Positions 1-55,836 of a stretch of 55,836 nucleotides of DNA are shown one piece after another. The stretch is from an uncultured bacterium (GTDB lineage: Bacteria; Desulfobacterota; BSN033; UBA1163). The position numbers and the translations under genes were made by a program. Every line of letters starts with the position of its first letter. Within the stretch, counting starts at the first letter, position 1. The stretch lies in assembly GCA_938002255.1 (NCBI GenBank), contig CALLAL010000049.1, positions 1 through 55,836 of the forward strand. Direction: 5' to 3'. The notes beneath the pieces were generated by a model that was given only the letters and a program-made list of their open reading frames with translations, made no database searches and was not told the DNA's origin.

Positions 1-192
1 CTGTTTTTGGGTCTTGATGAACAATACCCACTCCTTTTCATCCCAGATCTTTCCCTCCCATCGGTAGATGGATCGGATGGGCGAAAGGATGTTCACGCAG
101 GCAGCTAAACGGGCTTCCACAAGGGCGTTAGCAATGTTGACCGCTTCCTCTTCTGAACCGCATGTTACCAAAGCCACAATAAATTCAGGCAT
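1..192 (-). CDS. cutA: CutA1-type divalent cation tolerance protein, C-terminus cut by window edge
   Basis: The frame read from ATG at 192 down to base 1 encodes 64 residues beginning MPEFIVALVTCGSEEEA. It contains the CutA hallmarks: an ACVNIL segment followed by SIYRWEGKIWDE and a WVLFIKT strand. Family members are about 105 residues and form ferredoxin-like trimers linked to copper and other divalent metal tolerance, although the exact cellular role is poorly defined. The sequence GAGGA lies just upstream of the start. The gene lies downstream of the threonine aldolase on the same strand with an 86-base gap, so they may be co-transcribed. The last third is outside the window. Confidence 0.88.
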   Translation of the reverse strand, partial: MPEFIVALVTCGSEEEAVNIANALVEARLAACVNILSPIRSIYRWEGKIWDEKEWVLFIKTQKQ

Positions 193-278
193 CAACGATC
201 CTCTTACAGAATTTGGAGGGAGGCTATGAGAACCCCAGTGACACGCCCTGTCCAATCTTTTGGATCAGTTGGTCTTCT

Positions 279-1319
279 TTATCGTCTCCCGATTACTTCT
301 CCAAAAGCTTTCAAAGCGGTTTCAATATCCTCTTCTGTGACATCCAAATGAGTGACGAGACGGATCTGGGTCTTTCCGATAGCATGAATGAGCACGCCAT
401 GATGTTTCATTGCTTCTGCAACCTGCTGGGCGGTCTTTCCAGTCTCTGCTACATCGAAGATAACGATATTGGTCTCTACATGTTTTGGATCGAGGGAGAC
501 CCCTTTGATTTCTCTCAAACCGACTGCCAACCTTTTTGCATTTTGATGATCCTGCTTGAGACGTTCGAGATGATGGTCCAAGGCGTAAAGACCTGCTGCC
601 GCAATCATTCCCACCTGGCGCATACCGCCTCCGAACATCTTCCGGAAACGGTGAACCCGATCGATAAAAGATTCGGAACCCGCCACAAGGGACCCAATAG
701 GGGCTCCCAGACCCTTTGAAAGGCAGACGGAAACAGAATCTGCCCATTGGCTGTATTCCTGAGGGGAGATTCCTGTGGCTACTGAGGCATTCCAGAGCCT
801 AGCACCATCGAGATGAACAAAAAGACCTTTCGATTTGGCTACTTGATAGATTTCTCTCATCTTCTCAATTGGATAGATGGCTCCTCCTCCCCGATTGTGA
901 GTGTTTTCAAGACAGATGAGTCTGGTAACAGGAAAGTGATGGTCCTCTGGACGTATGGCTTCTACAATCTGAGAAGCATCGAGGATGCCTCGATGCCCCT
1001 TGAGGCAATGAAATTGAATTCCGGACAGTGCTGCTCCACCCCCTCCCTCAAAATTATAGGGGTGGGAGGTGGTTTCAATGATGACCTCGTCGCCTGGTTG
1101 TGTATGAGATTTAATTGCCAGTTGATTTGCCATCGTTCCGGAAGGAACAAACAGAGAAGCCTCTTTTCCAAGCATCTGAGCCACTCTCTCCTGAAGGGAA
1201 TTGACGGTAGGATCTTCTCCAAAAACATCGTCTCCTACCTCAGCCTCTAACATGGCTTTCCTCATCGCTGGAGTAGGTCGAGTGACTGTATCGCTTCTGA
1301 GATCAATCCATCTTGCCAT
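279..1319 (-). CDS. ltaE: Low-specificity L-threonine aldolase
   Basis: This 346-residue PLP enzyme of the beta-eliminating lyase family would cleave L-threonine or L-allo-threonine to glycine and acetaldehyde in the cytoplasm. The N-terminus has the family's [11 protein letters not shown] signature. The [12 protein letters not shown] segment near residues 167-178 includes the conserved aspartate facing the PLP ring. [12 protein letters not shown] supplies the Schiff-base lysine, K202. Length is normal for the family. The ATG start follows an AAGGAGATG ribosome site with good spacing. Specificity between threonine and allo-threonine cannot be read from sequence, and other beta-hydroxy amino acids are possible substrates. 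Confidence 0.93.
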
Positions 1320-1400
1320 TATTCATCTCCTTCTATGTGGGGCGGTCAATAGGTTTCATGATGTCTTCCCCTGACATAGGCATGAACTTGCCCTTTAAAA

Positions 1401-1430
1401 GAGATACAATGTTTCGTTCTTAGGTGTCAA
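1401..1430 (-). promoter_or_regulatory. Candidate sigma-70 promoter for the threonine aldolase gene
   Basis: On the minus strand a perfect TTGACA -35 box (1425-1430) is followed after 18 bases by TATCTC (1401-1406), a poor -10 match. It lies about 80 bases upstream of the ltaE start. Confidence 0.38.
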
Positions 1431-1495
1431 GGTAGGTTAAATGCCCTATAAGGGATAAAATGATTTACAAACTTAATCGATGGGTTGTTCACGGC

Positions 1496-1524
1496 TTGAA
1501 AAAGGTTTAGGGATAAGATATTCT
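1496..1524 (+). promoter_or_regulatory. Candidate sigma-70 promoter for the lipoprotein gene
   Basis: TTGAAA (1496-1501), a 17-base spacer and TATTCT (1519-1524) lie just before the GGGGAGG ribosome site and the ATG at 1553. The predicted leader is about 20 bases. Confidence 0.42.
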
Positions 1525-1552
1525 ATTCAGCGGGGAGGCTAAAATCTAACAC

Positions 1553-2827
1553 ATGCCAAAGGGGGCGATTCTCTTTCTCGCCTGTTTCGTTTTCTTCATA
1601 GGATGTTCAACCCAGAAGACGGTTCAACCTATTTCCTCTCTGACTTACGAAGCCCCTGTCTATCTCGTCGATGAATATCTCTCAGGCCTGCCACCGGAAA
1701 AGAGGGTTGACGAGAGATCAGAAAAAGGGGGGGAGGATCAAAAAGGAGAGGAGGAGGAGAGAAAAGAGGAGAAGACCAAAATAGAAGAGGGAAAAGTAAC
1801 GAAAGAAGAGAAACCCTCTTTGCCCACGCCCCTCCTACCTCCGGAGCCTCTCCAAGAGCGGATCGGCCTTTATGACCTTGCTGTAACGGATCTCTATCTT
1901 AAAAAGAAAAGACAACTGGTGGCCACACTCGTGAATGTTGGTGAGGTTCCCTTTCAAATGGATGGCCTTGTTTTAAACCTCTTTGTGGATAGACGGCTGG
2001 AAGGACGTTATCTCTGGGAGACTCTCTCCAACAAAAAGGAGTTACAGCCTCAGGAGAGCATCCATCTATCCCTTCCTTATTCAATTATCGGCCAACGGGA
2101 AGTAGAAATCCGGGTCGATCCTCCTGGAGAGCGAATAGAGTTGAACCAAGAGAATAATCAGTTTAAAAAGTCTCTGGAAGGCTTTCCTTTGGGCCCGGAC
2201 ATTGCCGTCAAAGATTTTTCCTTAACAGAGGATTTAGAACTCATGATCCTTCTTTGCAATGAAGGGGAGGTTGATCTTCGAAGAGGGGGAACCTTCCGGG
2301 TTCGAATCTATTTAAACGATCGGAAGATATCCGATTTCGAGCATTACGTTTCCGAGGACTTAAAGGCACATTCTAAAACTATTTACGTACTGATTCCACC
2401 TTATCGAATCCCGTTAAAGGGGAGTTCAAGGGTCAGAGTCTCCCTGATGCCCAAGCTTCGTCAGGATGATATTTTTTTAGAAAACAATGCGCTCGAAAGA
2501 AGGTTTATCATCTTTCCATTTCAACTTGGAGGGCAAGGGAGGGAACAGTTTTCGTTTTTGATCCCTCGCCCTCCTTCCCGAAGAGAGGCCATGTCTGAAT
2601 CGATCAAGATGGAACTCCGCTGGGAGAAGGCGACCGCTCCTCTTCAGTTATCGTTTCGTGAATCGGAAGGGAGTAAAGACCCGCCTTATTTCACAGGAAA
2701 GAGTCCGCTGAAGGTGGAATATCCTTTTCCAACGTTTGAACCCCAGGGAGAAAGTATTTGGATGGTCTCTGTGACGAATTTATTCGATAACAGAGTAGAA
2801 GGGCATCTCATCATCCAGCACCCCTAA
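1553..2827 (+). CDS. Lipoprotein with two CARDB-like domains
   Basis: The 424-residue product starts with a hydrophobic signal and a lipobox ending FIGC, giving lipidation at Cys18. Residues about 50-90 form a linker very rich in Glu and Lys. Two beta-sandwich segments follow, at about 103-210 and 215-325. Each has the CARDB pattern: a DLAV-type opening, a VNVGEVPF or CNEGEVDL asparagine-glycine turn, and an ending such as VDPPGERIELNQENN. CARDB domains are usually extracellular adhesion or scaffold modules. I do not recognise a specific function. The gene is followed 25 bases later by rmuC. ATG 1553 lies 14 bases after GGGGAGG, which is rather far, so the exact start is slightly uncertain. 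Confidence 0.7.
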   Translation: MPKGAILFLACFVFFIGCSTQKTVQPISSLTYEAPVYLVDEYLSGLPPEKRVDERSEKGGEDQKGEEEERKEEKTKIEEGKVTKEEKPSLPTPLLPPEPLQERIGLYDLAVTDLYLKKKRQLVATLVNVGEVPFQMDGLVLNLFVDRRLEGRYLWETLSNKKELQPQESIHLSLPYSIIGQREVEIRVDPPGERIELNQENNQFKKSLEGFPLGPDIAVKDFSLTEDLELMILLCNEGEVDLRRGGTFRVRIYLNDRKISDFEHYVSEDLKAHSKTIYVLIPPYRIPLKGSSRVRVSLMPKLRQDDIFLENNALERRFIIFPFQLGGQGREQFSFLIPRPPSRREAMSESIKMELRWEKATAPLQLSFRESEGSKDPPYFTGKSPLKVEYPFPTFEPQGESIWMVSVTNLFDNRVEGHLIIQHP

Positions 2828-2852
2828 TCTGTCTATTCAAATGGGAGACCTG

Positions 2853-3992
2853 ATGGAACCGATTTATCTCATTTTATTGTTAGTGGTGGCTCTTACAGCC
2901 TTTTTTTTCTTTCTCATCGAATTGAGGTTGAAAAGGATGGCTGATGAGGTAAAGAAAGATCAGTCCTCTCAGGTGGTTTGGACCTTAATTCAACAACAGA
3001 TCGAGAAGTTAAGAGAACAGATGAATGAGGGGCTCGCCAGAAATATTTCTCAGCTCTCCCAGCAGCAGGATGCAATCAATGCCCAATTAAGAGGGATTAC
3101 CGAACAGGTCAACCGGCAGTTACAGAATTCAAGTGGTGAAATCAATCGCAGGCTGGACAATGCCGCAAGGGTGATTGGGGACGTGCAGAAAAATATTGGA
3201 GAATTATCAGAAGCAAGCCGCCGTATCTTTGAAATAGGAAAGGACATTGCCACCCTCCAGGAGATCCTTCAACCCCCTAAATTAAGAGGTGGATTAGGGG
3301 AACAATTCTTAGGAGAATTGCTCTCCCAGATTCTTCCTCCTGAGTTTTTTGTGCTTCAGTATCCCTTTTCGAGTGGAGAAAGGGTGGATGCCGTTATTCG
3401 ATTAGGAGAGAGATTGGTTCCTGTTGATTCGAAATTTCCTCTCGATAACTTTAGACGGATCCTTGAGTGTAAGAGCGAAGAGGAAAAGAAGGTGGCTCAG
3501 AAAACCTTCCAGAGGGATGTAAAAAAACATATCGATGACATAGCGAGTAAATATATCCTTCCTCATGAAAATACCTATGACTTTGCCCTTCTTTATATCC
3601 CTGCAGAAAATGTCTATTATGAGACCATCACTAAAGACGAAGCCTTTGGGGAGGACAAAGGGATTTTAAATTACGCCTTGAAGAAAAAGGTTATTCCTGT
3701 CTCCCCCAATTCGTTTTATGCTTATCTCCAAGTGATTGTCCTTGGCCTGCGAGGCCTAAAGATTGAAAAGGATGCCCATCGGATCTTAGATTCCCTGTCG
3801 GGTTTAAATAAGGAGCTGGAGGCATTTCAGGTTGAATTTCAATTGGTTGGGAGACATATTAACAACGCTATGAATAAATATGAGGAGTCCAGAAGACGTC
3901 TGGATAAACTCGGGTTCAGATTAGAACAGATAGAACATCAACCCGCTTTATCCCTTTCTGGAGGAAAAAATGAATCCGCTTCTGGAAAATAA
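2853..3992 (+). CDS. rmuC: DNA recombination protein RmuC homolog
   Basis: This 379-residue protein has one N-terminal membrane helix (about residues 3-22), a long coiled-coil region (about 25-135) and the RmuC nuclease-like domain. The conserved GGLGEQFLGELLSQILP and PVDSKFPLDNF segments are visible. RmuC limits inversions and rearrangements at repeated DNA in E. coli, by a mechanism that is not well understood. An in-frame ATG exists at 2841, but only ATG 2853 has a ribosome site (GGGAG, 5 bases upstream). The 3' end overlaps the nitroreductase start by 23 bases, which indicates one operon. Confidence 0.9.
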   Translation: MEPIYLILLLVVALTAFFFFLIELRLKRMADEVKKDQSSQVVWTLIQQQIEKLREQMNEGLARNISQLSQQQDAINAQLRGITEQVNRQLQNSSGEINRRLDNAARVIGDVQKNIGELSEASRRIFEIGKDIATLQEILQPPKLRGGLGEQFLGELLSQILPPEFFVLQYPFSSGERVDAVIRLGERLVPVDSKFPLDNFRRILECKSEEEKKVAQKTFQRDVKKHIDDIASKYILPHENTYDFALLYIPAENVYYETITKDEAFGEDKGILNYALKKKVIPVSPNSFYAYLQVIVLGLRGLKIEKDAHRILDSLSGLNKELEAFQVEFQLVGRHINNAMNKYEESRRRLDKLGFRLEQIEHQPALSLSGGKNESASGK

Positions 3993-4500
3993 ATCCTCTG
4001 TTTTTTCGGCCATAAAAAACCGTCGGTCCGTTCGACATTTTAGTAAAGAACCGGTTTCAGATGACCTCGTAGACCAGATTCTTGAGAGTGGTTTATGGGC
4101 CCCTTCCGGAAAGAATAACCAACCATGGAAGTTTGCCATTCTCAGAGATGAAACGCTCAAGGCATCGCTCTCCACCTTCACCCACTATGGGCAAGTGATT
4201 CGTTCGGCATCGGTCTGCATCGCTGTCTTTTTAGATCACACTCGGGTCTATGATCGTACCAAAGACGTTCAAGCCGTTGGGGCCTCCATCCAAAACATGC
4301 TTCTCACCATCCATGCCCTAGGGTTAGGTGGGGTGTGGCTTGGAGAAATCCTTAAAAATAAAGAGAAAGTTGCAGAACTCTTAGGCGCCCAAAAGGAATG
4401 GGAATTGATGGCCGTGATTGCTTTCGGCCATCCCTTAAAAATTCCAAATCACTCTGGGGAAAGAGATTCCCTTCAAGAAAAAGTATTTCTGAGACGTTGA
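3970..4500 (+). CDS. Nitroreductase family protein
   Basis: This 176-residue FMN-dependent nitroreductase-like protein has the N-terminal IKNRRSVRHFSKEPV motif that binds the FMN phosphate. It also has a WAPSGKNNQPWKFAIL segment and a C-terminal GLGGVWLGEI stretch typical of the fold. It is a short member of the family. Such enzymes use NAD(P)H to reduce nitroaromatics, quinones or unknown substrates, and the physiological substrate cannot be inferred here. The start lies inside the end of rmuC, preceded by GGAGG. The next gene starts 2 bases after the stop, so the genes are probably translationally coupled. Confidence 0.88.
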   Translation: MNPLLENKSSVFSAIKNRRSVRHFSKEPVSDDLVDQILESGLWAPSGKNNQPWKFAILRDETLKASLSTFTHYGQVIRSASVCIAVFLDHTRVYDRTKDVQAVGASIQNMLLTIHALGLGGVWLGEILKNKEKVAELLGAQKEWELMAVIAFGHPLKIPNHSGERDSLQEKVFLRR

Positions 4501-4501
4501 G

Positions 4502-5050
4502 ATGATTCCAACGAAAGAAGATTGTTTAAAATTGATGACTCAATGTGGAATGCTTGGAAATATTATGGATCATAGCCTTGAAGTGGCCAGAGTAGCTCTC
4601 TTTCTCTCGACAGAATTAAATAGAAGGGGACAGAATCTCGACCTCTCTCTGGTTGAAGCAGCTGCCCTCCTTCACGATCTTACCAAAACAGAATGCCTCA
4701 GAACGAAAGAAGATCATGCCTTCACCGGATCAAAACTATTAAAAGAGATGGGATATGAGAGGATAGGAAAGGTGGTGGCCGAACACATTCGTTTATCCAA
4801 GGTGATAGATCCTTTCCGAATCTCAGAAGAAGAAGTGGTCAATTATGCAGATAAACGGGTAAAACATGACCGTATCGTTTCCCTCGAAGAGAGGTTTCAG
4901 GATTTAAAGGAGCGGTACGGCCATAGCCCTCGCGCCCTTGAGTCGTTAGATGGTTTGAAGGAGGAAACCTTCAAGATCGAACAAAAGATTTTTTCCCTAC
5001 TGGACTTCGATCCCGACCATCTACGAGAACGCTTGCCGGAGAACCCTTAG
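4502..5050 (+). CDS. HD-domain hydrolase
   Basis: The 182-residue protein has the metal-binding HD signature: His in MDHSLEVARVALFL, the HD pair in AAALLHDLTKTE, and a downstream YADKRVKHDRIVSLEER segment carrying the last aspartate. This pattern is common in small HDIG phosphohydrolases acting on nucleotides or phosphate esters. The substrate is unknown. The start abuts the nitroreductase stop, giving the order lipoprotein, rmuC, nitroreductase, HD. A gap of about 450 bases follows before the HU gene, so this is probably the end of the operon, although I see no strong terminator. Confidence 0.82.
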   Translation: MIPTKEDCLKLMTQCGMLGNIMDHSLEVARVALFLSTELNRRGQNLDLSLVEAAALLHDLTKTECLRTKEDHAFTGSKLLKEMGYERIGKVVAEHIRLSKVIDPFRISEEEVVNYADKRVKHDRIVSLEERFQDLKERYGHSPRALESLDGLKEETFKIEQKIFSLLDFDPDHLRERLPENP

Positions 5051-5157
5051 CCATAGAGTAAAGAACTTAAAAATACCTCCCTCATTTTCCCCCAAAGGCG
5101 GCAATTTGCCTATTCCAAATTAAAATCAATGTAACACGTTAGCTGTTTGAAAAACCT

Positions 5158-5243
5158 TATAAAATCCCTCTCAATCTCTCTTTGCTCAAGGGAGGCGATA
5201 GGGTTTTCCCTCTTTGGCAAGGGGGATTAAGGGCGATTTTATG
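5158..5243 (+). repeat. Palindromic, MITE-like interspersed element
   Basis: The region between the HD gene and hup is non-coding. It contains an 86-base block whose ends are inverted, ATAAAATCCCT (5159-5169) against AGGGCGATTTTAT (5230-5242). Internal CCCTC and GAGGG stretches could fold with each other. The block resembles the short palindromic repeats common in deltaproteobacterial genomes. Only one copy occurs in this window, so its repetitive nature is inferred. The rest of 5051-5416 is AT-rich with no gene or RNA that I can support. Confidence 0.4.
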
Positions 5244-5416
5244 ATCATTCTTTTGGTCAATTGGCACATGTAACCATCTTTTCAAAAAGCTAAATTGATC
5301 CCTTTTGTGTCATTGAGACATAACCTAAAACCTTCTTATGTGTTTTAGATTAGGTCTCCTATAGAAGAATCAGGGTCCACTTTTATAATTCCAAATGACC
5401 AATTAAAATAAATTAC

Positions 5417-5446
5417 TTGACTTTTAAAATATCCGTGATTTATGAT
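5417..5446 (+). promoter_or_regulatory. Candidate sigma-70 promoter of the HU gene
   Basis: TTGACT (5417-5422), an 18-base spacer and TATGAT (5441-5446) lie 60 bases before the HU start. An extended ribosome site, GGAGGAGGTGAT, then precedes ATG 5506, which suggests high expression. Confidence 0.55.
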
Positions 5447-5505
5447 GGACGTCAATTTTAGAGAAATAGGCCAAAGAATTCATAGGAAAGGAGGAGGTGA
5501 TTTAG

Positions 5506-5778
5506 ATGACAAAAGCGGAACTGGTTGCTTCAATTGGGAAAGAAGCCAAAATCTCCAAGACATCGGCTGAAAAAGCCTTGAACGCTTTCACGGCGTCGGT
5601 AACCAAAGCGCTTAAAAAAGGAGAGAGAGTGGCTCTTCCTGGGTTTGGGACTTTTACTGTAACAAAGAGAAAGGCAAGGATAGGACGAAATCCCCAGACA
5701 GGAAAAGAGATTAAAATCCCTGCCGCCAAAGTGGCAAAATTTAAAGCGGGAAACCTTCTGAAAAACGCAGTAAAATAA
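5506..5778 (+). CDS. hup: HU-family nucleoid DNA-binding protein
   Basis: This 90-residue protein has the standard HU/IHF layout. A helical dimerisation half begins MTKAELVASIGKEAKIS, then comes the GFGTFTV strand, and the DNA-binding arm carries the IGRNPQTGKEIKIPAAKV signature. The protein dimerises and bends DNA, compacting the nucleoid. The KIPAAKVAKFKAG ending is more like HU than IHF. The gene is monocistronic, with its own promoter, a very strong ribosome site and a rho-independent terminator right after it. Confidence 0.96.
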   Translation: MTKAELVASIGKEAKISKTSAEKALNAFTASVTKALKKGERVALPGFGTFTVTKRKARIGRNPQTGKEIKIPAAKVAKFKAGNLLKNAVK

Positions 5779-5804
5779 TCTTTGCGGGAGATTGGATGGT
5801 GATT

Positions 5805-5832
5805 AAAAGGGGGAGATCAAACTCCCCTTTTT
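5805..5832 (+). terminator. Rho-independent terminator after the HU gene
   Basis: An 11-pair stem (5805-5815 with 5822-5832, one G-U pair) closes a 6-base loop. The AAAA and TTTTT flanks form the stem base, so it could work in both directions. Confidence 0.82.
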
Positions 5833-5856
5833 AATTTGAAGTAAAAAGGGGTAGCA

Positions 5857-5973
5857 ATGGCGGAGGAAAGCTTTAAAGCCATATTTAAACATTTTTTAAA
5901 CATTACTAGATGGTTGATTGGTCGATGCGGCCTTGAATGCTATGGAGTTTATTCAAAAGTTGTTATATCATAA
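5857..5973 (+). CDS. Possible small ORF, 38 residues, unknown
   Basis: ATG 5857 follows an AAGGGG ribosome site at 5-base spacing, directly after the HU terminator. The frame encodes MAEESFKAIFKHFLNITRWL followed by 18 more residues. The first half could form an amphipathic helix. I do not recognise it and see no promoter. It may be a chance ORF in the gap before selB. Confidence 0.18.
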   Translation: MAEESFKAIFKHFLNITRWLIGRCGLECYGVYSKVVIS

Positions 5974-6018
5974 CCCATTGAAATAACTAAATAATAAATA
6001 AAAATATTTTTCAGACTA

Positions 6019-6084
6019 TCATTTCAGGCAGCAAATGATTAACTTTTGATAGGCGAATCCGTTTTTTCCACAAGATATTAACAC
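6019..6084 (-). CDS. Possible 21-residue ORF behind a strong Shine-Dalgarno sequence
   Basis: On the minus strand AAGGAGGTGA (within 6090-6101) lies 7 bases before GTG 6084. The frame encodes a short Cys-containing peptide starting MLISCGKNGFAYQ and stops at TGA 6019-6021. The ribosome site is exceptionally good, but the peptide is unrecognised. The rest of 5974-6340 shows no RNA gene; in particular I found no tRNA-Sec-like cloverleaf. Confidence 0.18.
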   Translation of the reverse strand: MLISCGKNGFAYQKLIICCLK

Positions 6085-6359
6085 TCGCTGGTCACCTCCT
6101 TCTGGGTCTTGATTTTCTTGATTCTTAGAGGAAGATAACCTTCTAAGTCTTGATCTTAAATGAATCGCGGTTTAAAAGCAGAGCAAATCTTGAAAAGACC
6201 GATGAGGGAAGAGACCCCATATCGGAAGAGCCTAAAAAATCGAAGGATCTTTTTGATTAAGCTTCTAAATGAGCAAAGGATGAGGCTTAGAGCCATGTTG
6301 AAAGGAATGAGTGATTTTTGTTATCTTTAATTTTAGAAGGGTGAGTGGGGGAAATATCA

Positions 6360-8276
6360 ATGAAGCATGTAATTCTTGGCACAGCAGGACATATCGATCA
6401 TGGAAAAACCTCACTCGTGAAAGCTCTTACCGGTGTGGATACAGATCGTTTGAAGGAAGAGAAAGAGAGAGGAATCACCATTGAATTAGGATTTACATTT
6501 TTAGACCTGCCCAGTGGTATCCGAATGGGAATCGTAGATGTTCCTGGTCACGAAAGGTTTGTTAAACATATGGTCGCTGGGGCTTGGGGGATTGACCTGG
6601 TTGCACTTGTGATTGCAGCCGATGAAGGGGTCATGCCTCAGACCAGAGAGCATCTCGACATTTGTACTCTTCTTAAAGTTAAAAAAGGGTTGATCGTCCT
6701 TACGAAAATTGACCTGGTGGATCAAGAGTTATTAGATCTGGTCCAGGAGGAGGTCATTGATTCCGTTAAAGAGACGTTTTTGAAAGATTCGCCTATCTTA
6801 AAGGTGTCCTCAACAACGGGACAGGGACTATCGGAGTTGATTTTGACTCTTGATCATCTTGCTCAGAAGGTTGAAGCGAGGTCTCCAGAAGGTCTTTTTC
6901 GATTACCCATTGATCGGGTATTTACGATGAAGGGATTTGGCACCATTGTGACAGGAACGGTTGCTTCCGGAAATATTGATCTGGGAGAAACTCTCGTCCT
7001 CCTCCCTTCTGGAAAAGAGGTTAAAATTCGGAATATACAAGTTCACAACCAACCTGTTGAAAGAGCAGAAGCCGGACAACGAGCAGCCATCAATCTTCAA
7101 GGGGTTGAGGTCCACGACATTAATCGAGGAGAGGTCCTCGCACGGCCCCAAACCCTCACTCCCACCCAATTGATTGACGCTTATTTAGAATACCTGCCCA
7201 CTGCTTCAAGACCGATTAAAAACCGGACCATCCTAAGGTTTCATATTGATACACAACTGGCTACAGCTTCAATTTATCTTCTTGATCGAGAAACACTTTT
7301 ACCAGGCGAGGCTGGATTTGTTCAGTTACGTCTGGATCGCCCTATTGTTGCTCTGCCTCAGGATCGATTTGTGATCCGAGGGTCTTCCTTCCTTCAGACC
7401 TGTGGAGGAGGGGTGATTCTTGATCCCCATCCCCAAAAACATAAACGTTTTTCAGAGAAGATCATATCCGATTTGACTCTTCTTAAGGATGGAGACAGCG
7501 AAGAAGCTCTTCGTCATCATATCCTTCATTCGGGGTTTGGAGGTGCGGGGCTGGATGACCTATTGAACCGTGTAGCCCTTGCTCCCCCAGAAGCAAGAAG
7601 GCTTCTCAATAGAATGGTTGAGAAGGGAGAGAGCATCCTGTTCGATTCTGAAAGACTGAAAGTGATTCATTCTTCTAATTATCAAGGTTTAAAAGAAATC
7701 ATTTTTTCCCAGTTAAAGGAGTTCCATGAGCGCTTTCCGATACGGTCTGGGATGACTAAAGAGGAATTAAGAACAAAATTGCCGTCGGAGGTGGAGATCA
7801 AACTATTTCAGATCCTCATTCAAGACCTGATTCAATCGGGAAAGGTCGTACTGGATAAAGATAAATTGAGATTACCGGATCACAAAGTTTCTTCCATTGA
7901 TGAAAAAGGTCTGGTCAAGAGGGTTGAAGAAGCTGTTTTAAAGGGAGACCTCCAACCTCCTTCTCCGAAGGAGCTTTCTGAAACCTGGTCTGAAAAGGAA
8001 GAGACGTTGCAGGCCATCTTTGAACATCTTGTTCATGAGGGGATCTTCGTTAAAATAAAAAGTGGAATCTATCTTCACCATCATCCCTTTGAACAATTAA
8101 AAAAGACCTTGGTTGAATTCTTAAAAACCCATCAGGAGATTACGACTCCTCAGTTTAAGGAGATGACCGGTGCTTCGCGAAAGTATGTCATCCCTTTGAT
8201 CGAATATTTCGATCAGATTAAATTGACTCTAAGGTTAGGCGACAAACGGGTCCTGAGAGGGGGAAAAGACCTCTGA
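6360..8276 (+). CDS. selB: Selenocysteine-specific elongation factor SelB
   Basis: This 638-residue GTPase delivers Sec-tRNA to UGA codons marked by a SECIS hairpin. The G domain has [17 protein letters not shown] (P-loop), [15 protein letters not shown] (G3) and TKIDLV (G4), all diagnostic of SelB. Beta-barrel domains follow, and the C-terminal 250 residues match the winged-helix repeats that bind SECIS RNA. An in-frame GTG lies at 6345, but ATG 6360 has GGGGGA at the right distance and starts at the conserved [15 protein letters not shown]. No selA, selD or selC is in the window, and I found no gene with an internal in-frame TGA. Confidence 0.95.
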
Positions 8277-8327
8277 AGGGGGGAGGAGAATGGGTGTCCT
8301 AGGCACACCGGTTTTGACTCATTAACA

Positions 8328-8357
8328 TTGGTCTTTTCGAGACCTTTCAATTATAAT
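8328..8357 (+). promoter_or_regulatory. Candidate sigma-70 promoter upstream of the TPR gene
   Basis: TTGGTC (8328-8333), an 18-base spacer and a perfect TATAAT (8352-8357). Because the -10 box covers the possible start at 8356, translation from ATG 8401 is more likely. Confidence 0.42.
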
Positions 8358-8400
8358 GACCTTAAGGTTTGATGATGTTTTAATTTTGAGAGGTAATCGA

Positions 8401-9102
8401 ATGAAAGTAAAAAAGAAAATTATAAAGAAAAAGTTAAAGCAGCCAGATGAATTTATTAGTTTCACTGAGCAATCTTACCTTTTTATTAGCCAGCACCTAA
8501 AACAGATTGCAGGTGGGTTGATTTTCGTACTGGTCATCCTGGTGGGCTTTTATCTTTTTCGGGCCTGGGACCAGAAGAAAGAGGATGAATCGAATCAGAA
8601 GTTTCTTGCCGTTCTTGAGTCCTATCAAAGAATAAGTTCGCCGTATCAAGAGGCAACCCCCGTTGAGTTTAAAAAGATCCTGGAGGGATTCGAAGAGGTG
8701 ATAAAAAGCTATCCACGAACGAAGTCAGCCCATCTTTCTCTGATATACAAAGGGGGAGTTCATCTTCGGATGAGTGAATTTGATGAGGCCATCAAAGCTT
8801 ATGAAGCCTTTTTAGCAAAAGCAGGCAAAGAGAGGCTTTATCAGCTTCTTGCCTTTGAAGGACTTGGATATGCCTTCGAAGGGATGAAAGATTATGAAAG
8901 GGCCTTAAAATCCTTTCAGGAGATTACAAAGATGAGCCCTCCCTATGAATGGGCTGGTGTCCATCTCAACCTCGCAAGATGTTATGAGAAATTGGGAAAA
9001 AAAGAGGAGGCTCTCCAGCATTACAAAACGTTTCTTAAGGATAATTCAAAATCCTTTTCTGTGAATTTGGCACTCAGAAAGATATCACTCTTAGAAAAAT
9101 AA
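8401..9102 (+). CDS. Membrane-anchored tetratricopeptide repeat protein, YfgM-like
   Basis: The 233-residue product has a very basic N-terminus (MKVKKKIIKKKLKQ) and one membrane helix at about residues 39-57. A periplasmic domain with TPR-type helix pairs follows, for example YERALKSFQEITKMSPPYEW and the segment containing CYEKLGKKEEALQHYKTFL. This topology resembles YfgM, an ancillary partner of the SecYEG translocon and periplasmic chaperones. The identification is by architecture only. ATG 8401 follows GAGAGGT. An upstream ATG at 8356 is disfavoured because it overlaps the likely -10 box. Confidence 0.75.
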   Translation: MKVKKKIIKKKLKQPDEFISFTEQSYLFISQHLKQIAGGLIFVLVILVGFYLFRAWDQKKEDESNQKFLAVLESYQRISSPYQEATPVEFKKILEGFEEVIKSYPRTKSAHLSLIYKGGVHLRMSEFDEAIKAYEAFLAKAGKERLYQLLAFEGLGYAFEGMKDYERALKSFQEITKMSPPYEWAGVHLNLARCYEKLGKKEEALQHYKTFLKDNSKSFSVNLALRKISLLEK

Positions 9103-9174
9103 TTTAAAATACATTGAAGACTTTCGTATAATTTGTTAAAAATAAAAGAGAAAATTTCAAGTTAAATATTTCAC

Positions 9175-9202
9175 TTGACATTTAAAATTATTTAGGTAAA
9201 TT
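9175..9202 (+). promoter_or_regulatory. Candidate sigma-70 promoter of iorAB
   Basis: A perfect TTGACA (9175-9180), a 16-base spacer and TAAATT (9197-9202) lie about 57 bases before the iorA start. Confidence 0.5.
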
Positions 9203-9258
9203 TGTGATAAAAGTTACAAACTCCTTAGGTGATAACTAGTTAAATTCAGGAGGCAAAT

Positions 9259-11073
9259 ATGGAAAAAATTTTACAGGGGAATTATGCGATTGCGAGAGGG
9301 GCGTGGGAAGCAGGACTTAAGGTTGCATGTGCTTATCCAGGGACTCCGAGCAGTGAAATCCTGTTTGCGATTTCCTCACAGTATCAAAAAGATATTCAAT
9401 CTGAATGGTCACCAAATGAAAAAGTAGCGCTTGAGGTTGCAAGTGGAGCTTCCTTTGCTGGTGCAAGGGCCATGGCCTGCATGAAGCATGTGGGTTTAAA
9501 TGTTGCTTCAGACCCCTTCATGACCCTTTCCTATACAGGAGTTAAAGGAGGACTCGTTATCGTTGTAGCAGATGATCCTTATTCTCATAGTTCACAAAAT
9601 GAACAGGACAGTCGCCACTGGGCAAGATTCGGTAAAGTCCCAATGTTGGAGCCTTCCGATTCCCAGGAATGCAAAGAATTTACAAAAATTGCCTTCGATC
9701 TGAGTGAACAGTTTGATACGCCTGTTCTATTGAGAACCGAGACCCGGGTCTCTCATTCTTTCTCTCCAGTGACACTTGATGAAAGAAGAGAATCGGTCAT
9801 ACCCATTGGCCTCGATCGAAAGGAGGCTCCAAAATATACGATGGTTCCTATCTATGTCCGCATGAGAAGAGTCGTCGTTGAAGAGAGAATGAAGAAATTA
9901 GAGGATTTTGCAGATCAATTCAAGTACAATGTGATGGAGATCCAAGACCCCAAAATCGGTGTCATCACCAGTGGAGTCTGCTACAATTACACGAAGGAAG
10001 TTTTCCCCGAATATTCCTACCTGAAACTTGGAATGGTCTGGCCTTTGCCCAAAAAACTTATTTCCGAATTCTTTAAACAGGTTAAAAAGGTGATCATTGT
10101 GGAAGAACTTGATCCTTTCCTTGAGACCGAGATCAAAGCCATGGGGTTTAAAATCTTCCATGGAAAGGATGTTCTTCCAAGCCTCTATGAGTTCAATCCT
10201 GAAATTATTGAGAAGTCCCTTAAAGGTAAACGCTACAAGCCCCCTCAAGAGAGAATCCCAACAGAGGAATTACCTAAAAGACCACCCAATCTTTGCTCAG
10301 GATGTTCCCATCGTCCCCTCTTCTATGCCTTAAAGAAGTTAGGCGTTTTCGTTTTTGGAGATATTGGATGTTATACCCTTGCAGCAGGCCCTCCACTCAA
10401 TGCCGTCCACTCCACAATTTGTATGGGAGCAGGAGTGGGTGGAGCCTTTGGGGCGATGAAGGCCCTCGGGGAAGAAGGCTTGGGAAAAGTCTGCTCGGTC
10501 ATTGGTGACTCCACTTTCCTTCACGGAGGGATTACTCCGCTCATGGATATTGTTTACAATAAAGGAAACGCCACAACGATCATCCTTGACAATCGCACCA
10601 CCGGAATGACCGGACTTCAGGAACATCCCGCAACAGGTTATACGATTACTGGAGAACCGACCCATCAGGTCGATTTGGAAACTTTGGTTCGAGCTTTAGG
10701 GGTGAAACATGTAAGAAAAGTCGATCCCTATCAGATTAAGGAGACCACCGAGATGATCAAGGAGGAGATTGAAAGAAATGAACCTTCTGTCATCATAACG
10801 ACCAATGGCCCCTGTATGCTTCATCGGAGAGAGAAGAGAAAATTTGAACATCCCTATTATACGATCGATACGGATAAATGTAGAGGATGTATGATGTGTC
10901 TGGATATTGGATGTCCCGCTATTAGCTGGAAGGAAGTGTCAGAGGATCAGGCCATGACGAAGGATGGCCATAAACGAAAAGGAGTTGTTCAGATTAACCG
11001 GTTACAGTGTCCGGGCTGTGGGGTGTGCCACCAGATTTGTAAGTTTGAGGCTATCGTTCCACCAATCGCATAG
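9259..11073 (+). CDS. iorA: Indolepyruvate ferredoxin oxidoreductase, alpha subunit
   Basis: This 604-residue subunit binds thiamine diphosphate and oxidises arylpyruvates to aryl-acyl-CoA with ferredoxin as acceptor, in anaerobic aromatic amino acid metabolism. The N-terminal pyrimidine-binding half contains GVKGGLVIVVADDPYSHSSQ. The TPP-binding half contains GDIGCYTLAAGPPL and the GDSTFLHGG metal-site motif. The last 70 residues hold two 4Fe-4S ferredoxin motifs: CRGCMMCLDIGCP, then CPGCGVCHQICKFEAI. Length and layout are standard. It starts after a strong AGGAGG and is followed 9 bases later by iorB. Confidence 0.95.
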   Translation: MEKILQGNYAIARGAWEAGLKVACAYPGTPSSEILFAISSQYQKDIQSEWSPNEKVALEVASGASFAGARAMACMKHVGLNVASDPFMTLSYTGVKGGLVIVVADDPYSHSSQNEQDSRHWARFGKVPMLEPSDSQECKEFTKIAFDLSEQFDTPVLLRTETRVSHSFSPVTLDERRESVIPIGLDRKEAPKYTMVPIYVRMRRVVVEERMKKLEDFADQFKYNVMEIQDPKIGVITSGVCYNYTKEVFPEYSYLKLGMVWPLPKKLISEFFKQVKKVIIVEELDPFLETEIKAMGFKIFHGKDVLPSLYEFNPEIIEKSLKGKRYKPPQERIPTEELPKRPPNLCSGCSHRPLFYALKKLGVFVFGDIGCYTLAAGPPLNAVHSTICMGAGVGGAFGAMKALGEEGLGKVCSVIGDSTFLHGGITPLMDIVYNKGNATTIILDNRTTGMTGLQEHPATGYTITGEPTHQVDLETLVRALGVKHVRKVDPYQIKETTEMIKEEIERNEPSVIITTNGPCMLHRREKRKFEHPYYTIDTDKCRGCMMCLDIGCPAISWKEVSEDQAMTKDGHKRKGVVQINRLQCPGCGVCHQICKFEAIVPPIA

Positions 11074-11082
11074 GAGGGTAAA

Positions 11083-11667
11083 ATGGAAGAAAGAGTGACC
11101 AATGTTTTATTATCAGGAGTTGGAGGCCAGGGCACGATCTTAGCCAGTGATATCCTCTGTTCGGTCTTCCATGAGATCGGATACGATGTGAAGAAGAGCG
11201 AGGTTCATGGAATGGCCCAAAGAGGGGGGGATGTGACGACCCACTTCCGGTTCGGAAAGAAGGTGTATTCACCCTTGATTAAGTATGGCGATGTGGATTT
11301 CCTGATCTCCTTCGAGCTCCTCGAAGGATTGCGATATATTAATTGGATCAAAAAAGGGGGGAAAGTTCTGTTGAACGATCAGGTGATCTATCCTCCGGTG
11401 GTCAATCTGGGGAAGATGAAATACCCAGAAGATATCGTGACGACCTTTAAGAAGTTCTTTAATGGAAATGCTTACGTCATTAATGCCTTAGATATAGCAG
11501 TCAGATGTGGAGATGCCAGGGCTGCCAACATCGTTACCTTGGGTGCTTTTTCGAACTTTTTCGAAATTCAGGATGAGGTGTGGGAAAAAAATCTGCTGGA
11601 ACACCTCCCTCAGAAAGTTCATCAGCTTAACCTCAACGCCTTTCGAGAGGGTAAAAAAGCTCTTTAA
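11083..11667 (+). CDS. iorB: Indolepyruvate ferredoxin oxidoreductase, beta subunit
   Basis: The 194-residue protein is the gamma-type 2-oxoacid oxidoreductase partner of IorA. It opens with the conserved NVLLSGVGGQGTILASDILC segment and contains EVHGMAQRGGDVTTHFRFG, both diagnostic of this subunit. It probably helps form the CoA and active-site interface of the cytoplasmic IorAB complex. It is co-transcribed with iorA (9-base gap, AGGAGG ribosome site) and the operon ends in a strong terminator. Confidence 0.94.
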   Translation: MEERVTNVLLSGVGGQGTILASDILCSVFHEIGYDVKKSEVHGMAQRGGDVTTHFRFGKKVYSPLIKYGDVDFLISFELLEGLRYINWIKKGGKVLLNDQVIYPPVVNLGKMKYPEDIVTTFKKFFNGNAYVINALDIAVRCGDARAANIVTLGAFSNFFEIQDEVWEKNLLEHLPQKVHQLNLNAFREGKKAL

Positions 11668-11689
11668 AATAAGGGTTGGTTAAGGACCG

Positions 11690-11730
11690 AAAGGGGCGAA
11701 GAGATAAACTCTTCGCCCCTTTGTTTTTTT
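11690..11730 (+). terminator. Rho-independent terminator of iorAB
   Basis: A perfect 14-pair stem (11690-11703 with 11709-11722) closes a 5-base loop and is followed by a run of seven T at 11724-11730. This is the clearest terminator in the window. Confidence 0.92.
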
Positions 11731-11748
11731 GACTTGGCCTTTTATAAT
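11721..11748 (+). promoter_or_regulatory. Possible sigma-70 promoter of the M16 protease gene
   Basis: A perfect TATAAT (11743-11748) lies 27 bases before the ATG at 11776. The -35 match (TTGTTT at 11721-11726, 16-base spacer) is weak and overlaps the iorAB terminator. Confidence 0.33.
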
Positions 11749-11775
11749 TTTAGAGATTAAGAGGAGGAACGTTTT

Positions 11776-14421
11776 ATGAAGCTTTATCGATTCCGGTTAA
11801 AAATTTTCTTTTTTCTATTCATCTTTTTGCTGATTATCCCTGGGGCTTCCTTTGGAGAACAGCTCCATCAATTCACCCTGGAGAACGGTCTGAAGGTGAT
11901 CCTTCAGGAGAATCGAAACGTTCCGGTCGTAGCGCTCCAGATATGGGTGAAAACAGGAAGTGCAGATGAGAAAGAGGATGAAGCCGGGATGTGTCATTTC
12001 ATCGAACATATGATCTTCAAAGGAACTGATCGAAGAAAGGTGGGTGAGATGGCCAGAGAGATCGAATCCCTCGGCGGTTCAATCAATGCCTATACTTCTT
12101 ATGATCATACTGTATATCATATCACCATTGCCAGCCGTTATGCGGACATTGCCCTTGACATTCTGTCAGATGCCATTCAACGCTCTGTCTTTGACCCTGT
12201 AGAGCTTGAAAAGGAGAGAGAAGTCATTCTTGAAGAGATCCGGATGGGAGAGGACGACCCGTCACGGAGGCTCTTTCGACAGACGATGGCGACTGCCTTC
12301 AAGCATCATCCCTACGGAAGGCCTATTATCGGCTATGAGAAAACCATTCGTTCCATCACGAGGGAGCAGATGCTTGCTTATTTCAAGCGATGGTATACAC
12401 CGGACCGGGTCGTTTTCGTTGGCGCGGGTGATTTTGACCCTCAGGAGATGGAGCGAAAGATCAAAGGATTATTTAAAGATTTTAAGCGATCCTCCGAAAT
12501 CCTCCCTGAACGGCCAAGGGAGCCGGAACAGAAAGAGTTCCGATCGAGTTTCACTTTTGGGAAGTTTAAAGAGACCTATCTCCAGATGGCTGTTCCCATC
12601 ACCTCGATGACTCATGAAGATACCCCAGCCCTTGACGTTTTGGAGCAAATCCTTGGAGGAGGGGAAACATCCCGCTTAGTTCAGAAGATCAAACTGGAAA
12701 AGGGGTTGGTCCATTCCATCTCAGCCTCTTCTTATACGCCAAAAGATCCTGGACTTTTTATCATCGGCGCTACCCTTCCTGCAGAGAACCTGGCTAAAGC
12801 CATTGATGAGATTTTAATTGAGGTTGACCGCTTAATCCAGGAAGGGGTCACTACTGAAGAACTTCATCGAGTCAGAGTGAATGTCGAAAGCAGTCTTATT
12901 TATGACCGGCAGACTGTTCAGGGACAGGCGAGGAAACTCGGATATTATGAGACAACGGCAGGAGATGTCCAATTTGAGAAAGAGTATATCAAGAGGATAA
13001 GCCTTCTTCAGAGTAAAGATATCCAGCAAATCAGTGAAAAATATTTTAAGCCTTTCCGATGGAATATTAGTCTCTTGGGGCCAGACGAAAAAACAGACCT
13101 TCTCAAGAGCGTCAACCTCAATCCGATCTTTGAAAAAAGAATCCCTCAGCTCATCTCTCACGAGAAGATAAAAGTTCGGCAGGCCACAAAGAAGATTCTG
13201 GATAATGGAATTCGTCTTATTGTCAAAGAAAACAGAACCCACCCCATTGTATCAATCCAGGTCTCCTATTTAGGAGGGGTTCGTTTTGAAGAGGAATCCA
13301 AGAACGGCATCAACCATTTTATAGCCGTCATGATCACAAAGGGGACAGAAAAACAGGGCAGTTTCGAAATCGCCAAGAAAGTGGAGAGGATGGCAGGGTC
13401 CCTGAATGGCTTTTCCGGTTACAACAGTTTTGGGCTCAACTTCACTTTTCTTAGCCAACACTTAGACGAAGCGATTTCCCTGCTTGGAGAGGTGATCAAA
13501 TATCCTGCGTTTGATGCGGATGAAATGGAAAAGAGGCGGCGGACCATTCTTGCCTCAATCCGCCAGCAGGAGGATGATCTGGACCGAATGGCTTTCAACC
13601 TCTTCAGAAAGGTCCTCTATGAAAAACATCCCTACCGGATGAATAGAATCGGGACGATCGATTCGATACAGAGACTAACCCCTGAGGATTTAAAGGAATA
13701 CTATTACCGTATAGCCGTGCCTGAGAATATGGTCTTGACGATCGTGGGAGATGTTGATCTCCATCAAGCTGTCTCTGCCGTTGAGAAGGAATTTGGGAAG
13801 ATGAAGAAGACCGGTTTCATCCCTCCTAACATACCCAAAGACCCCCCCTTAGAAAAGACCAGGACCTTAGAGGTCTACAAGGAAAAAGAACAGGCACACT
13901 TTGTCCTCGGATTTCCTGGAGGCTCGGTTCTCGACAAAGACCGGTATGCTCTCGATGTCCTCGATGCTGCCCTATCCGGAATGGGGGGACGACTCTTTTA
14001 TGAACTGAGAGATAAAAAAAGTTTGGCCTATGCCCTCTCCTTTGTTAGTAATGTCAATCTTGATCCGGGATACCTCGGGGTTTACATGGGGACCCATCCA
14101 GATAAGGTTGAAGCGGCTATTGCTGGAGTACTTGAAGAGTTGAAGAAAGTCAGGGAAGAAGGTCTAACGGAAGAAGAAGTCGAGAGGGCGAAACGGTATT
14201 TGATTGGAAACTTTGAAATTGGTCTTCAGACCAATGGAGCTTATGCAAACCAGATGTCTTTTGACGAGCTCTTAGGGTTGGGTTTTGATCACCTACAGAG
14301 ATATCCGGGTGAAATCCAGAGGGTAACCCGCGAGGATGTCCATCGTGTTGCAAAGACATATTTCACTCTTGATGCTTATGCTCTGGCAGTTATACGGCCG
14401 CCAAAAGAGAAGAAACCGTGA
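11776..14421 (+). CDS. Secreted M16 zinc protease, two tandem peptidase units
   Basis: The 881-residue protein has an N-terminal signal (hydrophobic stretch about residues 10-25, ending GASFG). The first M16 unit carries the inverted zinc motif HFIEH at residues 74-78, with the downstream glutamate supplied by the helix LEKEREVILEEIRMGEDDP. The second M16 unit, from about residue 460, has HFIAVM at the equivalent place. It therefore lacks the catalytic Glu and His and is probably structural, as in pitrilysin-type clamshells. A periplasmic peptidase is likely; the substrate is unknown. It starts after AGGAGG and its stop overlaps the glycosylase start by 4 bases. Confidence 0.9.
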   Translation: MKLYRFRLKIFFFLFIFLLIIPGASFGEQLHQFTLENGLKVILQENRNVPVVALQIWVKTGSADEKEDEAGMCHFIEHMIFKGTDRRKVGEMAREIESLGGSINAYTSYDHTVYHITIASRYADIALDILSDAIQRSVFDPVELEKEREVILEEIRMGEDDPSRRLFRQTMATAFKHHPYGRPIIGYEKTIRSITREQMLAYFKRWYTPDRVVFVGAGDFDPQEMERKIKGLFKDFKRSSEILPERPREPEQKEFRSSFTFGKFKETYLQMAVPITSMTHEDTPALDVLEQILGGGETSRLVQKIKLEKGLVHSISASSYTPKDPGLFIIGATLPAENLAKAIDEILIEVDRLIQEGVTTEELHRVRVNVESSLIYDRQTVQGQARKLGYYETTAGDVQFEKEYIKRISLLQSKDIQQISEKYFKPFRWNISLLGPDEKTDLLKSVNLNPIFEKRIPQLISHEKIKVRQATKKILDNGIRLIVKENRTHPIVSIQVSYLGGVRFEEESKNGINHFIAVMITKGTEKQGSFEIAKKVERMAGSLNGFSGYNSFGLNFTFLSQHLDEAISLLGEVIKYPAFDADEMEKRRRTILASIRQQEDDLDRMAFNLFRKVLYEKHPYRMNRIGTIDSIQRLTPEDLKEYYYRIAVPENMVLTIVGDVDLHQAVSAVEKEFGKMKKTGFIPPNIPKDPPLEKTRTLEVYKEKEQAHFVLGFPGGSVLDKDRYALDVLDAALSGMGGRLFYELRDKKSLAYALSFVSNVNLDPGYLGVYMGTHPDKVEAAIAGVLEELKKVREEGLTEEEVERAKRYLIGNFEIGLQTNGAYANQMSFDELLGLGFDHLQRYPGEIQRVTREDVHRVAKTYFTLDAYALAVIRPPKEKKP

Positions 14422-15269
14422 TATCAAAGATAAAGATTGAACCTTTCTCCCTTGAAAAAACCCTGGAATGCGGACAGTTTTTCAGATTTACTAAAGTCAA
14501 CGACTTCTATATTGTCCAAGCATCCGGAAGGATCTTTTCTCTTCATCAAAAAGGAGGTTTTCTATTTTATGAGGGTGTAGAGGAGGGTTTTCTCCGCCAT
14601 TTTTTTAGACTTGAAGAAGACCTGGAAGCCATCCTTAAAGATGTGGACCGCGATTTAGTGATTCATCAGGCTATCCAGCACAGTCGGGGATTGAGATTGA
14701 TCCGCCAGGACCCCTGGGAATGTCTGCTCTCGTTTCTTTTCTCTTCAGCAAAAGCCATTCCCCATATTCGGTGTCTGATTGAAACCTTCTGCAGATTATT
14801 CGGGAAGAAGGTAACCTGGGGAACGTATATGGGGTACAGTTTTCCGGAACATCACTGTATCCATATCTCCAACCCAATAGAGGAGTTAAAAGCCGGCTTT
14901 CGCATAGATTATCTGGCCAGAACAAGCCAGTGCATCAATCGAGAAAAGCTCTTAGCATTGAAGGGGCTTTCTTATGTGGAGGCAAAGAAGAGGTTGATGG
15001 AACTTGCCGGTGTTGGAAAGAAAATCGCAGATTGTGTGCTTCTCTATTCTCTTGATTTCTTAGAGGCTTTTCCGATTGACACATGGATCAGAAAAGGGGT
15101 AGAGAGGGTTTATTTCCATGGGGAAAAAATTGGAGAAAAAAGGTTAGAACATTTTGTTCAGGACCACTTTGGTCCTTATGCTGGCTATGCTCAGCTCTAT
15201 CTTTATCATTATTGGAGAACAAATTTTTTTAATAAATTAAAACCCAATGATATAGAGTATTGGCATTGA
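14418..15269 (+). CDS. ogg: 8-oxoguanine DNA glycosylase, OGG1-type
   Basis: This 283-residue base-excision enzyme of the HhH-GPD superfamily removes 8-oxoguanine and nicks the DNA. An N-terminal OGG_N-like domain opens with FSLEKTLECGQFFRF. The helix-hairpin-helix reads LAGVGKKIADC, where K202 matches the catalytic Lys249 of human OGG1, and PIDTW supplies D221, matching Asp268. The OGG1-like form is much rarer in bacteria than MutM. The GTG start is translationally coupled to the M16 gene (4-base overlap). There is no functional link that I can see between the two. Confidence 0.9.
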   Translation: MISKIKIEPFSLEKTLECGQFFRFTKVNDFYIVQASGRIFSLHQKGGFLFYEGVEEGFLRHFFRLEEDLEAILKDVDRDLVIHQAIQHSRGLRLIRQDPWECLLSFLFSSAKAIPHIRCLIETFCRLFGKKVTWGTYMGYSFPEHHCIHISNPIEELKAGFRIDYLARTSQCINREKLLALKGLSYVEAKKRLMELAGVGKKIADCVLLYSLDFLEAFPIDTWIRKGVERVYFHGEKIGEKRLEHFVQDHFGPYAGYAQLYLYHYWRTNFFNKLKPNDIEYWH

Positions 15270-15482
15270 AATTGCTGCTTTATTTCACAATAAATATTGA
15301 AAGACCATTGAAGATACTTTAATATAGAATTTGTTTTGATTATGCAGAATTAGTTTTATATTTCGTGATGGCATTGAAACTTCGCAACCCCATTTAGGAA
15401 GTTGCAATTTTGTCATTTCTGTTCATTCTTGGAATTTCATGATCCCAGAAGCCTTAAATTGTCATAGAAGGAGGGGAGAAAC

Positions 15483-15821
15483 ATGGGTAACAAAATAAGG
15501 ACGAGTTGGTTTTTGATTCTGATGATTTTCTTCCTTGGTATCGAGCCTTTCACGGCTCTGGCTAGTCCAGGGAATCTGAAGTCTCAATTGTTGAAGTATG
15601 CAGGGGAATCTTTTACAACGCTTCAGGACCCTTCCTATCAAAGCTATGATTTAGCCTTGAGACAATACGTGGCTGATCGAATTCATCAACGATTTGGAAT
15701 TGTCCTTGATCCCAAAAACTATTCGGGATTCGACCTTCTCGAAATTGAGGCTCTCTTCAAATGCAAGAAGAAAGAAGAAGGGTTTGAACACTTTCTAAAG
15801 ACCTTTCCAAAACATCCCTAA
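15483..15821 (+). CDS. Small secreted protein of unknown function
   Basis: The 112-residue product has a clear signal peptide (hydrophobic residues about 9-25, cleavage probably after LASP or TALA). The mature part of about 85 residues is mostly helical and begins GNLKSQLLKYAGESF. It includes DRIHQRFGIVLDPKNYSGFDLLEIEALFKCKKKEE in shortened form: DRIHQRFGI, then a single Cys in a charged C-terminus. I do not recognise the family. A very strong ribosome site, GGAGGGGAG, precedes ATG 15483. Only 3 bases separate its stop from the next start, so the two secreted proteins are likely made together. Confidence 0.62.
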   Translation: MGNKIRTSWFLILMIFFLGIEPFTALASPGNLKSQLLKYAGESFTTLQDPSYQSYDLALRQYVADRIHQRFGIVLDPKNYSGFDLLEIEALFKCKKKEEGFEHFLKTFPKHP

Positions 15822-15824
15822 TGG

Positions 15825-16346
15825 GTGAAGAAGGAGAATTTTACAATAAAACACCACCGGTGGGTAATCTTTTTGATGTGGTTTATTGTCCAAGCGGTAT
15901 GTTTTTCAACCGTGGTCTGTGCTGGAGTCAACATTCAGGTTGGAGTCAATGTCCCTCCACCTCCACCTCTCCTCATTCCCGCTCCACCCCCTATGGTGGT
16001 TGTCCCCAGGACCTATGTCTACTTTCCTCCAGAGGTAGAGGTGGATATTTTTTTCTATCAAGGGTACTGGTATCGTCCCTATGAAGGCCGCTGGTACAAG
16101 GCAAAGAGCTATAAAGGGCCTTGGATTTACATTGTCCCTGAGAAAGTTCCTCATCCTGTGTTGCGGTTACCTCCTGATTTCCGCCGTATGACCCTCCAAC
16201 ATAAGCGCATTCCTCATGGCCACGTTGTCAAGAATTGGAAGACATGGGAAAAAGAAAAATATTGGGAAAGACGTGGCGGCAGGGACTGGCACGGAGATGA
16301 CCACCCAACGTTTAAGGGAAAGGGGAAAGGAAGACACCGTGATTAA
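15825..16346 (+). CDS. Secreted Pro- and aromatic-rich protein of unknown function
   Basis: The 173-residue product has a hydrophobic signal region at about residues 13-33. A polyproline stretch follows (PPPPPLLIPAPPPMVVVP), then FYQGYWYRPYEGRWYKAKSY plus KGPWIYI, a tryptophan- and tyrosine-rich module. The C-terminus is strongly basic and rich in Gly and His (GKGKGRHRD at the end). Proteins with the GYWYRPY and RWYKAKSYKGPW pattern are common, uncharacterised cell-envelope proteins of deltaproteobacteria (recalled, not searched). The start is GTG 15825; an ATG at 15821 belongs to another, shorter frame. Envelope location is inferred. Confidence 0.6.
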   Translation: MKKENFTIKHHRWVIFLMWFIVQAVCFSTVVCAGVNIQVGVNVPPPPPLLIPAPPPMVVVPRTYVYFPPEVEVDIFFYQGYWYRPYEGRWYKAKSYKGPWIYIVPEKVPHPVLRLPPDFRRMTLQHKRIPHGHVVKNWKTWEKEKYWERRGGRDWHGDDHPTFKGKGKGRHRD

Positions 16347-16381
16347 AATAGCCAAGAGAAGATTGGGTCACCAGAAAGGTT

Positions 16382-16406
16382 CTCTATGGAAACCAATACC
16401 ATAGAG
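16382..16406. terminator. Weak hairpin between convergent genes
   Basis: CTCTATGG (16382-16389) and CCATAGAG (16399-16406) form an 8-pair stem with a 9-base loop between the plus-strand secreted gene and the minus-strand dehydrogenase. There is no clear T tract, so termination is only possible. Confidence 0.3.
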
Positions 16407-16414
16407 GGATTTGA

Positions 16415-17746
16415 TCAGGCTTTGACGATCTTCTTTTTCCATTGCTTCAAATGTTTGGTCACATTTCGGGTGTCAATGATGAGGGGGACGTTTGAAACGA
16501 TCCGTTCGTAATCGATCGAGCTATGATCGGTTACGACAACCGCCGCATCAATACGACGGAGAAGGGATCGGGTCAAAGGGCTCGATTTGAGCTTGAAGGA
16601 ATACCTCCGGAAAGGAGGGAGTACTGGAATATAGGGGTCGTGATAAAGAAGAATGGCCCCTTTTTTCTGGAGAAGATTCATGATAGCGAGGGCAGGGGAT
16701 TCCCTGGCATCGTCAACATCCTTTTTGTAAGCCACACCTAAAATAAGAATCTTTGAGCCTCTTAAACTCTTACCACGGTTGTTGAGTGCATCCTGAATCT
16801 TATTGACCACGTAGTAAGGGATATGAACATTAATCTCTCCTGCCAGGAGAATGAACCTCGTGGCAAAATCATACTCCTGTGCCTTCCACGAGAGGTAATA
16901 GGGATCAATCGGGATGCAGTGGCCGCCCATTCCTGGTCCTGGATAGAAGGGGGTGAACCCAAAAGGTTTGGTACTCGCCGCTTCAATCACTTCCCAGATA
17001 TCGATTCCCATCCGATCGGCAAGCATTTTCAATTCATTGACCAGGGCGATGTTGACGCTCCTGTAAATATTTTCAAGGAGTTTGGTCAGCTCTGCCACAC
17101 GCGTGGAAGAGACAGGAACAACCTTTTGAATGGCCTGGCGATAAAGTGCAGTGGTCGCTTTTTTACAAGAAGCAGTCACTCCAGAAACCACCTTTGGAAT
17201 CTGGGAGGTGGTATAACCTTTATTTCCAGGGTCTTCCCTCTCGGGTGAATAGCCGAGAAAGTAATCCTTTCCAATTCTTAAGCCAGTTGACTCGAGTGCG
17301 GGCAGGATCAATTCTTCTGTGGTACCAGGATAGGTTGTGCTTTCAAGGACAATAAGCTGCCCTTTCCTCAGATACGTCCGAATCGAATGGGTTGTTTTTT
17401 CAATATATTGAAGATCGGGCTCTTTCTTTTCCGTTAAGGGGGTTGGAACACAGATCAAAATACAATCAGGTTCGCTCAGTCGAGAGAACCGGTCCGTTAC
17501 ATCAAACGTTCCCCTTCGAAGGTGTCTCGCGATGAGAAAACCTGAGATTGATTTGATATAACTTTTACCTTTTCGAAGCATGGCGACCTTTTTGGGATCA
17601 ACATCAAAGCCCAAAACCGAATAGCCTACTTCACAGAACCGCAACACCAGGGGGAGCCCCACATAGCCCAGGCCAATCACTCCTATTTTTGCTTCTTTTT
17701 CATGAATTCTTTTTAGAAGATCATCTAAGATATGATTTGCGCCCAT
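16415..17746 (-). CDS. Nucleotide-sugar 6-dehydrogenase, UDP-GlcNAc/ManNAc dehydrogenase type
   Basis: This 443-residue enzyme of the UDP-glucose/GDP-mannose dehydrogenase family oxidises C6 of a nucleotide sugar to a uronic acid with two NAD+. The Rossmann motif IGVIGLGYVGLPL lies at residues 21-33. The catalytic cysteine is C277 in GMGGHCIPIDPYYLSW. The HCIPIDPYYLSWKA form is typical of WbpA/TviB-like enzymes that use UDP-N-acetylhexosamines rather than UDP-glucose. It lies downstream of a sugar aminotransferase on the same strand with a 34-base gap, which suggests synthesis of an amino-uronic sugar for surface polysaccharide. The substrate is not certain. Confidence 0.88.
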   Translation of the reverse strand: MGANHILDDLLKRIHEKEAKIGVIGLGYVGLPLVLRFCEVGYSVLGFDVDPKKVAMLRKGKSYIKSISGFLIARHLRRGTFDVTDRFSRLSEPDCILICVPTPLTEKKEPDLQYIEKTTHSIRTYLRKGQLIVLESTTYPGTTEELILPALESTGLRIGKDYFLGYSPEREDPGNKGYTTSQIPKVVSGVTASCKKATTALYRQAIQKVVPVSSTRVAELTKLLENIYRSVNIALVNELKMLADRMGIDIWEVIEAASTKPFGFTPFYPGPGMGGHCIPIDPYYLSWKAQEYDFATRFILLAGEINVHIPYYVVNKIQDALNNRGKSLRGSKILILGVAYKKDVDDARESPALAIMNLLQKKGAILLYHDPYIPVLPPFRRYSFKLKSSPLTRSLLRRIDAAVVVTDHSSIDYERIVSNVPLIIDTRNVTKHLKQWKKKIVKA

Positions 17747-17780
17747 GACGAGACCCGATTTTTTTGCAAAAACTTTAGCT

Positions 17781-18917
17781 TCACTTTCGATAAAAGGCTC
17801 TGATTTGATTAACCACTTTCTCCTGTTGAGCGACGGTCAATTCAGGGAAGATGGGCAGAGCCAAGGTTTCCTGGGCAGCCTTTTCAGAGACCGGGAAATC
17901 TTTTGACCGGTAATTTAAAGATGAAAAACATTCCTGGAGATGAAGGGGAAGGGGATAGTAAATATCCGTCCCAATTCCTACTTGGGTCAAAAAATTCCTT
18001 AAGAGATCTCTTTTGGGAACCCGGATCACATATTGATTGAAGATGTGGCGATTGTAGTACTGGATTGATGGAAGTCTGATCTCCTCAACAAAAGAGCAAA
18101 GCTCACGAAAAAGTTCTTCATATCTTTTAGCAAGGGTTTGCCTTGCCCGGGTCCACTCCTCAAGATGTTTAAATTTAACCAGCAGGATAGCCGCCTGGAT
18201 TGTATCGAGACGGCTGTTGATTCCAATCCACTTATGATAGTACTTGGGTTGACTTCCATGAACCCTCAGGAGCCGAACCTTTTCCGCAAGGATAGGGTCG
18301 TTCGCCACAACCATACCAGCATCCCCGAAAGCCCCCAAATTTTTTGTTGGATAAAAGGAGAAACACCCCAAATCGCCCATCTGGCCTGCTCTTCGACCTT
18401 TTGACTCTACCGAAGGTTTGTACTCCGCCCCCAAAGCCTGAGCCGCATCCTCGATCACGAAGAGATTTCGCCTCATGGCTATTTCAAGAATGGGATCCAT
18501 ATCGGCACACTGGCCGAAAAGGTGCACAGGTATAATGGCTTTTGTTCTTTTTGTAATCTTCTCCTCAATCTTTGCAGGATCGATGTTGTAGGTGAGAGGA
18601 TCGATATCCACAAAGGCTGGAAAGGCTCCAATACGTGAGACCGAGCCTGCAGTGGCAAAGAATGTAAAGGGAGGGAGAATCACCTCATCGCCAGGTCCGA
18701 TTCCCAAGGCCATCAGTGATAGGAGGAGAGCGTCTGAACCCGAAGCAACACCGATAGCAAATGGGGTAGAACAATACTGGGCAATCATCTTCTCCAGAAC
18801 TTGCACTTGTGGTCCAAGGATAAATTGCTGGGTTTCAAAAACCTCCTCGAAGGCAGACCAAATCTCCTCTTTTAGGGAGAGAGATTGGGGTTTAAGGTCA
18901 AAAAAAGGAACTTTCAT
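17781..18917 (-). CDS. DegT/DnrJ/EryC1/StrS-family nucleotide-sugar aminotransferase
   Basis: This 378-residue PLP enzyme transfers an amino group to a keto sugar. Visible motifs are VASGSDALLLSLMALGIGPGDEVI in part (GSDALLLSL, residues 60-68), the PLP-facing VIEDAAQALGAEYKP, and CFSFYPTKNLGAFGD with the Schiff-base lysine K192. It resembles WbpE-type aminotransferases, which act after a WbpA-type dehydrogenase and a WbpB oxidase. Only the dehydrogenase is adjacent, so the pathway must be completed elsewhere. A good promoter lies upstream. Confidence 0.9.
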   Translation of the reverse strand: MKVPFFDLKPQSLSLKEEIWSAFEEVFETQQFILGPQVQVLEKMIAQYCSTPFAIGVASGSDALLLSLMALGIGPGDEVILPPFTFFATAGSVSRIGAFPAFVDIDPLTYNIDPAKIEEKITKRTKAIIPVHLFGQCADMDPILEIAMRRNLFVIEDAAQALGAEYKPSVESKGRRAGQMGDLGCFSFYPTKNLGAFGDAGMVVANDPILAEKVRLLRVHGSQPKYYHKWIGINSRLDTIQAAILLVKFKHLEEWTRARQTLAKRYEELFRELCSFVEEIRLPSIQYYNRHIFNQYVIRVPKRDLLRNFLTQVGIGTDIYYPLPLHLQECFSSLNYRSKDFPVSEKAAQETLALPIFPELTVAQQEKVVNQIRAFYRK

Positions 18918-18957
18918 TGTCCATCACCTTTCAGCTTTTTGCACAAAGATGGTCTTG

Positions 18958-18986
18958 AAAATAAGATAAAAAAGAGGGATAGTCAA
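18958..18986 (-). promoter_or_regulatory. Candidate sigma-70 promoter of the aminotransferase-dehydrogenase pair
   Basis: On the minus strand TTGACT (18981-18986), a 17-base spacer and TATTTT (18958-18963) lie about 40 bases before the aminotransferase start. Confidence 0.48.
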
Positions 18987-19037
18987 GGTATTTCGTATGT
19001 TATTGGTGCAACCACTTTAACCATTAAACGACGAACG

Positions 19038-19766
19038 ATGAACAAAATCCTGGAATCTGTCTCTATTATTTTGGTGAGGCCCAGATTCCCTGAGAATATC
19101 GGGTCGGTGGCACGGGCAATGAAAAATATGGGCCTTCATCGATTGATGATCGTCAATGGGTGTTCCCCTTTCCATATGAATGCATATAAATTGGCCTCCG
19201 GGGCTGAAGATATTCTTGAAAGGGCCGAGGAATTCGTGGAACTGGAGGAAGCCATCTCTGACATGGGATGTGTCGTAGGAACCACCTCACGGGGAGGCAG
19301 GGAAAGAATGCCTCTTTTCACTCCAAGGGAATTGACGGCTAAGATAGTCTCTCTCTCTCAAAAAAATTCCGTTGGACTGGTTTTTGGGTCAGAAAAAGAA
19401 GGACTCACCAATGAAGAACTGTCACTCTGCCATCTTTATGGAAGGATTCCTTCATCTGACTCCTTTCCTTCCCTCAATCTGGCACAGGCTGTGATGATTT
19501 TCTGCTATGAACTTTTCCAGACCTCCGCCCAATCGATTCTTCCCTCCATTCGATTGGCTTCTTCTGAACAGCTGGAGCATCTGTTTTCCCATATGGAACA
19601 AACCTTACTCCACATCGGATTTTTAGAGTCAAAAAATCCGAAGAGAATGATGAGAACGCTAAGACGGCTCTTTGGAAGAAGCCATTTGGAGGAGAGAGAC
19701 GTTCGGATTCTTGAAGGGATCTGGAGTCGTGTGGATTGGATTTGGAGAGGAGGGCATAAAGATTGA
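19038..19766 (+). CDS. trmJ: tRNA (cytidine/uridine-2'-O)-methyltransferase TrmJ-like
   Basis: This 242-residue SPOUT methyltransferase would 2'-O-methylate nucleotide 32 of tRNAs using S-adenosylmethionine. The N-terminal RPRFPENIGSVARAMKNMG is the TrmJ motif 1. GLVFGSEKEGLTNEEL and RIPSSDSFPSLNLAQAV form the knotted SAM site (motifs 2 and 3). The frame is open from 18885, but that extension would overlap the aminotransferase promoter region and gene. Family homology begins at ATG 19038. Length fits TrmJ. Confidence 0.9.
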   Translation: MNKILESVSIILVRPRFPENIGSVARAMKNMGLHRLMIVNGCSPFHMNAYKLASGAEDILERAEEFVELEEAISDMGCVVGTTSRGGRERMPLFTPRELTAKIVSLSQKNSVGLVFGSEKEGLTNEELSLCHLYGRIPSSDSFPSLNLAQAVMIFCYELFQTSAQSILPSIRLASSEQLEHLFSHMEQTLLHIGFLESKNPKRMMRTLRRLFGRSHLEERDVRILEGIWSRVDWIWRGGHKD

Positions 19767-19817
19767 GGTTTAAGGCCTTTGGCATGCTTGAATGATTTGC
19801 TCTTGACCTTAAACCTC
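19765..19817. terminator. Long-loop inverted repeat between convergent genes
   Basis: GAGGTTTAAGG (19765-19775) and CCTTAAACCTC (19807-19817) are perfect inverse complements, separated by 31 bases and starting on the trmJ stop codon. It sits between the convergent trmJ and slipin genes. It may terminate both ways, although the loop is long and the T tract poor. Confidence 0.38.
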
Positions 19818-19830
19818 TAACCTTTCCTTA

Positions 19831-20592
19831 TTATTTCTTCTCCATAAAGGGTTTAAGAAGATCGATCGGGACAGGGAAGATCGTTGTGGAATTCTTCTCT
19901 GTTGCCACCTCCGTCAACGTCTGAAGAAATCTTAATTGGAGGGCAGCAGGATTGGCACCGATCACGCTGGCAGCCTGGGCTAATTTTTCTGCTGCTTGAA
20001 ATTCGCCATCCGCGTGAATCACTTTTGCCCTTCTTTCCCTTTCTGCTTCTGCCTGTCTGGCAATTGCTCTACGCATTTCTTCTGGCAAATCGACCTGTTT
20101 TGTCTCGACTTTTGAGACTTTAATCCCCCAGGGTTCGGTATCCTTATCCAGAATATCCTGAATGTGCATATTGATCTTCTCCCTCTGGGAGAGCAGCTCA
20201 TCAAGCTCTGCCTGTCCGACGACACTTCGGAGGGTGGTCTGGGCTAACTGGGACGTGGCATAGAGATAATTTTCGACTTCTACCACTGCCTTATTGGGAT
20301 CCATGACTCGAAAATAAACCACTGCATTCACTTTGATGGAGACGTTGTCCCGAGTGATGACGTCTTGAGGAGGAATATCCAATGTTACGGTCCTGAGGCT
20401 AATCCGGATCAATTTATCGATACCCGGTATGATGAAGATCAAACCAGGACCTTTTGCCCCGATGAGGCGTCCAAGACGGAAGACCACTCCCCTCTCATAC
20501 TCTCTGAGAATCTTAATGGCTGAGGCGGCTAAAATGAATAAGAAAACGATTAGAAAAAACAATCCCGATGATAACCCTCCGAAAGGACTCAT
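19831..20592 (-). CDS. Slipin, SPFH/band-7 membrane protein
   Basis: The 253-residue stomatin-like protein has one N-terminal membrane helix (residues about 8-26), then the band-7 domain from [13 protein letters not shown] through [26 protein letters not shown] charged coiled-coil tail ([21 protein letters not shown]) follows and promotes oligomerisation. Slipins organise membrane microdomains. In many prokaryotes the gene is paired with an NfeD-type protease that cleaves the slipin C-terminus. That pairing is present here, with nfeD 11 bases upstream on the same strand. Confidence 0.93.
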
Positions 20593-20603
20593 TGCATTCC
20601 TCC

Positions 20604-21905
20604 TTATTCAATTTTTTTGACTTTTAATCTTAGATTGACGACTTCCACGACTTGAACTTTATCCCCCCTTTCAATCGGCTGGTCGCTGAAAACATTCCAA
20701 AACTCCCCATGAATGGAGGCTTTCCCTTCTGGTGCAATTGGGGTGACGGCTATACCAATCTCTCCTATTAGACCCTCTATGCCTGTGGTCGGCTTTGCAA
20801 GGCGGGCTCGTATAGCCATGGTCACCGCAAAGACGAAGAATGCGGCGCTCACCAGAACTGCAGGGATGATGACACTTAGTGAAATTCTCATATAATCTGT
20901 TGGACTTTCGATTAGCATCATGGAACCTAAAAAGAGAGAGATGACCCCGCCCACAGAAAGAAGACCATGGCTCACCACTTTGATCTCCGCAATAAAAAGG
21001 ATGATCGCAAAAAGGATCAGCGCCAAACCGGCAAAACTGATGGGTAACATCTGAAGGGCATAAAAGGCTAAAATAAGGAAAATGCCACCGACGACTCCTG
21101 GAAGAATGGCTCCAGGGTTGGAGAGTTCAAAAAAGATTCCGTAAATTCCAAGCATTAGAAGGATGTAGGCAATGCTGGGATTCGAGATGATATCCAGGAG
21201 TCGATACCGCCAACTCATCTGCAAGGACCGGGGCTGGACTCCCTTGGTGAGAAGGGTGCGAGTCATCCCATCAAACTTGATTACTTTTCCGTCGATTCTG
21301 GTTAATAGATCTGGAATGTCAGGACTCACCATGTCAATGACATTCAATTTTAAGGCCTCCTCTTCTGTGATGGAGACACTTTTTCGAACGGCCTTTTCGC
21401 CCCAATCTACATTTCTGCCCCTGGTTTTAGCAATGGTCTTAATATAGGAGACTGTGTCGTTGACGATCTTCTCGGACATCGTTTTACTCTCTTTTCCTTC
21501 ACCCAGTGAAACGGGATGTGCAGCTCCAATATGGGTTCCGGGCGCCATGACCGCAAGATGGGCTGCCATCGTAATAAACACGCCAGCCGAGGCTGCCCTT
21601 GCTCCACTTGGAGAGACATAAACGATGACAGGGATAGAAGCGGTGAGAATCCTTTTGACAATCGATCTCATCGACTCCATCAATCCCCCTGGGGTGTCTA
21701 ATTGGATGATAAGGCACTGGGCTCCTTTCTCTGTTGCCTGATCAATCGATTCCGTAATAAATTTTGCGGTTGCTGGATTGATGATTCCATCTACTTCAAT
21801 GATATAAATGGGAGGTTTTTCCTGGCCTTGAGCCAGGCCTCCCCAAGAGATGCACAAGCTAACGAAAACCCATAAGATCAGAGCAAAAACAAGGTGATGT
21901 TTCAA
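20604..21905 (-). CDS. nfeD: NfeD-family membrane-bound serine protease
   Basis: This 433-residue long-form NfeD has a signal sequence, then a ClpP-like protease domain (about 30-225). The catalytic serine is probably S106 in [10 protein letters not shown] and the lysine K156 in SYIKTIAK, matching the Ser-Lys dyad of the Pyrococcus PH1510 protease. Four or five membrane helices follow (about 240-365), then a C-terminal OB-fold NfeD domain. It probably processes the slipin encoded directly downstream. The substrate assignment is inferred from known slipin-STOPP pairs. Confidence 0.92.
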
Positions 21906-21924
21906 TGTGATCTCCTTTTACTAA

Positions 21925-21953
21925 AAATTATCCCAAAACGAGGGGATTGTCAA
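21925..21953 (-). promoter_or_regulatory. Candidate sigma-70 promoter of nfeD-slipin
   Basis: On the minus strand a perfect TTGACA (21948-21953), a 17-base spacer and TAATTT (21925-21930) precede nfeD. The AAAGGAGATC ribosome site lies further downstream. Confidence 0.42.
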
Positions 21954-21963
21954 ATGTTGGGGA

Positions 21964-22719
21964 TTATAGTTCGATTTCCATCAGGTCCTCTGCTACGATG
22001 ATGTCTCCTTGAAACGTCTTTCGACATTGTCCCAGAATGTCATATTGGTCGCAGATCGGATAGAGGTGCGTGAGAAGGAGTCTCTTACATTGAGACTCCT
22101 TAGCAATCCTTCCTGCAAGAGATGGGGTCAGATGTCCTTCAACTTTTTTTTCATCGGGGAACGAGCACTCCAGGATGAGGAGGTCTGTTCCTTGGGCGAG
22201 GGTTACAATGCTTTCACAGTAATCTGTGTCGCCGGAGATGACGAGAGATTTTTTATCTTGCCATTCAAAGCGATATCCAACGCTTCCAGCCAGATGAGCC
22301 ATGGGAGCTGACAGAATTTTCATATGGCCCCAAAGAAAGGGGTTGGAAGAAATTTCCTTTATGGTGAGATGGTATGTCTGAGGTCTAATCCAAGAGCCAT
22401 AAAGATCTTGAAGTTTCTCGACAAAAAAGCGGAATCCTGGTCCTCCAAGACAGGTCAACTCTTTCTCTCGCGGATGATCTCCGTATTTGCTGGCGAAGAG
22501 AATCGGGACAAAATCTGCAGTATGATCAGGATGGAGGTGAGTGTATAGGAGAAGATCAATATCACGATAAGTTATGCCTACCTTCAACATTCTCCTCAAA
22601 GCACCCGGTCCGCTGTCGATGATAAGCCGGACGTTTTCAGAGGAAAGAAGGAGGCTTGGGGATGCCCTTCTGAGTGAAGGGATTCCAGTTCCTGAACCGA
22701 GGACCACTACTTTATTCAA
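21964..22719 (-). CDS. Metallo-beta-lactamase-fold hydrolase, RNase Z-like
   Basis: The 251-residue protein has the zinc motif THLHPDHTADF (H61, H63, D65, H66). It also has VISGDTDYCESIV, which gives the bridging aspartate, and a C-terminal LLLTHLYP histidine. The LGSGTGIPSLRRASPS opening is shared with RNase Z and arylsulfatase-like members. It lacks an obvious long exosite arm of true RNase Z, so tRNA 3' processing is possible but not established. It is divergent from rtcA. Confidence 0.82.
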   Translation of the reverse strand: MNKVVVLGSGTGIPSLRRASPSLLLSSENVRLIIDSGPGALRRMLKVGITYRDIDLLLYTHLHPDHTADFVPILFASKYGDHPREKELTCLGGPGFRFFVEKLQDLYGSWIRPQTYHLTIKEISSNPFLWGHMKILSAPMAHLAGSVGYRFEWQDKKSLVISGDTDYCESIVTLAQGTDLLILECSFPDEKKVEGHLTPSLAGRIAKESQCKRLLLTHLYPICDQYDILGQCRKTFQGDIIVAEDLMEIEL

Positions 22720-22791
22720 TTCACCTCACCTCGACATGGAGAAACGATTCCTTCTTAACACAAAATGATTCAATTGGAAACCTTGAATCTA

Positions 22792-22820
22792 TTGACATCA
22801 GAAAACTTTTTGAATAATCT
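22792..22820 (+). promoter_or_regulatory. Candidate sigma-70 promoter of rtcA-hflX
   Basis: TTGACA (22792-22797), a 17-base spacer and TAATCT (22815-22820). The predicted transcript start would leave a leader of only about 10 bases before ATG 22836, which weakens the call. Confidence 0.35.
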
Positions 22821-22835
22821 GCAGTGAGAGGAACG

Positions 22836-23894
22836 ATGATCGAGTCAGAACCCATCATTGAAATCGATGGCTCCTATGGAGAGGGAGGAGGACAGATTCT
22901 AAGAACGGCACTCGCCTGTTCTGCTATTTTAAAGAAACCCATCCGATTGAACCGCATCCGAGCAGGCAGAAAAAATCCAGGACTCCAACCCCAGCACTTA
23001 AAAAGCATCGAAGCCCTGATTCTCGTTTCCAAAGCACGTGCGGAAGGGATTAGGATTGGATCAGAGGGGATCACTTTTTTCCCTGGAGAGATTGTTCCAG
23101 GTGAGTATGCGTTCGACATTGGCACAGCAGGTTCAGTCACTCTCCTTCTGCAAACGCTAATTTTACCACTTGCCTGCGCTCAGAGAGAATCTCGTCTGAC
23201 TTTAGTGGGAGGGACCCATGTGGAGTGGAGCCCTCCTTATCACTATTTTGCTCACATTTTTCTTCCAGTCCTTGCTTCAATGGGGATTCGGATAGAGGCT
23301 GACATTAAGAGATGGGGGTGGTATCCCAGAGGCCGAGGTAGAATCGATCTTAACATTCACCCTGCTTCTCATTTAATGCCTCTCACGTTGAATCGACGGG
23401 GTTCTTTAAAAAAAATCTACGGAATTTCGGCCACCTCCAACCTCCCTGGTCATATAGCAGAGCGACAGAGAGCCCATGCCCTCAGAAGCATTGAACGCGA
23501 ATTGAATTTGGAGGCAGAGATCGAAATTCTTTTAAACGTTCCATCGAAGGATGAGGGATCATTCCTCTTTCTTGTGGTAGAGTCAGAGGGAGGGAAAGCG
23601 GGTTTTTCCTCACTGGGGAAGAGAGGAAAACGGGCGGAGACCGTTGCGGATGAAGTCGTCGATTCATTAAAGGACTATCTCCAATCGAACGCATGCCTGG
23701 ATTGTTACCTCCCGGATCAACTGGTTCCTTTTATGGCTTTTGCTCAAGGTCTATCCTCATTGACGACCTCACGAATCACCGAACATCTGTTGACTAATCT
23801 CTGGGTTATCCAGCACTTTTTGAAGCTTTCTGTGTCCACCGCAGGGGGAAAAGGAGAGGAGGGAAAGATTGACTTGATTGGTGGAGCGTATTAA
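22836..23894 (+). CDS. rtcA: RNA 3'-terminal phosphate cyclase
   Basis: This 352-residue enzyme converts RNA 3'-phosphate ends to 2',3'-cyclic phosphates using ATP through an adenylated histidine. Diagnostic segments are IDGSYGEGGGQILRTALA at the N-terminus, RAGRKNPGLQPQHL, GGTHVEWSPPYHYF, and the C-terminal ITEHLLTNLWV, which carries the nucleophilic histidine. Length is normal. ATG 22836 follows GAGAGGA; a GTG at 22824 is also in frame. The usual neighbours rtcB and rtcR are absent. Instead hflX follows 25 bases downstream, probably in one operon. Confidence 0.94.
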   Translation: MIESEPIIEIDGSYGEGGGQILRTALACSAILKKPIRLNRIRAGRKNPGLQPQHLKSIEALILVSKARAEGIRIGSEGITFFPGEIVPGEYAFDIGTAGSVTLLLQTLILPLACAQRESRLTLVGGTHVEWSPPYHYFAHIFLPVLASMGIRIEADIKRWGWYPRGRGRIDLNIHPASHLMPLTLNRRGSLKKIYGISATSNLPGHIAERQRAHALRSIERELNLEAEIEILLNVPSKDEGSFLFLVVESEGGKAGFSSLGKRGKRAETVADEVVDSLKDYLQSNACLDCYLPDQLVPFMAFAQGLSSLTTSRITEHLLTNLWVIQHFLKLSVSTAGGKGEEGKIDLIGGAY

Positions 23895-23919
23895 AATTGT
23901 TTTAGATAAGGAGGCATAA

Positions 23920-25638
23920 ATTAACAGAATTTTTGGTCATACGATCGGTTTAAAACCCAATCAAATTCGAAGGATCGAACTAATCTACCGCAGAAAGGTC
24001 CTTCCCCAAAAAGTTATCACTCCTGAACTTGCTAATCTCTTGATAGACCTTTCCAATGAAATCAGACGACAAATTGGTGTCTTGGTTGATCGACGTGGAG
24101 CTATAGGAATGGTCATTGTCGGAGATCAGAGAGGGATCACGATCCCTGAGCTAACCAGATATCGTATCGGTATGCCACGTTTAAGGGGACTTCGACTTAT
24201 CCACACGCATCTTAAGGGAGAACCTTTAAGTGAAGATGATTTAACCGATCTTGCCCTCTTACGATTGGATATGGTGGTGGCCCTTTCCGTGAATGGTCAG
24301 AAGAATGATGGCTTGATCTATTCTGCCTACCTTCTTCCGGAAAATCCCGAAAGGAAGATTTGGGAAATTAATCCACCTTTCCCATTAAGGCAGTTTGATA
24401 TTGATTTTTTGAAATGGATTCAATCCCTTGAAGACCAGTTCCAAAAAGGACAAAGAACTCTTACCACACGAAAGTTTCGAGAGAAAGCCATTCTCATTTC
24501 GGTGGGTAGAGAAAGCCGAGAGGCATTGGAACGTTCGATGGAAGAGTTGAAAGACCTTGCTGAGTCGAGTGGTGTGCAAGTCGTAGAAACAATGATCCAG
24601 AGGCCTCAAACAATCTCACACTCCACGCTGATTGGGACAGGGAAGATTAAAGATCTCATCATCAAATGTATGCAGTTGGGAGTGGACCTGATCATTTTTG
24701 ATCAAAACTTAACCCCAAGCCAAATGGCTTCGATTTCGGACTTGACAGAATTAAGGGTGATTGATCGTACCCAGCTCATTCTGGATATCTTTGCCCAGAG
24801 GGCTCATACCCGAGAGGGAAAGACTCAAGTGGAGCTTGCTCAATTAAAATACCTACTTCCCCGTCTATCTCGCAAGACATTAGCCCTTTCAAGACTCACC
24901 GGAGGCATAGGGGGTCGGGGACCCGGGGAAACCAAACTCGAAATCGATCGTCGCAGGGTGAGAGAAAGAATCTCTCTTCTTGAAAGAGAAATGGAGCAGT
25001 TAAGCCATAGAAGAGAGCAGAGAAGAGCACTCCGGAAAAAGGCTGGGATCCCAGTTGTGTCTGTGATCGGATACACCAATGCAGGAAAGTCAACCCTCGT
25101 GAACCTACTGACCAGAAGTGATCTGCCGGTGGAGGATAAACTCTTTGCTACTCTGGATACAGCCACACGGAGATTCAAAGGAGTGAATTTCCCGCGGGCC
25201 GAAGAAAATGGGGAAGACCCTGTCCTGACAGATACGGTCGGATTTATCAAAGATCTACCGAGAGATCTCATGGGGGCTTTCCGCCCCACCTTCGATGAGT
25301 TAAAAGAATCGGATCTGTTGATCCATCTGGTTGATATCAGCCATCCTCGACGGTTAGACCACATGCAAACGGTTGAAAAGATTTTGGTTGAATTAGGATT
25401 GGAAAGCATCCCAAGGCTTCTCGTTTTTAATAAGGAAGACAAACTTGATCGGGAGGAAGTGAGGGCTATCTGCAGAAGATACGGAGGGATATCGATCTCT
25501 GCCATTCATCCTGAGAGCTTAGGAAGTTTATTAGAGGCTATTTCGAAGAAGCTTTGGGAAATTCGTTTGATGAAAAAACGATCAGAAGAGACCCCGAACG
25601 GCTTAGAAAGAAGTGATCTGGAATCAAACGGCATCTAA
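23920..25638 (+). CDS. hflX: GTPase HflX, probably started at a rare ATT codon
   Basis: HflX is a ribosome-splitting GTPase. The G domain shows GYTNAGKSTLVNLL (about residues 383-396) and DTVGFIKDLPRDL, preceded by the GGIGGRGPGETKLEIDRR signature. The first ATG/GTG/TTG-type codon is TTG 24040, but the frame is open upstream. Its translation, HTIGLKPNQIRRIELIYRRK, then VITPELANLL, matches the conserved HflX N-terminus. The upstream stop is TAA 23917-23919. The ATT at 23920 lies 5 bases after AAGGAGG (23908-23914), so an ATT start giving 572 residues is the best reading. The alternative is a sequencing error or a truncated start at 24040. Confidence 0.88.
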   Translation: MNRIFGHTIGLKPNQIRRIELIYRRKVLPQKVITPELANLLIDLSNEIRRQIGVLVDRRGAIGMVIVGDQRGITIPELTRYRIGMPRLRGLRLIHTHLKGEPLSEDDLTDLALLRLDMVVALSVNGQKNDGLIYSAYLLPENPERKIWEINPPFPLRQFDIDFLKWIQSLEDQFQKGQRTLTTRKFREKAILISVGRESREALERSMEELKDLAESSGVQVVETMIQRPQTISHSTLIGTGKIKDLIIKCMQLGVDLIIFDQNLTPSQMASISDLTELRVIDRTQLILDIFAQRAHTREGKTQVELAQLKYLLPRLSRKTLALSRLTGGIGGRGPGETKLEIDRRRVRERISLLEREMEQLSHRREQRRALRKKAGIPVVSVIGYTNAGKSTLVNLLTRSDLPVEDKLFATLDTATRRFKGVNFPRAEENGEDPVLTDTVGFIKDLPRDLMGAFRPTFDELKESDLLIHLVDISHPRRLDHMQTVEKILVELGLESIPRLLVFNKEDKLDREEVRAICRRYGGISISAIHPESLGSLLEAISKKLWEIRLMKKRSEETPNGLERSDLESNGI

Positions 25639-25715
25639 TTTGCATCCTCCATTTCTTAACTGGTTTTATTTCTAAGTGACAGTACCGTTATGTTTAATTA
25701 AGGGCATTCGATAGG

Positions 25716-25744
25716 TTGACAAACAGTTTTTCGTCTGATATATG
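25716..25744 (+). promoter_or_regulatory. Candidate sigma-70 promoter of the guaB operon
   Basis: A perfect TTGACA (25716-25721), a 17-base spacer and TATATG (25739-25744) lie about 40 bases upstream of guaB. Confidence 0.48.
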
Positions 25745-25745
25745 A

Positions 25746-27251
<1,506 letters not shown>

Positions 27252-27278
27252 ATCTACGATAAAGGAAAAGGAATTGCG

Positions 27279-29219
27279 TTGAAAAAGACAATCGTCCTCT
27301 TTCTGGTCATCCTGTTCTCCTTGCTTTATTATCTGGGAGTTCTCACACGCAAAGAAACCCTTCCTCTCTCCAAGGATTTTTTTTCAGCTGAAAGTTCCTC
27401 TTCTGGCGAAACGGTGCTGGATCTTAAGGACGTAAACGTCTTGAGATCCAAGCCAGTCGATAAGGGGTCTTCCTCTTACGATCAAAAAGAATTGAATCAA
27501 CTCTATCAGCTCAAGTTGGATAAAGGGATTCGAAATTTATCCACCTTCTCTTTCGCATTAATCAGAGAGGCAAAAAAGAGTCGCGACAGGGGAGATCTCA
27601 AAAGGGCTACAGAGCTGGTCGCTTTTGCGAGCCGTTTCTCCCCAGATCTACCCCGCCCTTATTTTGAACAGGCCCGCCTCCTCTGGCAACAGAAACCCTT
27701 TCGCGTGGACGAAGTCTTACCCAAGCTTCTTGAAGGGGTCAAAGCCATTTTCCGTTATTACCCCTCCTCGCTAACCTTCTGTTATCACATTTTTTACGTC
27801 TTTTCGAATGCCGTTCTAATGGCCTTTATCGTTTCTGGTATCGTCATTCTCTGGAGATACCTAACGCTCTATTTTTACGATATTCGAAAAAATTTAACTC
27901 AGGAACTTCCAAGCCTCATCTTCAATGGGCTGAAAGTTTTTATCCTTTTTATTCCTTTCTTCCTGCGATTTGATCTCTTGTGGTCTCTTCTCTTTTGGAG
28001 CATTCTGTTATGGGGGTATCTCACACAAAAAGAAAGACAGTTCATTATTCTTTTCTTAATTGTCTTGGTCTATTTTCCCTTCTTTCTTCGCACGTCCACC
28101 CATTTTCTAAATAGCCCTTTTGCTGAAATCCTCCTGGAAATCCACGAAGCCAATCATGAGAACTGGGATAAGGGCACGGAAGAAAAACTGAGAAATTGGT
28201 CTCTCTCTCATTCCGGTGATGCAGAAGTGTTTTTCACTTTGGGACTCATTGAAAAGAGGAAGGGACGCTATTCTCAAGCGGAAGATTTTTATCGAAAAGC
28301 AATCGACCGTGCTCCCAACATGAGCGATACTTATTCTAATCTCGGAAACGTTTACTTGGCACAGAAACAGATTCCGTTAGCCATTGCCTCCTATCATCGT
28401 GCCATCGAACTGGACCCCAATCGTGGGTCCTATCATTTTAATCTTTATCGGGCATACTCCCAAGAAACCTTTCTTTCTAAGCAATCGGACCGGGCTTTTC
28501 AAAAAGCCAGACAACTCGACCCCAAACTGGTTGAATACTATCATGTCATTGATTCGCCAAATCTCAATCGACTGGTCATTGATGAAACCCTCAGCTCCAG
28601 AGCGCTTTGGGAACGGTTGATGAATCAGTTCATCGGAAGAGAAGGGCTTCTCTTCCGACTTTTTAAAGCCTGGTTTGAAGCCATCCCATCCGCGCTTCCC
28701 TTTTTTGCCCCGATCGTCTTTTTGGCTTACTTGGTCGGGATGTCCCGATATACTCGAACAAAGCGCTTTTTGACTCGGTGTCCCGTGTGTGGGGCTGCTA
28801 CCCATCGATTCTATTTGGGGACCTCTGACCTCATGGACCAAAAATTTGTCTGTTTCAATTGCTATCGACTTTTTGTCCAGAAAGAAAAGCTTCATCCCAA
28901 GATCACAGAGAAGAAATCAGAACAGGTCAAGAGCTTTCAGCGACAAGAACAGGTCACCGGGAAGATGCTGTCCTATCTTCTGATCGGTTTTGGTCATTTG
29001 TGGCGGGGGGAATCCTTCAAGGGTCTCTTTTTGCTGACTCTCTTTTTCATTTTTATCCTTAGATTTGTTTTCTGGAGTGGCGTGTTACCTTCCATCGGAC
29101 CCCCTTCTTCGTTCCCATGGACGAGCCTTCTCTTCTGGAGTGGCCTCTTTGTTCTCTTTTACGTTCTTGCTTATCGCCAGATCCGACAGCAGAAACCGAA
29201 GTTCGAGATTCCCACCTAA
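27279..29219 (+). CDS. Polytopic membrane TPR protein with a zinc-ribbon-like segment, unknown function
   Basis: I do not recognise this 646-residue family. It has an N-terminal membrane helix (4-22) and further hydrophobic helices at about 174-194, 215-229, 232-247 and 255-270. TPR units lie at about 313-412 (EVFFTLGLIEKRKGRYSQAE, DTYSNLGNVYLAQKQIPLAI). Another helix lies at 470-488, then a soluble four-cysteine segment (CPVCG at 501-505, CFNC at 525-528) resembling a zinc ribbon, and two final helices at 582-600 and 614-632. The start codon is TTG, 27 bases after guaB. The next gene begins 6 bases after the stop, so the two are probably co-expressed. Confidence 0.68.
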   Translation: MKKTIVLFLVILFSLLYYLGVLTRKETLPLSKDFFSAESSSSGETVLDLKDVNVLRSKPVDKGSSSYDQKELNQLYQLKLDKGIRNLSTFSFALIREAKKSRDRGDLKRATELVAFASRFSPDLPRPYFEQARLLWQQKPFRVDEVLPKLLEGVKAIFRYYPSSLTFCYHIFYVFSNAVLMAFIVSGIVILWRYLTLYFYDIRKNLTQELPSLIFNGLKVFILFIPFFLRFDLLWSLLFWSILLWGYLTQKERQFIILFLIVLVYFPFFLRTSTHFLNSPFAEILLEIHEANHENWDKGTEEKLRNWSLSHSGDAEVFFTLGLIEKRKGRYSQAEDFYRKAIDRAPNMSDTYSNLGNVYLAQKQIPLAIASYHRAIELDPNRGSYHFNLYRAYSQETFLSKQSDRAFQKARQLDPKLVEYYHVIDSPNLNRLVIDETLSSRALWERLMNQFIGREGLLFRLFKAWFEAIPSALPFFAPIVFLAYLVGMSRYTRTKRFLTRCPVCGAATHRFYLGTSDLMDQKFVCFNCYRLFVQKEKLHPKITEKKSEQVKSFQRQEQVTGKMLSYLLIGFGHLWRGESFKGLFLLTLFFIFILRFVFWSGVLPSIGPPSSFPWTSLLFWSGLFVLFYVLAYRQIRQQKPKFEIPT

Positions 29220-29231
29220 GGGGAGATGCGC

Positions 29232-30344
29232 ATGGCACTACAAGGGACACTGAAAGATTTTAGCATTACTGAAATAATACAGCTCATTGGCCAACAACTT
29301 AAAACAGGTGTCCTGAGAATACGGCGGGGAAAGAACCTGGTTGAGATCTCTTTTGTGGATGGGATGATTGTCCACGTTTACTCAAATTACCGAGGGAAGA
29401 AAGACCTGATCGGTGAAATTCTCGTCAAAGCCCAGTTGATCACTGAAGAACAACTTGAAAGAGTTTTGAAGATTCAAAAAGAGACGCTTAAATATATTGG
29501 AGAGATTTTGGTCGAACTTGGATTGTTGACGAAAGAGGACATTCTAAAGGTGATTACCACGCAGATCTACGAAACCATTTACGATCTGTTCTGGTGGGAA
29601 GATGGCGTCTTTAATTTTGATCTCAAGTTGGTCGAAAGTTACAGGAAAATTCCTTTTGCCCTCAGCACGGAGCAGGTCCTCCTGAATATCCTCCGAATGG
29701 TGGACGAATGGTCTGAGATTGAAAAAAAGATCTTTTCGCCCCATCTCGTCTTCCGAAACATTGCCAGAATAGAGGATCAGAAGGCGGGAGGTTTCTCTCC
29801 TCAGAGTTTAATGAGAGAAAAATTAACTTCGGAACAGGAGTTGATCTATTCATTGGTGGATGGGATTCGAACCGTTCAGGAGATCATCGATCGGTCCCTG
29901 TTGGGTAAATTTAACACGAGTGAAATCCTGGTTAACCTCATGGAGATGGGATTCATTGAGGTGGCCGGGATCCGGACTCCAAGTTTGGTGAAAAAGGTCA
30001 GGATGATTAATTTTCGAGAAGCCCTGGCCTTTGTCTATTATGGAGCCTTTCTCCTCTTTCTCTTTCTTCTGCTCATCTACTTTAAGCCCAATTTTCTTCA
30101 TCTTTTCTGGGATTCTAAGATCGAAAGGGTCCACATCGAGGCTCCTGCGCTTTTAATTCATCGAACCCAACTGGATCGGATTAAAGACGCTCTTGAAATC
30201 TATTACCTGGAGCGGGGGAGCTATCCCCAAAAGCTGGAAGAATTGATTTCCGCCCGGCTTTTGCAGAAAAAAGATCTCTTTTACCGTAAAGGTCTTTCCT
30301 ATCAGTATGAGGTGAAAGAAGGGAAATATGTTTTGAAACCTTGA
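29232..30344 (+). CDS. DUF4388 protein with MshEN-like motifs and a pseudopilin-like tail
   Basis: The 370-residue protein begins with a DUF4388 (PatA N-terminal) domain, LQGTLKDFSITEIIQLIGQ. Two 24-residue motifs follow at about 59-82 and 89-111 (IGEILVKAQLITEEQLERVL and IGEILVELGLLTKEDILKVI). They match the tandem pattern of MshEN domains, some of which bind cyclic di-GMP. A membrane helix lies at about 266-284. The last 60 residues (LDRIKDALEIYYLERGSYPQ, then KLEELISARLL) look like the soluble part of a type II secretion pseudopilin. ATG 29232 has AAGGGGAG at 6 bases; ATG 29226 is too close. The function is unknown; a signalling or envelope-assembly role is inferred. Confidence 0.7.
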   Translation: MALQGTLKDFSITEIIQLIGQQLKTGVLRIRRGKNLVEISFVDGMIVHVYSNYRGKKDLIGEILVKAQLITEEQLERVLKIQKETLKYIGEILVELGLLTKEDILKVITTQIYETIYDLFWWEDGVFNFDLKLVESYRKIPFALSTEQVLLNILRMVDEWSEIEKKIFSPHLVFRNIARIEDQKAGGFSPQSLMREKLTSEQELIYSLVDGIRTVQEIIDRSLLGKFNTSEILVNLMEMGFIEVAGIRTPSLVKKVRMINFREALAFVYYGAFLLFLFLLLIYFKPNFLHLFWDSKIERVHIEAPALLIHRTQLDRIKDALEIYYLERGSYPQKLEELISARLLQKKDLFYRKGLSYQYEVKEGKYVLKP

Positions 30345-30503
30345 AAAAGATTAGACAACACGTCATAACGCCTTTGACAAGCAAAGGCAAGCAATCCACT
30401 CCAAGCAGACCTGTCGAGGGAGATTCATCCATTCGCTCAACAGGTTCTATAACAGGTTGTCCGATTTTCGCATTCTTTTCTCATCTTGAGGTCGTTGGAA
30501 CCT

Positions 30504-32063
30504 ATGGGGAGATCTTCCATCTTCGATAAGATCCTTATCCTCGATTTTGGATCCCAATATACCCAATTGATTGCCAGAAAGGTCCGAGAATGTCGGGTTT
30601 ATAGTGAGATTCTTCCCTTTCATGTTTCCATGAAGAAGATCCACTCCCTTTCGCCCAGAGGCCTGATCCTTTCAGGAGGTCCTTCCAGTGTTTATGACCC
30701 AGAGGCCCCGCGGGTCTCTCGTCAACTGCTTCTTTCAGGCATTCCCATTTTGGGGATCTGTTACGGAATGCAATTGATCGCCCATTCCTTAGGAGGAGAA
30801 GTTTCCCATTCAGAGAAGAGGGAGTATGGGAGGGTTCGCTTGGTTATCGATCATCCCGGAGACCTTTTTAGAGGGATAGGGAAACCAGGAGAGGGGCTGC
30901 CTGTATGGATGAGTCATGGTGATCAAATCCAAAAATTGCCTCCGGGGTTTTATTCCACAGCTCATTCCCATCACACCCCTTTTGCCGCCATCGAGGATCC
31001 TAAGAGAAAGATTTATGGACTTCAGTTTCATCCTGAAGTGGTTCATACCCAGCACGGGATTGACTTAATCCGGAATTTCCTCTTTTCAATTTGTCAATGT
31101 CGGCCTCTTTGGGAAATGGGCTCTTTTATTGAAGCAGCAAAGACGAAACTATTGAGACAAATTGGTCACCAAAAGGTCATCTGCGGTCTGAGCGGTGGAA
31201 TTGATTCAACGGTTGTGGCCGTTCTTTTACATAGAGTGATTGGTGATCGTCTGACCTGCATCTTCGTCAATAATGGCCTCTTAAGACGAAATGAGCCGGA
31301 AGAGGTCCTTGACCTTTTTCAACACCATTTCCATATTCCTCTCGTCTATGTTGACGCAGAAGAACACTTTCTCAAACGCCTGAAGGGAGTTACCGATCCA
31401 GAAGAGAAGAGGAAACGGATCGGAAAGGAATTTATTACGGTGTTTGAACGGGAGGCGAAAAAGATTGGAGAGGTGACCTACCTCGCTCAAGGGACGCTCT
31501 ATCCTGATGTCATCGAAAGCATTTCCTGGAAAGGCCCCTCGGCCACGATCAAAAGCCACCATAATGTAGGTGGGTTACCAGAGAGGATGAAGCTCAAGCT
31601 GGTGGAACCCCTCAAAGAATTATTCAAGGACGAGGTTCGAGAGCTTGGAAGGGAATTGGGACTTCCCGCCGAAGTGATCCATCGGCAACCCTTCCCGGGC
31701 CCGGGACTTGCCATTCGAATTATAGGAGAGGTTACCCGGGAGCGGCTGAAGATCCTCAGGGATGCAGATGAGATTGTCATGGATGAAATGAAAAAGAATG
31801 GTTTCCTGAACCGCGTTTGGCAATCCTTTGCGGTCCTCTTGCCAATCAAAACGGTTGGGGTTATGGGAGATTTTCGAACCTATGAGCATGTGGTCGCCTT
31901 ACGGATCGTTGAGAGCCTTGATGGGATGACGGCTGATTGGGTGAAATTACCTCATCGGTTACTGGAACAGATGGCGACCCGAATGATCAACGAGGTGAAG
32001 GGAATCAATCGGGTTGTCTATGACATCAGTTCAAAACCCCCCAGCACGATCGAATGGGAATAA
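30504..32063 (+). CDS. guaA: GMP synthase (glutamine-hydrolysing)
   Basis: This 519-residue two-domain enzyme aminates XMP to GMP. The N-terminal class I glutamine amidotransferase begins [21 protein letters not shown]. It has the nucleophile C86 in [10 protein letters not shown] and the His-Glu pair in [11 protein letters not shown]. The ATP-pyrophosphatase domain has the P-loop [16 protein letters not shown]. The C-terminal dimerisation domain ends in [15 protein letters not shown]. An in-frame TTG at 30486 would add six residues; ATG 30504 is taken because homology begins there. It heads a closely packed guaA-dnaE-accA-mutL series. Confidence 0.96.
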
Positions 32064-32077
32064 AATGAAGGAGAGCT

Positions 32078-35000
32078 ATGTCGCACAACGAATTTGTTCA
32101 CCTCCATCTTCATAGTATGTATAGTCTTCTGGACGGAGCCATTCGATTTGAGGAAGCCTTTGAGTTAGCTAAACACTATCGCATGGATTCGATGGCTCTG
32201 ACCGACCATGGGAATATGTTTGGAGCCATCGAATTTTATCAGATGGCGATTAAGCATGGCATCAAACCCATTCTGGGATGTGAGCTTTACGTGGCTCCCC
32301 AAAGCCGTTTTGAGAAAAAGACCATGGCAGAAGGAGGTGAAGGCGCATACCATCTTACCCTCCTGGTAAAGAATAAAACGGGTTATTTCAATCTCATTCG
32401 ACTCATCAGCCTCGCTCATCTCGAAGGGTTTTACTATAAACCCAGGATCGATAAAGAACTCCTGAGCAAATATCACGAAGGGTTGATCTGCCTGAGCGGG
32501 TGCCTGAAAGGAGAGGTGGCTTCATGGGCGGGGCGGGGCGAGATGAAAAGGGCGATTCAAGCTGCCGAGGAGTACCGACGGATCTTTGATGATCGTCGTT
32601 TTTTTATTGAACTGATGAAGAATGGTGTAGAAAACCAATCCCTGATCAATGAACGGTTGATTGAGATCAGCCGGGAACTTTTCCTTCCCCTTGTGGCTAC
32701 CAATGATTGTCATTATCTTCGTCGGGAAGATGCCAAGGCACATGAAGTGTTGCTTTGTATCCAGACCGGCAAAACCTTGAACGACAAAGATCGTATGAAA
32801 TTCTCATCGGATGAATTCTATTTTAGGTCTCCTCAAGAGATGATGGAGCTCTTCCGAGATATTCCAGAGGCGATTGCCAATACACTGGAGGTCGCCGAGG
32901 CATGCAACCTTGAATTAAAATTTGATGAGAAACACATCCCCCGATTTACCATTCCCTCTGGAGAGTCCCTTGACGATCATCTTGAACGAATGGCCAGAGA
33001 GGGCTTAGAACAGAGGCTCCAGCGTTATCAAAAGGAAAAGGATTATGACCAGCGAATCCTCCGCTATCGGGAACGGCTTGAAGAAGAGTTAAAGATCATC
33101 CAGTCCATGGGATATTCGGGATATTTTTTGATTGTTGCCGATTTTATCCAGTATGCGAAACAGAGAAATATTCCGGTCGGGCCGGGCCGCGGGTCGGTGG
33201 CAGGGAGTTTAGTGGCATATGCGCTTCGAATCACAGAGCTAGATCCCATAGAATATGACCTCATCTTCGAACGATTCTTAAATCCAGGTCGGAAAAGCAG
33301 CATGCCAGATGTCGATGTGGATTTCTGCATGGAGCGACGGGATGAGGTGATCCAGTATGTCATGGATAAATATGGAAAAGAAAATGTGGCCCAAATTATC
33401 ACATTTGGAAAGATGCAGGCGAGGGCGGTTTTGAGAGACGTGGGGCGGGTGATGGGAATTCCCTATGCAGAGGTGGACCGATTGGCAAAACTCATCCCCA
33501 ATACACCCAATATCACTCTCGAAGAGGCTCTTGGGAAAGAGCCTCAACTGCGGGAGATGATTGAGAAAGATGCAACGATCGCGTCCCTCTTTAAAATCGC
33601 ACGATCCCTTGAAGGATTAACCCGTCATGCCTCTACTCACGCTGCTGGGGTGGTCATCGCGAATCGCCCTCTGATGGATTATCTTCCTCTTTATCGGGGG
33701 CAAGAGGGTGAAGTGATGACCCAATATGCGATGAAGGAGGTTGAAGCCATTGGATTGGTCAAATTTGACTTTTTGGGATTGAAGACGTTAACCATGTTGA
33801 ACCATGCCATTCGACTGGTTGAGGAGAATCGAGGCATCCGCCTTGATCTATCAGACATTCCCTTGGATGATCCGAACGTTTTTGCCTCCCTGGGAGCAGG
33901 TTCTAATCTCGGTCTCTTCCAATTGGAGAGTTCGGGAATGAAAGACCTTCTCACCAAACTTAAGCCTGAAAGCTTCAAAGATATTATTGCTCTGGTGGCG
34001 CTCTATCGTCCTGGCCCCCTTGATAGCGGGATGGTTGATGAATTTGTGAAACGGAGACACGGAAAAGTCCCGATCACTTATGAAATCCCAGCCCTCGAAA
34101 GCATTCTGAAGGATACCTATGGAGTCATCGTCTACCAAGAACAGGTGATGCGTATTGCCAGCACCCTTGCCCATTTCACGCTTGAAGATGCAGATAACCT
34201 GAGAAGGGCGATGGCGAAAAAAGATTCTGCCGAAATGGAGAAGCAGAAAAAGAAGTTTATCGAGGGGGCAAAGAAAAACCGGATCGCTCCCAAAAAAGCG
34301 GAGAAAATTTTTGAGCAGATGGAGACCTTTGGTCGTTACGGGTTTAATAAGTCTCACAGTGCGGCCTATGCGCTGATTGCTTACCAGACCGCCTATTTGA
34401 AAACTCATTATCCGATCGAATTTATGGCAGCCTTGCTGACCAGTGAGGTTCAGAATGCCGACAAGATTATGCGATATATTGCAGAGTGTCGGGAGATGTC
34501 GATTTCGGTCCTCCCTCCTGATATCAATGAAAGTCACAGGGATTTCACGGTTGTGGGAAAGCAGATTCGGTTCGGATTGGCGGCGGTCAAGAATGTAGGC
34601 GAGGCAGCCATAGAAGCCATTCTGAAAGAACGGAAGGAGCGAGGGAGGTTTGAATCTCTTCCCGATTTTTGTCGAAGGGTTGATTTAAGAAAAGTGAATC
34701 GGCGAGTGATCGAAAGCCTGATTAAATGTGGAGCCTTTGACTTTTCAAACGTGTACCGTTCACAGATGCTGAGTATTTTGGAGGATCTTTTAGAGAGATC
34801 CCAGGAAGCTCAGAAGAAGAAAGATACCCCTCAGATGAGCATGTGGGAAACCCTTCCTCAAAAAGAGGAGATCTCTTATCCTGCCATTGAAGAATTTCCT
34901 GAATCCCAGTTGATTCTCTTTGAAAAAGAGACGATTGGATTTTATATCTCTCGGCATCCTCTGACCCCCTATCAAGAAACGATCAAACGACTCACGGTGG

Positions 35001-35539
35001 ACGATACCTCCACTCTTTCTCAATTGCCGAATGGTCAGGAAGTGAAAGTGTGTGGACTGGTCAACAACCTGAAAGAGATTGTTACCAAAAAAGGGGAACG
35101 AATGGCCTTTTTGACTCTTGAAGACATGAAGGGGTTCGTTGAGGTGATCCTCTTCCCGGAAGTTTTTAAAAACGTTACCCAATACCTCCACGGAGGGGGA
35201 CCTCTCCTCGTCCGAGGAACCCTCGACCTCGCGGAAGATCGGCTTAAAATCAAGGCCACTGAAGTTCAATCCCTTTCCGAAAGAGGATCCCTTTCCAATC
35301 AGATCGTTCATCTTAAAATTCCACTATCCGTCCTTACGAAATCGGGTCTCCTGAAGCTTAAAGAGCTGGTTCAAACCCACCCAGGGGGATATCAGATCTA
35401 TTGTCATATCACGAATGGGGGACAAGGAGAGACCGTGATTGCTTTTTCAGAAAACTATAAAGTCGATCCCTCTCCCGCGTTTCAAGAACGTGTTCGAACC
35501 CTATTTCCATCTCCCGGCCTTTCGTTTGAATGGAGGTAG
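32078..35539 (+). CDS. dnaE: DNA polymerase III alpha subunit
   Basis: This 1153-residue replicative polymerase has the PHP domain at the N-terminus (FVHLHLHSMYSLLDGA, ALTDHGNMFGAIEFY). The polymerase core contains GPGRGSVAGSLVAYAL and PDVDVDFCMERRDEVIQYV, which supplies the catalytic aspartates. The finger segment is GFNKSHSAAYALIAYQTAYL. A helix-hairpin-helix region and an OB-fold near the C-terminus (VKVCGLVNNLKEIVTKKGER) complete the DnaE1 layout. It starts 14 bases after guaA behind GGAG and ends 3 bases before accA. Confidence 0.97.
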   Translation: MSHNEFVHLHLHSMYSLLDGAIRFEEAFELAKHYRMDSMALTDHGNMFGAIEFYQMAIKHGIKPILGCELYVAPQSRFEKKTMAEGGEGAYHLTLLVKNKTGYFNLIRLISLAHLEGFYYKPRIDKELLSKYHEGLICLSGCLKGEVASWAGRGEMKRAIQAAEEYRRIFDDRRFFIELMKNGVENQSLINERLIEISRELFLPLVATNDCHYLRREDAKAHEVLLCIQTGKTLNDKDRMKFSSDEFYFRSPQEMMELFRDIPEAIANTLEVAEACNLELKFDEKHIPRFTIPSGESLDDHLERMAREGLEQRLQRYQKEKDYDQRILRYRERLEEELKIIQSMGYSGYFLIVADFIQYAKQRNIPVGPGRGSVAGSLVAYALRITELDPIEYDLIFERFLNPGRKSSMPDVDVDFCMERRDEVIQYVMDKYGKENVAQIITFGKMQARAVLRDVGRVMGIPYAEVDRLAKLIPNTPNITLEEALGKEPQLREMIEKDATIASLFKIARSLEGLTRHASTHAAGVVIANRPLMDYLPLYRGQEGEVMTQYAMKEVEAIGLVKFDFLGLKTLTMLNHAIRLVEENRGIRLDLSDIPLDDPNVFASLGAGSNLGLFQLESSGMKDLLTKLKPESFKDIIALVALYRPGPLDSGMVDEFVKRRHGKVPITYEIPALESILKDTYGVIVYQEQVMRIASTLAHFTLEDADNLRRAMAKKDSAEMEKQKKKFIEGAKKNRIAPKKAEKIFEQMETFGRYGFNKSHSAAYALIAYQTAYLKTHYPIEFMAALLTSEVQNADKIMRYIAECREMSISVLPPDINESHRDFTVVGKQIRFGLAAVKNVGEAAIEAILKERKERGRFESLPDFCRRVDLRKVNRRVIESLIKCGAFDFSNVYRSQMLSILEDLLERSQEAQKKKDTPQMSMWETLPQKEEISYPAIEEFPESQLILFEKETIGFYISRHPLTPYQETIKRLTVDDTSTLSQLPNGQEVKVCGLVNNLKEIVTKKGERMAFLTLEDMKGFVEVILFPEVFKNVTQYLHGGGPLLVRGTLDLAEDRLKIKATEVQSLSERGSLSNQIVHLKIPLSVLTKSGLLKLKELVQTHPGGYQIYCHITNGGQGETVIAFSENYKVDPSPAFQERVRTLFPSPGLSFEWR

Positions 35540-35542
35540 AGG

Positions 35543-36514
35543 ATGGTCAAGCACTATCTCGATTTTGAGAAACCTCTCGTCGAGTTGGAAAATGAGATTG
35601 AGCATTTGAAAAGATTCTCAAGAGGGAAAACCCTCCATGTGGAAGATCAAATTAAACATCTTGAAGAAAAGCTTCTACGCTTACGAAAAGAGATTTTTTC
35701 AAATTTATCGGGTTGGCAAATCACCCAGATAGCCCGCCATATCGATCGTCCCAAGGCCTCCTTTTATATCAATGAACTATTTACGGATTTCATCGAACTT
35801 CATGGCGATCGGCACTATGGAGACGATCCAGCCATTATAGGGGGGATGGCGAAACTGGATGGAAAACCTGTCTTCCTCATTGGCCATCAGAAAGGGACAG
35901 ACTTCAAAGAGATGGCCCACCGGAATTTCGGCATGCCCCACCCAGAAGGGTACCGGAAAGCCTTAAGGTTGATGCGAATGGCAGAAACCTTTCAAAAGCC
36001 GATTCTCACGATGATCGATACCCCAGGAGCCTTTCCAGGAGTGGGCGCAGAGGAAAGAGGACAGGCCGAAGCGATTGCTCAAAACCTAAGGGCGATGGCT
36101 CTCCTCCGTACGCCTATCATCACACTAGTCATCGGGGAGGGAGGGAGTGGAGGGGCTCTCGCGATTGGTATGGGAGATCGGATCTTAATGCTGGAATATT
36201 CTATCTATTCAGTAATTTCACCAGAAGGGTGTGCTGCCATTCTTTGGAAGGATGGTGAAAAGGGGAAGGCCATCGCTGCCGATTACCTTAAATTGACGGC
36301 TCGGGATCTTTTCCGATTGGGAGTGATCGATGAAGTTCTTGAAGAACCCTTAGGAGGGGCGCATCGGAATCCTAAAGAGATGGCCAATCGTTTAAAAGAA
36401 GCCTTGTTGCGCCATTTAAAGAACTTGGAAGGAGCAGACCTCGATGGTTTATTGAACCAACGTTATGAAAAATTTAGGAAGATGGGGGCGTTCATCGAGG
36501 AACATCGAAAGTAG
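35543..36514 (+). CDS. accA: Acetyl-CoA carboxylase carboxyltransferase, alpha subunit
   Basis: The 323-residue subunit pairs with AccD to transfer CO2 from carboxybiotin to acetyl-CoA, the first step of fatty acid synthesis. It begins with the conserved [17 protein letters not shown] helix. Typical segments are [30 protein letters not shown], and [21 protein letters not shown], with the oxyanion-forming [11 protein letters not shown]. Length matches the E. coli enzyme. The dnaE-accA order is widespread in proteobacteria. The start is 3 bases after dnaE, behind GGAGG. Confidence 0.97.
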
Positions 36515-36526
36515 GTTTTTTAAAGA

Positions 36527-38275
36527 ATGGGAAAGGGTAAAATTGAAATTTTGCCTGAGGCGATTGCCCAGAAAATCGCTGCTGGAGAGGTGATTGAAAG
36601 GCCCGCCTCTGTTGTGAAAGAATTGGTTGAGAATGCAATCGACGCCGGGTCCACGGAAATCGTTGTCCAACTTCAATCGGGGGGACTTCAACTCATTCGT
36701 GTTGTTGATAATGGGGAGGGGATGGTCCCGGAAGATGTTCCCCTGGCTCTTCAAAGGTTTGCGACCAGTAAAATTCGTCAACCTGAAGATCTCTATGCCA
36801 TCCAGACAATGGGGTTTAGAGGAGAGGCCTTGCCCAGTATTGCCTCTGTTTCTCAATTGATCCTTAAGACCCGACATGCCTCTTCTAAAGTTGGGACAAA
36901 AGTCCTGTGCGAGGGCGGACAGATCACTCATATTTCGGACATTGGTTGTCCGGTAGGGACGGAGGTTGAAGTTCACCAACTTTTTTACAATTTCCCTGTT
37001 CGAAGGAAATTTTTAAAATCGATTCGAACGGAACTCCGTTATAGTCTCCTTCTATTTCATCGATTCAGTTTAGCCTATCCGTCCATTACCTTTCGTTTCT
37101 ATCATGACGGCCGCAAATTAGAAGAATACCTTAAGTCTGAATCCTTCATGTTCCGGATCGAGGCCATTTTGGGAAAGGAAATCTCCGAACAACTTAAACC
37201 GTTCCAGTCAGAAGACGGGGACTATGTTATCGAAGGTTTTGTCAGTCCCCCCACAGTGGTCAGAGGGGATCGAGAGGGGATCTCCATCTATGTGAATCGA
37301 AGGTATATCCGAGATCGGATCCTTTCCAAAGCTATCATAGAGGCCTATCGCCATTTTCTCCCAACGGATAAGTATCCCTTGGCCATCTTATTTATCCATC
37401 TTCCCCCTTCTTTGGTGGATGTCAATATCCATCCGACCAAAGCTGAGGTAAAATTTAAAGATCCAGAAAAGGTTTACCAAGCCGTGTTCTCTGCAATTCG
37501 AAGAACCTTGGAAGAAACCTCACCTCCGGTTCAAAAGATTTCCTTCGAGCGATCAACAGAGAAGATCCCCCTCAGAGAATATCAGGAACGTTTTCCCTTT
37601 CGGCAGTCCTTCAAGCCTAACGCTCCACTTTTGAATGAAGCTTTTAACCTTCTGGGGGTCAGGGAGGGAAAAGAAATCGAATGGGAATCGTCTCAAGAGG
37701 TATCTTACAGGCTTCTGGGTCAACTCTGGGGGACCTACATCCTATGTGAGACACCGCAAGCGCTTGTCATAATCGATCAGCATGCAGCTCACGAAAGAAT
37801 CCTCTTTGAAAAGTTTAAAAGACATTATGAGGAAAAGTCTCCCCCTTCTAAACCCTTACTGGTTCCGATCCTGATGGAGTTATCCCTCGAAGAAGAACTC
37901 CTCCTCGATACCACGAGGGAGGCCTTTGAATCCATCGGCTTTGAGATAGAGCCTGTTGGAGAGAGACTTTATGCTATTCGCTCCATCCCTTCCTTCGTGG
38001 AACAGAGGGAAGCAGAGAGGCAGGTCAAAGAGATGTTAGAGGAACTTTCGTTCTTTCAAAAGGGAGGGGAGGGAACGGCCGCCCTTCAGTCCCTTCTCAT
38101 CTCTCTTGCATGCCATTCCGCGGTACGGGCAAATCTCCCCCTTAAAAGAGAGGAGATAGAAGCCCTTCTCGCAGACCTCTACCCGTTCAATCCTTCCCTC
38201 ACCTGCCCTCATGGACGTCCTATCTTCTTTTTCCTTTCCTTTGGAGAGATGAATCGGAGGTTCAAAAGGAGCTGA
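36527..38275 (+). CDS. mutL: DNA mismatch repair protein MutL, endonuclease type
   Basis: The 582-residue protein has the GHKL ATPase motifs KELVENAIDAGST, DNGEGM and GFRGEALPSIASV. The C-terminal domain carries DQHAAHERILFE, the DQHA(x)2E(x)4E metal motif of MutL proteins that nick the new strand, plus ACHSAVRA and CPHGRP, which complete the site. Such nicking MutLs occur in bacteria without MutH. The inter-domain linker is short. The TGA stop is immediately followed by the stop of pilR on the other strand (38273-38278 reads TGATCA), leaving no room for a terminator. Confidence 0.96.
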   Translation: MGKGKIEILPEAIAQKIAAGEVIERPASVVKELVENAIDAGSTEIVVQLQSGGLQLIRVVDNGEGMVPEDVPLALQRFATSKIRQPEDLYAIQTMGFRGEALPSIASVSQLILKTRHASSKVGTKVLCEGGQITHISDIGCPVGTEVEVHQLFYNFPVRRKFLKSIRTELRYSLLLFHRFSLAYPSITFRFYHDGRKLEEYLKSESFMFRIEAILGKEISEQLKPFQSEDGDYVIEGFVSPPTVVRGDREGISIYVNRRYIRDRILSKAIIEAYRHFLPTDKYPLAILFIHLPPSLVDVNIHPTKAEVKFKDPEKVYQAVFSAIRRTLEETSPPVQKISFERSTEKIPLREYQERFPFRQSFKPNAPLLNEAFNLLGVREGKEIEWESSQEVSYRLLGQLWGTYILCETPQALVIIDQHAAHERILFEKFKRHYEEKSPPSKPLLVPILMELSLEEELLLDTTREAFESIGFEIEPVGERLYAIRSIPSFVEQREAERQVKEMLEELSFFQKGGEGTAALQSLLISLACHSAVRANLPLKREEIEALLADLYPFNPSLTCPHGRPIFFFLSFGEMNRRFKRS

Positions 38276-39667
38276 TCAGGTCTCCTCGCTATGATTTAGT
38301 CCATATTTTTCCAGACGATACCGCATTGACCGAAAATTGATGTGCAGCAATTCAGCAGCCTTTTTTTTAATTCCTCTGCTCCGGTCAAGGGCTTTCAGCA
38401 GAAGGGTTCGCTCCACATCTTCTACAATCTTTTCGAGGTCAACTCCTTCGCTTGGGATCTCAAGATCAAACGCTTTTCTCTTTACCGGAAACTGGTCATC
38501 TAAATAGGATTTCAGATTCTGCGCCGTCAATTCTTGAGAGGTTTCCAAAGCCACGGACCGCTCAATGATATTCTGCAGTTCTCTTACGTTTCCGGGATAA
38601 TCGTACTTCATCAGAATGCGAAGGGCTTCAGGAGAGACCTGGGTAATCTGTTTGCCTAATTCCTCTGAGTATCGTTTGATAAAATGGTTGACCAGCAGAG
38701 GAATATCTTCTTTCCGTTCTCTCAGGGAGGGAAGTTTAATCTGAATTACATTGAGCCGATAGAAGAGATCTTCTCTAAACTGTTTCTCCCTTACGGCCTC
38801 CTCCAGATCCTTGTTGGTGGCCGAGATAATGCGAACATCAACCCGAATGTCCTCTGTTCCTCCCACCCGCTTAAATTCTTTATCCTGTAAAACCCGGAGC
38901 AACTTCACCTGCATCATCAGGGGAAGTTCACTGATTTCATCGAGAAAGATCGTCCCTTCGTCCGCGACTTCAAAAAGCCCTTTCTTGGTGGCGATGGCGT
39001 CGGTAAAGGCCCCCTTCATGTGTCCGAAAAGTTCGCTTTCGATGAGGGATTCAGGGATGGCTCCACAGTTAAGGGTAACAAAGGGTTTTTCCCTCCGTGG
39101 ACTATTATAGTGAATGGCTTTTGCGACCAACTCCTTTCCTGTGCCACTCTCACCCGTAATGAGGATGTTGGTTTTAGTAGGAGCGACCTTTTCAAGAAGG
39201 TCATAGAGTTCGAGCATTTTGGGGCTCTGTCCAATAATATTGTCAAATTGGTACCGGTCTCTAACGACCTCCTTCAGGATGCGGTTTTCTTTTTGAAGGT
39301 GTCGTTTCTCAAGGGCGTTCTGAATGACCAGCTTCATCTCATCAATCTTAAAGGGTTTTGTAATATAATCGTAAGCCCCTTCTTTCATTGCTTTGATGGC
39401 AGTATCGGCAGAGGCATAAGCCGTAATCACAATCACAATGGTCTCAGGCGATACGGTCTTAATATGTTTTAACACCGAGAGGCCATCCTGTTTGGGCATC
39501 CTGAGATCCACCAGGGCTAAGTCGAAAATATCCTTTTCGATCAATTTGATCACTTCGTCCCCATTGGAAGCAAGGGTGACTCGGTACCCTTCCTTTTTGA
39601 GCATGATGTCGAGAAACTCCCGCATGCTTTTTTCATCATCTGCAACTAAAATTTTATCCTTTGTCAT
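38276..39667 (-). CDS. pilR: Sigma-54-dependent response regulator PilR
   Basis: The 463-residue NtrC-type activator has three parts. The receiver domain has its phosphoacceptor at D54 in LALVDLRMPKQDG. The AAA+ domain has Walker A GESGTGKE (172-179) and the sigma-54 contact loop GAFTDA (219-224) instead of the usual GAFTGA. The C-terminus is a Fis-like helix-turn-helix (KKAAELLHINFRSMRYRLEK). It is assigned as PilR because it overlaps pilS by 14 bases and ends the pilBTCSR operon. Its likely targets are the two sigma-54 promoters reported upstream of pilB and pilA. Confidence 0.9.
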   Translation of the reverse strand: MTKDKILVADDEKSMREFLDIMLKKEGYRVTLASNGDEVIKLIEKDIFDLALVDLRMPKQDGLSVLKHIKTVSPETIVIVITAYASADTAIKAMKEGAYDYITKPFKIDEMKLVIQNALEKRHLQKENRILKEVVRDRYQFDNIIGQSPKMLELYDLLEKVAPTKTNILITGESGTGKELVAKAIHYNSPRREKPFVTLNCGAIPESLIESELFGHMKGAFTDAIATKKGLFEVADEGTIFLDEISELPLMMQVKLLRVLQDKEFKRVGGTEDIRVDVRIISATNKDLEEAVREKQFREDLFYRLNVIQIKLPSLRERKEDIPLLVNHFIKRYSEELGKQITQVSPEALRILMKYDYPGNVRELQNIIERSVALETSQELTAQNLKSYLDDQFPVKRKAFDLEIPSEGVDLEKIVEDVERTLLLKALDRSRGIKKKAAELLHINFRSMRYRLEKYGLNHSEET

Positions 39668-41420
39668 CCCTCAACCTCATTTCATTCCATTGATGAAAGT
39701 TGAAACTGGACAGGGAGGTGGGTAAAAAAATCCTGAAGGTTGATCCTTTTCCAACTTCACTTTCCACTTTAATCAACCCGTCATGATTCTCGATGATCTT
39801 ATGGACGATAGAGAGACCCAGTCCAGTTCCTCCTTCTTTATTGGTGTAAAAAGGTTCAAAGATCTTCTCCTTCTCTTGGGGAGCGATACCAACACCGGAA
39901 TCAGTAATGGCGATCTGAACCCACTCGCTGGGTTGCTCACGGGGGTTAAGAAAAGATGGTTTTGTGATAGGGGAGTCGGTAACTTTTTTTAGATCAATCC
40001 GTATCTCGCCGTTTTCAGGAATGGCTTGTGCCGCGTTAATGAATAGGTTCCAGAGGACCTGGCGGATTTGGTCTGGATCCACACAGGCGTAAATATTCCC
40101 ATTCCCGTCGGGACGAATAATCCGGAGGCCATGATGGAAGGAAGGAGAATGCCTGAAAAGCTCTAAGGTCTCATCAATAATTTTACCTATGTCCCAGTTT
40201 GACCGATTCGTTTGAGGGGGATGTGCAAAGAGAAGAAAATCGGTGATGAGGGCGTTTAATCTTTCGGACTCTCTGAGAATGATTTCCATGAGATGTTCCT
40301 GTTGCTGGTCGAGTAGGAGTTCAGATTTCAACATCTGGATGGATCCGCTTAAGGAAGCAAGAGGATTTCTGATCTCATGGGCCATGCCAGCGGCAAGGGA
40401 TCCAATGGCAGCCATCCGGTCAAATCGTTTCATCTGCTCTTCCATCTCTTTAAAGCGGGTAATATCCTGGAAAATTAAAGTGTACCCGATCAGGGAGCCT
40501 TCAGGATCGGTCAGGGGAGAGATGGAAAATCCAAGGAAGACCTTTCGTCCCTGCTCATCAGAGAGAAGGGTCTCGTAACGCTGATAGTCGGGGGAAGCAC
40601 ACGACAATTTTTTCTTTAATCCCTCGAGATAACGGCCAATCTCTGGAAAAAGGTCAGAGATGAAACTTTCTTTCAATTCCTCCCCTCTTCGGTTCAGGAT
40701 TTTTTCGGCTGTCCGGTTAAGAAAATTTATCTTCCCGTGAAGATCAGTGGTCAGGAGCCCACTGTCGAGGCTTTGGACGATATTTCGATTAAAGGCTTCG
40801 AGCTGTTCATAATCGACCTGTTTCTGAATGAGTTCGCCCTTCTTCTTTTTCAATTCCTCAGAGATAGCACTGCTCAAGAAAGCAACGATGTAGTAGGCTG
40901 TGAGATAGGTGATCAGGGAATAGAAGGTTTGCTTTGGTTCTGGTGCAACGGATTGTCCTGGTGGATGAATCCATCCATAGAGCTGAAAGATGAGAATGAG
41001 GCCAAGAAGAAAGGTAGAAAGCGATGCCGAATAAAAAGCCCCCCGTTTATAAAAGAGGAGGCTGCTTCCGATGATGGTGAAGAAATAAGTGACAGCAAAG
41101 AAACTTTCTTTCCCTCCGGTGTAATAGATGAGGCCAGCGATGAACAGGTGATCAATGACCATCTGAACAATCACGAAGCGACGAAGGTTTTTTACCCGAT
41201 TCAAAAGAAAGGCATAGATAATCGTGACGAGGTAGAAAAGACCGATGAAATAATAAAACCGATTGGTTGTCGAGATAAAAAACGCTTTCTTCTCATAGAG
41301 TTGAAAAAGATAAGTAATAACGAGCAGGAGAGAGAGGATGATGATTCGAGAGACCATCAACCCTTTCACCTGGGTTAAGGTCTTTGGAGGATCTGGGAAA
41401 AGGGTTTGATTGACCTTCAT
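39654..41420 (-). CDS. pilS: Membrane sensor histidine kinase PilS
   Basis: This 588-residue kinase has about six N-terminal membrane helices (residues 22-190), the PilS-type sensor. A PAS domain (about 208-325, opening NIVQSLDSGLLTTDLHGKI) is followed by a HisKA domain with H348 in AAGMAHEIRNPLASL. The HATPase carries INAAQAIPENGEI, DSGVGI and GGTGLGLSIVHKI. In Pseudomonas PilS senses pilin level in the membrane and controls PilR. Co-transcription with pilB, pilT, pilC and pilR supports the same role here. It begins 32 bases after pilC. Confidence 0.9.
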   Translation of the reverse strand: MKVNQTLFPDPPKTLTQVKGLMVSRIIILSLLLVITYLFQLYEKKAFFISTTNRFYYFIGLFYLVTIIYAFLLNRVKNLRRFVIVQMVIDHLFIAGLIYYTGGKESFFAVTYFFTIIGSSLLFYKRGAFYSASLSTFLLGLILIFQLYGWIHPPGQSVAPEPKQTFYSLITYLTAYYIVAFLSSAISEELKKKKGELIQKQVDYEQLEAFNRNIVQSLDSGLLTTDLHGKINFLNRTAEKILNRRGEELKESFISDLFPEIGRYLEGLKKKLSCASPDYQRYETLLSDEQGRKVFLGFSISPLTDPEGSLIGYTLIFQDITRFKEMEEQMKRFDRMAAIGSLAAGMAHEIRNPLASLSGSIQMLKSELLLDQQQEHLMEIILRESERLNALITDFLLFAHPPQTNRSNWDIGKIIDETLELFRHSPSFHHGLRIIRPDGNGNIYACVDPDQIRQVLWNLFINAAQAIPENGEIRIDLKKVTDSPITKPSFLNPREQPSEWVQIAITDSGVGIAPQEKEKIFEPFYTNKEGGTGLGLSIVHKIIENHDGLIKVESEVGKGSTFRIFLPTSLSSFNFHQWNEMRLRDDKG

Positions 41421-41452
41421 GAGCTTCTACGGTTCAAAACGATCCGATATGA

Positions 41453-42658
41453 CTAATGGATGGCAGAGGCCATCTGGAAAATGGGTAAATACATGGCAAT
41501 CACCACCCCTCCGATCACCACGCCGAGAAAAACCATCAGGAAAGGTTCAAGGAGGGATGTGAGATTACTCACGGCCACATCGACCTCATCGTCATAAAAA
41601 TCTGCAATTTTGGTCAACATCGAGTCAAGGGCTCCTGTGGACTCTCCGACAGAGATCATTTGAATCACCATGGGGGGAAAGATCCCACTCCGACCAAGAG
41701 GCTCTGCAATAGTTTCTCCTTCCCGGATGCTCGATCGTGCATTGAGGATGGCTGTCTCGATGGTCCTGTTTCCAGCGGTTTTAGAAACGATCATTAAACC
41801 ATCGAGAATGGGTACACCGCTACTGACCAGTGTCCCTAAGGTCCTCGCAAATCGGGCCACAGAAACTTTTTTGAGAAGCATCCCAAACACAGGAAGTTTT
41901 AGGAGAAGACGATCGACCAACGTCTTCCCCTTTTCCGTTTTGTAGAACTTTCTGAAAAGATACACGAAAAGGATTGCCAGGGGGATCATCACCAGGATGT
42001 ATTTTTTAATCATTTTGCTGATATTAAGGACAATTAAGGTTGGAAGAGGAAGAGACTGCCCGGCAGACTTGAACATCGTTTCAAAGACGGGAATGACGAA
42101 GATCATCAGAATGATCACTACTAAAACCGCCACAGTAACGATGATCGTAGGATAGATCATGGCGGATTTTACTTTTTTCTTTAGAGCTTCCGCCTTTTCG
42201 ATGTAGTTGGACAACCGGGTCAAAATGTTATCGAGAATTCCTCCTTCTTCCCCTGCAACCACCAGGTTGGTGTACAGGTCATCGAAGACAGAAGGATGTT
42301 TTTTTAAGGCTCCTGCGAAAGTGGAACCGCCTTCCACATCCTCTCGGATTTCGCGGATAATATTTTTAAAGGTTTTATTCTCCTGTTGAGAGGAGAGGAT
42401 GTCGAGCGATTGGACCAGAGGCAGTCCCGCATCAATCATCGTGGCTAGCTGGCGTGTAAATATCGCAATACTGCGCTGAGGGACTTTCTTCTTAACAGGC
42501 AGAGAGAGAGTGAACTCCCTTCCTTTAGTGGCGATTTTGGTAGGAATGATACTCTGCTGTCTTAAATGAATACGGATGGCGGCTTCGCTCGGAGCTTCCA
42601 TCTCCCCTTTTTTAACCACTCCCTTGAGCGTTTTTCCTTCCCATTTGTAGATTGGCAT
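41453..42658 (-). CDS. pilC: Type IV pilus inner-membrane platform protein PilC
   Basis: The 401-residue GspF-family protein has two homologous cytoplasmic helical bundles. The first contains FTRQLATMIDAGLPLVQSLDIL and the second FARTLGTLVSSGVPILDGL. Three membrane helices lie at about 170-190, 215-235 and 370-395. It sits in the inner membrane and couples the PilB and PilT ATPases to pilin insertion and removal. Its place between pilT and pilS gives the classical pilB-pilT-pilC-pilS-pilR order seen in myxobacteria. Confidence 0.94.
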   Translation of the reverse strand: MPIYKWEGKTLKGVVKKGEMEAPSEAAIRIHLRQQSIIPTKIATKGREFTLSLPVKKKVPQRSIAIFTRQLATMIDAGLPLVQSLDILSSQQENKTFKNIIREIREDVEGGSTFAGALKKHPSVFDDLYTNLVVAGEEGGILDNILTRLSNYIEKAEALKKKVKSAMIYPTIIVTVAVLVVIILMIFVIPVFETMFKSAGQSLPLPTLIVLNISKMIKKYILVMIPLAILFVYLFRKFYKTEKGKTLVDRLLLKLPVFGMLLKKVSVARFARTLGTLVSSGVPILDGLMIVSKTAGNRTIETAILNARSSIREGETIAEPLGRSGIFPPMVIQMISVGESTGALDSMLTKIADFYDDEVDVAVSNLTSLLEPFLMVFLGVVIGGVVIAMYLPIFQMASAIH

Positions 42659-42727
42659 AGTTTTATCCTCGTTATGATTTTTCTTCTCCTGCGTGTTTCG
42701 CCTGTCGAAGGATGAAGGAATATGATC

Positions 42728-43834
42728 TTAGATGGCCTTTCCCTGTTTTTCTCGTCTACCTCCCAAAATACCAGCATTGGATAACATCTGACGGAACTCA
42801 TCAAGGTTGTGACTTCGTTCCATCGCTTCTTCCACAGAAATCAGGTGTCGTTCAACCAGAGAAAGAAGGGCCTGATTCATGGTCTGCATTCCAAAACGGG
42901 CCTGTCCGACCTGCATTAAGGAATAGATCTGCTGGATCTTGTCTTCCCGAATCAGGTTTCGGATGGCTGGATTGGGGATCAAAACTTCCATGGCCAGGAC
43001 CCGACCTTTACCACCTAATTTGGGAAGAAGTTGTTGAGAGAGGACCCCTTCGAGTACAAATGAAAGTTGGGTTCGGACCTGCTGTTGTTGATGGGGAGGA
43101 AAAACATCGATGATCCGGTTGATCGTTTCCACGCAGGAGTTGGTATGAAGGGTGGCAAAAGTAAGGTGACCTGTTTCAGCCGTAAGAAGAGCAGCTTGAA
43201 TCGTCTCGAGATCTCTCATCTCGCCAATCAAAATAATATCAGGATCCTGCCTGAGGATGTGTCGGAGGGCATGGCCGAAACTCTTGGTGTCGGAGTTGAC
43301 CTCCCTTTGATTCACGATACAGTTTTTGTGGCGATGCAGATATTCAATAGGATCCTCCACCGTGATGATATGGGCATTTCGTTCGTTATTGATTTTGTCA
43401 ATCATTGCAGCAAGGGTTGTCGACTTCCCTGTGCCCGTAGGTCCGGTCACCAGAACCAGCCCTTTCGGTTTTTTAATTAATTCGTTCACAATGGGAGGGA
43501 TCCCCAGCTCGGAAAAATTGAGAATGTCGAAAGAAATGGCTCGAAAAGCTCCTGCAACGGCTCCCCGTTGCATATAGATGTTTCCTCTGAATCGGCTCAG
43601 TCCTTTGATGCCAAAAGAGAAATCGAGTTCTGACTCCTCTTCGAATTTATGACGCTGGGCATCCGTGAGCACACTGTAACAGAGCCGTTTGGTATCCGGA
43701 GCGGTCAACACCGTTGAATCGACGCTCATGAGCCGACCATCAATCCTGAACTGAGGAGGTGACCCTGTTGTGATATGAAGATCAGAAGCTTTTTTCTCAA
43801 TCATGATTTCGAGTAATTTTTGTAATTCAATCAT
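42728..43834 (-). CDS. pilT: Type IV pilus retraction ATPase PilT
   Basis: This 368-residue hexameric ATPase drives pilus retraction and twitching motility. It opens MIELQKLLEIMIEKKASDLH, with Walker A GPTGTGKS at residues 131-138. The Asp box, Walker B and His box follow (EDPIEYLH, DPDIILIGEMRD, TGHLTFATLHT). The PilT-specific AIRNLIREDK motif is intact, which supports retraction activity. The frame is open to 43897, but ATG 43834 follows AAGGAGAA and matches the family start. pilB ends 25 bases upstream. Confidence 0.95.
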   Translation of the reverse strand: MIELQKLLEIMIEKKASDLHITTGSPPQFRIDGRLMSVDSTVLTAPDTKRLCYSVLTDAQRHKFEEESELDFSFGIKGLSRFRGNIYMQRGAVAGAFRAISFDILNFSELGIPPIVNELIKKPKGLVLVTGPTGTGKSTTLAAMIDKINNERNAHIITVEDPIEYLHRHKNCIVNQREVNSDTKSFGHALRHILRQDPDIILIGEMRDLETIQAALLTAETGHLTFATLHTNSCVETINRIIDVFPPHQQQQVRTQLSFVLEGVLSQQLLPKLGGKGRVLAMEVLIPNPAIRNLIREDKIQQIYSLMQVGQARFGMQTMNQALLSLVERHLISVEEAMERSHNLDEFRQMLSNAGILGGRREKQGKAI

Positions 43835-43859
43835 CTTACTAATTCTCCTTTTACCCTCT

Positions 43860-45653
43860 TCATCGGTCATCCATTGTGGACCGGAGGACTTCTTCAATGG
43901 TCGTCAATCCGTCTCGAATCTTAATAATCCCACTTTGGCGAAGGGTTTTCATGCCTAGGCGCATCGCCTCTTTTTTGATCTCCGAGGTGGAAGCCCTGGA
44001 AAGGATAAGCTCTTTAATCTCGTCTTTAATAGGCATGACCTCATAAAGTCCAATGCGCCCCTTATATCCTGTATGATTACAGATGGGGCAGCCTTTTCCT
44101 TTATAGACCTGGAACGTTTTCACTTCATCTGGAGAAATCCCCAGGTCGATCAGGAGTTGGGGATGGACCTTGATCGGTTCTCGGCATTCTATACAGATTT
44201 TCCGTATCAATCGTTGAGCAAGAATGAGGATGACGGCAGAGGAGATGAGAAAGGGCTCAATCCCCATGTCAATCAATCGGGTCACGGTGCCGGGGGCATC
44301 GTTGGTATGGACCGTGCTCAAAACGAGGTGTCCGGTGAGCGCTGCCTGTACAGCAATCTGAGCGGTTTCGAAGTCTCGGATCTCTCCAACCATGATGATA
44401 TCTGGGTCCTGGCGGAGAAAGGCTCTTAGAGCAGAGGCAAAGGTCAATCCAATTTCCTCATGCATTTGCACCTGATTGATGCCCATAAAGTTGTACTCTA
44501 CGGGGTCTTCTGCAGTGGTGATGTTTTCTGTTTCTTTATTTAATTCAGTGAGAGCAGAATAGAGAGTGGTTGTTTTTCCACTTCCGGTAGGTCCCGTCAC
44601 CAGAATCATTCCTACAGGTTTACGAAGGGCATTCTTAAAGTCCTCCAAGGAAGATTCCTCAAAACCCAATTTGGTCATGTCTAATTGAAGGGCAGACTTA
44701 TCAAGAAGCCGAAGAACGACCTTTTCTCCAAAGAGGACAGGAACCGTAGAGACTCGAAAATCCATTTCCCTGCCTTTTCCAAGTCGCAATTTAATCCTTC
44801 CGTCCTGGGGAAGCCTTCGTTCTGCTATATCAAGTTTTGACATGATTTTTAATCGAGACACGATGGCATTTTTGATCTGAATAGGGAGAGTCATTTCACG
44901 CCTTAAAACTCCGTCCACCCGATACCGGACTCTGAAGCTTTTCTCATAAGGTTCGAAATGGATATCACTGGCTCCCAACTTGATCGCCTTAATGAGTATT
45001 CCGTTGACGATCTTGATGATGGGACCTCCAATTTCGTCCGTTTCATCTTGAGTCTGGTTTTCGACGACTTCAACATTATCGACTGCTCCGTGGACTAATT
45101 TGTCGAATTCGTCCACATCGACCAAATTATTGTCAATGAGATCAAAATCGGATTCCGAAGATTTATCCTCCTCAAGAGAAAAATCTTGGGCATGGAACGT
45201 AACTGTTCCCAATCCCGCAACATTTCCCCCGCCACCATAATATTTTTTAATGGCGTCAATGATTTCGGTTTCAGAGGCAACGACCGGTTCAACGTTGAAA
45301 CCCGTCATGAATTTTACCTCATCGATGACGACGATATTACTGGGGTCTGCCATGGCCAGGGTCAACTTTGGTCCAATGCGGTTGATGGGCATGATGAAAT
45401 ATTTCTTGGCGACACTGGAGGGAATTAATTTAACCACGTTGGGATTGATTTCGATTTTTGAGAGTTTGACAGAGGGGACACGGTATTGGGCACTCAGGAA
45501 TGAAAGGAGTTCGTCCTCTTTAATATAGCCCAACTTGACCAGATTTGACTCTAAACGTCCTCCCCTCAGTTTCTGTTCTTCTTGAGCCTTTTTCAGTTGC
45601 TCGGCTGTAATGAAATTCCTTTTAATAAGAAGCTCGCCTAATCTTTCAGTCAA
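43860..45653 (-). CDS. pilB: Type IV pilus assembly ATPase PilB
   Basis: This 597-residue extension ATPase has an N-terminal MshEN-type domain with two 24-residue motifs, at 4-27 (RLGELLIKRNFITAEQLKKA) and 33-56. The second reads RLESNL, with Glu where the motif normally has Gly. The ATPase core has Walker A GPTGSGKT (354-361), DPDIIMVGEIRD and TGHLVLSTVHT. A four-cysteine zinc site is present (C487, C490, C522, C525). The start codon is TTG, 6 bases after GGAGG. It is the first gene of the pilBTCSR operon, behind a sigma-54 promoter. Confidence 0.95.
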   Translation of the reverse strand: MTERLGELLIKRNFITAEQLKKAQEEQKLRGGRLESNLVKLGYIKEDELLSFLSAQYRVPSVKLSKIEINPNVVKLIPSSVAKKYFIMPINRIGPKLTLAMADPSNIVVIDEVKFMTGFNVEPVVASETEIIDAIKKYYGGGGNVAGLGTVTFHAQDFSLEEDKSSESDFDLIDNNLVDVDEFDKLVHGAVDNVEVVENQTQDETDEIGGPIIKIVNGILIKAIKLGASDIHFEPYEKSFRVRYRVDGVLRREMTLPIQIKNAIVSRLKIMSKLDIAERRLPQDGRIKLRLGKGREMDFRVSTVPVLFGEKVVLRLLDKSALQLDMTKLGFEESSLEDFKNALRKPVGMILVTGPTGSGKTTTLYSALTELNKETENITTAEDPVEYNFMGINQVQMHEEIGLTFASALRAFLRQDPDIIMVGEIRDFETAQIAVQAALTGHLVLSTVHTNDAPGTVTRLIDMGIEPFLISSAVILILAQRLIRKICIECREPIKVHPQLLIDLGISPDEVKTFQVYKGKGCPICNHTGYKGRIGLYEVMPIKDEIKELILSRASTSEIKKEAMRLGMKTLRQSGIIKIRDGLTTIEEVLRSTMDDR

Positions 45654-45808
45654 AATTGACCTCCAGCCACAGATTCACGGCCTATTAAAAGATAGGATTT
45701 ATTTAATATTGTTTGCCTTATTTTCAACTTATTAAAATAGATCGTTCCATCCTTATATGTTTTCTGGCAGAAGTACATAGAATATAGATTGATGCCGAAT
45801 CCAAATTA

Positions 45809-45825
45809 AGCAAGATGAGTGCCAA
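45809..45825 (-). promoter_or_regulatory. Sigma-54 promoter of the pilBTCSR operon
   Basis: The minus strand reads TTGGCACTCATCTTGCT. It matches the -24/-12 consensus exactly, with GG and GC separated by 10 bases. The expected transcript start is near 45798, giving a leader of about 145 bases before pilB. The region 45654-45920 contains no gene; the sequence CCAAAATT recurs at 45822-45829 and 45889-45896 and could be part of an activator site. Confidence 0.85.
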
Positions 45826-45920
45826 AATTTGACATTTTATAATTTATTGAAATGATGAAGATAATTCAATTTTTATTTCAATGGGTGTCCAAAATTGGGT
45901 GAGAAAAGTGATTCCATTGG

Positions 45921-47405
45921 TTAATAATTTGCCAGTGGTTTTGTTTGATGGGAGTAAAGAGGTAATTTAACAATAAAGGAGCTTCCCTTTCCAGGTTCGC
46001 TTTCAACAGAAATTTCACCCTGATGAGCTTCCACAATCCATTTGCAGATGCTTAATCCAAGACCGCTTCCTCCTTGTTCTCTTGAGCGAGCCTTGTCTAC
46101 TCTGAAAAACCGCCTAAAAATTTTCTCTTGGTCCTCTTTAGCAATTCCGATCCCTGTATCCTTAACGATAATTTTGGCAAATCCATTCGTTCTTGTTTCT
46201 CCTAAATGGTTGGCGTTTGTCTGTTCAATGACTTCCCGGGAGAGGGTGATTAAAATATTTCCTCCCTCTTCCGTATATTTAATGCCATTTTCAATCAAGT
46301 TGATGAATAGTTCTCTTATTCGAAGAGGATCGCCTAAGATATGTATATCTGCATCGCGTTCAGAATGGTGATTGGCGACTTCAATCTGGATGTTTTTAGG
46401 TTGAGCCAGGATTTTCATCTGTTCAGTGATTCCATAAATAAATCGGTTCAGGGGAATATCTTCCTTATTTAAACGAATTTCACCGATATCGGCTTTCGAA
46501 AGAAGTAAGAGATCTTCCACAATCTTTGACATGCGATTGATCTCTTCCAGATTGCTCTCTAAGATTTGTTCATATTCATGAGGTTCTCTTTTTCTCCGAA
46601 GGGCAACTTCAACCTCACCTTTAAGGATGGTCAGAGGAGTCTTTAATTCGTGTGAAGCATCGGTCGTAAATTGCTTGATCTGGCGGAAGGACTGGTCGAG
46701 TCGGGAGATCATGTCATTGAACGTATCAATCAGCCTCGATATTTCATCTTTAACCTTCAGCGTCTGAATTCTCTGATTTAAATTTTGTGAGGTGATCATG
46801 CGGGCGGCTTGTGTAATGCGATCTACTGGTTTCAACGCCTTATGGGCTAAAAATTGCCCTCCTAAACTTGCAATCAAAAGGACGGAAGGGACTGTGATCA
46901 AGAGAAGGATCAGTAAGGTATTGAGGGCATCTTCTACCACTTCAAGAGAAGAGGCGACCTGGATGATTTTAGTCACTTGATTCTGTTCTGTGACAGGGTA
47001 GGTGATGATACGGAGGGGAGCATTGCCTATAGAACGGTTGGTCTCATAGGTGATCATGCCTTTAGAGGCATTGCGGAGGGCTTGAAGGCTGATGGGGAGT
47101 TGAATACTTTTTAGATTTTCGGATTTTCGACCAATTCTTCCTGATTCATCTAAAACTTGAATGAACTTGCCCACCGGCTTCAAGTTCATTGCCGCCTCAA
47201 AGGTCTGGTCAAAACCAAAACCCAAGAGCGGAGCAGAAGATTCCGAGGCAATCATTTCAGCAAGAGATCTCAATTTATTATCCACATCGCGATGAAGACT
47301 ACGAGAGAGGGTAAAGTACAGGAAACTGCTAAAAGAGATGAGGAGAATTCCCAAAATGAAAACATACCAGAGTGTCAGTTTAAAACGAAGGCTTCGGAAA
47401 TCCAT
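45921..47405 (-). CDS. Sensor histidine kinase, CusS/heavy-metal sensor type
   Basis: The 494-residue kinase has a periplasmic sensor flanked by membrane helices (about 12-32 and 162-184). A HAMP domain follows (LKPVDRITQAARMITSQNLN), then HisKA with H252 in FTTDASHELKTPL and a HATPase with GGSGLGLSICKWIVEAH. The layout matches CusS-type sensors, but no metal-efflux genes are nearby, so the signal is unknown. The response regulator is 23 bases upstream on the same strand. Confidence 0.88.
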   Translation of the reverse strand: MDFRSLRFKLTLWYVFILGILLISFSSFLYFTLSRSLHRDVDNKLRSLAEMIASESSAPLLGFGFDQTFEAAMNLKPVGKFIQVLDESGRIGRKSENLKSIQLPISLQALRNASKGMITYETNRSIGNAPLRIITYPVTEQNQVTKIIQVASSLEVVEDALNTLLILLLITVPSVLLIASLGGQFLAHKALKPVDRITQAARMITSQNLNQRIQTLKVKDEISRLIDTFNDMISRLDQSFRQIKQFTTDASHELKTPLTILKGEVEVALRRKREPHEYEQILESNLEEINRMSKIVEDLLLLSKADIGEIRLNKEDIPLNRFIYGITEQMKILAQPKNIQIEVANHHSERDADIHILGDPLRIRELFINLIENGIKYTEEGGNILITLSREVIEQTNANHLGETRTNGFAKIIVKDTGIGIAKEDQEKIFRRFFRVDKARSREQGGSGLGLSICKWIVEAHQGEISVESEPGKGSSFIVKLPLYSHQTKPLANY

Positions 47406-47428
47406 AGGTTTATGAAAAACACCTCAAT

Positions 47429-48106
47429 TTAAGGCCTGTCAGGTGATAGAATATATCCTACTCCTCGAATGGTATGGATTAACTTAGGTTCAAAATCTTT
47501 ATCAATCTTTTTTCTCAGGTAGTTGACGTAGACATCTATCACATTCGTCATGGAATCGAAATGATAGTCCCAGACGTGTTCCGAAATCATCGTTCTCGTC
47601 AGTACCTTATTGGGATTCCTCATAAAATATTCTAAAAGTGCATATTCTTTACTGGTCAGTTCGATCTCTTTACCACCTCGAACGACTCGATGAGTCACCG
47701 GAGAAAGAGTCAAATCAGCCAATTTAAGAAGTGGTTCGGTCTCAACTCTTTCCCGACGCAAAAGGGCCCGCACTCTGGCTAAAAAGACTTTAAATTCAAA
47801 TGGTTTGGTGAGGTAGTCATCACACCCTGAATCAAGGCCTTTCACAATATCATCAGCCGTATCTTTTGCTGTAACAATGAGAATAGGAACAGGATTTTTG
47901 TTTTCCCGGATTTTTCTTAATACTTCCATTCCGTTGATCTTTGGAATCATCAGATCGAGGACAATGAGGTCATACTCATTCACTTCGGACAGGTAAAGGC
48001 CTGTTTCTCCGTCGTAGGCTATGTCCACAGCATAATGCTCCTCTTCCAGTCCTTTCTTAATAAAATTGGCGACTTTGATTTCATCTTCAATGACAAGGAT
48101 CCTCAT
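47429..48106 (-). CDS. OmpR/PhoB-family response regulator
   Basis: The 225-residue regulator has a receiver domain (phosphoacceptor D51 in DLIVLDLMIPKINGMEVL; K at KPFEFKVFLARVRAL). A winged-helix DNA-binding domain with ELTSKEYALLEYFMRNPNKV and the VDVYVNYLRKKID recognition region follows. It is closest in pattern to CusR/CopR regulators and is paired with the downstream histidine kinase. Targets are unknown; no obvious direct repeats of an operator were seen. Confidence 0.92.
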   Translation of the reverse strand: MRILVIEDEIKVANFIKKGLEEEHYAVDIAYDGETGLYLSEVNEYDLIVLDLMIPKINGMEVLRKIRENKNPVPILIVTAKDTADDIVKGLDSGCDDYLTKPFEFKVFLARVRALLRRERVETEPLLKLADLTLSPVTHRVVRGGKEIELTSKEYALLEYFMRNPNKVLTRTMISEHVWDYHFDSMTNVIDVYVNYLRKKIDKDFEPKLIHTIRGVGYILSPDRP

Positions 48107-48141
48107 TGGCCATTTCCCACTGGATGACTAATCTCAATATG

Positions 48142-48169
48142 ATTATAAATTTAATAAAAAAAAAAGCAA
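48142..48169 (-). promoter_or_regulatory. Candidate sigma-70 promoter of the two-component operon
   Basis: On the minus strand a perfect TATAAT (48142-48147) lies 16 bases after TTGCTT (48164-48169), about 35 bases upstream of the regulator start. The spacer is an A/T tract. Confidence 0.42.
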
Positions 48170-48359
48170 TGATTTTCATTTGATCTGTTGCCTCCGGGAC
48201 CTTTTTCGGGGGGGTACCTAATGAATTGGTTGAGTTAAAAGGTTTGTTACGGGCTTAAGAATTGACCTATCCTGATACAGGCTTTTGTCTTGGAAGGGTT
48301 GACACCTAACCACCAACTTTGTTAGCATTTTGGAAATTTTGAAGAGGGGAGAGCACGTT

Positions 48360-49190
48360 TTGATAAAATTGGCAGGCGTTCAAATTTCGTGCAGTGAGAA
48401 TAAAGAGAGGAATATTGAGAAAGCTGTAGCATTTGCAAACATTGCCATTGAGCACGGAGCCCATTTTATCTGCTTTCAGGAACTTTTTACAACACACTGG
48501 TTTCCAAAGGAGATGAACCCAGACTGGTTCGCTCTGGCTGAATCCATCCCTGGGCCTACTGTAATGAGGTTGCAAAAGATAGCCACGGAATCTGAAGCTG
48601 TGATCATCTGTCCCATTTTTGAAAAGGCAGGACAAACATTTTATAACTCGGCCGTTGTGATTGATGCGGGTGGAGAAATTTTAGGGACCTATCGAAAAGT
48701 CCATGTCCCTCAAATTCCCCTTTGGGAGGAGCGATACTATTTTTCACCCGGAAATCTCGGATTTCCAATATTTCGAACAAGATATGCCGTTGTAGGAATT
48801 CAGATCTGTTGGGACAATTTTTTTCCGGAAGGATCGAGAATACTGGCCTTAAAGGGAGCCCAACTCATTTTCTCTCCGACGGCTGCGGCTTTTGCTTCCC
48901 AGGAAAAATGGAGGACAGCTATTTCAAGTAATGCCATGACGAATGGAGTCTTCATTTTCAGGGTCAACCGTGTCGGGAGTGAAGAGAAACAGGATTTTTA
49001 TGGGAAATCCTTCTGTGTCTCACCAGAAGGAGAATTAGTAGATAAGCCAAGCGGAATGAAAGAAGGTATTGTGTTGATGGATATCGATCTTAAACAGATT
49101 GATCGGGTCCGAAAAGAATGGCCCTTCTTAAAAGACCGAAAACCTGAAAATTATCGAGAGATTGTGGAGTTTGAGCGACCCACACTATAA
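48360..49190 (+). CDS. Nitrilase-superfamily carbon-nitrogen hydrolase, AguB-like
   Basis: The 276-residue protein has the Glu-Lys-Cys triad: E41 in FICFQELFTTHWF, K113 in YRKVHVPQIP and C150 in VGIQICWDNFFPEGSRI. The LWEERYYFSPGN segment resembles N-carbamoylputrescine amidase (AguB), a polyamine-synthesis enzyme. Other amidase branches are possible, and no agmatine genes are nearby. The TTG start at 48360 follows GAGGGGAG at 8 bases. An earlier in-frame TTG at 48330 has no ribosome site. Confidence 0.85.
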   Translation: MIKLAGVQISCSENKERNIEKAVAFANIAIEHGAHFICFQELFTTHWFPKEMNPDWFALAESIPGPTVMRLQKIATESEAVIICPIFEKAGQTFYNSAVVIDAGGEILGTYRKVHVPQIPLWEERYYFSPGNLGFPIFRTRYAVVGIQICWDNFFPEGSRILALKGAQLIFSPTAAAFASQEKWRTAISSNAMTNGVFIFRVNRVGSEEKQDFYGKSFCVSPEGELVDKPSGMKEGIVLMDIDLKQIDRVRKEWPFLKDRKPENYREIVEFERPTL

Positions 49191-49221
49191 CCGATTCATT
49201 TTTTGTTTAAAGGCAGACCCC

Positions 49222-49842
49222 ATGAACAAACGAAAAATTTATAAAGAATATGTTGAACCCATACTCATTGCTATCCTGATTGCCCTGTTTATTCGTACCT
49301 TTATTGTTCAGGCTTTTAAAATCCCTTCGAGCTCCATGGAGCCCACCCTTCAGGTTGGAGATCATATTCTGGTCAGTAAATTCATTTATGGGATAAAAAT
49401 CCCTTTCACTCAAAAGAAACTATTTCAATGGAAGACTCCCCAGAGAGGGGATACCATCGTCTTTATCTATCCCAAAGATCCTTCGAAAGATTTTATTAAA
49501 AGGGTGGTAGGAGTTGGTGGAGATCGAGTCGATATTGAAGGAAACAAGGTCTATATTAACGGAAAACCAATGGAAGATCCATGGGGATATTACGACTCGA
49601 AGAATGAGTGGCGCAGGAGTCTTGGGCCGATCGGCCCTTTTGAGCATGTGGTGGTTCCCAAAGATCATCTCTTTGTATTAGGAGATAATCGGGATAACAG
49701 TCAGGATAGTCGGTTCTGGGGCTTTGTGAATGTTAACGAAGTAAAAGGGAAGGCTTTTATCATCTATTTTTCGTGGGATCAGTCTGCCTCAAACCTTTTG
49801 GAAAAGATCAGGTGGAAGAGATTTTTAAAGGTGATTTATTGA
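49222..49842 (+). CDS. lepB: Signal peptidase I
   Basis: This 206-residue membrane protease cleaves signal peptides of exported proteins. One N-terminal helix (about 13-30) leads to the catalytic S38 in PSSSMEPTL. The lysine is K93 in KDFIKRVVGVGGD, and box E is LGDNRDNSQDSRFWGFV. Length matches single-helix SPase I. The frame is open to 49162, overlapping the hydrolase end; family alignment favours ATG 49222, although its ribosome site is weak. The last 7 bases overlap the end of ribF on the other strand. Confidence 0.94.
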   Translation: MNKRKIYKEYVEPILIAILIALFIRTFIVQAFKIPSSSMEPTLQVGDHILVSKFIYGIKIPFTQKKLFQWKTPQRGDTIVFIYPKDPSKDFIKRVVGVGGDRVDIEGNKVYINGKPMEDPWGYYDSKNEWRRSLGPIGPFEHVVVPKDHLFVLGDNRDNSQDSRFWGFVNVNEVKGKAFIIYFSWDQSASNLLEKIRWKRFLKVIY

Positions 49843-50777
49843 TTTAGAAAAACATTTCGATTGGCCCATTCGATATCCCTCTTGATTTGATCGATCAATT
49901 CTTTTAGCGACGAGAAGCGGATTTCATCTCGGATTCTTCTGATAAAGGAAACCTGAAGTTCATCCCCATAAATATCTTGATTAAAATTGAGAAGGTGCAC
50001 TTCAAGAGAAAGTCTTTGAACCCCGAAAGTTGGGTTGAATCCGAGGTTGGCTAAACCGTTTAAAACCTGACGGTGCCACTCCACTTTTACAGCATAGACT
50101 CCTGGTTTAGGGTACAACTCTTCGATCATTTCGATATTGGCAGTTGGAAAGCCCAGATTGTGTCCTCGCTGGGTTCCATGGATAACCCGTCCTATTACAA
50201 GGTAATCTCTTCCCAATAATTTGGAAGCTTTTTCGACTTCTCCATCTCGGATGAGTTCCCTAATTTTAGAACTGCTTACCGGAATATCATCTACCACTAA
50301 GGCATCAACCACTTCCACTTCGATCCCGAAAGAAGAACAGATCTTCTTAAGGGAATCAGCTGTTCCCGATTTCCCTTTTCCGAAACGGTAATTGTATCCA
50401 ATGATGATCTTCTTAGCGTGAATCTTCTCCATCAAAATTTGTTTTATAAAATCATGAGGAGCCATTTCAGAGAAAGCTTTCGTGAATCGAATGCAAAGAA
50501 CCTTTTCAACGCCTGTTTTTTCCATGAACATCATCTTTTTACGAAAGGGAGTTAGCAGGGGAGGGCATTGTTCAGGGGAGAGGATTTTAAGAGGGTGTGG
50601 GTCAAAAGTGATAACCACCGATTCGCCGTTCATTCTCTTTGCGTTATCAATGACTTTTTGGAAAATCCTTTGATGGCCTATATGAATACCATCGAAATTC
50701 CCCAGGGTGACCACGGGGTTTCTTATCTGACCTTTAAGATTTTCTATGCCCTGGATGATTTCCATAGTGAGTCTCAT
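49836..50777 (-). CDS. ribF: Bifunctional riboflavin kinase/FAD synthetase
   Basis: The 313-residue enzyme makes FMN and then FAD. The N-terminal adenylyltransferase half has VTLGNFDGIHIGHQRIF and YNYRFGKGKSG, with SSSKIRELIRDG, which corresponds to the KMSKS-like loop. The kinase half has RVIHGTQRGHNLGFPTANI and PKPGVYAVKV. Start options are ATG 50777, 3 bases after GGAG, or ATG 50765; the former has the ribosome site. It is convergent with lepB. Confidence 0.95.
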   Translation of the reverse strand: MRLTMEIIQGIENLKGQIRNPVVTLGNFDGIHIGHQRIFQKVIDNAKRMNGESVVITFDPHPLKILSPEQCPPLLTPFRKKMMFMEKTGVEKVLCIRFTKAFSEMAPHDFIKQILMEKIHAKKIIIGYNYRFGKGKSGTADSLKKICSSFGIEVEVVDALVVDDIPVSSSKIRELIRDGEVEKASKLLGRDYLVIGRVIHGTQRGHNLGFPTANIEMIEELYPKPGVYAVKVEWHRQVLNGLANLGFNPTFGVQRLSLEVHLLNFNQDIYGDELQVSFIRRIRDEIRFSSLKELIDQIKRDIEWANRNVFLNQ

Positions 50778-50800
50778 CTACTCCATCATTTACCCTTCGC

Positions 50801-50828
50801 TTGACTTTGATTAAAAAAAATATAAAAT
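50801..50828 (+). promoter_or_regulatory. Candidate sigma-70 promoter of tRNA-Leu
   Basis: TTGACT (50801-50806), a 16-base spacer and TAAAAT (50823-50828) lie 37 bases before the tRNA. Confidence 0.5.
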
Positions 50829-50864
50829 AGTAGTAATCTCTTTGCAATTCTACGGTACAAGGTA

Positions 50865-50954
50865 GCCGAAGTGGCGGAATTTGGTAGACGCGCTAGATTC
50901 AGGGTCTAGTGAGCAATTGGGCTCGTGGGGGTTCAAGTCCCCCCTTCGGCACCA
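50865..50954 (+). tRNA. tRNA-Leu (anticodon CAG)
   Basis: The acceptor stem GCCGAAG pairs with CTTCGGC, followed by discriminator A and an encoded CCA (50952-50954). The anticodon arm CTAGA/TCTAG encloses TTCAGGG, placing CAG at 50900-50902. A long variable arm (GAGCAATTGGGCTC, nearly all paired) marks a class II leucine tRNA. The T arm is GGGGG TTCAAGT CCCCC. It reads CUG codons. No other tRNA was found in the window. Confidence 0.96.
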
Positions 50955-50987
50955 CATTTTGTTGTTTATCGTAATACCTTTTAACCC

Positions 50988-53057
50988 TTACCTTGCCTTA
51001 AGATAGAGATTCAAATCAAATTTGAAGAAATCGGTGGAGGGGGCTATCCTTGTTGCGACCATCCCGGTGGGTCCTGTTCCTTCCTTGAAGCATTCCAGGA
51101 TAGCATCTTTACCAAGAGTCATCTGACCTGTTTTAGGATCAATCTTCATAAACTCTATCCCTTCGGGGATTTGGAAGTTTTTAACCTCCCTTTCCTTTAA
51201 AACCTTCGACATAAAATTGACCCAGATCGGGGAGGCTGCACGAGCACCGGTTTCATTCTCTCCAAGAGGTTTTTCTCCATCAAAACCAACCCAAACCCCA
51301 GTAATGAGATCAGGGGTATAGCCAATGAACCAGGCATCAAAGAAGTGGTCTGTTGTTCCTGTCTTTGCCGCTACTGGCCTTCCAAGAGCCTTTGCCCTCC
51401 ATCCCGTTCCATTCTGGACGACACTCTCCAGAAGGCTTGTCATAAGATAGGCCGTTTGGGGACTGATAACCTGCTCCGTGGAGTTGAACATCTCAGATAA
51501 AAAAAGTGGAAGATTTTCTTCGAGTAAATTTCCGTTTCTGTCGAGTATTTTCTGAATGAAGATGGGTTTGAATAATTTTCCTTGATTGGCAAATACAGCA
51601 TAAGCCTTTGTCAATTCATAAAGAGTGAGACTTGAAGAGCCCAGAGCCATGGCAAGATTGTCATGAAGGGGTGAAGATACTCCAAGGTTCCTTGCATAAT
51701 CTTTTATATAATCTATGCCTATGTCACGGGCAATTTTAACAGCGACCACATTGATGGAGTGGGTGAGAGCATTCCGAAGAGTGGTCGGGCCTAAAAATTT
51801 TTCATTAAAGTTTTTGGGCTTCCATTTCTTATTCCCAAATTCGAAGGCAATAGGTGAGTCCACAACGATGGAGGCGGGTGTGTAACCTCGATCTAAAGCG
51901 GAGGCGAAAACAATCGGCTTAAAGGCGGATCCGGTCTGCCTTAAGGCTTGAGTCGCGCGGTTAAACTGGCTTTTTTTATAATTTCTGCCTCCGACCATAC
52001 TCTTGACATAGCCGGTTTCAAGGTCGAAACAGATCAGCGCTCCCTCGACAGAAGGAATCATATCTCCAGAAGGGTATTTTTGCCTCTTTTCGATTTCTTT
52101 CAAACCCGCCTCCATGGCTTCCTGAGCTGCTTCCTGGGCTTTTAAATCAAGAGTGGTATAAACATGTAATCCACCCTTATAAAGAAGATCTTTTCCATAT
52201 TTTTCCTCGATATATCTTCTTACATGTTCGACAAAATGAGGGGCTTTATCAATCGAAGGAACCTGTTTCCCTCTAAAGATTAAAGGTGATTGGAGTGCCT
52301 TTTGAAACTCACTTTGAGAGATATATCCTTCATCAACCATACGATTTAATATATAGATCTGTCTTTTTTTGGCCTGATCGAGATGTTGATGGGGAGAGTA
52401 TTTAGAGGGAGCCTGGGGAAGCCCGGCAAGAAGAGCTGATTCCGCAAGATTAATCTCCTCAATTGTTTTACCAAAATAATTTTCTGCAGCTGCAGCCACT
52501 CCATAAGCTCCGTGCCCGAGGTAGATTTGATTAAGATAGAGATAGAGGATTTCCTCTTTCGTGAGGTATTTTTCAATCTTGAATGAGAGGATGGCTTCCC
52601 GTATCTTTCTGGATAAACTCTTTTCCGGTGTAAGGAGAAGTGATTTAACTACCTGCTGGGTGATGGTGCTCCCTCCCTGGACGATCTCACCCGAAAAGAT
52701 GTTTTTGAATAAAGCTCTTAAAATAGCGAAATAATCGAGGCCTTTATGCTGGAAAAATCTGGAATCTTCCCCAGCTACAAAAGCCTGGATGAGATGAGAC
52801 GGTATTCTATCTAAAGAGACCACTTCTCTTTTTTCAATGAAAAATTCTCCAATGATTTCTCCATCATCGGAGTAGAATTTAGTAACGGTAGGAGGGGCAT
52901 AATTCTTTAGGTTTTCAATGCTTGGAAGGTCATGGCTGAAATAGTAATAAGAAGAGATTCCAAATACGAGGATAGATGTTAAGGAGACCATTGTGGCAGA
53001 GATAAAAATTTTAACAGATGCTTCTGTCAAAATTGATTTCATAATCATTATTAACAC
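50988..53057 (-). CDS. mrcA: Penicillin-binding protein 1A (bifunctional class A)
   Basis: This 689-residue peptidoglycan synthase has a cytoplasmic start and one membrane helix (about 17-40). The GT51 glycosyltransferase domain has FVAGEDSRFFQHKG and QGGSTITQQVVKSLLL. The transpeptidase domain has the nucleophile in TGSAFKPIVFASALDRG, an SIN-type SxN motif in THSINVVAVK, and KTGTTDHFFDAW. It polymerises and cross-links the cell wall from the periplasmic face. The start is GTG 53057 or ATG 53048 or 53042; none has a clear ribosome site. Confidence 0.93.
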   Translation of the reverse strand: MLIMIMKSILTEASVKIFISATMVSLTSILVFGISSYYYFSHDLPSIENLKNYAPPTVTKFYSDDGEIIGEFFIEKREVVSLDRIPSHLIQAFVAGEDSRFFQHKGLDYFAILRALFKNIFSGEIVQGGSTITQQVVKSLLLTPEKSLSRKIREAILSFKIEKYLTKEEILYLYLNQIYLGHGAYGVAAAAENYFGKTIEEINLAESALLAGLPQAPSKYSPHQHLDQAKKRQIYILNRMVDEGYISQSEFQKALQSPLIFRGKQVPSIDKAPHFVEHVRRYIEEKYGKDLLYKGGLHVYTTLDLKAQEAAQEAMEAGLKEIEKRQKYPSGDMIPSVEGALICFDLETGYVKSMVGGRNYKKSQFNRATQALRQTGSAFKPIVFASALDRGYTPASIVVDSPIAFEFGNKKWKPKNFNEKFLGPTTLRNALTHSINVVAVKIARDIGIDYIKDYARNLGVSSPLHDNLAMALGSSSLTLYELTKAYAVFANQGKLFKPIFIQKILDRNGNLLEENLPLFLSEMFNSTEQVISPQTAYLMTSLLESVVQNGTGWRAKALGRPVAAKTGTTDHFFDAWFIGYTPDLITGVWVGFDGEKPLGENETGARAASPIWVNFMSKVLKEREVKNFQIPEGIEFMKIDPKTGQMTLGKDAILECFKEGTGPTGMVATRIAPSTDFFKFDLNLYLKAR

Positions 53058-53100
53058 TTATAACAATTAAGATAAGAATTTGTTTGATTTTTTAAAATGT

Positions 53101-53129
53101 AATATACAATAAAGGCAGGGATTTAACAA
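53101..53129 (-). promoter_or_regulatory. Candidate sigma-70 promoter of PBP1A
   Basis: On the minus strand TTGTTA (53124-53129), a 17-base spacer and TATATT (53101-53106) lie about 45 bases upstream of the gene. Confidence 0.38.
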
Positions 53130-53208
53130 TTAGTTACATTTTGTTTTGCAATTTTGAGGTATGGAAACTTTAATGGGGAGCGCAATTGGGCGATTCTCTG
53201 ACCTTACT

Positions 53209-53661
53209 TCAATCCTTTTTAGATATCCAATCCAGAACAAACTTTGAAAATATTTTAAAATCATCTAAATTCTGTAAGCTTTCATAAAGCTTCTCAGCAT
53301 CAAATTCATTGGGCAAGTAATCATGGATAATTCTATTCCGAAACGAAGGCATTCCTTTAATCTTTTCAGCAAATTCCCGAGGGATAATTCCACTATCCGC
53401 CAGAGCCAGAATGGCCTCGGCTTCGCTCTCCCTTACCTTCCAAAGTGAAAGGGCTGAGGTGATATGGGCAGCGATTCGAGTGATATCCTGTATAGCGCAG
53501 GCCAAACTATATTTGATGGCCTTAATTTGTATGGAATTTTCTCTTTTGAGAAAAAAGGATTTATCTTGGATAGGAATAGATCGGATATCCTGGAGCTGCC
53601 TCTCGATGTTATGGAGATACTCAATAATCCTATCTTTTCTGACCAATTCCTTAGCCTTCAT
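53209..53661 (-). CDS. hepT: HepT-like HEPN RNase toxin
   Basis: This 150-residue all-helical DUF86/HEPN protein has the motif RNRIIHDY at residues 108-115, which fits RNxxxHxY. In characterised HepT toxins this motif forms the RNase active site, and the tyrosine (here Y115) is AMPylated by MntA to neutralise it. The start overlaps the stop of the nucleotidyltransferase gene by 4 bases, as expected of a toxin-antitoxin operon. All catalytic residues are present, so the toxin should be active. No function beyond cell-growth control or phage defence can be inferred. Confidence 0.85.
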   Translation of the reverse strand: MKAKELVRKDRIIEYLHNIERQLQDIRSIPIQDKSFFLKRENSIQIKAIKYSLACAIQDITRIAAHITSALSLWKVRESEAEAILALADSGIIPREFAEKIKGMPSFRNRIIHDYLPNEFDAEKLYESLQNLDDFKIFSKFVLDWISKKD

Positions 53662-54095
53662 TCCAGTAAACCCTCACGAATTCTTTTGAAGAGCATCTCT
53701 TTGGATTCATCAAGGTAGGGTTTCAATTCAAAATATCGATTCATTACTTCAGTCTCAAAGTCAATCTTTGACTGTTCATCTTTAATCAAAATGGGAATTC
53801 CTTCCTTCAGCACATTATACTGTAAAACAAGAGGCAGAACATTGAGGATTCTTAAATCGATTCTGTCAGTGTGAATGTGATCAACTAAGGCGGAGAAGAT
53901 TCTTTTTTCCTTTTCGAGATATCCCTTCATATCCGATAGGGTCAGATAAACAGCCACATCAATATCACTTTCAGAATGGGAGGCGCTATGAGCAAGAGAA
54001 CCGTAGAGATATGCAAAAAGGACGCTCTCTTCTCCTTCGATCACATCCTTGATAGCCTTTAAAAGGATATTTTTATCTTTCTTCTTATCTTTCAT
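53658..54095 (-). CDS. mntA: MntA-like nucleotidyltransferase antitoxin
   Basis: The 145-residue minimal nucleotidyltransferase has YGSLAHSASHSESDIDVAV, which fits GSx10DxD (G32, S33, D44, D46), and a third acidic residue D80 in RIDLRIL. In the HepT-MntA system this enzyme inactivates HepT by adding AMP units to its tyrosine. An ATG at 54134 is in frame, but it lies at about the predicted transcript start. ATG 54095 is preceded by GGTGG and agrees better with the family start. Confidence 0.85.
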   Translation of the reverse strand: MKDKKKDKNILLKAIKDVIEGEESVLFAYLYGSLAHSASHSESDIDVAVYLTLSDMKGYLEKEKRIFSALVDHIHTDRIDLRILNVLPLVLQYNVLKEGIPILIKDEQSKIDFETEVMNRYFELKPYLDESKEMLFKRIREGLLE

Positions 54096-54136
54096 GTCCA
54101 CCCATATGGGCTGCACAGTGTATCCCCAACACATTC

Positions 54137-54165
54137 AGTGTAATGTAGTGCGGCCCTTCAGTCAA
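54137..54165 (-). promoter_or_regulatory. Candidate sigma-70 promoter of mntA-hepT
   Basis: On the minus strand TTGACT (54160-54165), a 17-base spacer and TACACT (54137-54142). It places transcription near 54130, about 35 bases before ATG 54095. Confidence 0.5.
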
Positions 54166-54374
54166 GATATTTCAAACTTGGGATCACACAGGGCTTCAAA
54201 GGTGTAGAGATCTCATCCTTGACATCCATCAAAAAAACCCTCTGAATTTCTAATTTCCTTATAACAAAATTTGTCACTTTCTGGACAAAAAAAAGAGATG
54301 ATGGTGACGTGGACTCAAAAAGAAAAATCTAAAAACACGAACTTGTAAAAAAAATATAAATTGAAAAGCTAATG

Positions 54375-54413
54375 ATTACAAAATATTATATGACAATAAA
54401 ATTGTTTTGTAAT
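54375..54413. promoter_or_regulatory. Nested inverted repeat upstream of the pilA promoter
   Basis: ATTACAAAA (54375-54383) and TTTTGTAAT (54405-54413) are exact inverse complements. Inside them ACAAT and ATTGT (54393-54405) form a second palindrome. The element ends 12 bases before the -24 box of pilA and could be a regulator site. The rest of 54166-54374 is AT-rich with no gene. Confidence 0.4.
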
Positions 54414-54424
54414 TCTCTTTCTTT

Positions 54425-54441
54425 TTGGCACAGATTATGCT
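54425..54441 (+). promoter_or_regulatory. Sigma-54 promoter of pilA
   Basis: TTGGCACAGATTATGCT has GG and GC exactly 10 bases apart and differs from the consensus mainly by ATGCT in place of TTGCT. The expected start near 54452 leaves a leader of about 140 bases. It matches the pilB promoter and fits control by PilR. Confidence 0.82.
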
Positions 54442-54467
54442 CAATAAATCTTCAAAAATTTAGGTGT

Positions 54468-54478
54468 AAGGAGGTGAT
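54468..54478 (+). promoter_or_regulatory. Orphan full-length Shine-Dalgarno sequence in the pilA leader
   Basis: AAGGAGGTGAT complements the typical 16S rRNA 3' end over all 11 bases. No usable start codon lies 5-12 bases downstream. The ATG overlapping it (54477) is only 2 bases away and opens a 3-codon frame. pilA has its own AAGGAGG at 54576-54582. Confidence 0.5.
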
Positions 54479-54514
54479 GAAAAGTTAGATAAAAGTACAA
54501 GGTATATAAACTAA

Positions 54515-54574
54515 ATGAGTTGGACAAGAAAAAGCAAGAGAAACCAGAAAAACCAGAAAAACAAAAAAAACTAA
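54515..54574 (+). CDS. Possible 19-residue basic leader peptide of pilA
   Basis: ATG 54515 opens MSWTRKSKRNQKNQKNKKN and stops at TAA 54572-54574, just before the pilA ribosome site. Eight residues are Lys or Arg. Its own ribosome site is weak (AAGG 12 bases upstream). It may be a leader peptide or a chance frame in A-rich DNA. Confidence 0.2.
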   Translation: MSWTRKSKRNQKNQKNKKN

Positions 54575-54592
54575 AAAGGAGGTAAAGAAACT

Positions 54593-55039
54593 ATGTTAAG
54601 AAGAGAAAAAGGTTTTACATTAATTGAGTTGTTGATCGTCATTGCGATCATCGGTATTTTGGCCGCAATCGCTATCCCTATGTATCGGGCCCAAACGATC
54701 AAAGCAAAAATGACTGAGGTTACGAATGCAATGAGTAATGTAGCAAGTGCTGTAGCGGCCTATCGTCAAGAAAATGATGCATGGCCTGCAAATACTGTAG
54801 AAGGGGCTGTGAATGTTAGAAATAGTTTCGGTGTGGCAACTCAGGCATTATCTCGTTTGGGTAATATTCAAGTTGACACAAATGGAGTAATAACTGGCAC
54901 AATCGCAGCAAACGCAATTGATAGTTCAGTTAATGGTAAATCATTAATTTTAACACCAACAGTCAGTGGCGATGGATCTATCAGGTGGGAGTGGTCCGGA
55001 AGTGCAGATATGCCACCAGCTTATGTGCCTAAGCGATAA
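54593..55039 (+). CDS. pilA: Type IV major pilin-like prepilin
   Basis: The 148-residue prepilin has a short leader MLRREKG, cut by PilD before Phe8, and the canonical FTLIELLIVIAIIGILAAIA helix. Glu5 of the mature protein is present. The mature protein of about 141 residues has a helical spine and a globular domain ending GSIRWEWSGSADMPPAYVPK. There is no Cys pair, so the usual C-terminal disulfide loop is missing. An AAGGAGGT site precedes the ATG, and a strong terminator follows. With its sigma-54 promoter this is probably the main pilin. Confidence 0.92.
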   Translation: MLRREKGFTLIELLIVIAIIGILAAIAIPMYRAQTIKAKMTEVTNAMSNVASAVAAYRQENDAWPANTVEGAVNVRNSFGVATQALSRLGNIQVDTNGVITGTIAANAIDSSVNGKSLILTPTVSGDGSIRWEWSGSADMPPAYVPKR

Positions 55040-55060
55040 CTCTAATTTAGATTGGTTGAT

Positions 55061-55096
55061 TTGCCCAAGAGCCTATATGCTCTTGGGCAACTATTT
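55061..55096 (+). terminator. Rho-independent terminator after pilA
   Basis: A perfect 12-pair stem, TTGCCCAAGAGC (55061-55072) with its complement at 55079-55090, closes a 6-base loop and is followed by CTATTTTTT. Confidence 0.9.
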
Positions 55097-55132
55097 TTTC
55101 GAAACCAATTAAAAATACCTTAAGGTATTCAA

Positions 55133-55570
55133 ATGAAAATGGATAAATTTGGGTTTACATTAATTGAATTATTGGTAACTATTGCAATTGTTGGAATTCT
55201 TGCAGCTTTGGCCATACCTTTTTATGAAGGTTATAAAGTGAAAGCTAAACTTGCAGAGGTAGAAAACGCAATGTCAACAATAGCTAGTTCTGTTACAGCC
55301 TACTATCTTGATCATAACACCTTTCCTACTTGCCCGACAGTTTATGAGGTAAGAAATAGTTTGGGTGTTTCTTTACAAAGTATTACTAGGATGAGGTCCA
55401 TTTCCATAATTGACGGTGTAATAACAGTGGAAATACAAGATAATATTCATCCAATGGTGACGGGCAAATTACTTATATTAACACCGACACCTTCCAGTGA
55501 TGGTTCTTTAAGTTGGCGGTGGGGGACTTCGCCTGATTATCCGATACAATTTAGACCAAAGGGCAATTAA
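55133..55570 (+). CDS. Second type IV pilin-like protein, paralog of PilA
   Basis: The 145-residue prepilin has leader MKMDKFG and a FTLIELLVTIAIVGILAALA helix with the conserved Glu5. It is clearly a duplicate of the preceding pilin: EVENAMSTIASSVTAY aligns with EVTNAMSNVASAVAAY, and LILTPTPSSDGSLSWRW with LILTPTVSGDGSIRWEW. The overall sequence has diverged, and the gene is visibly more AT-rich in wobble positions. It lies behind the pilA terminator with only a weak AAGG ribosome site, so it is probably expressed less. A minor pilin or alternative subunit role is inferred. Confidence 0.88.
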   Translation: MKMDKFGFTLIELLVTIAIVGILAALAIPFYEGYKVKAKLAEVENAMSTIASSVTAYYLDHNTFPTCPTVYEVRNSLGVSLQSITRMRSISIIDGVITVEIQDNIHPMVTGKLLILTPTPSSDGSLSWRWGTSPDYPIQFRPKGN

Positions 55571-55587
55571 AAACGGAGTATGATTAA

Positions 55588-55836
55588 ATGTTGTCTGATA
55601 AAGGGATAACTCTTATTGAATTATTAGTGGTCATGATTGTTGTAGGGATCCTTGCGGCTATTGCAGTACCGACTTACAACAATTATATGGTCAGGGCTCG
55701 AAGGGCGGATGCCAAAACCTGTTTGGAGCAATTGAGGGCTTCTCAGGAGATGAGGAGAGCGGAGAGAGGAGGTTATGCTACTGATCTAACAGAATTGCAA
55801 AATACCTGGGGTGTTCCTGCAAGGTGCGGCGATTAT
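55588..55836 (+). CDS. Third type IV pilin-like prepilin, 3' end outside window
   Basis: ATG 55588, 9 bases after GGAG, opens an 83-residue partial frame starting MLSDKGITLIELLVVMIVVG. This is a prepilin leader with cleavage before Ile and the conserved Glu5. The following RADAKTCLEQLRASQEMRRA and ERGGYATDLTELQ resemble PilE or ComP-like minor pilins rather than the two neighbouring pilins. It is 17 bases after the second pilin and probably co-transcribed with it. Confidence 0.86.
   Translation, partial: MLSDKGITLIELLVVMIVVGILAAIAVPTYNNYMVRARRADAKTCLEQLRASQEMRRAERGGYATDLTELQNTWGVPARCGDY

Follow-up and report, generated by a model that had tools for sequence, protein, structure and literature searches.

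The window analysed here, a 55,836-nt stretch of DNA from an uncultured Desulfobacterota bacterium, raises the question of where translation of hflX begins. A gene caller limited to ATG, GTG, and TTG places the start at TTG 24040 (24040..24042, + strand), the first conventional in-frame codon, and 40 conserved HflX residues are encoded upstream of it. The original prediction was that ATT 23920, which stands behind an ideal ribosome-binding site, is the start of hflX, and that translation upstream of TTG 24040 gives the conserved HflX N-terminus. The gene (23920..25638, + strand; 572 codons plus a stop) encodes a long-form HflX GTPase. Its ORF matches TIGR03156 (E 2.3e-126) with a score of 421.5 bits against a curated cut-off of 216.75.

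The hflX start site

The ATT codon (23920..23922, + strand) is preceded at a spacing of 5 nt by the Shine-Dalgarno sequence AAGGAGG (23908..23914, + strand), whose core is nearly invariant in 17 same-family loci. It directly follows an in-frame TAA stop (23917..23919, + strand), which rules out an upstream in-frame start. Since this TAA abuts the ATT, the window has no usable conventional start that would give the same HflX N-terminus. The site is therefore arranged as the original prediction described it. Inspection of the hflX starts in close relatives, which had been suggested as a check, gave ATT or ATC in 16 same-family relatives, and at all same-family loci the homologous codon stands behind an AAGGAGG-type site. 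Relatives align with the window HflX from residue 1, those of the same genus from residue 1 or 2, so the conserved N-terminus upstream of TTG 24040 was correctly recognized.

The assembly that contains the window is a draft of 59 contigs, and this would favor a sequencing or assembly error in which the true codon is ATG. Against this, ATT, ATC, or ATA occurs at the same hflX codon in the 16 same-family relatives and in more than 100 other loci, all from independent assemblies. An ATG at 23920, which the original prediction had named as a refuting outcome, is very unlikely because the homologous codon is ATT or ATC in independent genomes. An error was rejected as the source of the ATT for the same reason. 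As far as sequence comparison can tell, this reading is already refuted by the relatives, and its probability is vanishingly small.

A start at residue 41 was the other outcome considered. Under this reading, hflX would be translated from TTG 24040, the first conventional codon in the frame, and the 40 upstream codons would be untranslated or a relic. However, codons 2-40 vary as coding sequence does. Among the 17 same-family loci, the three codon positions differ at rates of 0.53, 0.56, and 0.56 ahead of the ATT and at 0.21, 0.14, and 0.49 over codons 2-40, while codon 1 varies at its third base only (ATT/ATC). Because the codon-position pattern changes at the ATT, the coding signature begins there. 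Moreover, G6, L11, Q15, and L41 are invariant in an alignment of 23 proteins, and residues 4-48 are modelled with high confidence as two helices and a strand. The Leu41 codon is not NTG in 112 of 146 hflX loci. TTG 24040 is thus the codon of an invariant internal leucine and was rejected as the start; we regard initiation there as extremely improbable. The codons of the relatives and the invariant Leu41 exclude in practice that the ATT is a sequencing error or that translation begins at 24040. The alignments strongly support ATT 23920 as the translation start of hflX.

Promoter, leader, and upstream gene

The gene directly upstream of hflX is rtcA (22824-23894), which encodes an RNA 3'-terminal phosphate cyclase (TIGR03399). 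Homologues of rtcA were present in three of the six same-genus contig sets compared. A sigma-70-like promoter, TTGACT-17-TAAAAT (23869..23897, + strand; 10/12 consensus matches), lies in the 3' end of rtcA. The motif TTGAC[TA]-17-TANNAT was present in 15 of the 17 same-family loci and ended 19-22 nt upstream of the hflX start codon (22 nt upstream of the ATT in the window). From these positions, the hflX leader is probably ~12-16 nt long and consists mostly of the Shine-Dalgarno site. A structured leader was considered and rejected, since no stable fold was seen around the hflX start (z about +0.5) and no Rfam family was found in 23500-24300.

In the window, rtcA ends 25 nt upstream of hflX, and in 23 of 68 loci a same-strand upstream ORF of at least 100 codons ends within 40 nt. 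Ribosomes might thus get to the ATT through translational coupling to the upstream gene or by re-initiating behind it, in which case de novo codon recognition would not be needed. However, the promoter just upstream of hflX in the same-family loci would give the gene its own short leader, and one locus has no such upstream ORF at all. Since the upstream genes vary, and 24 of the 68 loci have more than 150 nt between hflX and the end of the closest such ORF, coupling is not required for hflX. We consider it a very unlikely explanation of how the ATT is used.

Start codons of hflX across the phylum

AUU, AUC, and AUA (AUH) are codons that IF3 proofreads against, as at infC. We sampled hflX 5' ends from the GTDB phylum of the window, mostly one per family and from ~100 families. 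Starts were called mechanically except for three loci called by eye (L088, L094, and L096), and four short-form or divergent loci that were unaligned at the N-terminus (L113-L116) were left out of scoring. The start codon was AUH in 122 of the 146 loci (53 ATC, 42 ATT, and 27 ATA); the others had ATG, GTG, or TTG (22 loci), CTG (one locus), or no assignment (one locus). The unconventional start is thus wider than originally noted, and AUH is the rule across the phylum. In 101 of the 146 loci, there was no ATG, GTG, or TTG from the last in-frame stop to codon +4. The AUH start is not essential, as some lineages use ATG, GTG, or TTG.

Changes at the start codon were counted for the 146 loci on an hflX tree built without the start codon. 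There were at least 38 changes among ATT, ATC, and ATA, and at least eight switches between AUH and other starts. The tree is weak, with 76 of the 146 rows filling less than half of the columns, mostly with ~80 residues. A binomial test gave a p of 0.013, which is indicative only. Any AUH codon can become ATG, normally the stronger start, by a single change at its third base, and because of this the pattern points to selection against ATG at hflX. The comparison of these loci also points to an AUH start that has been kept by selection across most of the phylum.

The Shine-Dalgarno sites of hflX differed between the two classes of start codon. They were strong at AUH loci and mostly weak at conventional-start loci, and the longest match averaged 5.6 bases at AUH loci and 3.1 bases at NTG loci (p 5e-10 in a Mann-Whitney test that was not corrected for relatedness). 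Among independent pairs, the trend ran in the same direction in nearly every informative case. Over independent switches, the test for compensation gave a p of 0.25, with only four pairs on well-supported branches.

In public records, the kin of the window are Deltaproteobacteria MAGs. A scan of genome contigs for long-form HflX found three loci, all from Deltaproteobacteria MAGs, and scans of viral contigs for it found either nothing or matches from which residues 1-165 were all missing. The hflX starts sampled from outside the phylum are those of E. coli and Fusobacterium.

Start codons of control genes

Der starts at ATG or TTG in 30 of 30 relatives from the hflX set. For LepA and likewise for Hpf, all 30 relatives compared had a conventional codon within the start window, a mechanical test with start windows 15-19 codons wide. 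In 23 of 59 genomes, the matches listed contained no LepA at E <= 1e-60, and these genomes included all six same-class genomes outside the family of the window. The gene may be truly absent from these genomes or lost to fragmentation.

The positive control for AUH starts is infC, as known in E. coli and Streptomyces (PMC5472188). The E. coli gene reads TTGGAGGAATAAGGT-ATT. The infC gene in the genome of the window reads GAGGTGGGATTT-ATC and so starts at ATC, and ATC, ATA, or ATT was found at the infC start position in most relatives. In L129, L131, L134, L135, and L140, infC has GGAGGTGATG two codons upstream of the conserved ATC, and judging from these sequences the start may be either ATG or ATC. 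One relative has an infC with neither AUH at this position nor the earlier ATG.

Forty-four ORFs of the window, including antisense ORFs, were compared with same-genus contigs for conventional starts. In three other genes, trmJ, a nucleotide-sugar dehydrogenase gene, and rtcA, no single alignment column had a conventional codon in 80 % of the sequences. They were rejected as candidates for non-conventional starts, since each relative has conventional codons near the N-terminus. In this comparison, hflX was the sole protein gene of the window without a findable conventional start. Because Der, LepA, and Hpf have conventional codons and infC starts at ATC, hflX joins infC as a gene on an IF3-discriminated start. 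At the level of sequence, the comparisons establish where hflX starts, that this start is conserved, that Shine-Dalgarno strength compensates for the codon, and that the control genes do not share the feature.

The N-terminal extension of HflX

PF13167, PF16360, and PF01926 were all matched in HflX. Because the Pfam matches begin at residue 204, the dispute over the start bears on an N-terminal extension outside the standard models. The predicted model of residues 186-566 matches solved ribosome-bound HflX structures (Z up to 34.8). Residues 1-186 (23920..24477, + strand) form a separate domain outside these matches, with no Pfam domain and an AlphaFold pLDDT of 83.8. No solved homologue of the extension was found by sequence.

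The predicted fold of the extension is JAMM/MPN-like. When the extension was folded alone, nearly all of the structural matches listed had the JAMM/MPN fold. The best of them was Pyrococcus JAMM1 (Z 7.8, with an rmsd of 4.0 across 114 residues), and all Foldseek E-values were 0.001 or higher. We checked the extension for the JAMM motif HxH...SxxD. H95-T-H97 and D107 are invariant in the HflX alignment, and position 104 is S or T in most HflX proteins and N or D in some. There is no invariant Glu in residues 49-94 to serve as the upstream Glu of JAMM, and because of this a working metalloprotease is doubtful. Judging from the model, the ribosome-splitting GTPase may carry a degenerate JAMM domain as this extension.

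A proposed link between HflX and IF3

IF3 is an anti-association factor, and HflX is a 70S ribosome-splitting factor (PMC9067457). In the mechanism that we propose, ATT 23920 would be decoded by the initiator tRNA as fMet, and the strong Shine-Dalgarno site would compensate for the weak AUH codon. The IF3-discriminated start would hold HflX synthesis low, and HflX output would go up when IF3 discrimination weakens or when free IF3 is short relative to 30S subunits. Synthesis of the splitting factor would then be tied to the supply of the anti-association factor, and the two would meet at the free-subunit pool. Since selection appears to have kept the AUH start across most of the phylum, HflX synthesis is probably low and responsive to IF3. 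By analogy with infC, sigR, and similar genes, we infer the low expression of HflX, its repression by IF3, and the physiological logic of the arrangement. Such a link would agree with what is known of IF3 discrimination and with the infC start in the same genome. As a whole, an explanation that combines the ATT start, Shine-Dalgarno compensation, and a low, IF3-linked HflX output is likely. A broader proposal is that hflX and infC are an IF3-gated pair, with HflX made in proportion to IF3 shortage throughout the phylum, and here we find the case evenly balanced.

The main rival is a constant brake without IF3 signalling. Under this explanation, AUH is the real start of hflX but does no more than fix HflX at a constant low level, with no physiological IF3-dependent regulation. 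The AUU start of S. aureus cvfC1 behaves in this way, giving ~10 % of AUG expression in both media with no effect of the medium (PMC13009471). The weak Shine-Dalgarno sites at conventional-start hflX loci would also fit, as if total output were conserved. However, an ATG with a weak Shine-Dalgarno site could give a low level too. Moreover, a strong site with an IF3-discriminated codon that is kept phylum-wide, as at infC, suggests that the class of the codon matters. We therefore regard a constant brake as rather unlikely and favor an IF3-linked output.

If HflX output is linked to IF3, the AUH start of hflX would connect ribosome splitting to subunit availability. A second translation-factor gene with an AUH start through most of a phylum suggests that cells employ IF3 discrimination as a regulatory signal beyond the feedback on IF3 itself. 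The turnover of the start among all three AUH codons and the compensating Shine-Dalgarno sites support this suggestion. If the broader proposal is true, hflX and infC would form a homeostatic circuit that acts on free ribosomal subunits throughout the phylum, and annotation would overlook this circuit where gene callers disallow the start codon. Our results also suggest that callers limited to ATG, GTG, and TTG would misplace the hflX starts of the phylum and trim part of the N-terminal domain.

Comparison with known systems

To our knowledge, few bacterial genes have kept an AUH start, the standard example being infC. Starts of this kind are already known (infC, pcnB, sigR, cvfC1, and ccpN), and hflX is newly added to them. 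We found no HflX with an AUU/ATT start in the literature, in a search that most subscription papers lay outside. The persistence of the AUH start at hflX across a phylum is unusual.

Other HflX proteins belong to the same GTPase family and use conventional starts. Fusobacterium HflX aligns over residues 4-545 and has an ATG start behind GGAGG, while the match to E. coli HflX, which has a TTG start, covers query residues 188-545 only. Like hflX, infC has an AUH start behind a strong Shine-Dalgarno site. However, infC encodes the proofreading factor and is thus under direct feedback, whereas hflX encodes a splitting GTPase, which IF3 could control only in trans. In a further AUU-start case from a single species, the start limits a housekeeping or translation gene, and hflX shares this type of start. 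LepA of the relatives compared here differs from that case in having a conventional codon within its start window.

Published precedents are infC, with AUU/ATC starts, and Streptomyces sigR, with a GTC start; IF3 restrains both, and its repression of sigR has been shown experimentally (PMC5472188). As an IF3 target in trans with a non-canonical start and an extended, conserved Shine-Dalgarno site, sigR can be likened to hflX, but it uses GTC/GTT within one genus (PMC5472188) whereas hflX uses AUH across a phylum. The S. aureus genes cvfC1 (AUU) and ccpN (AUA) have extended Shine-Dalgarno sites and are expressed at ~10 % of the AUG level (PMC13009471). They resemble hflX in combining conserved AUH starts with such sites, but they differ from it in gene and function, and their starts were confirmed by ribosome profiling (PMC13009471). 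The AUU start of cvfC1 is conserved among staphylococci (PMC13009471), whereas the AUH start of hflX is found across a phylum.
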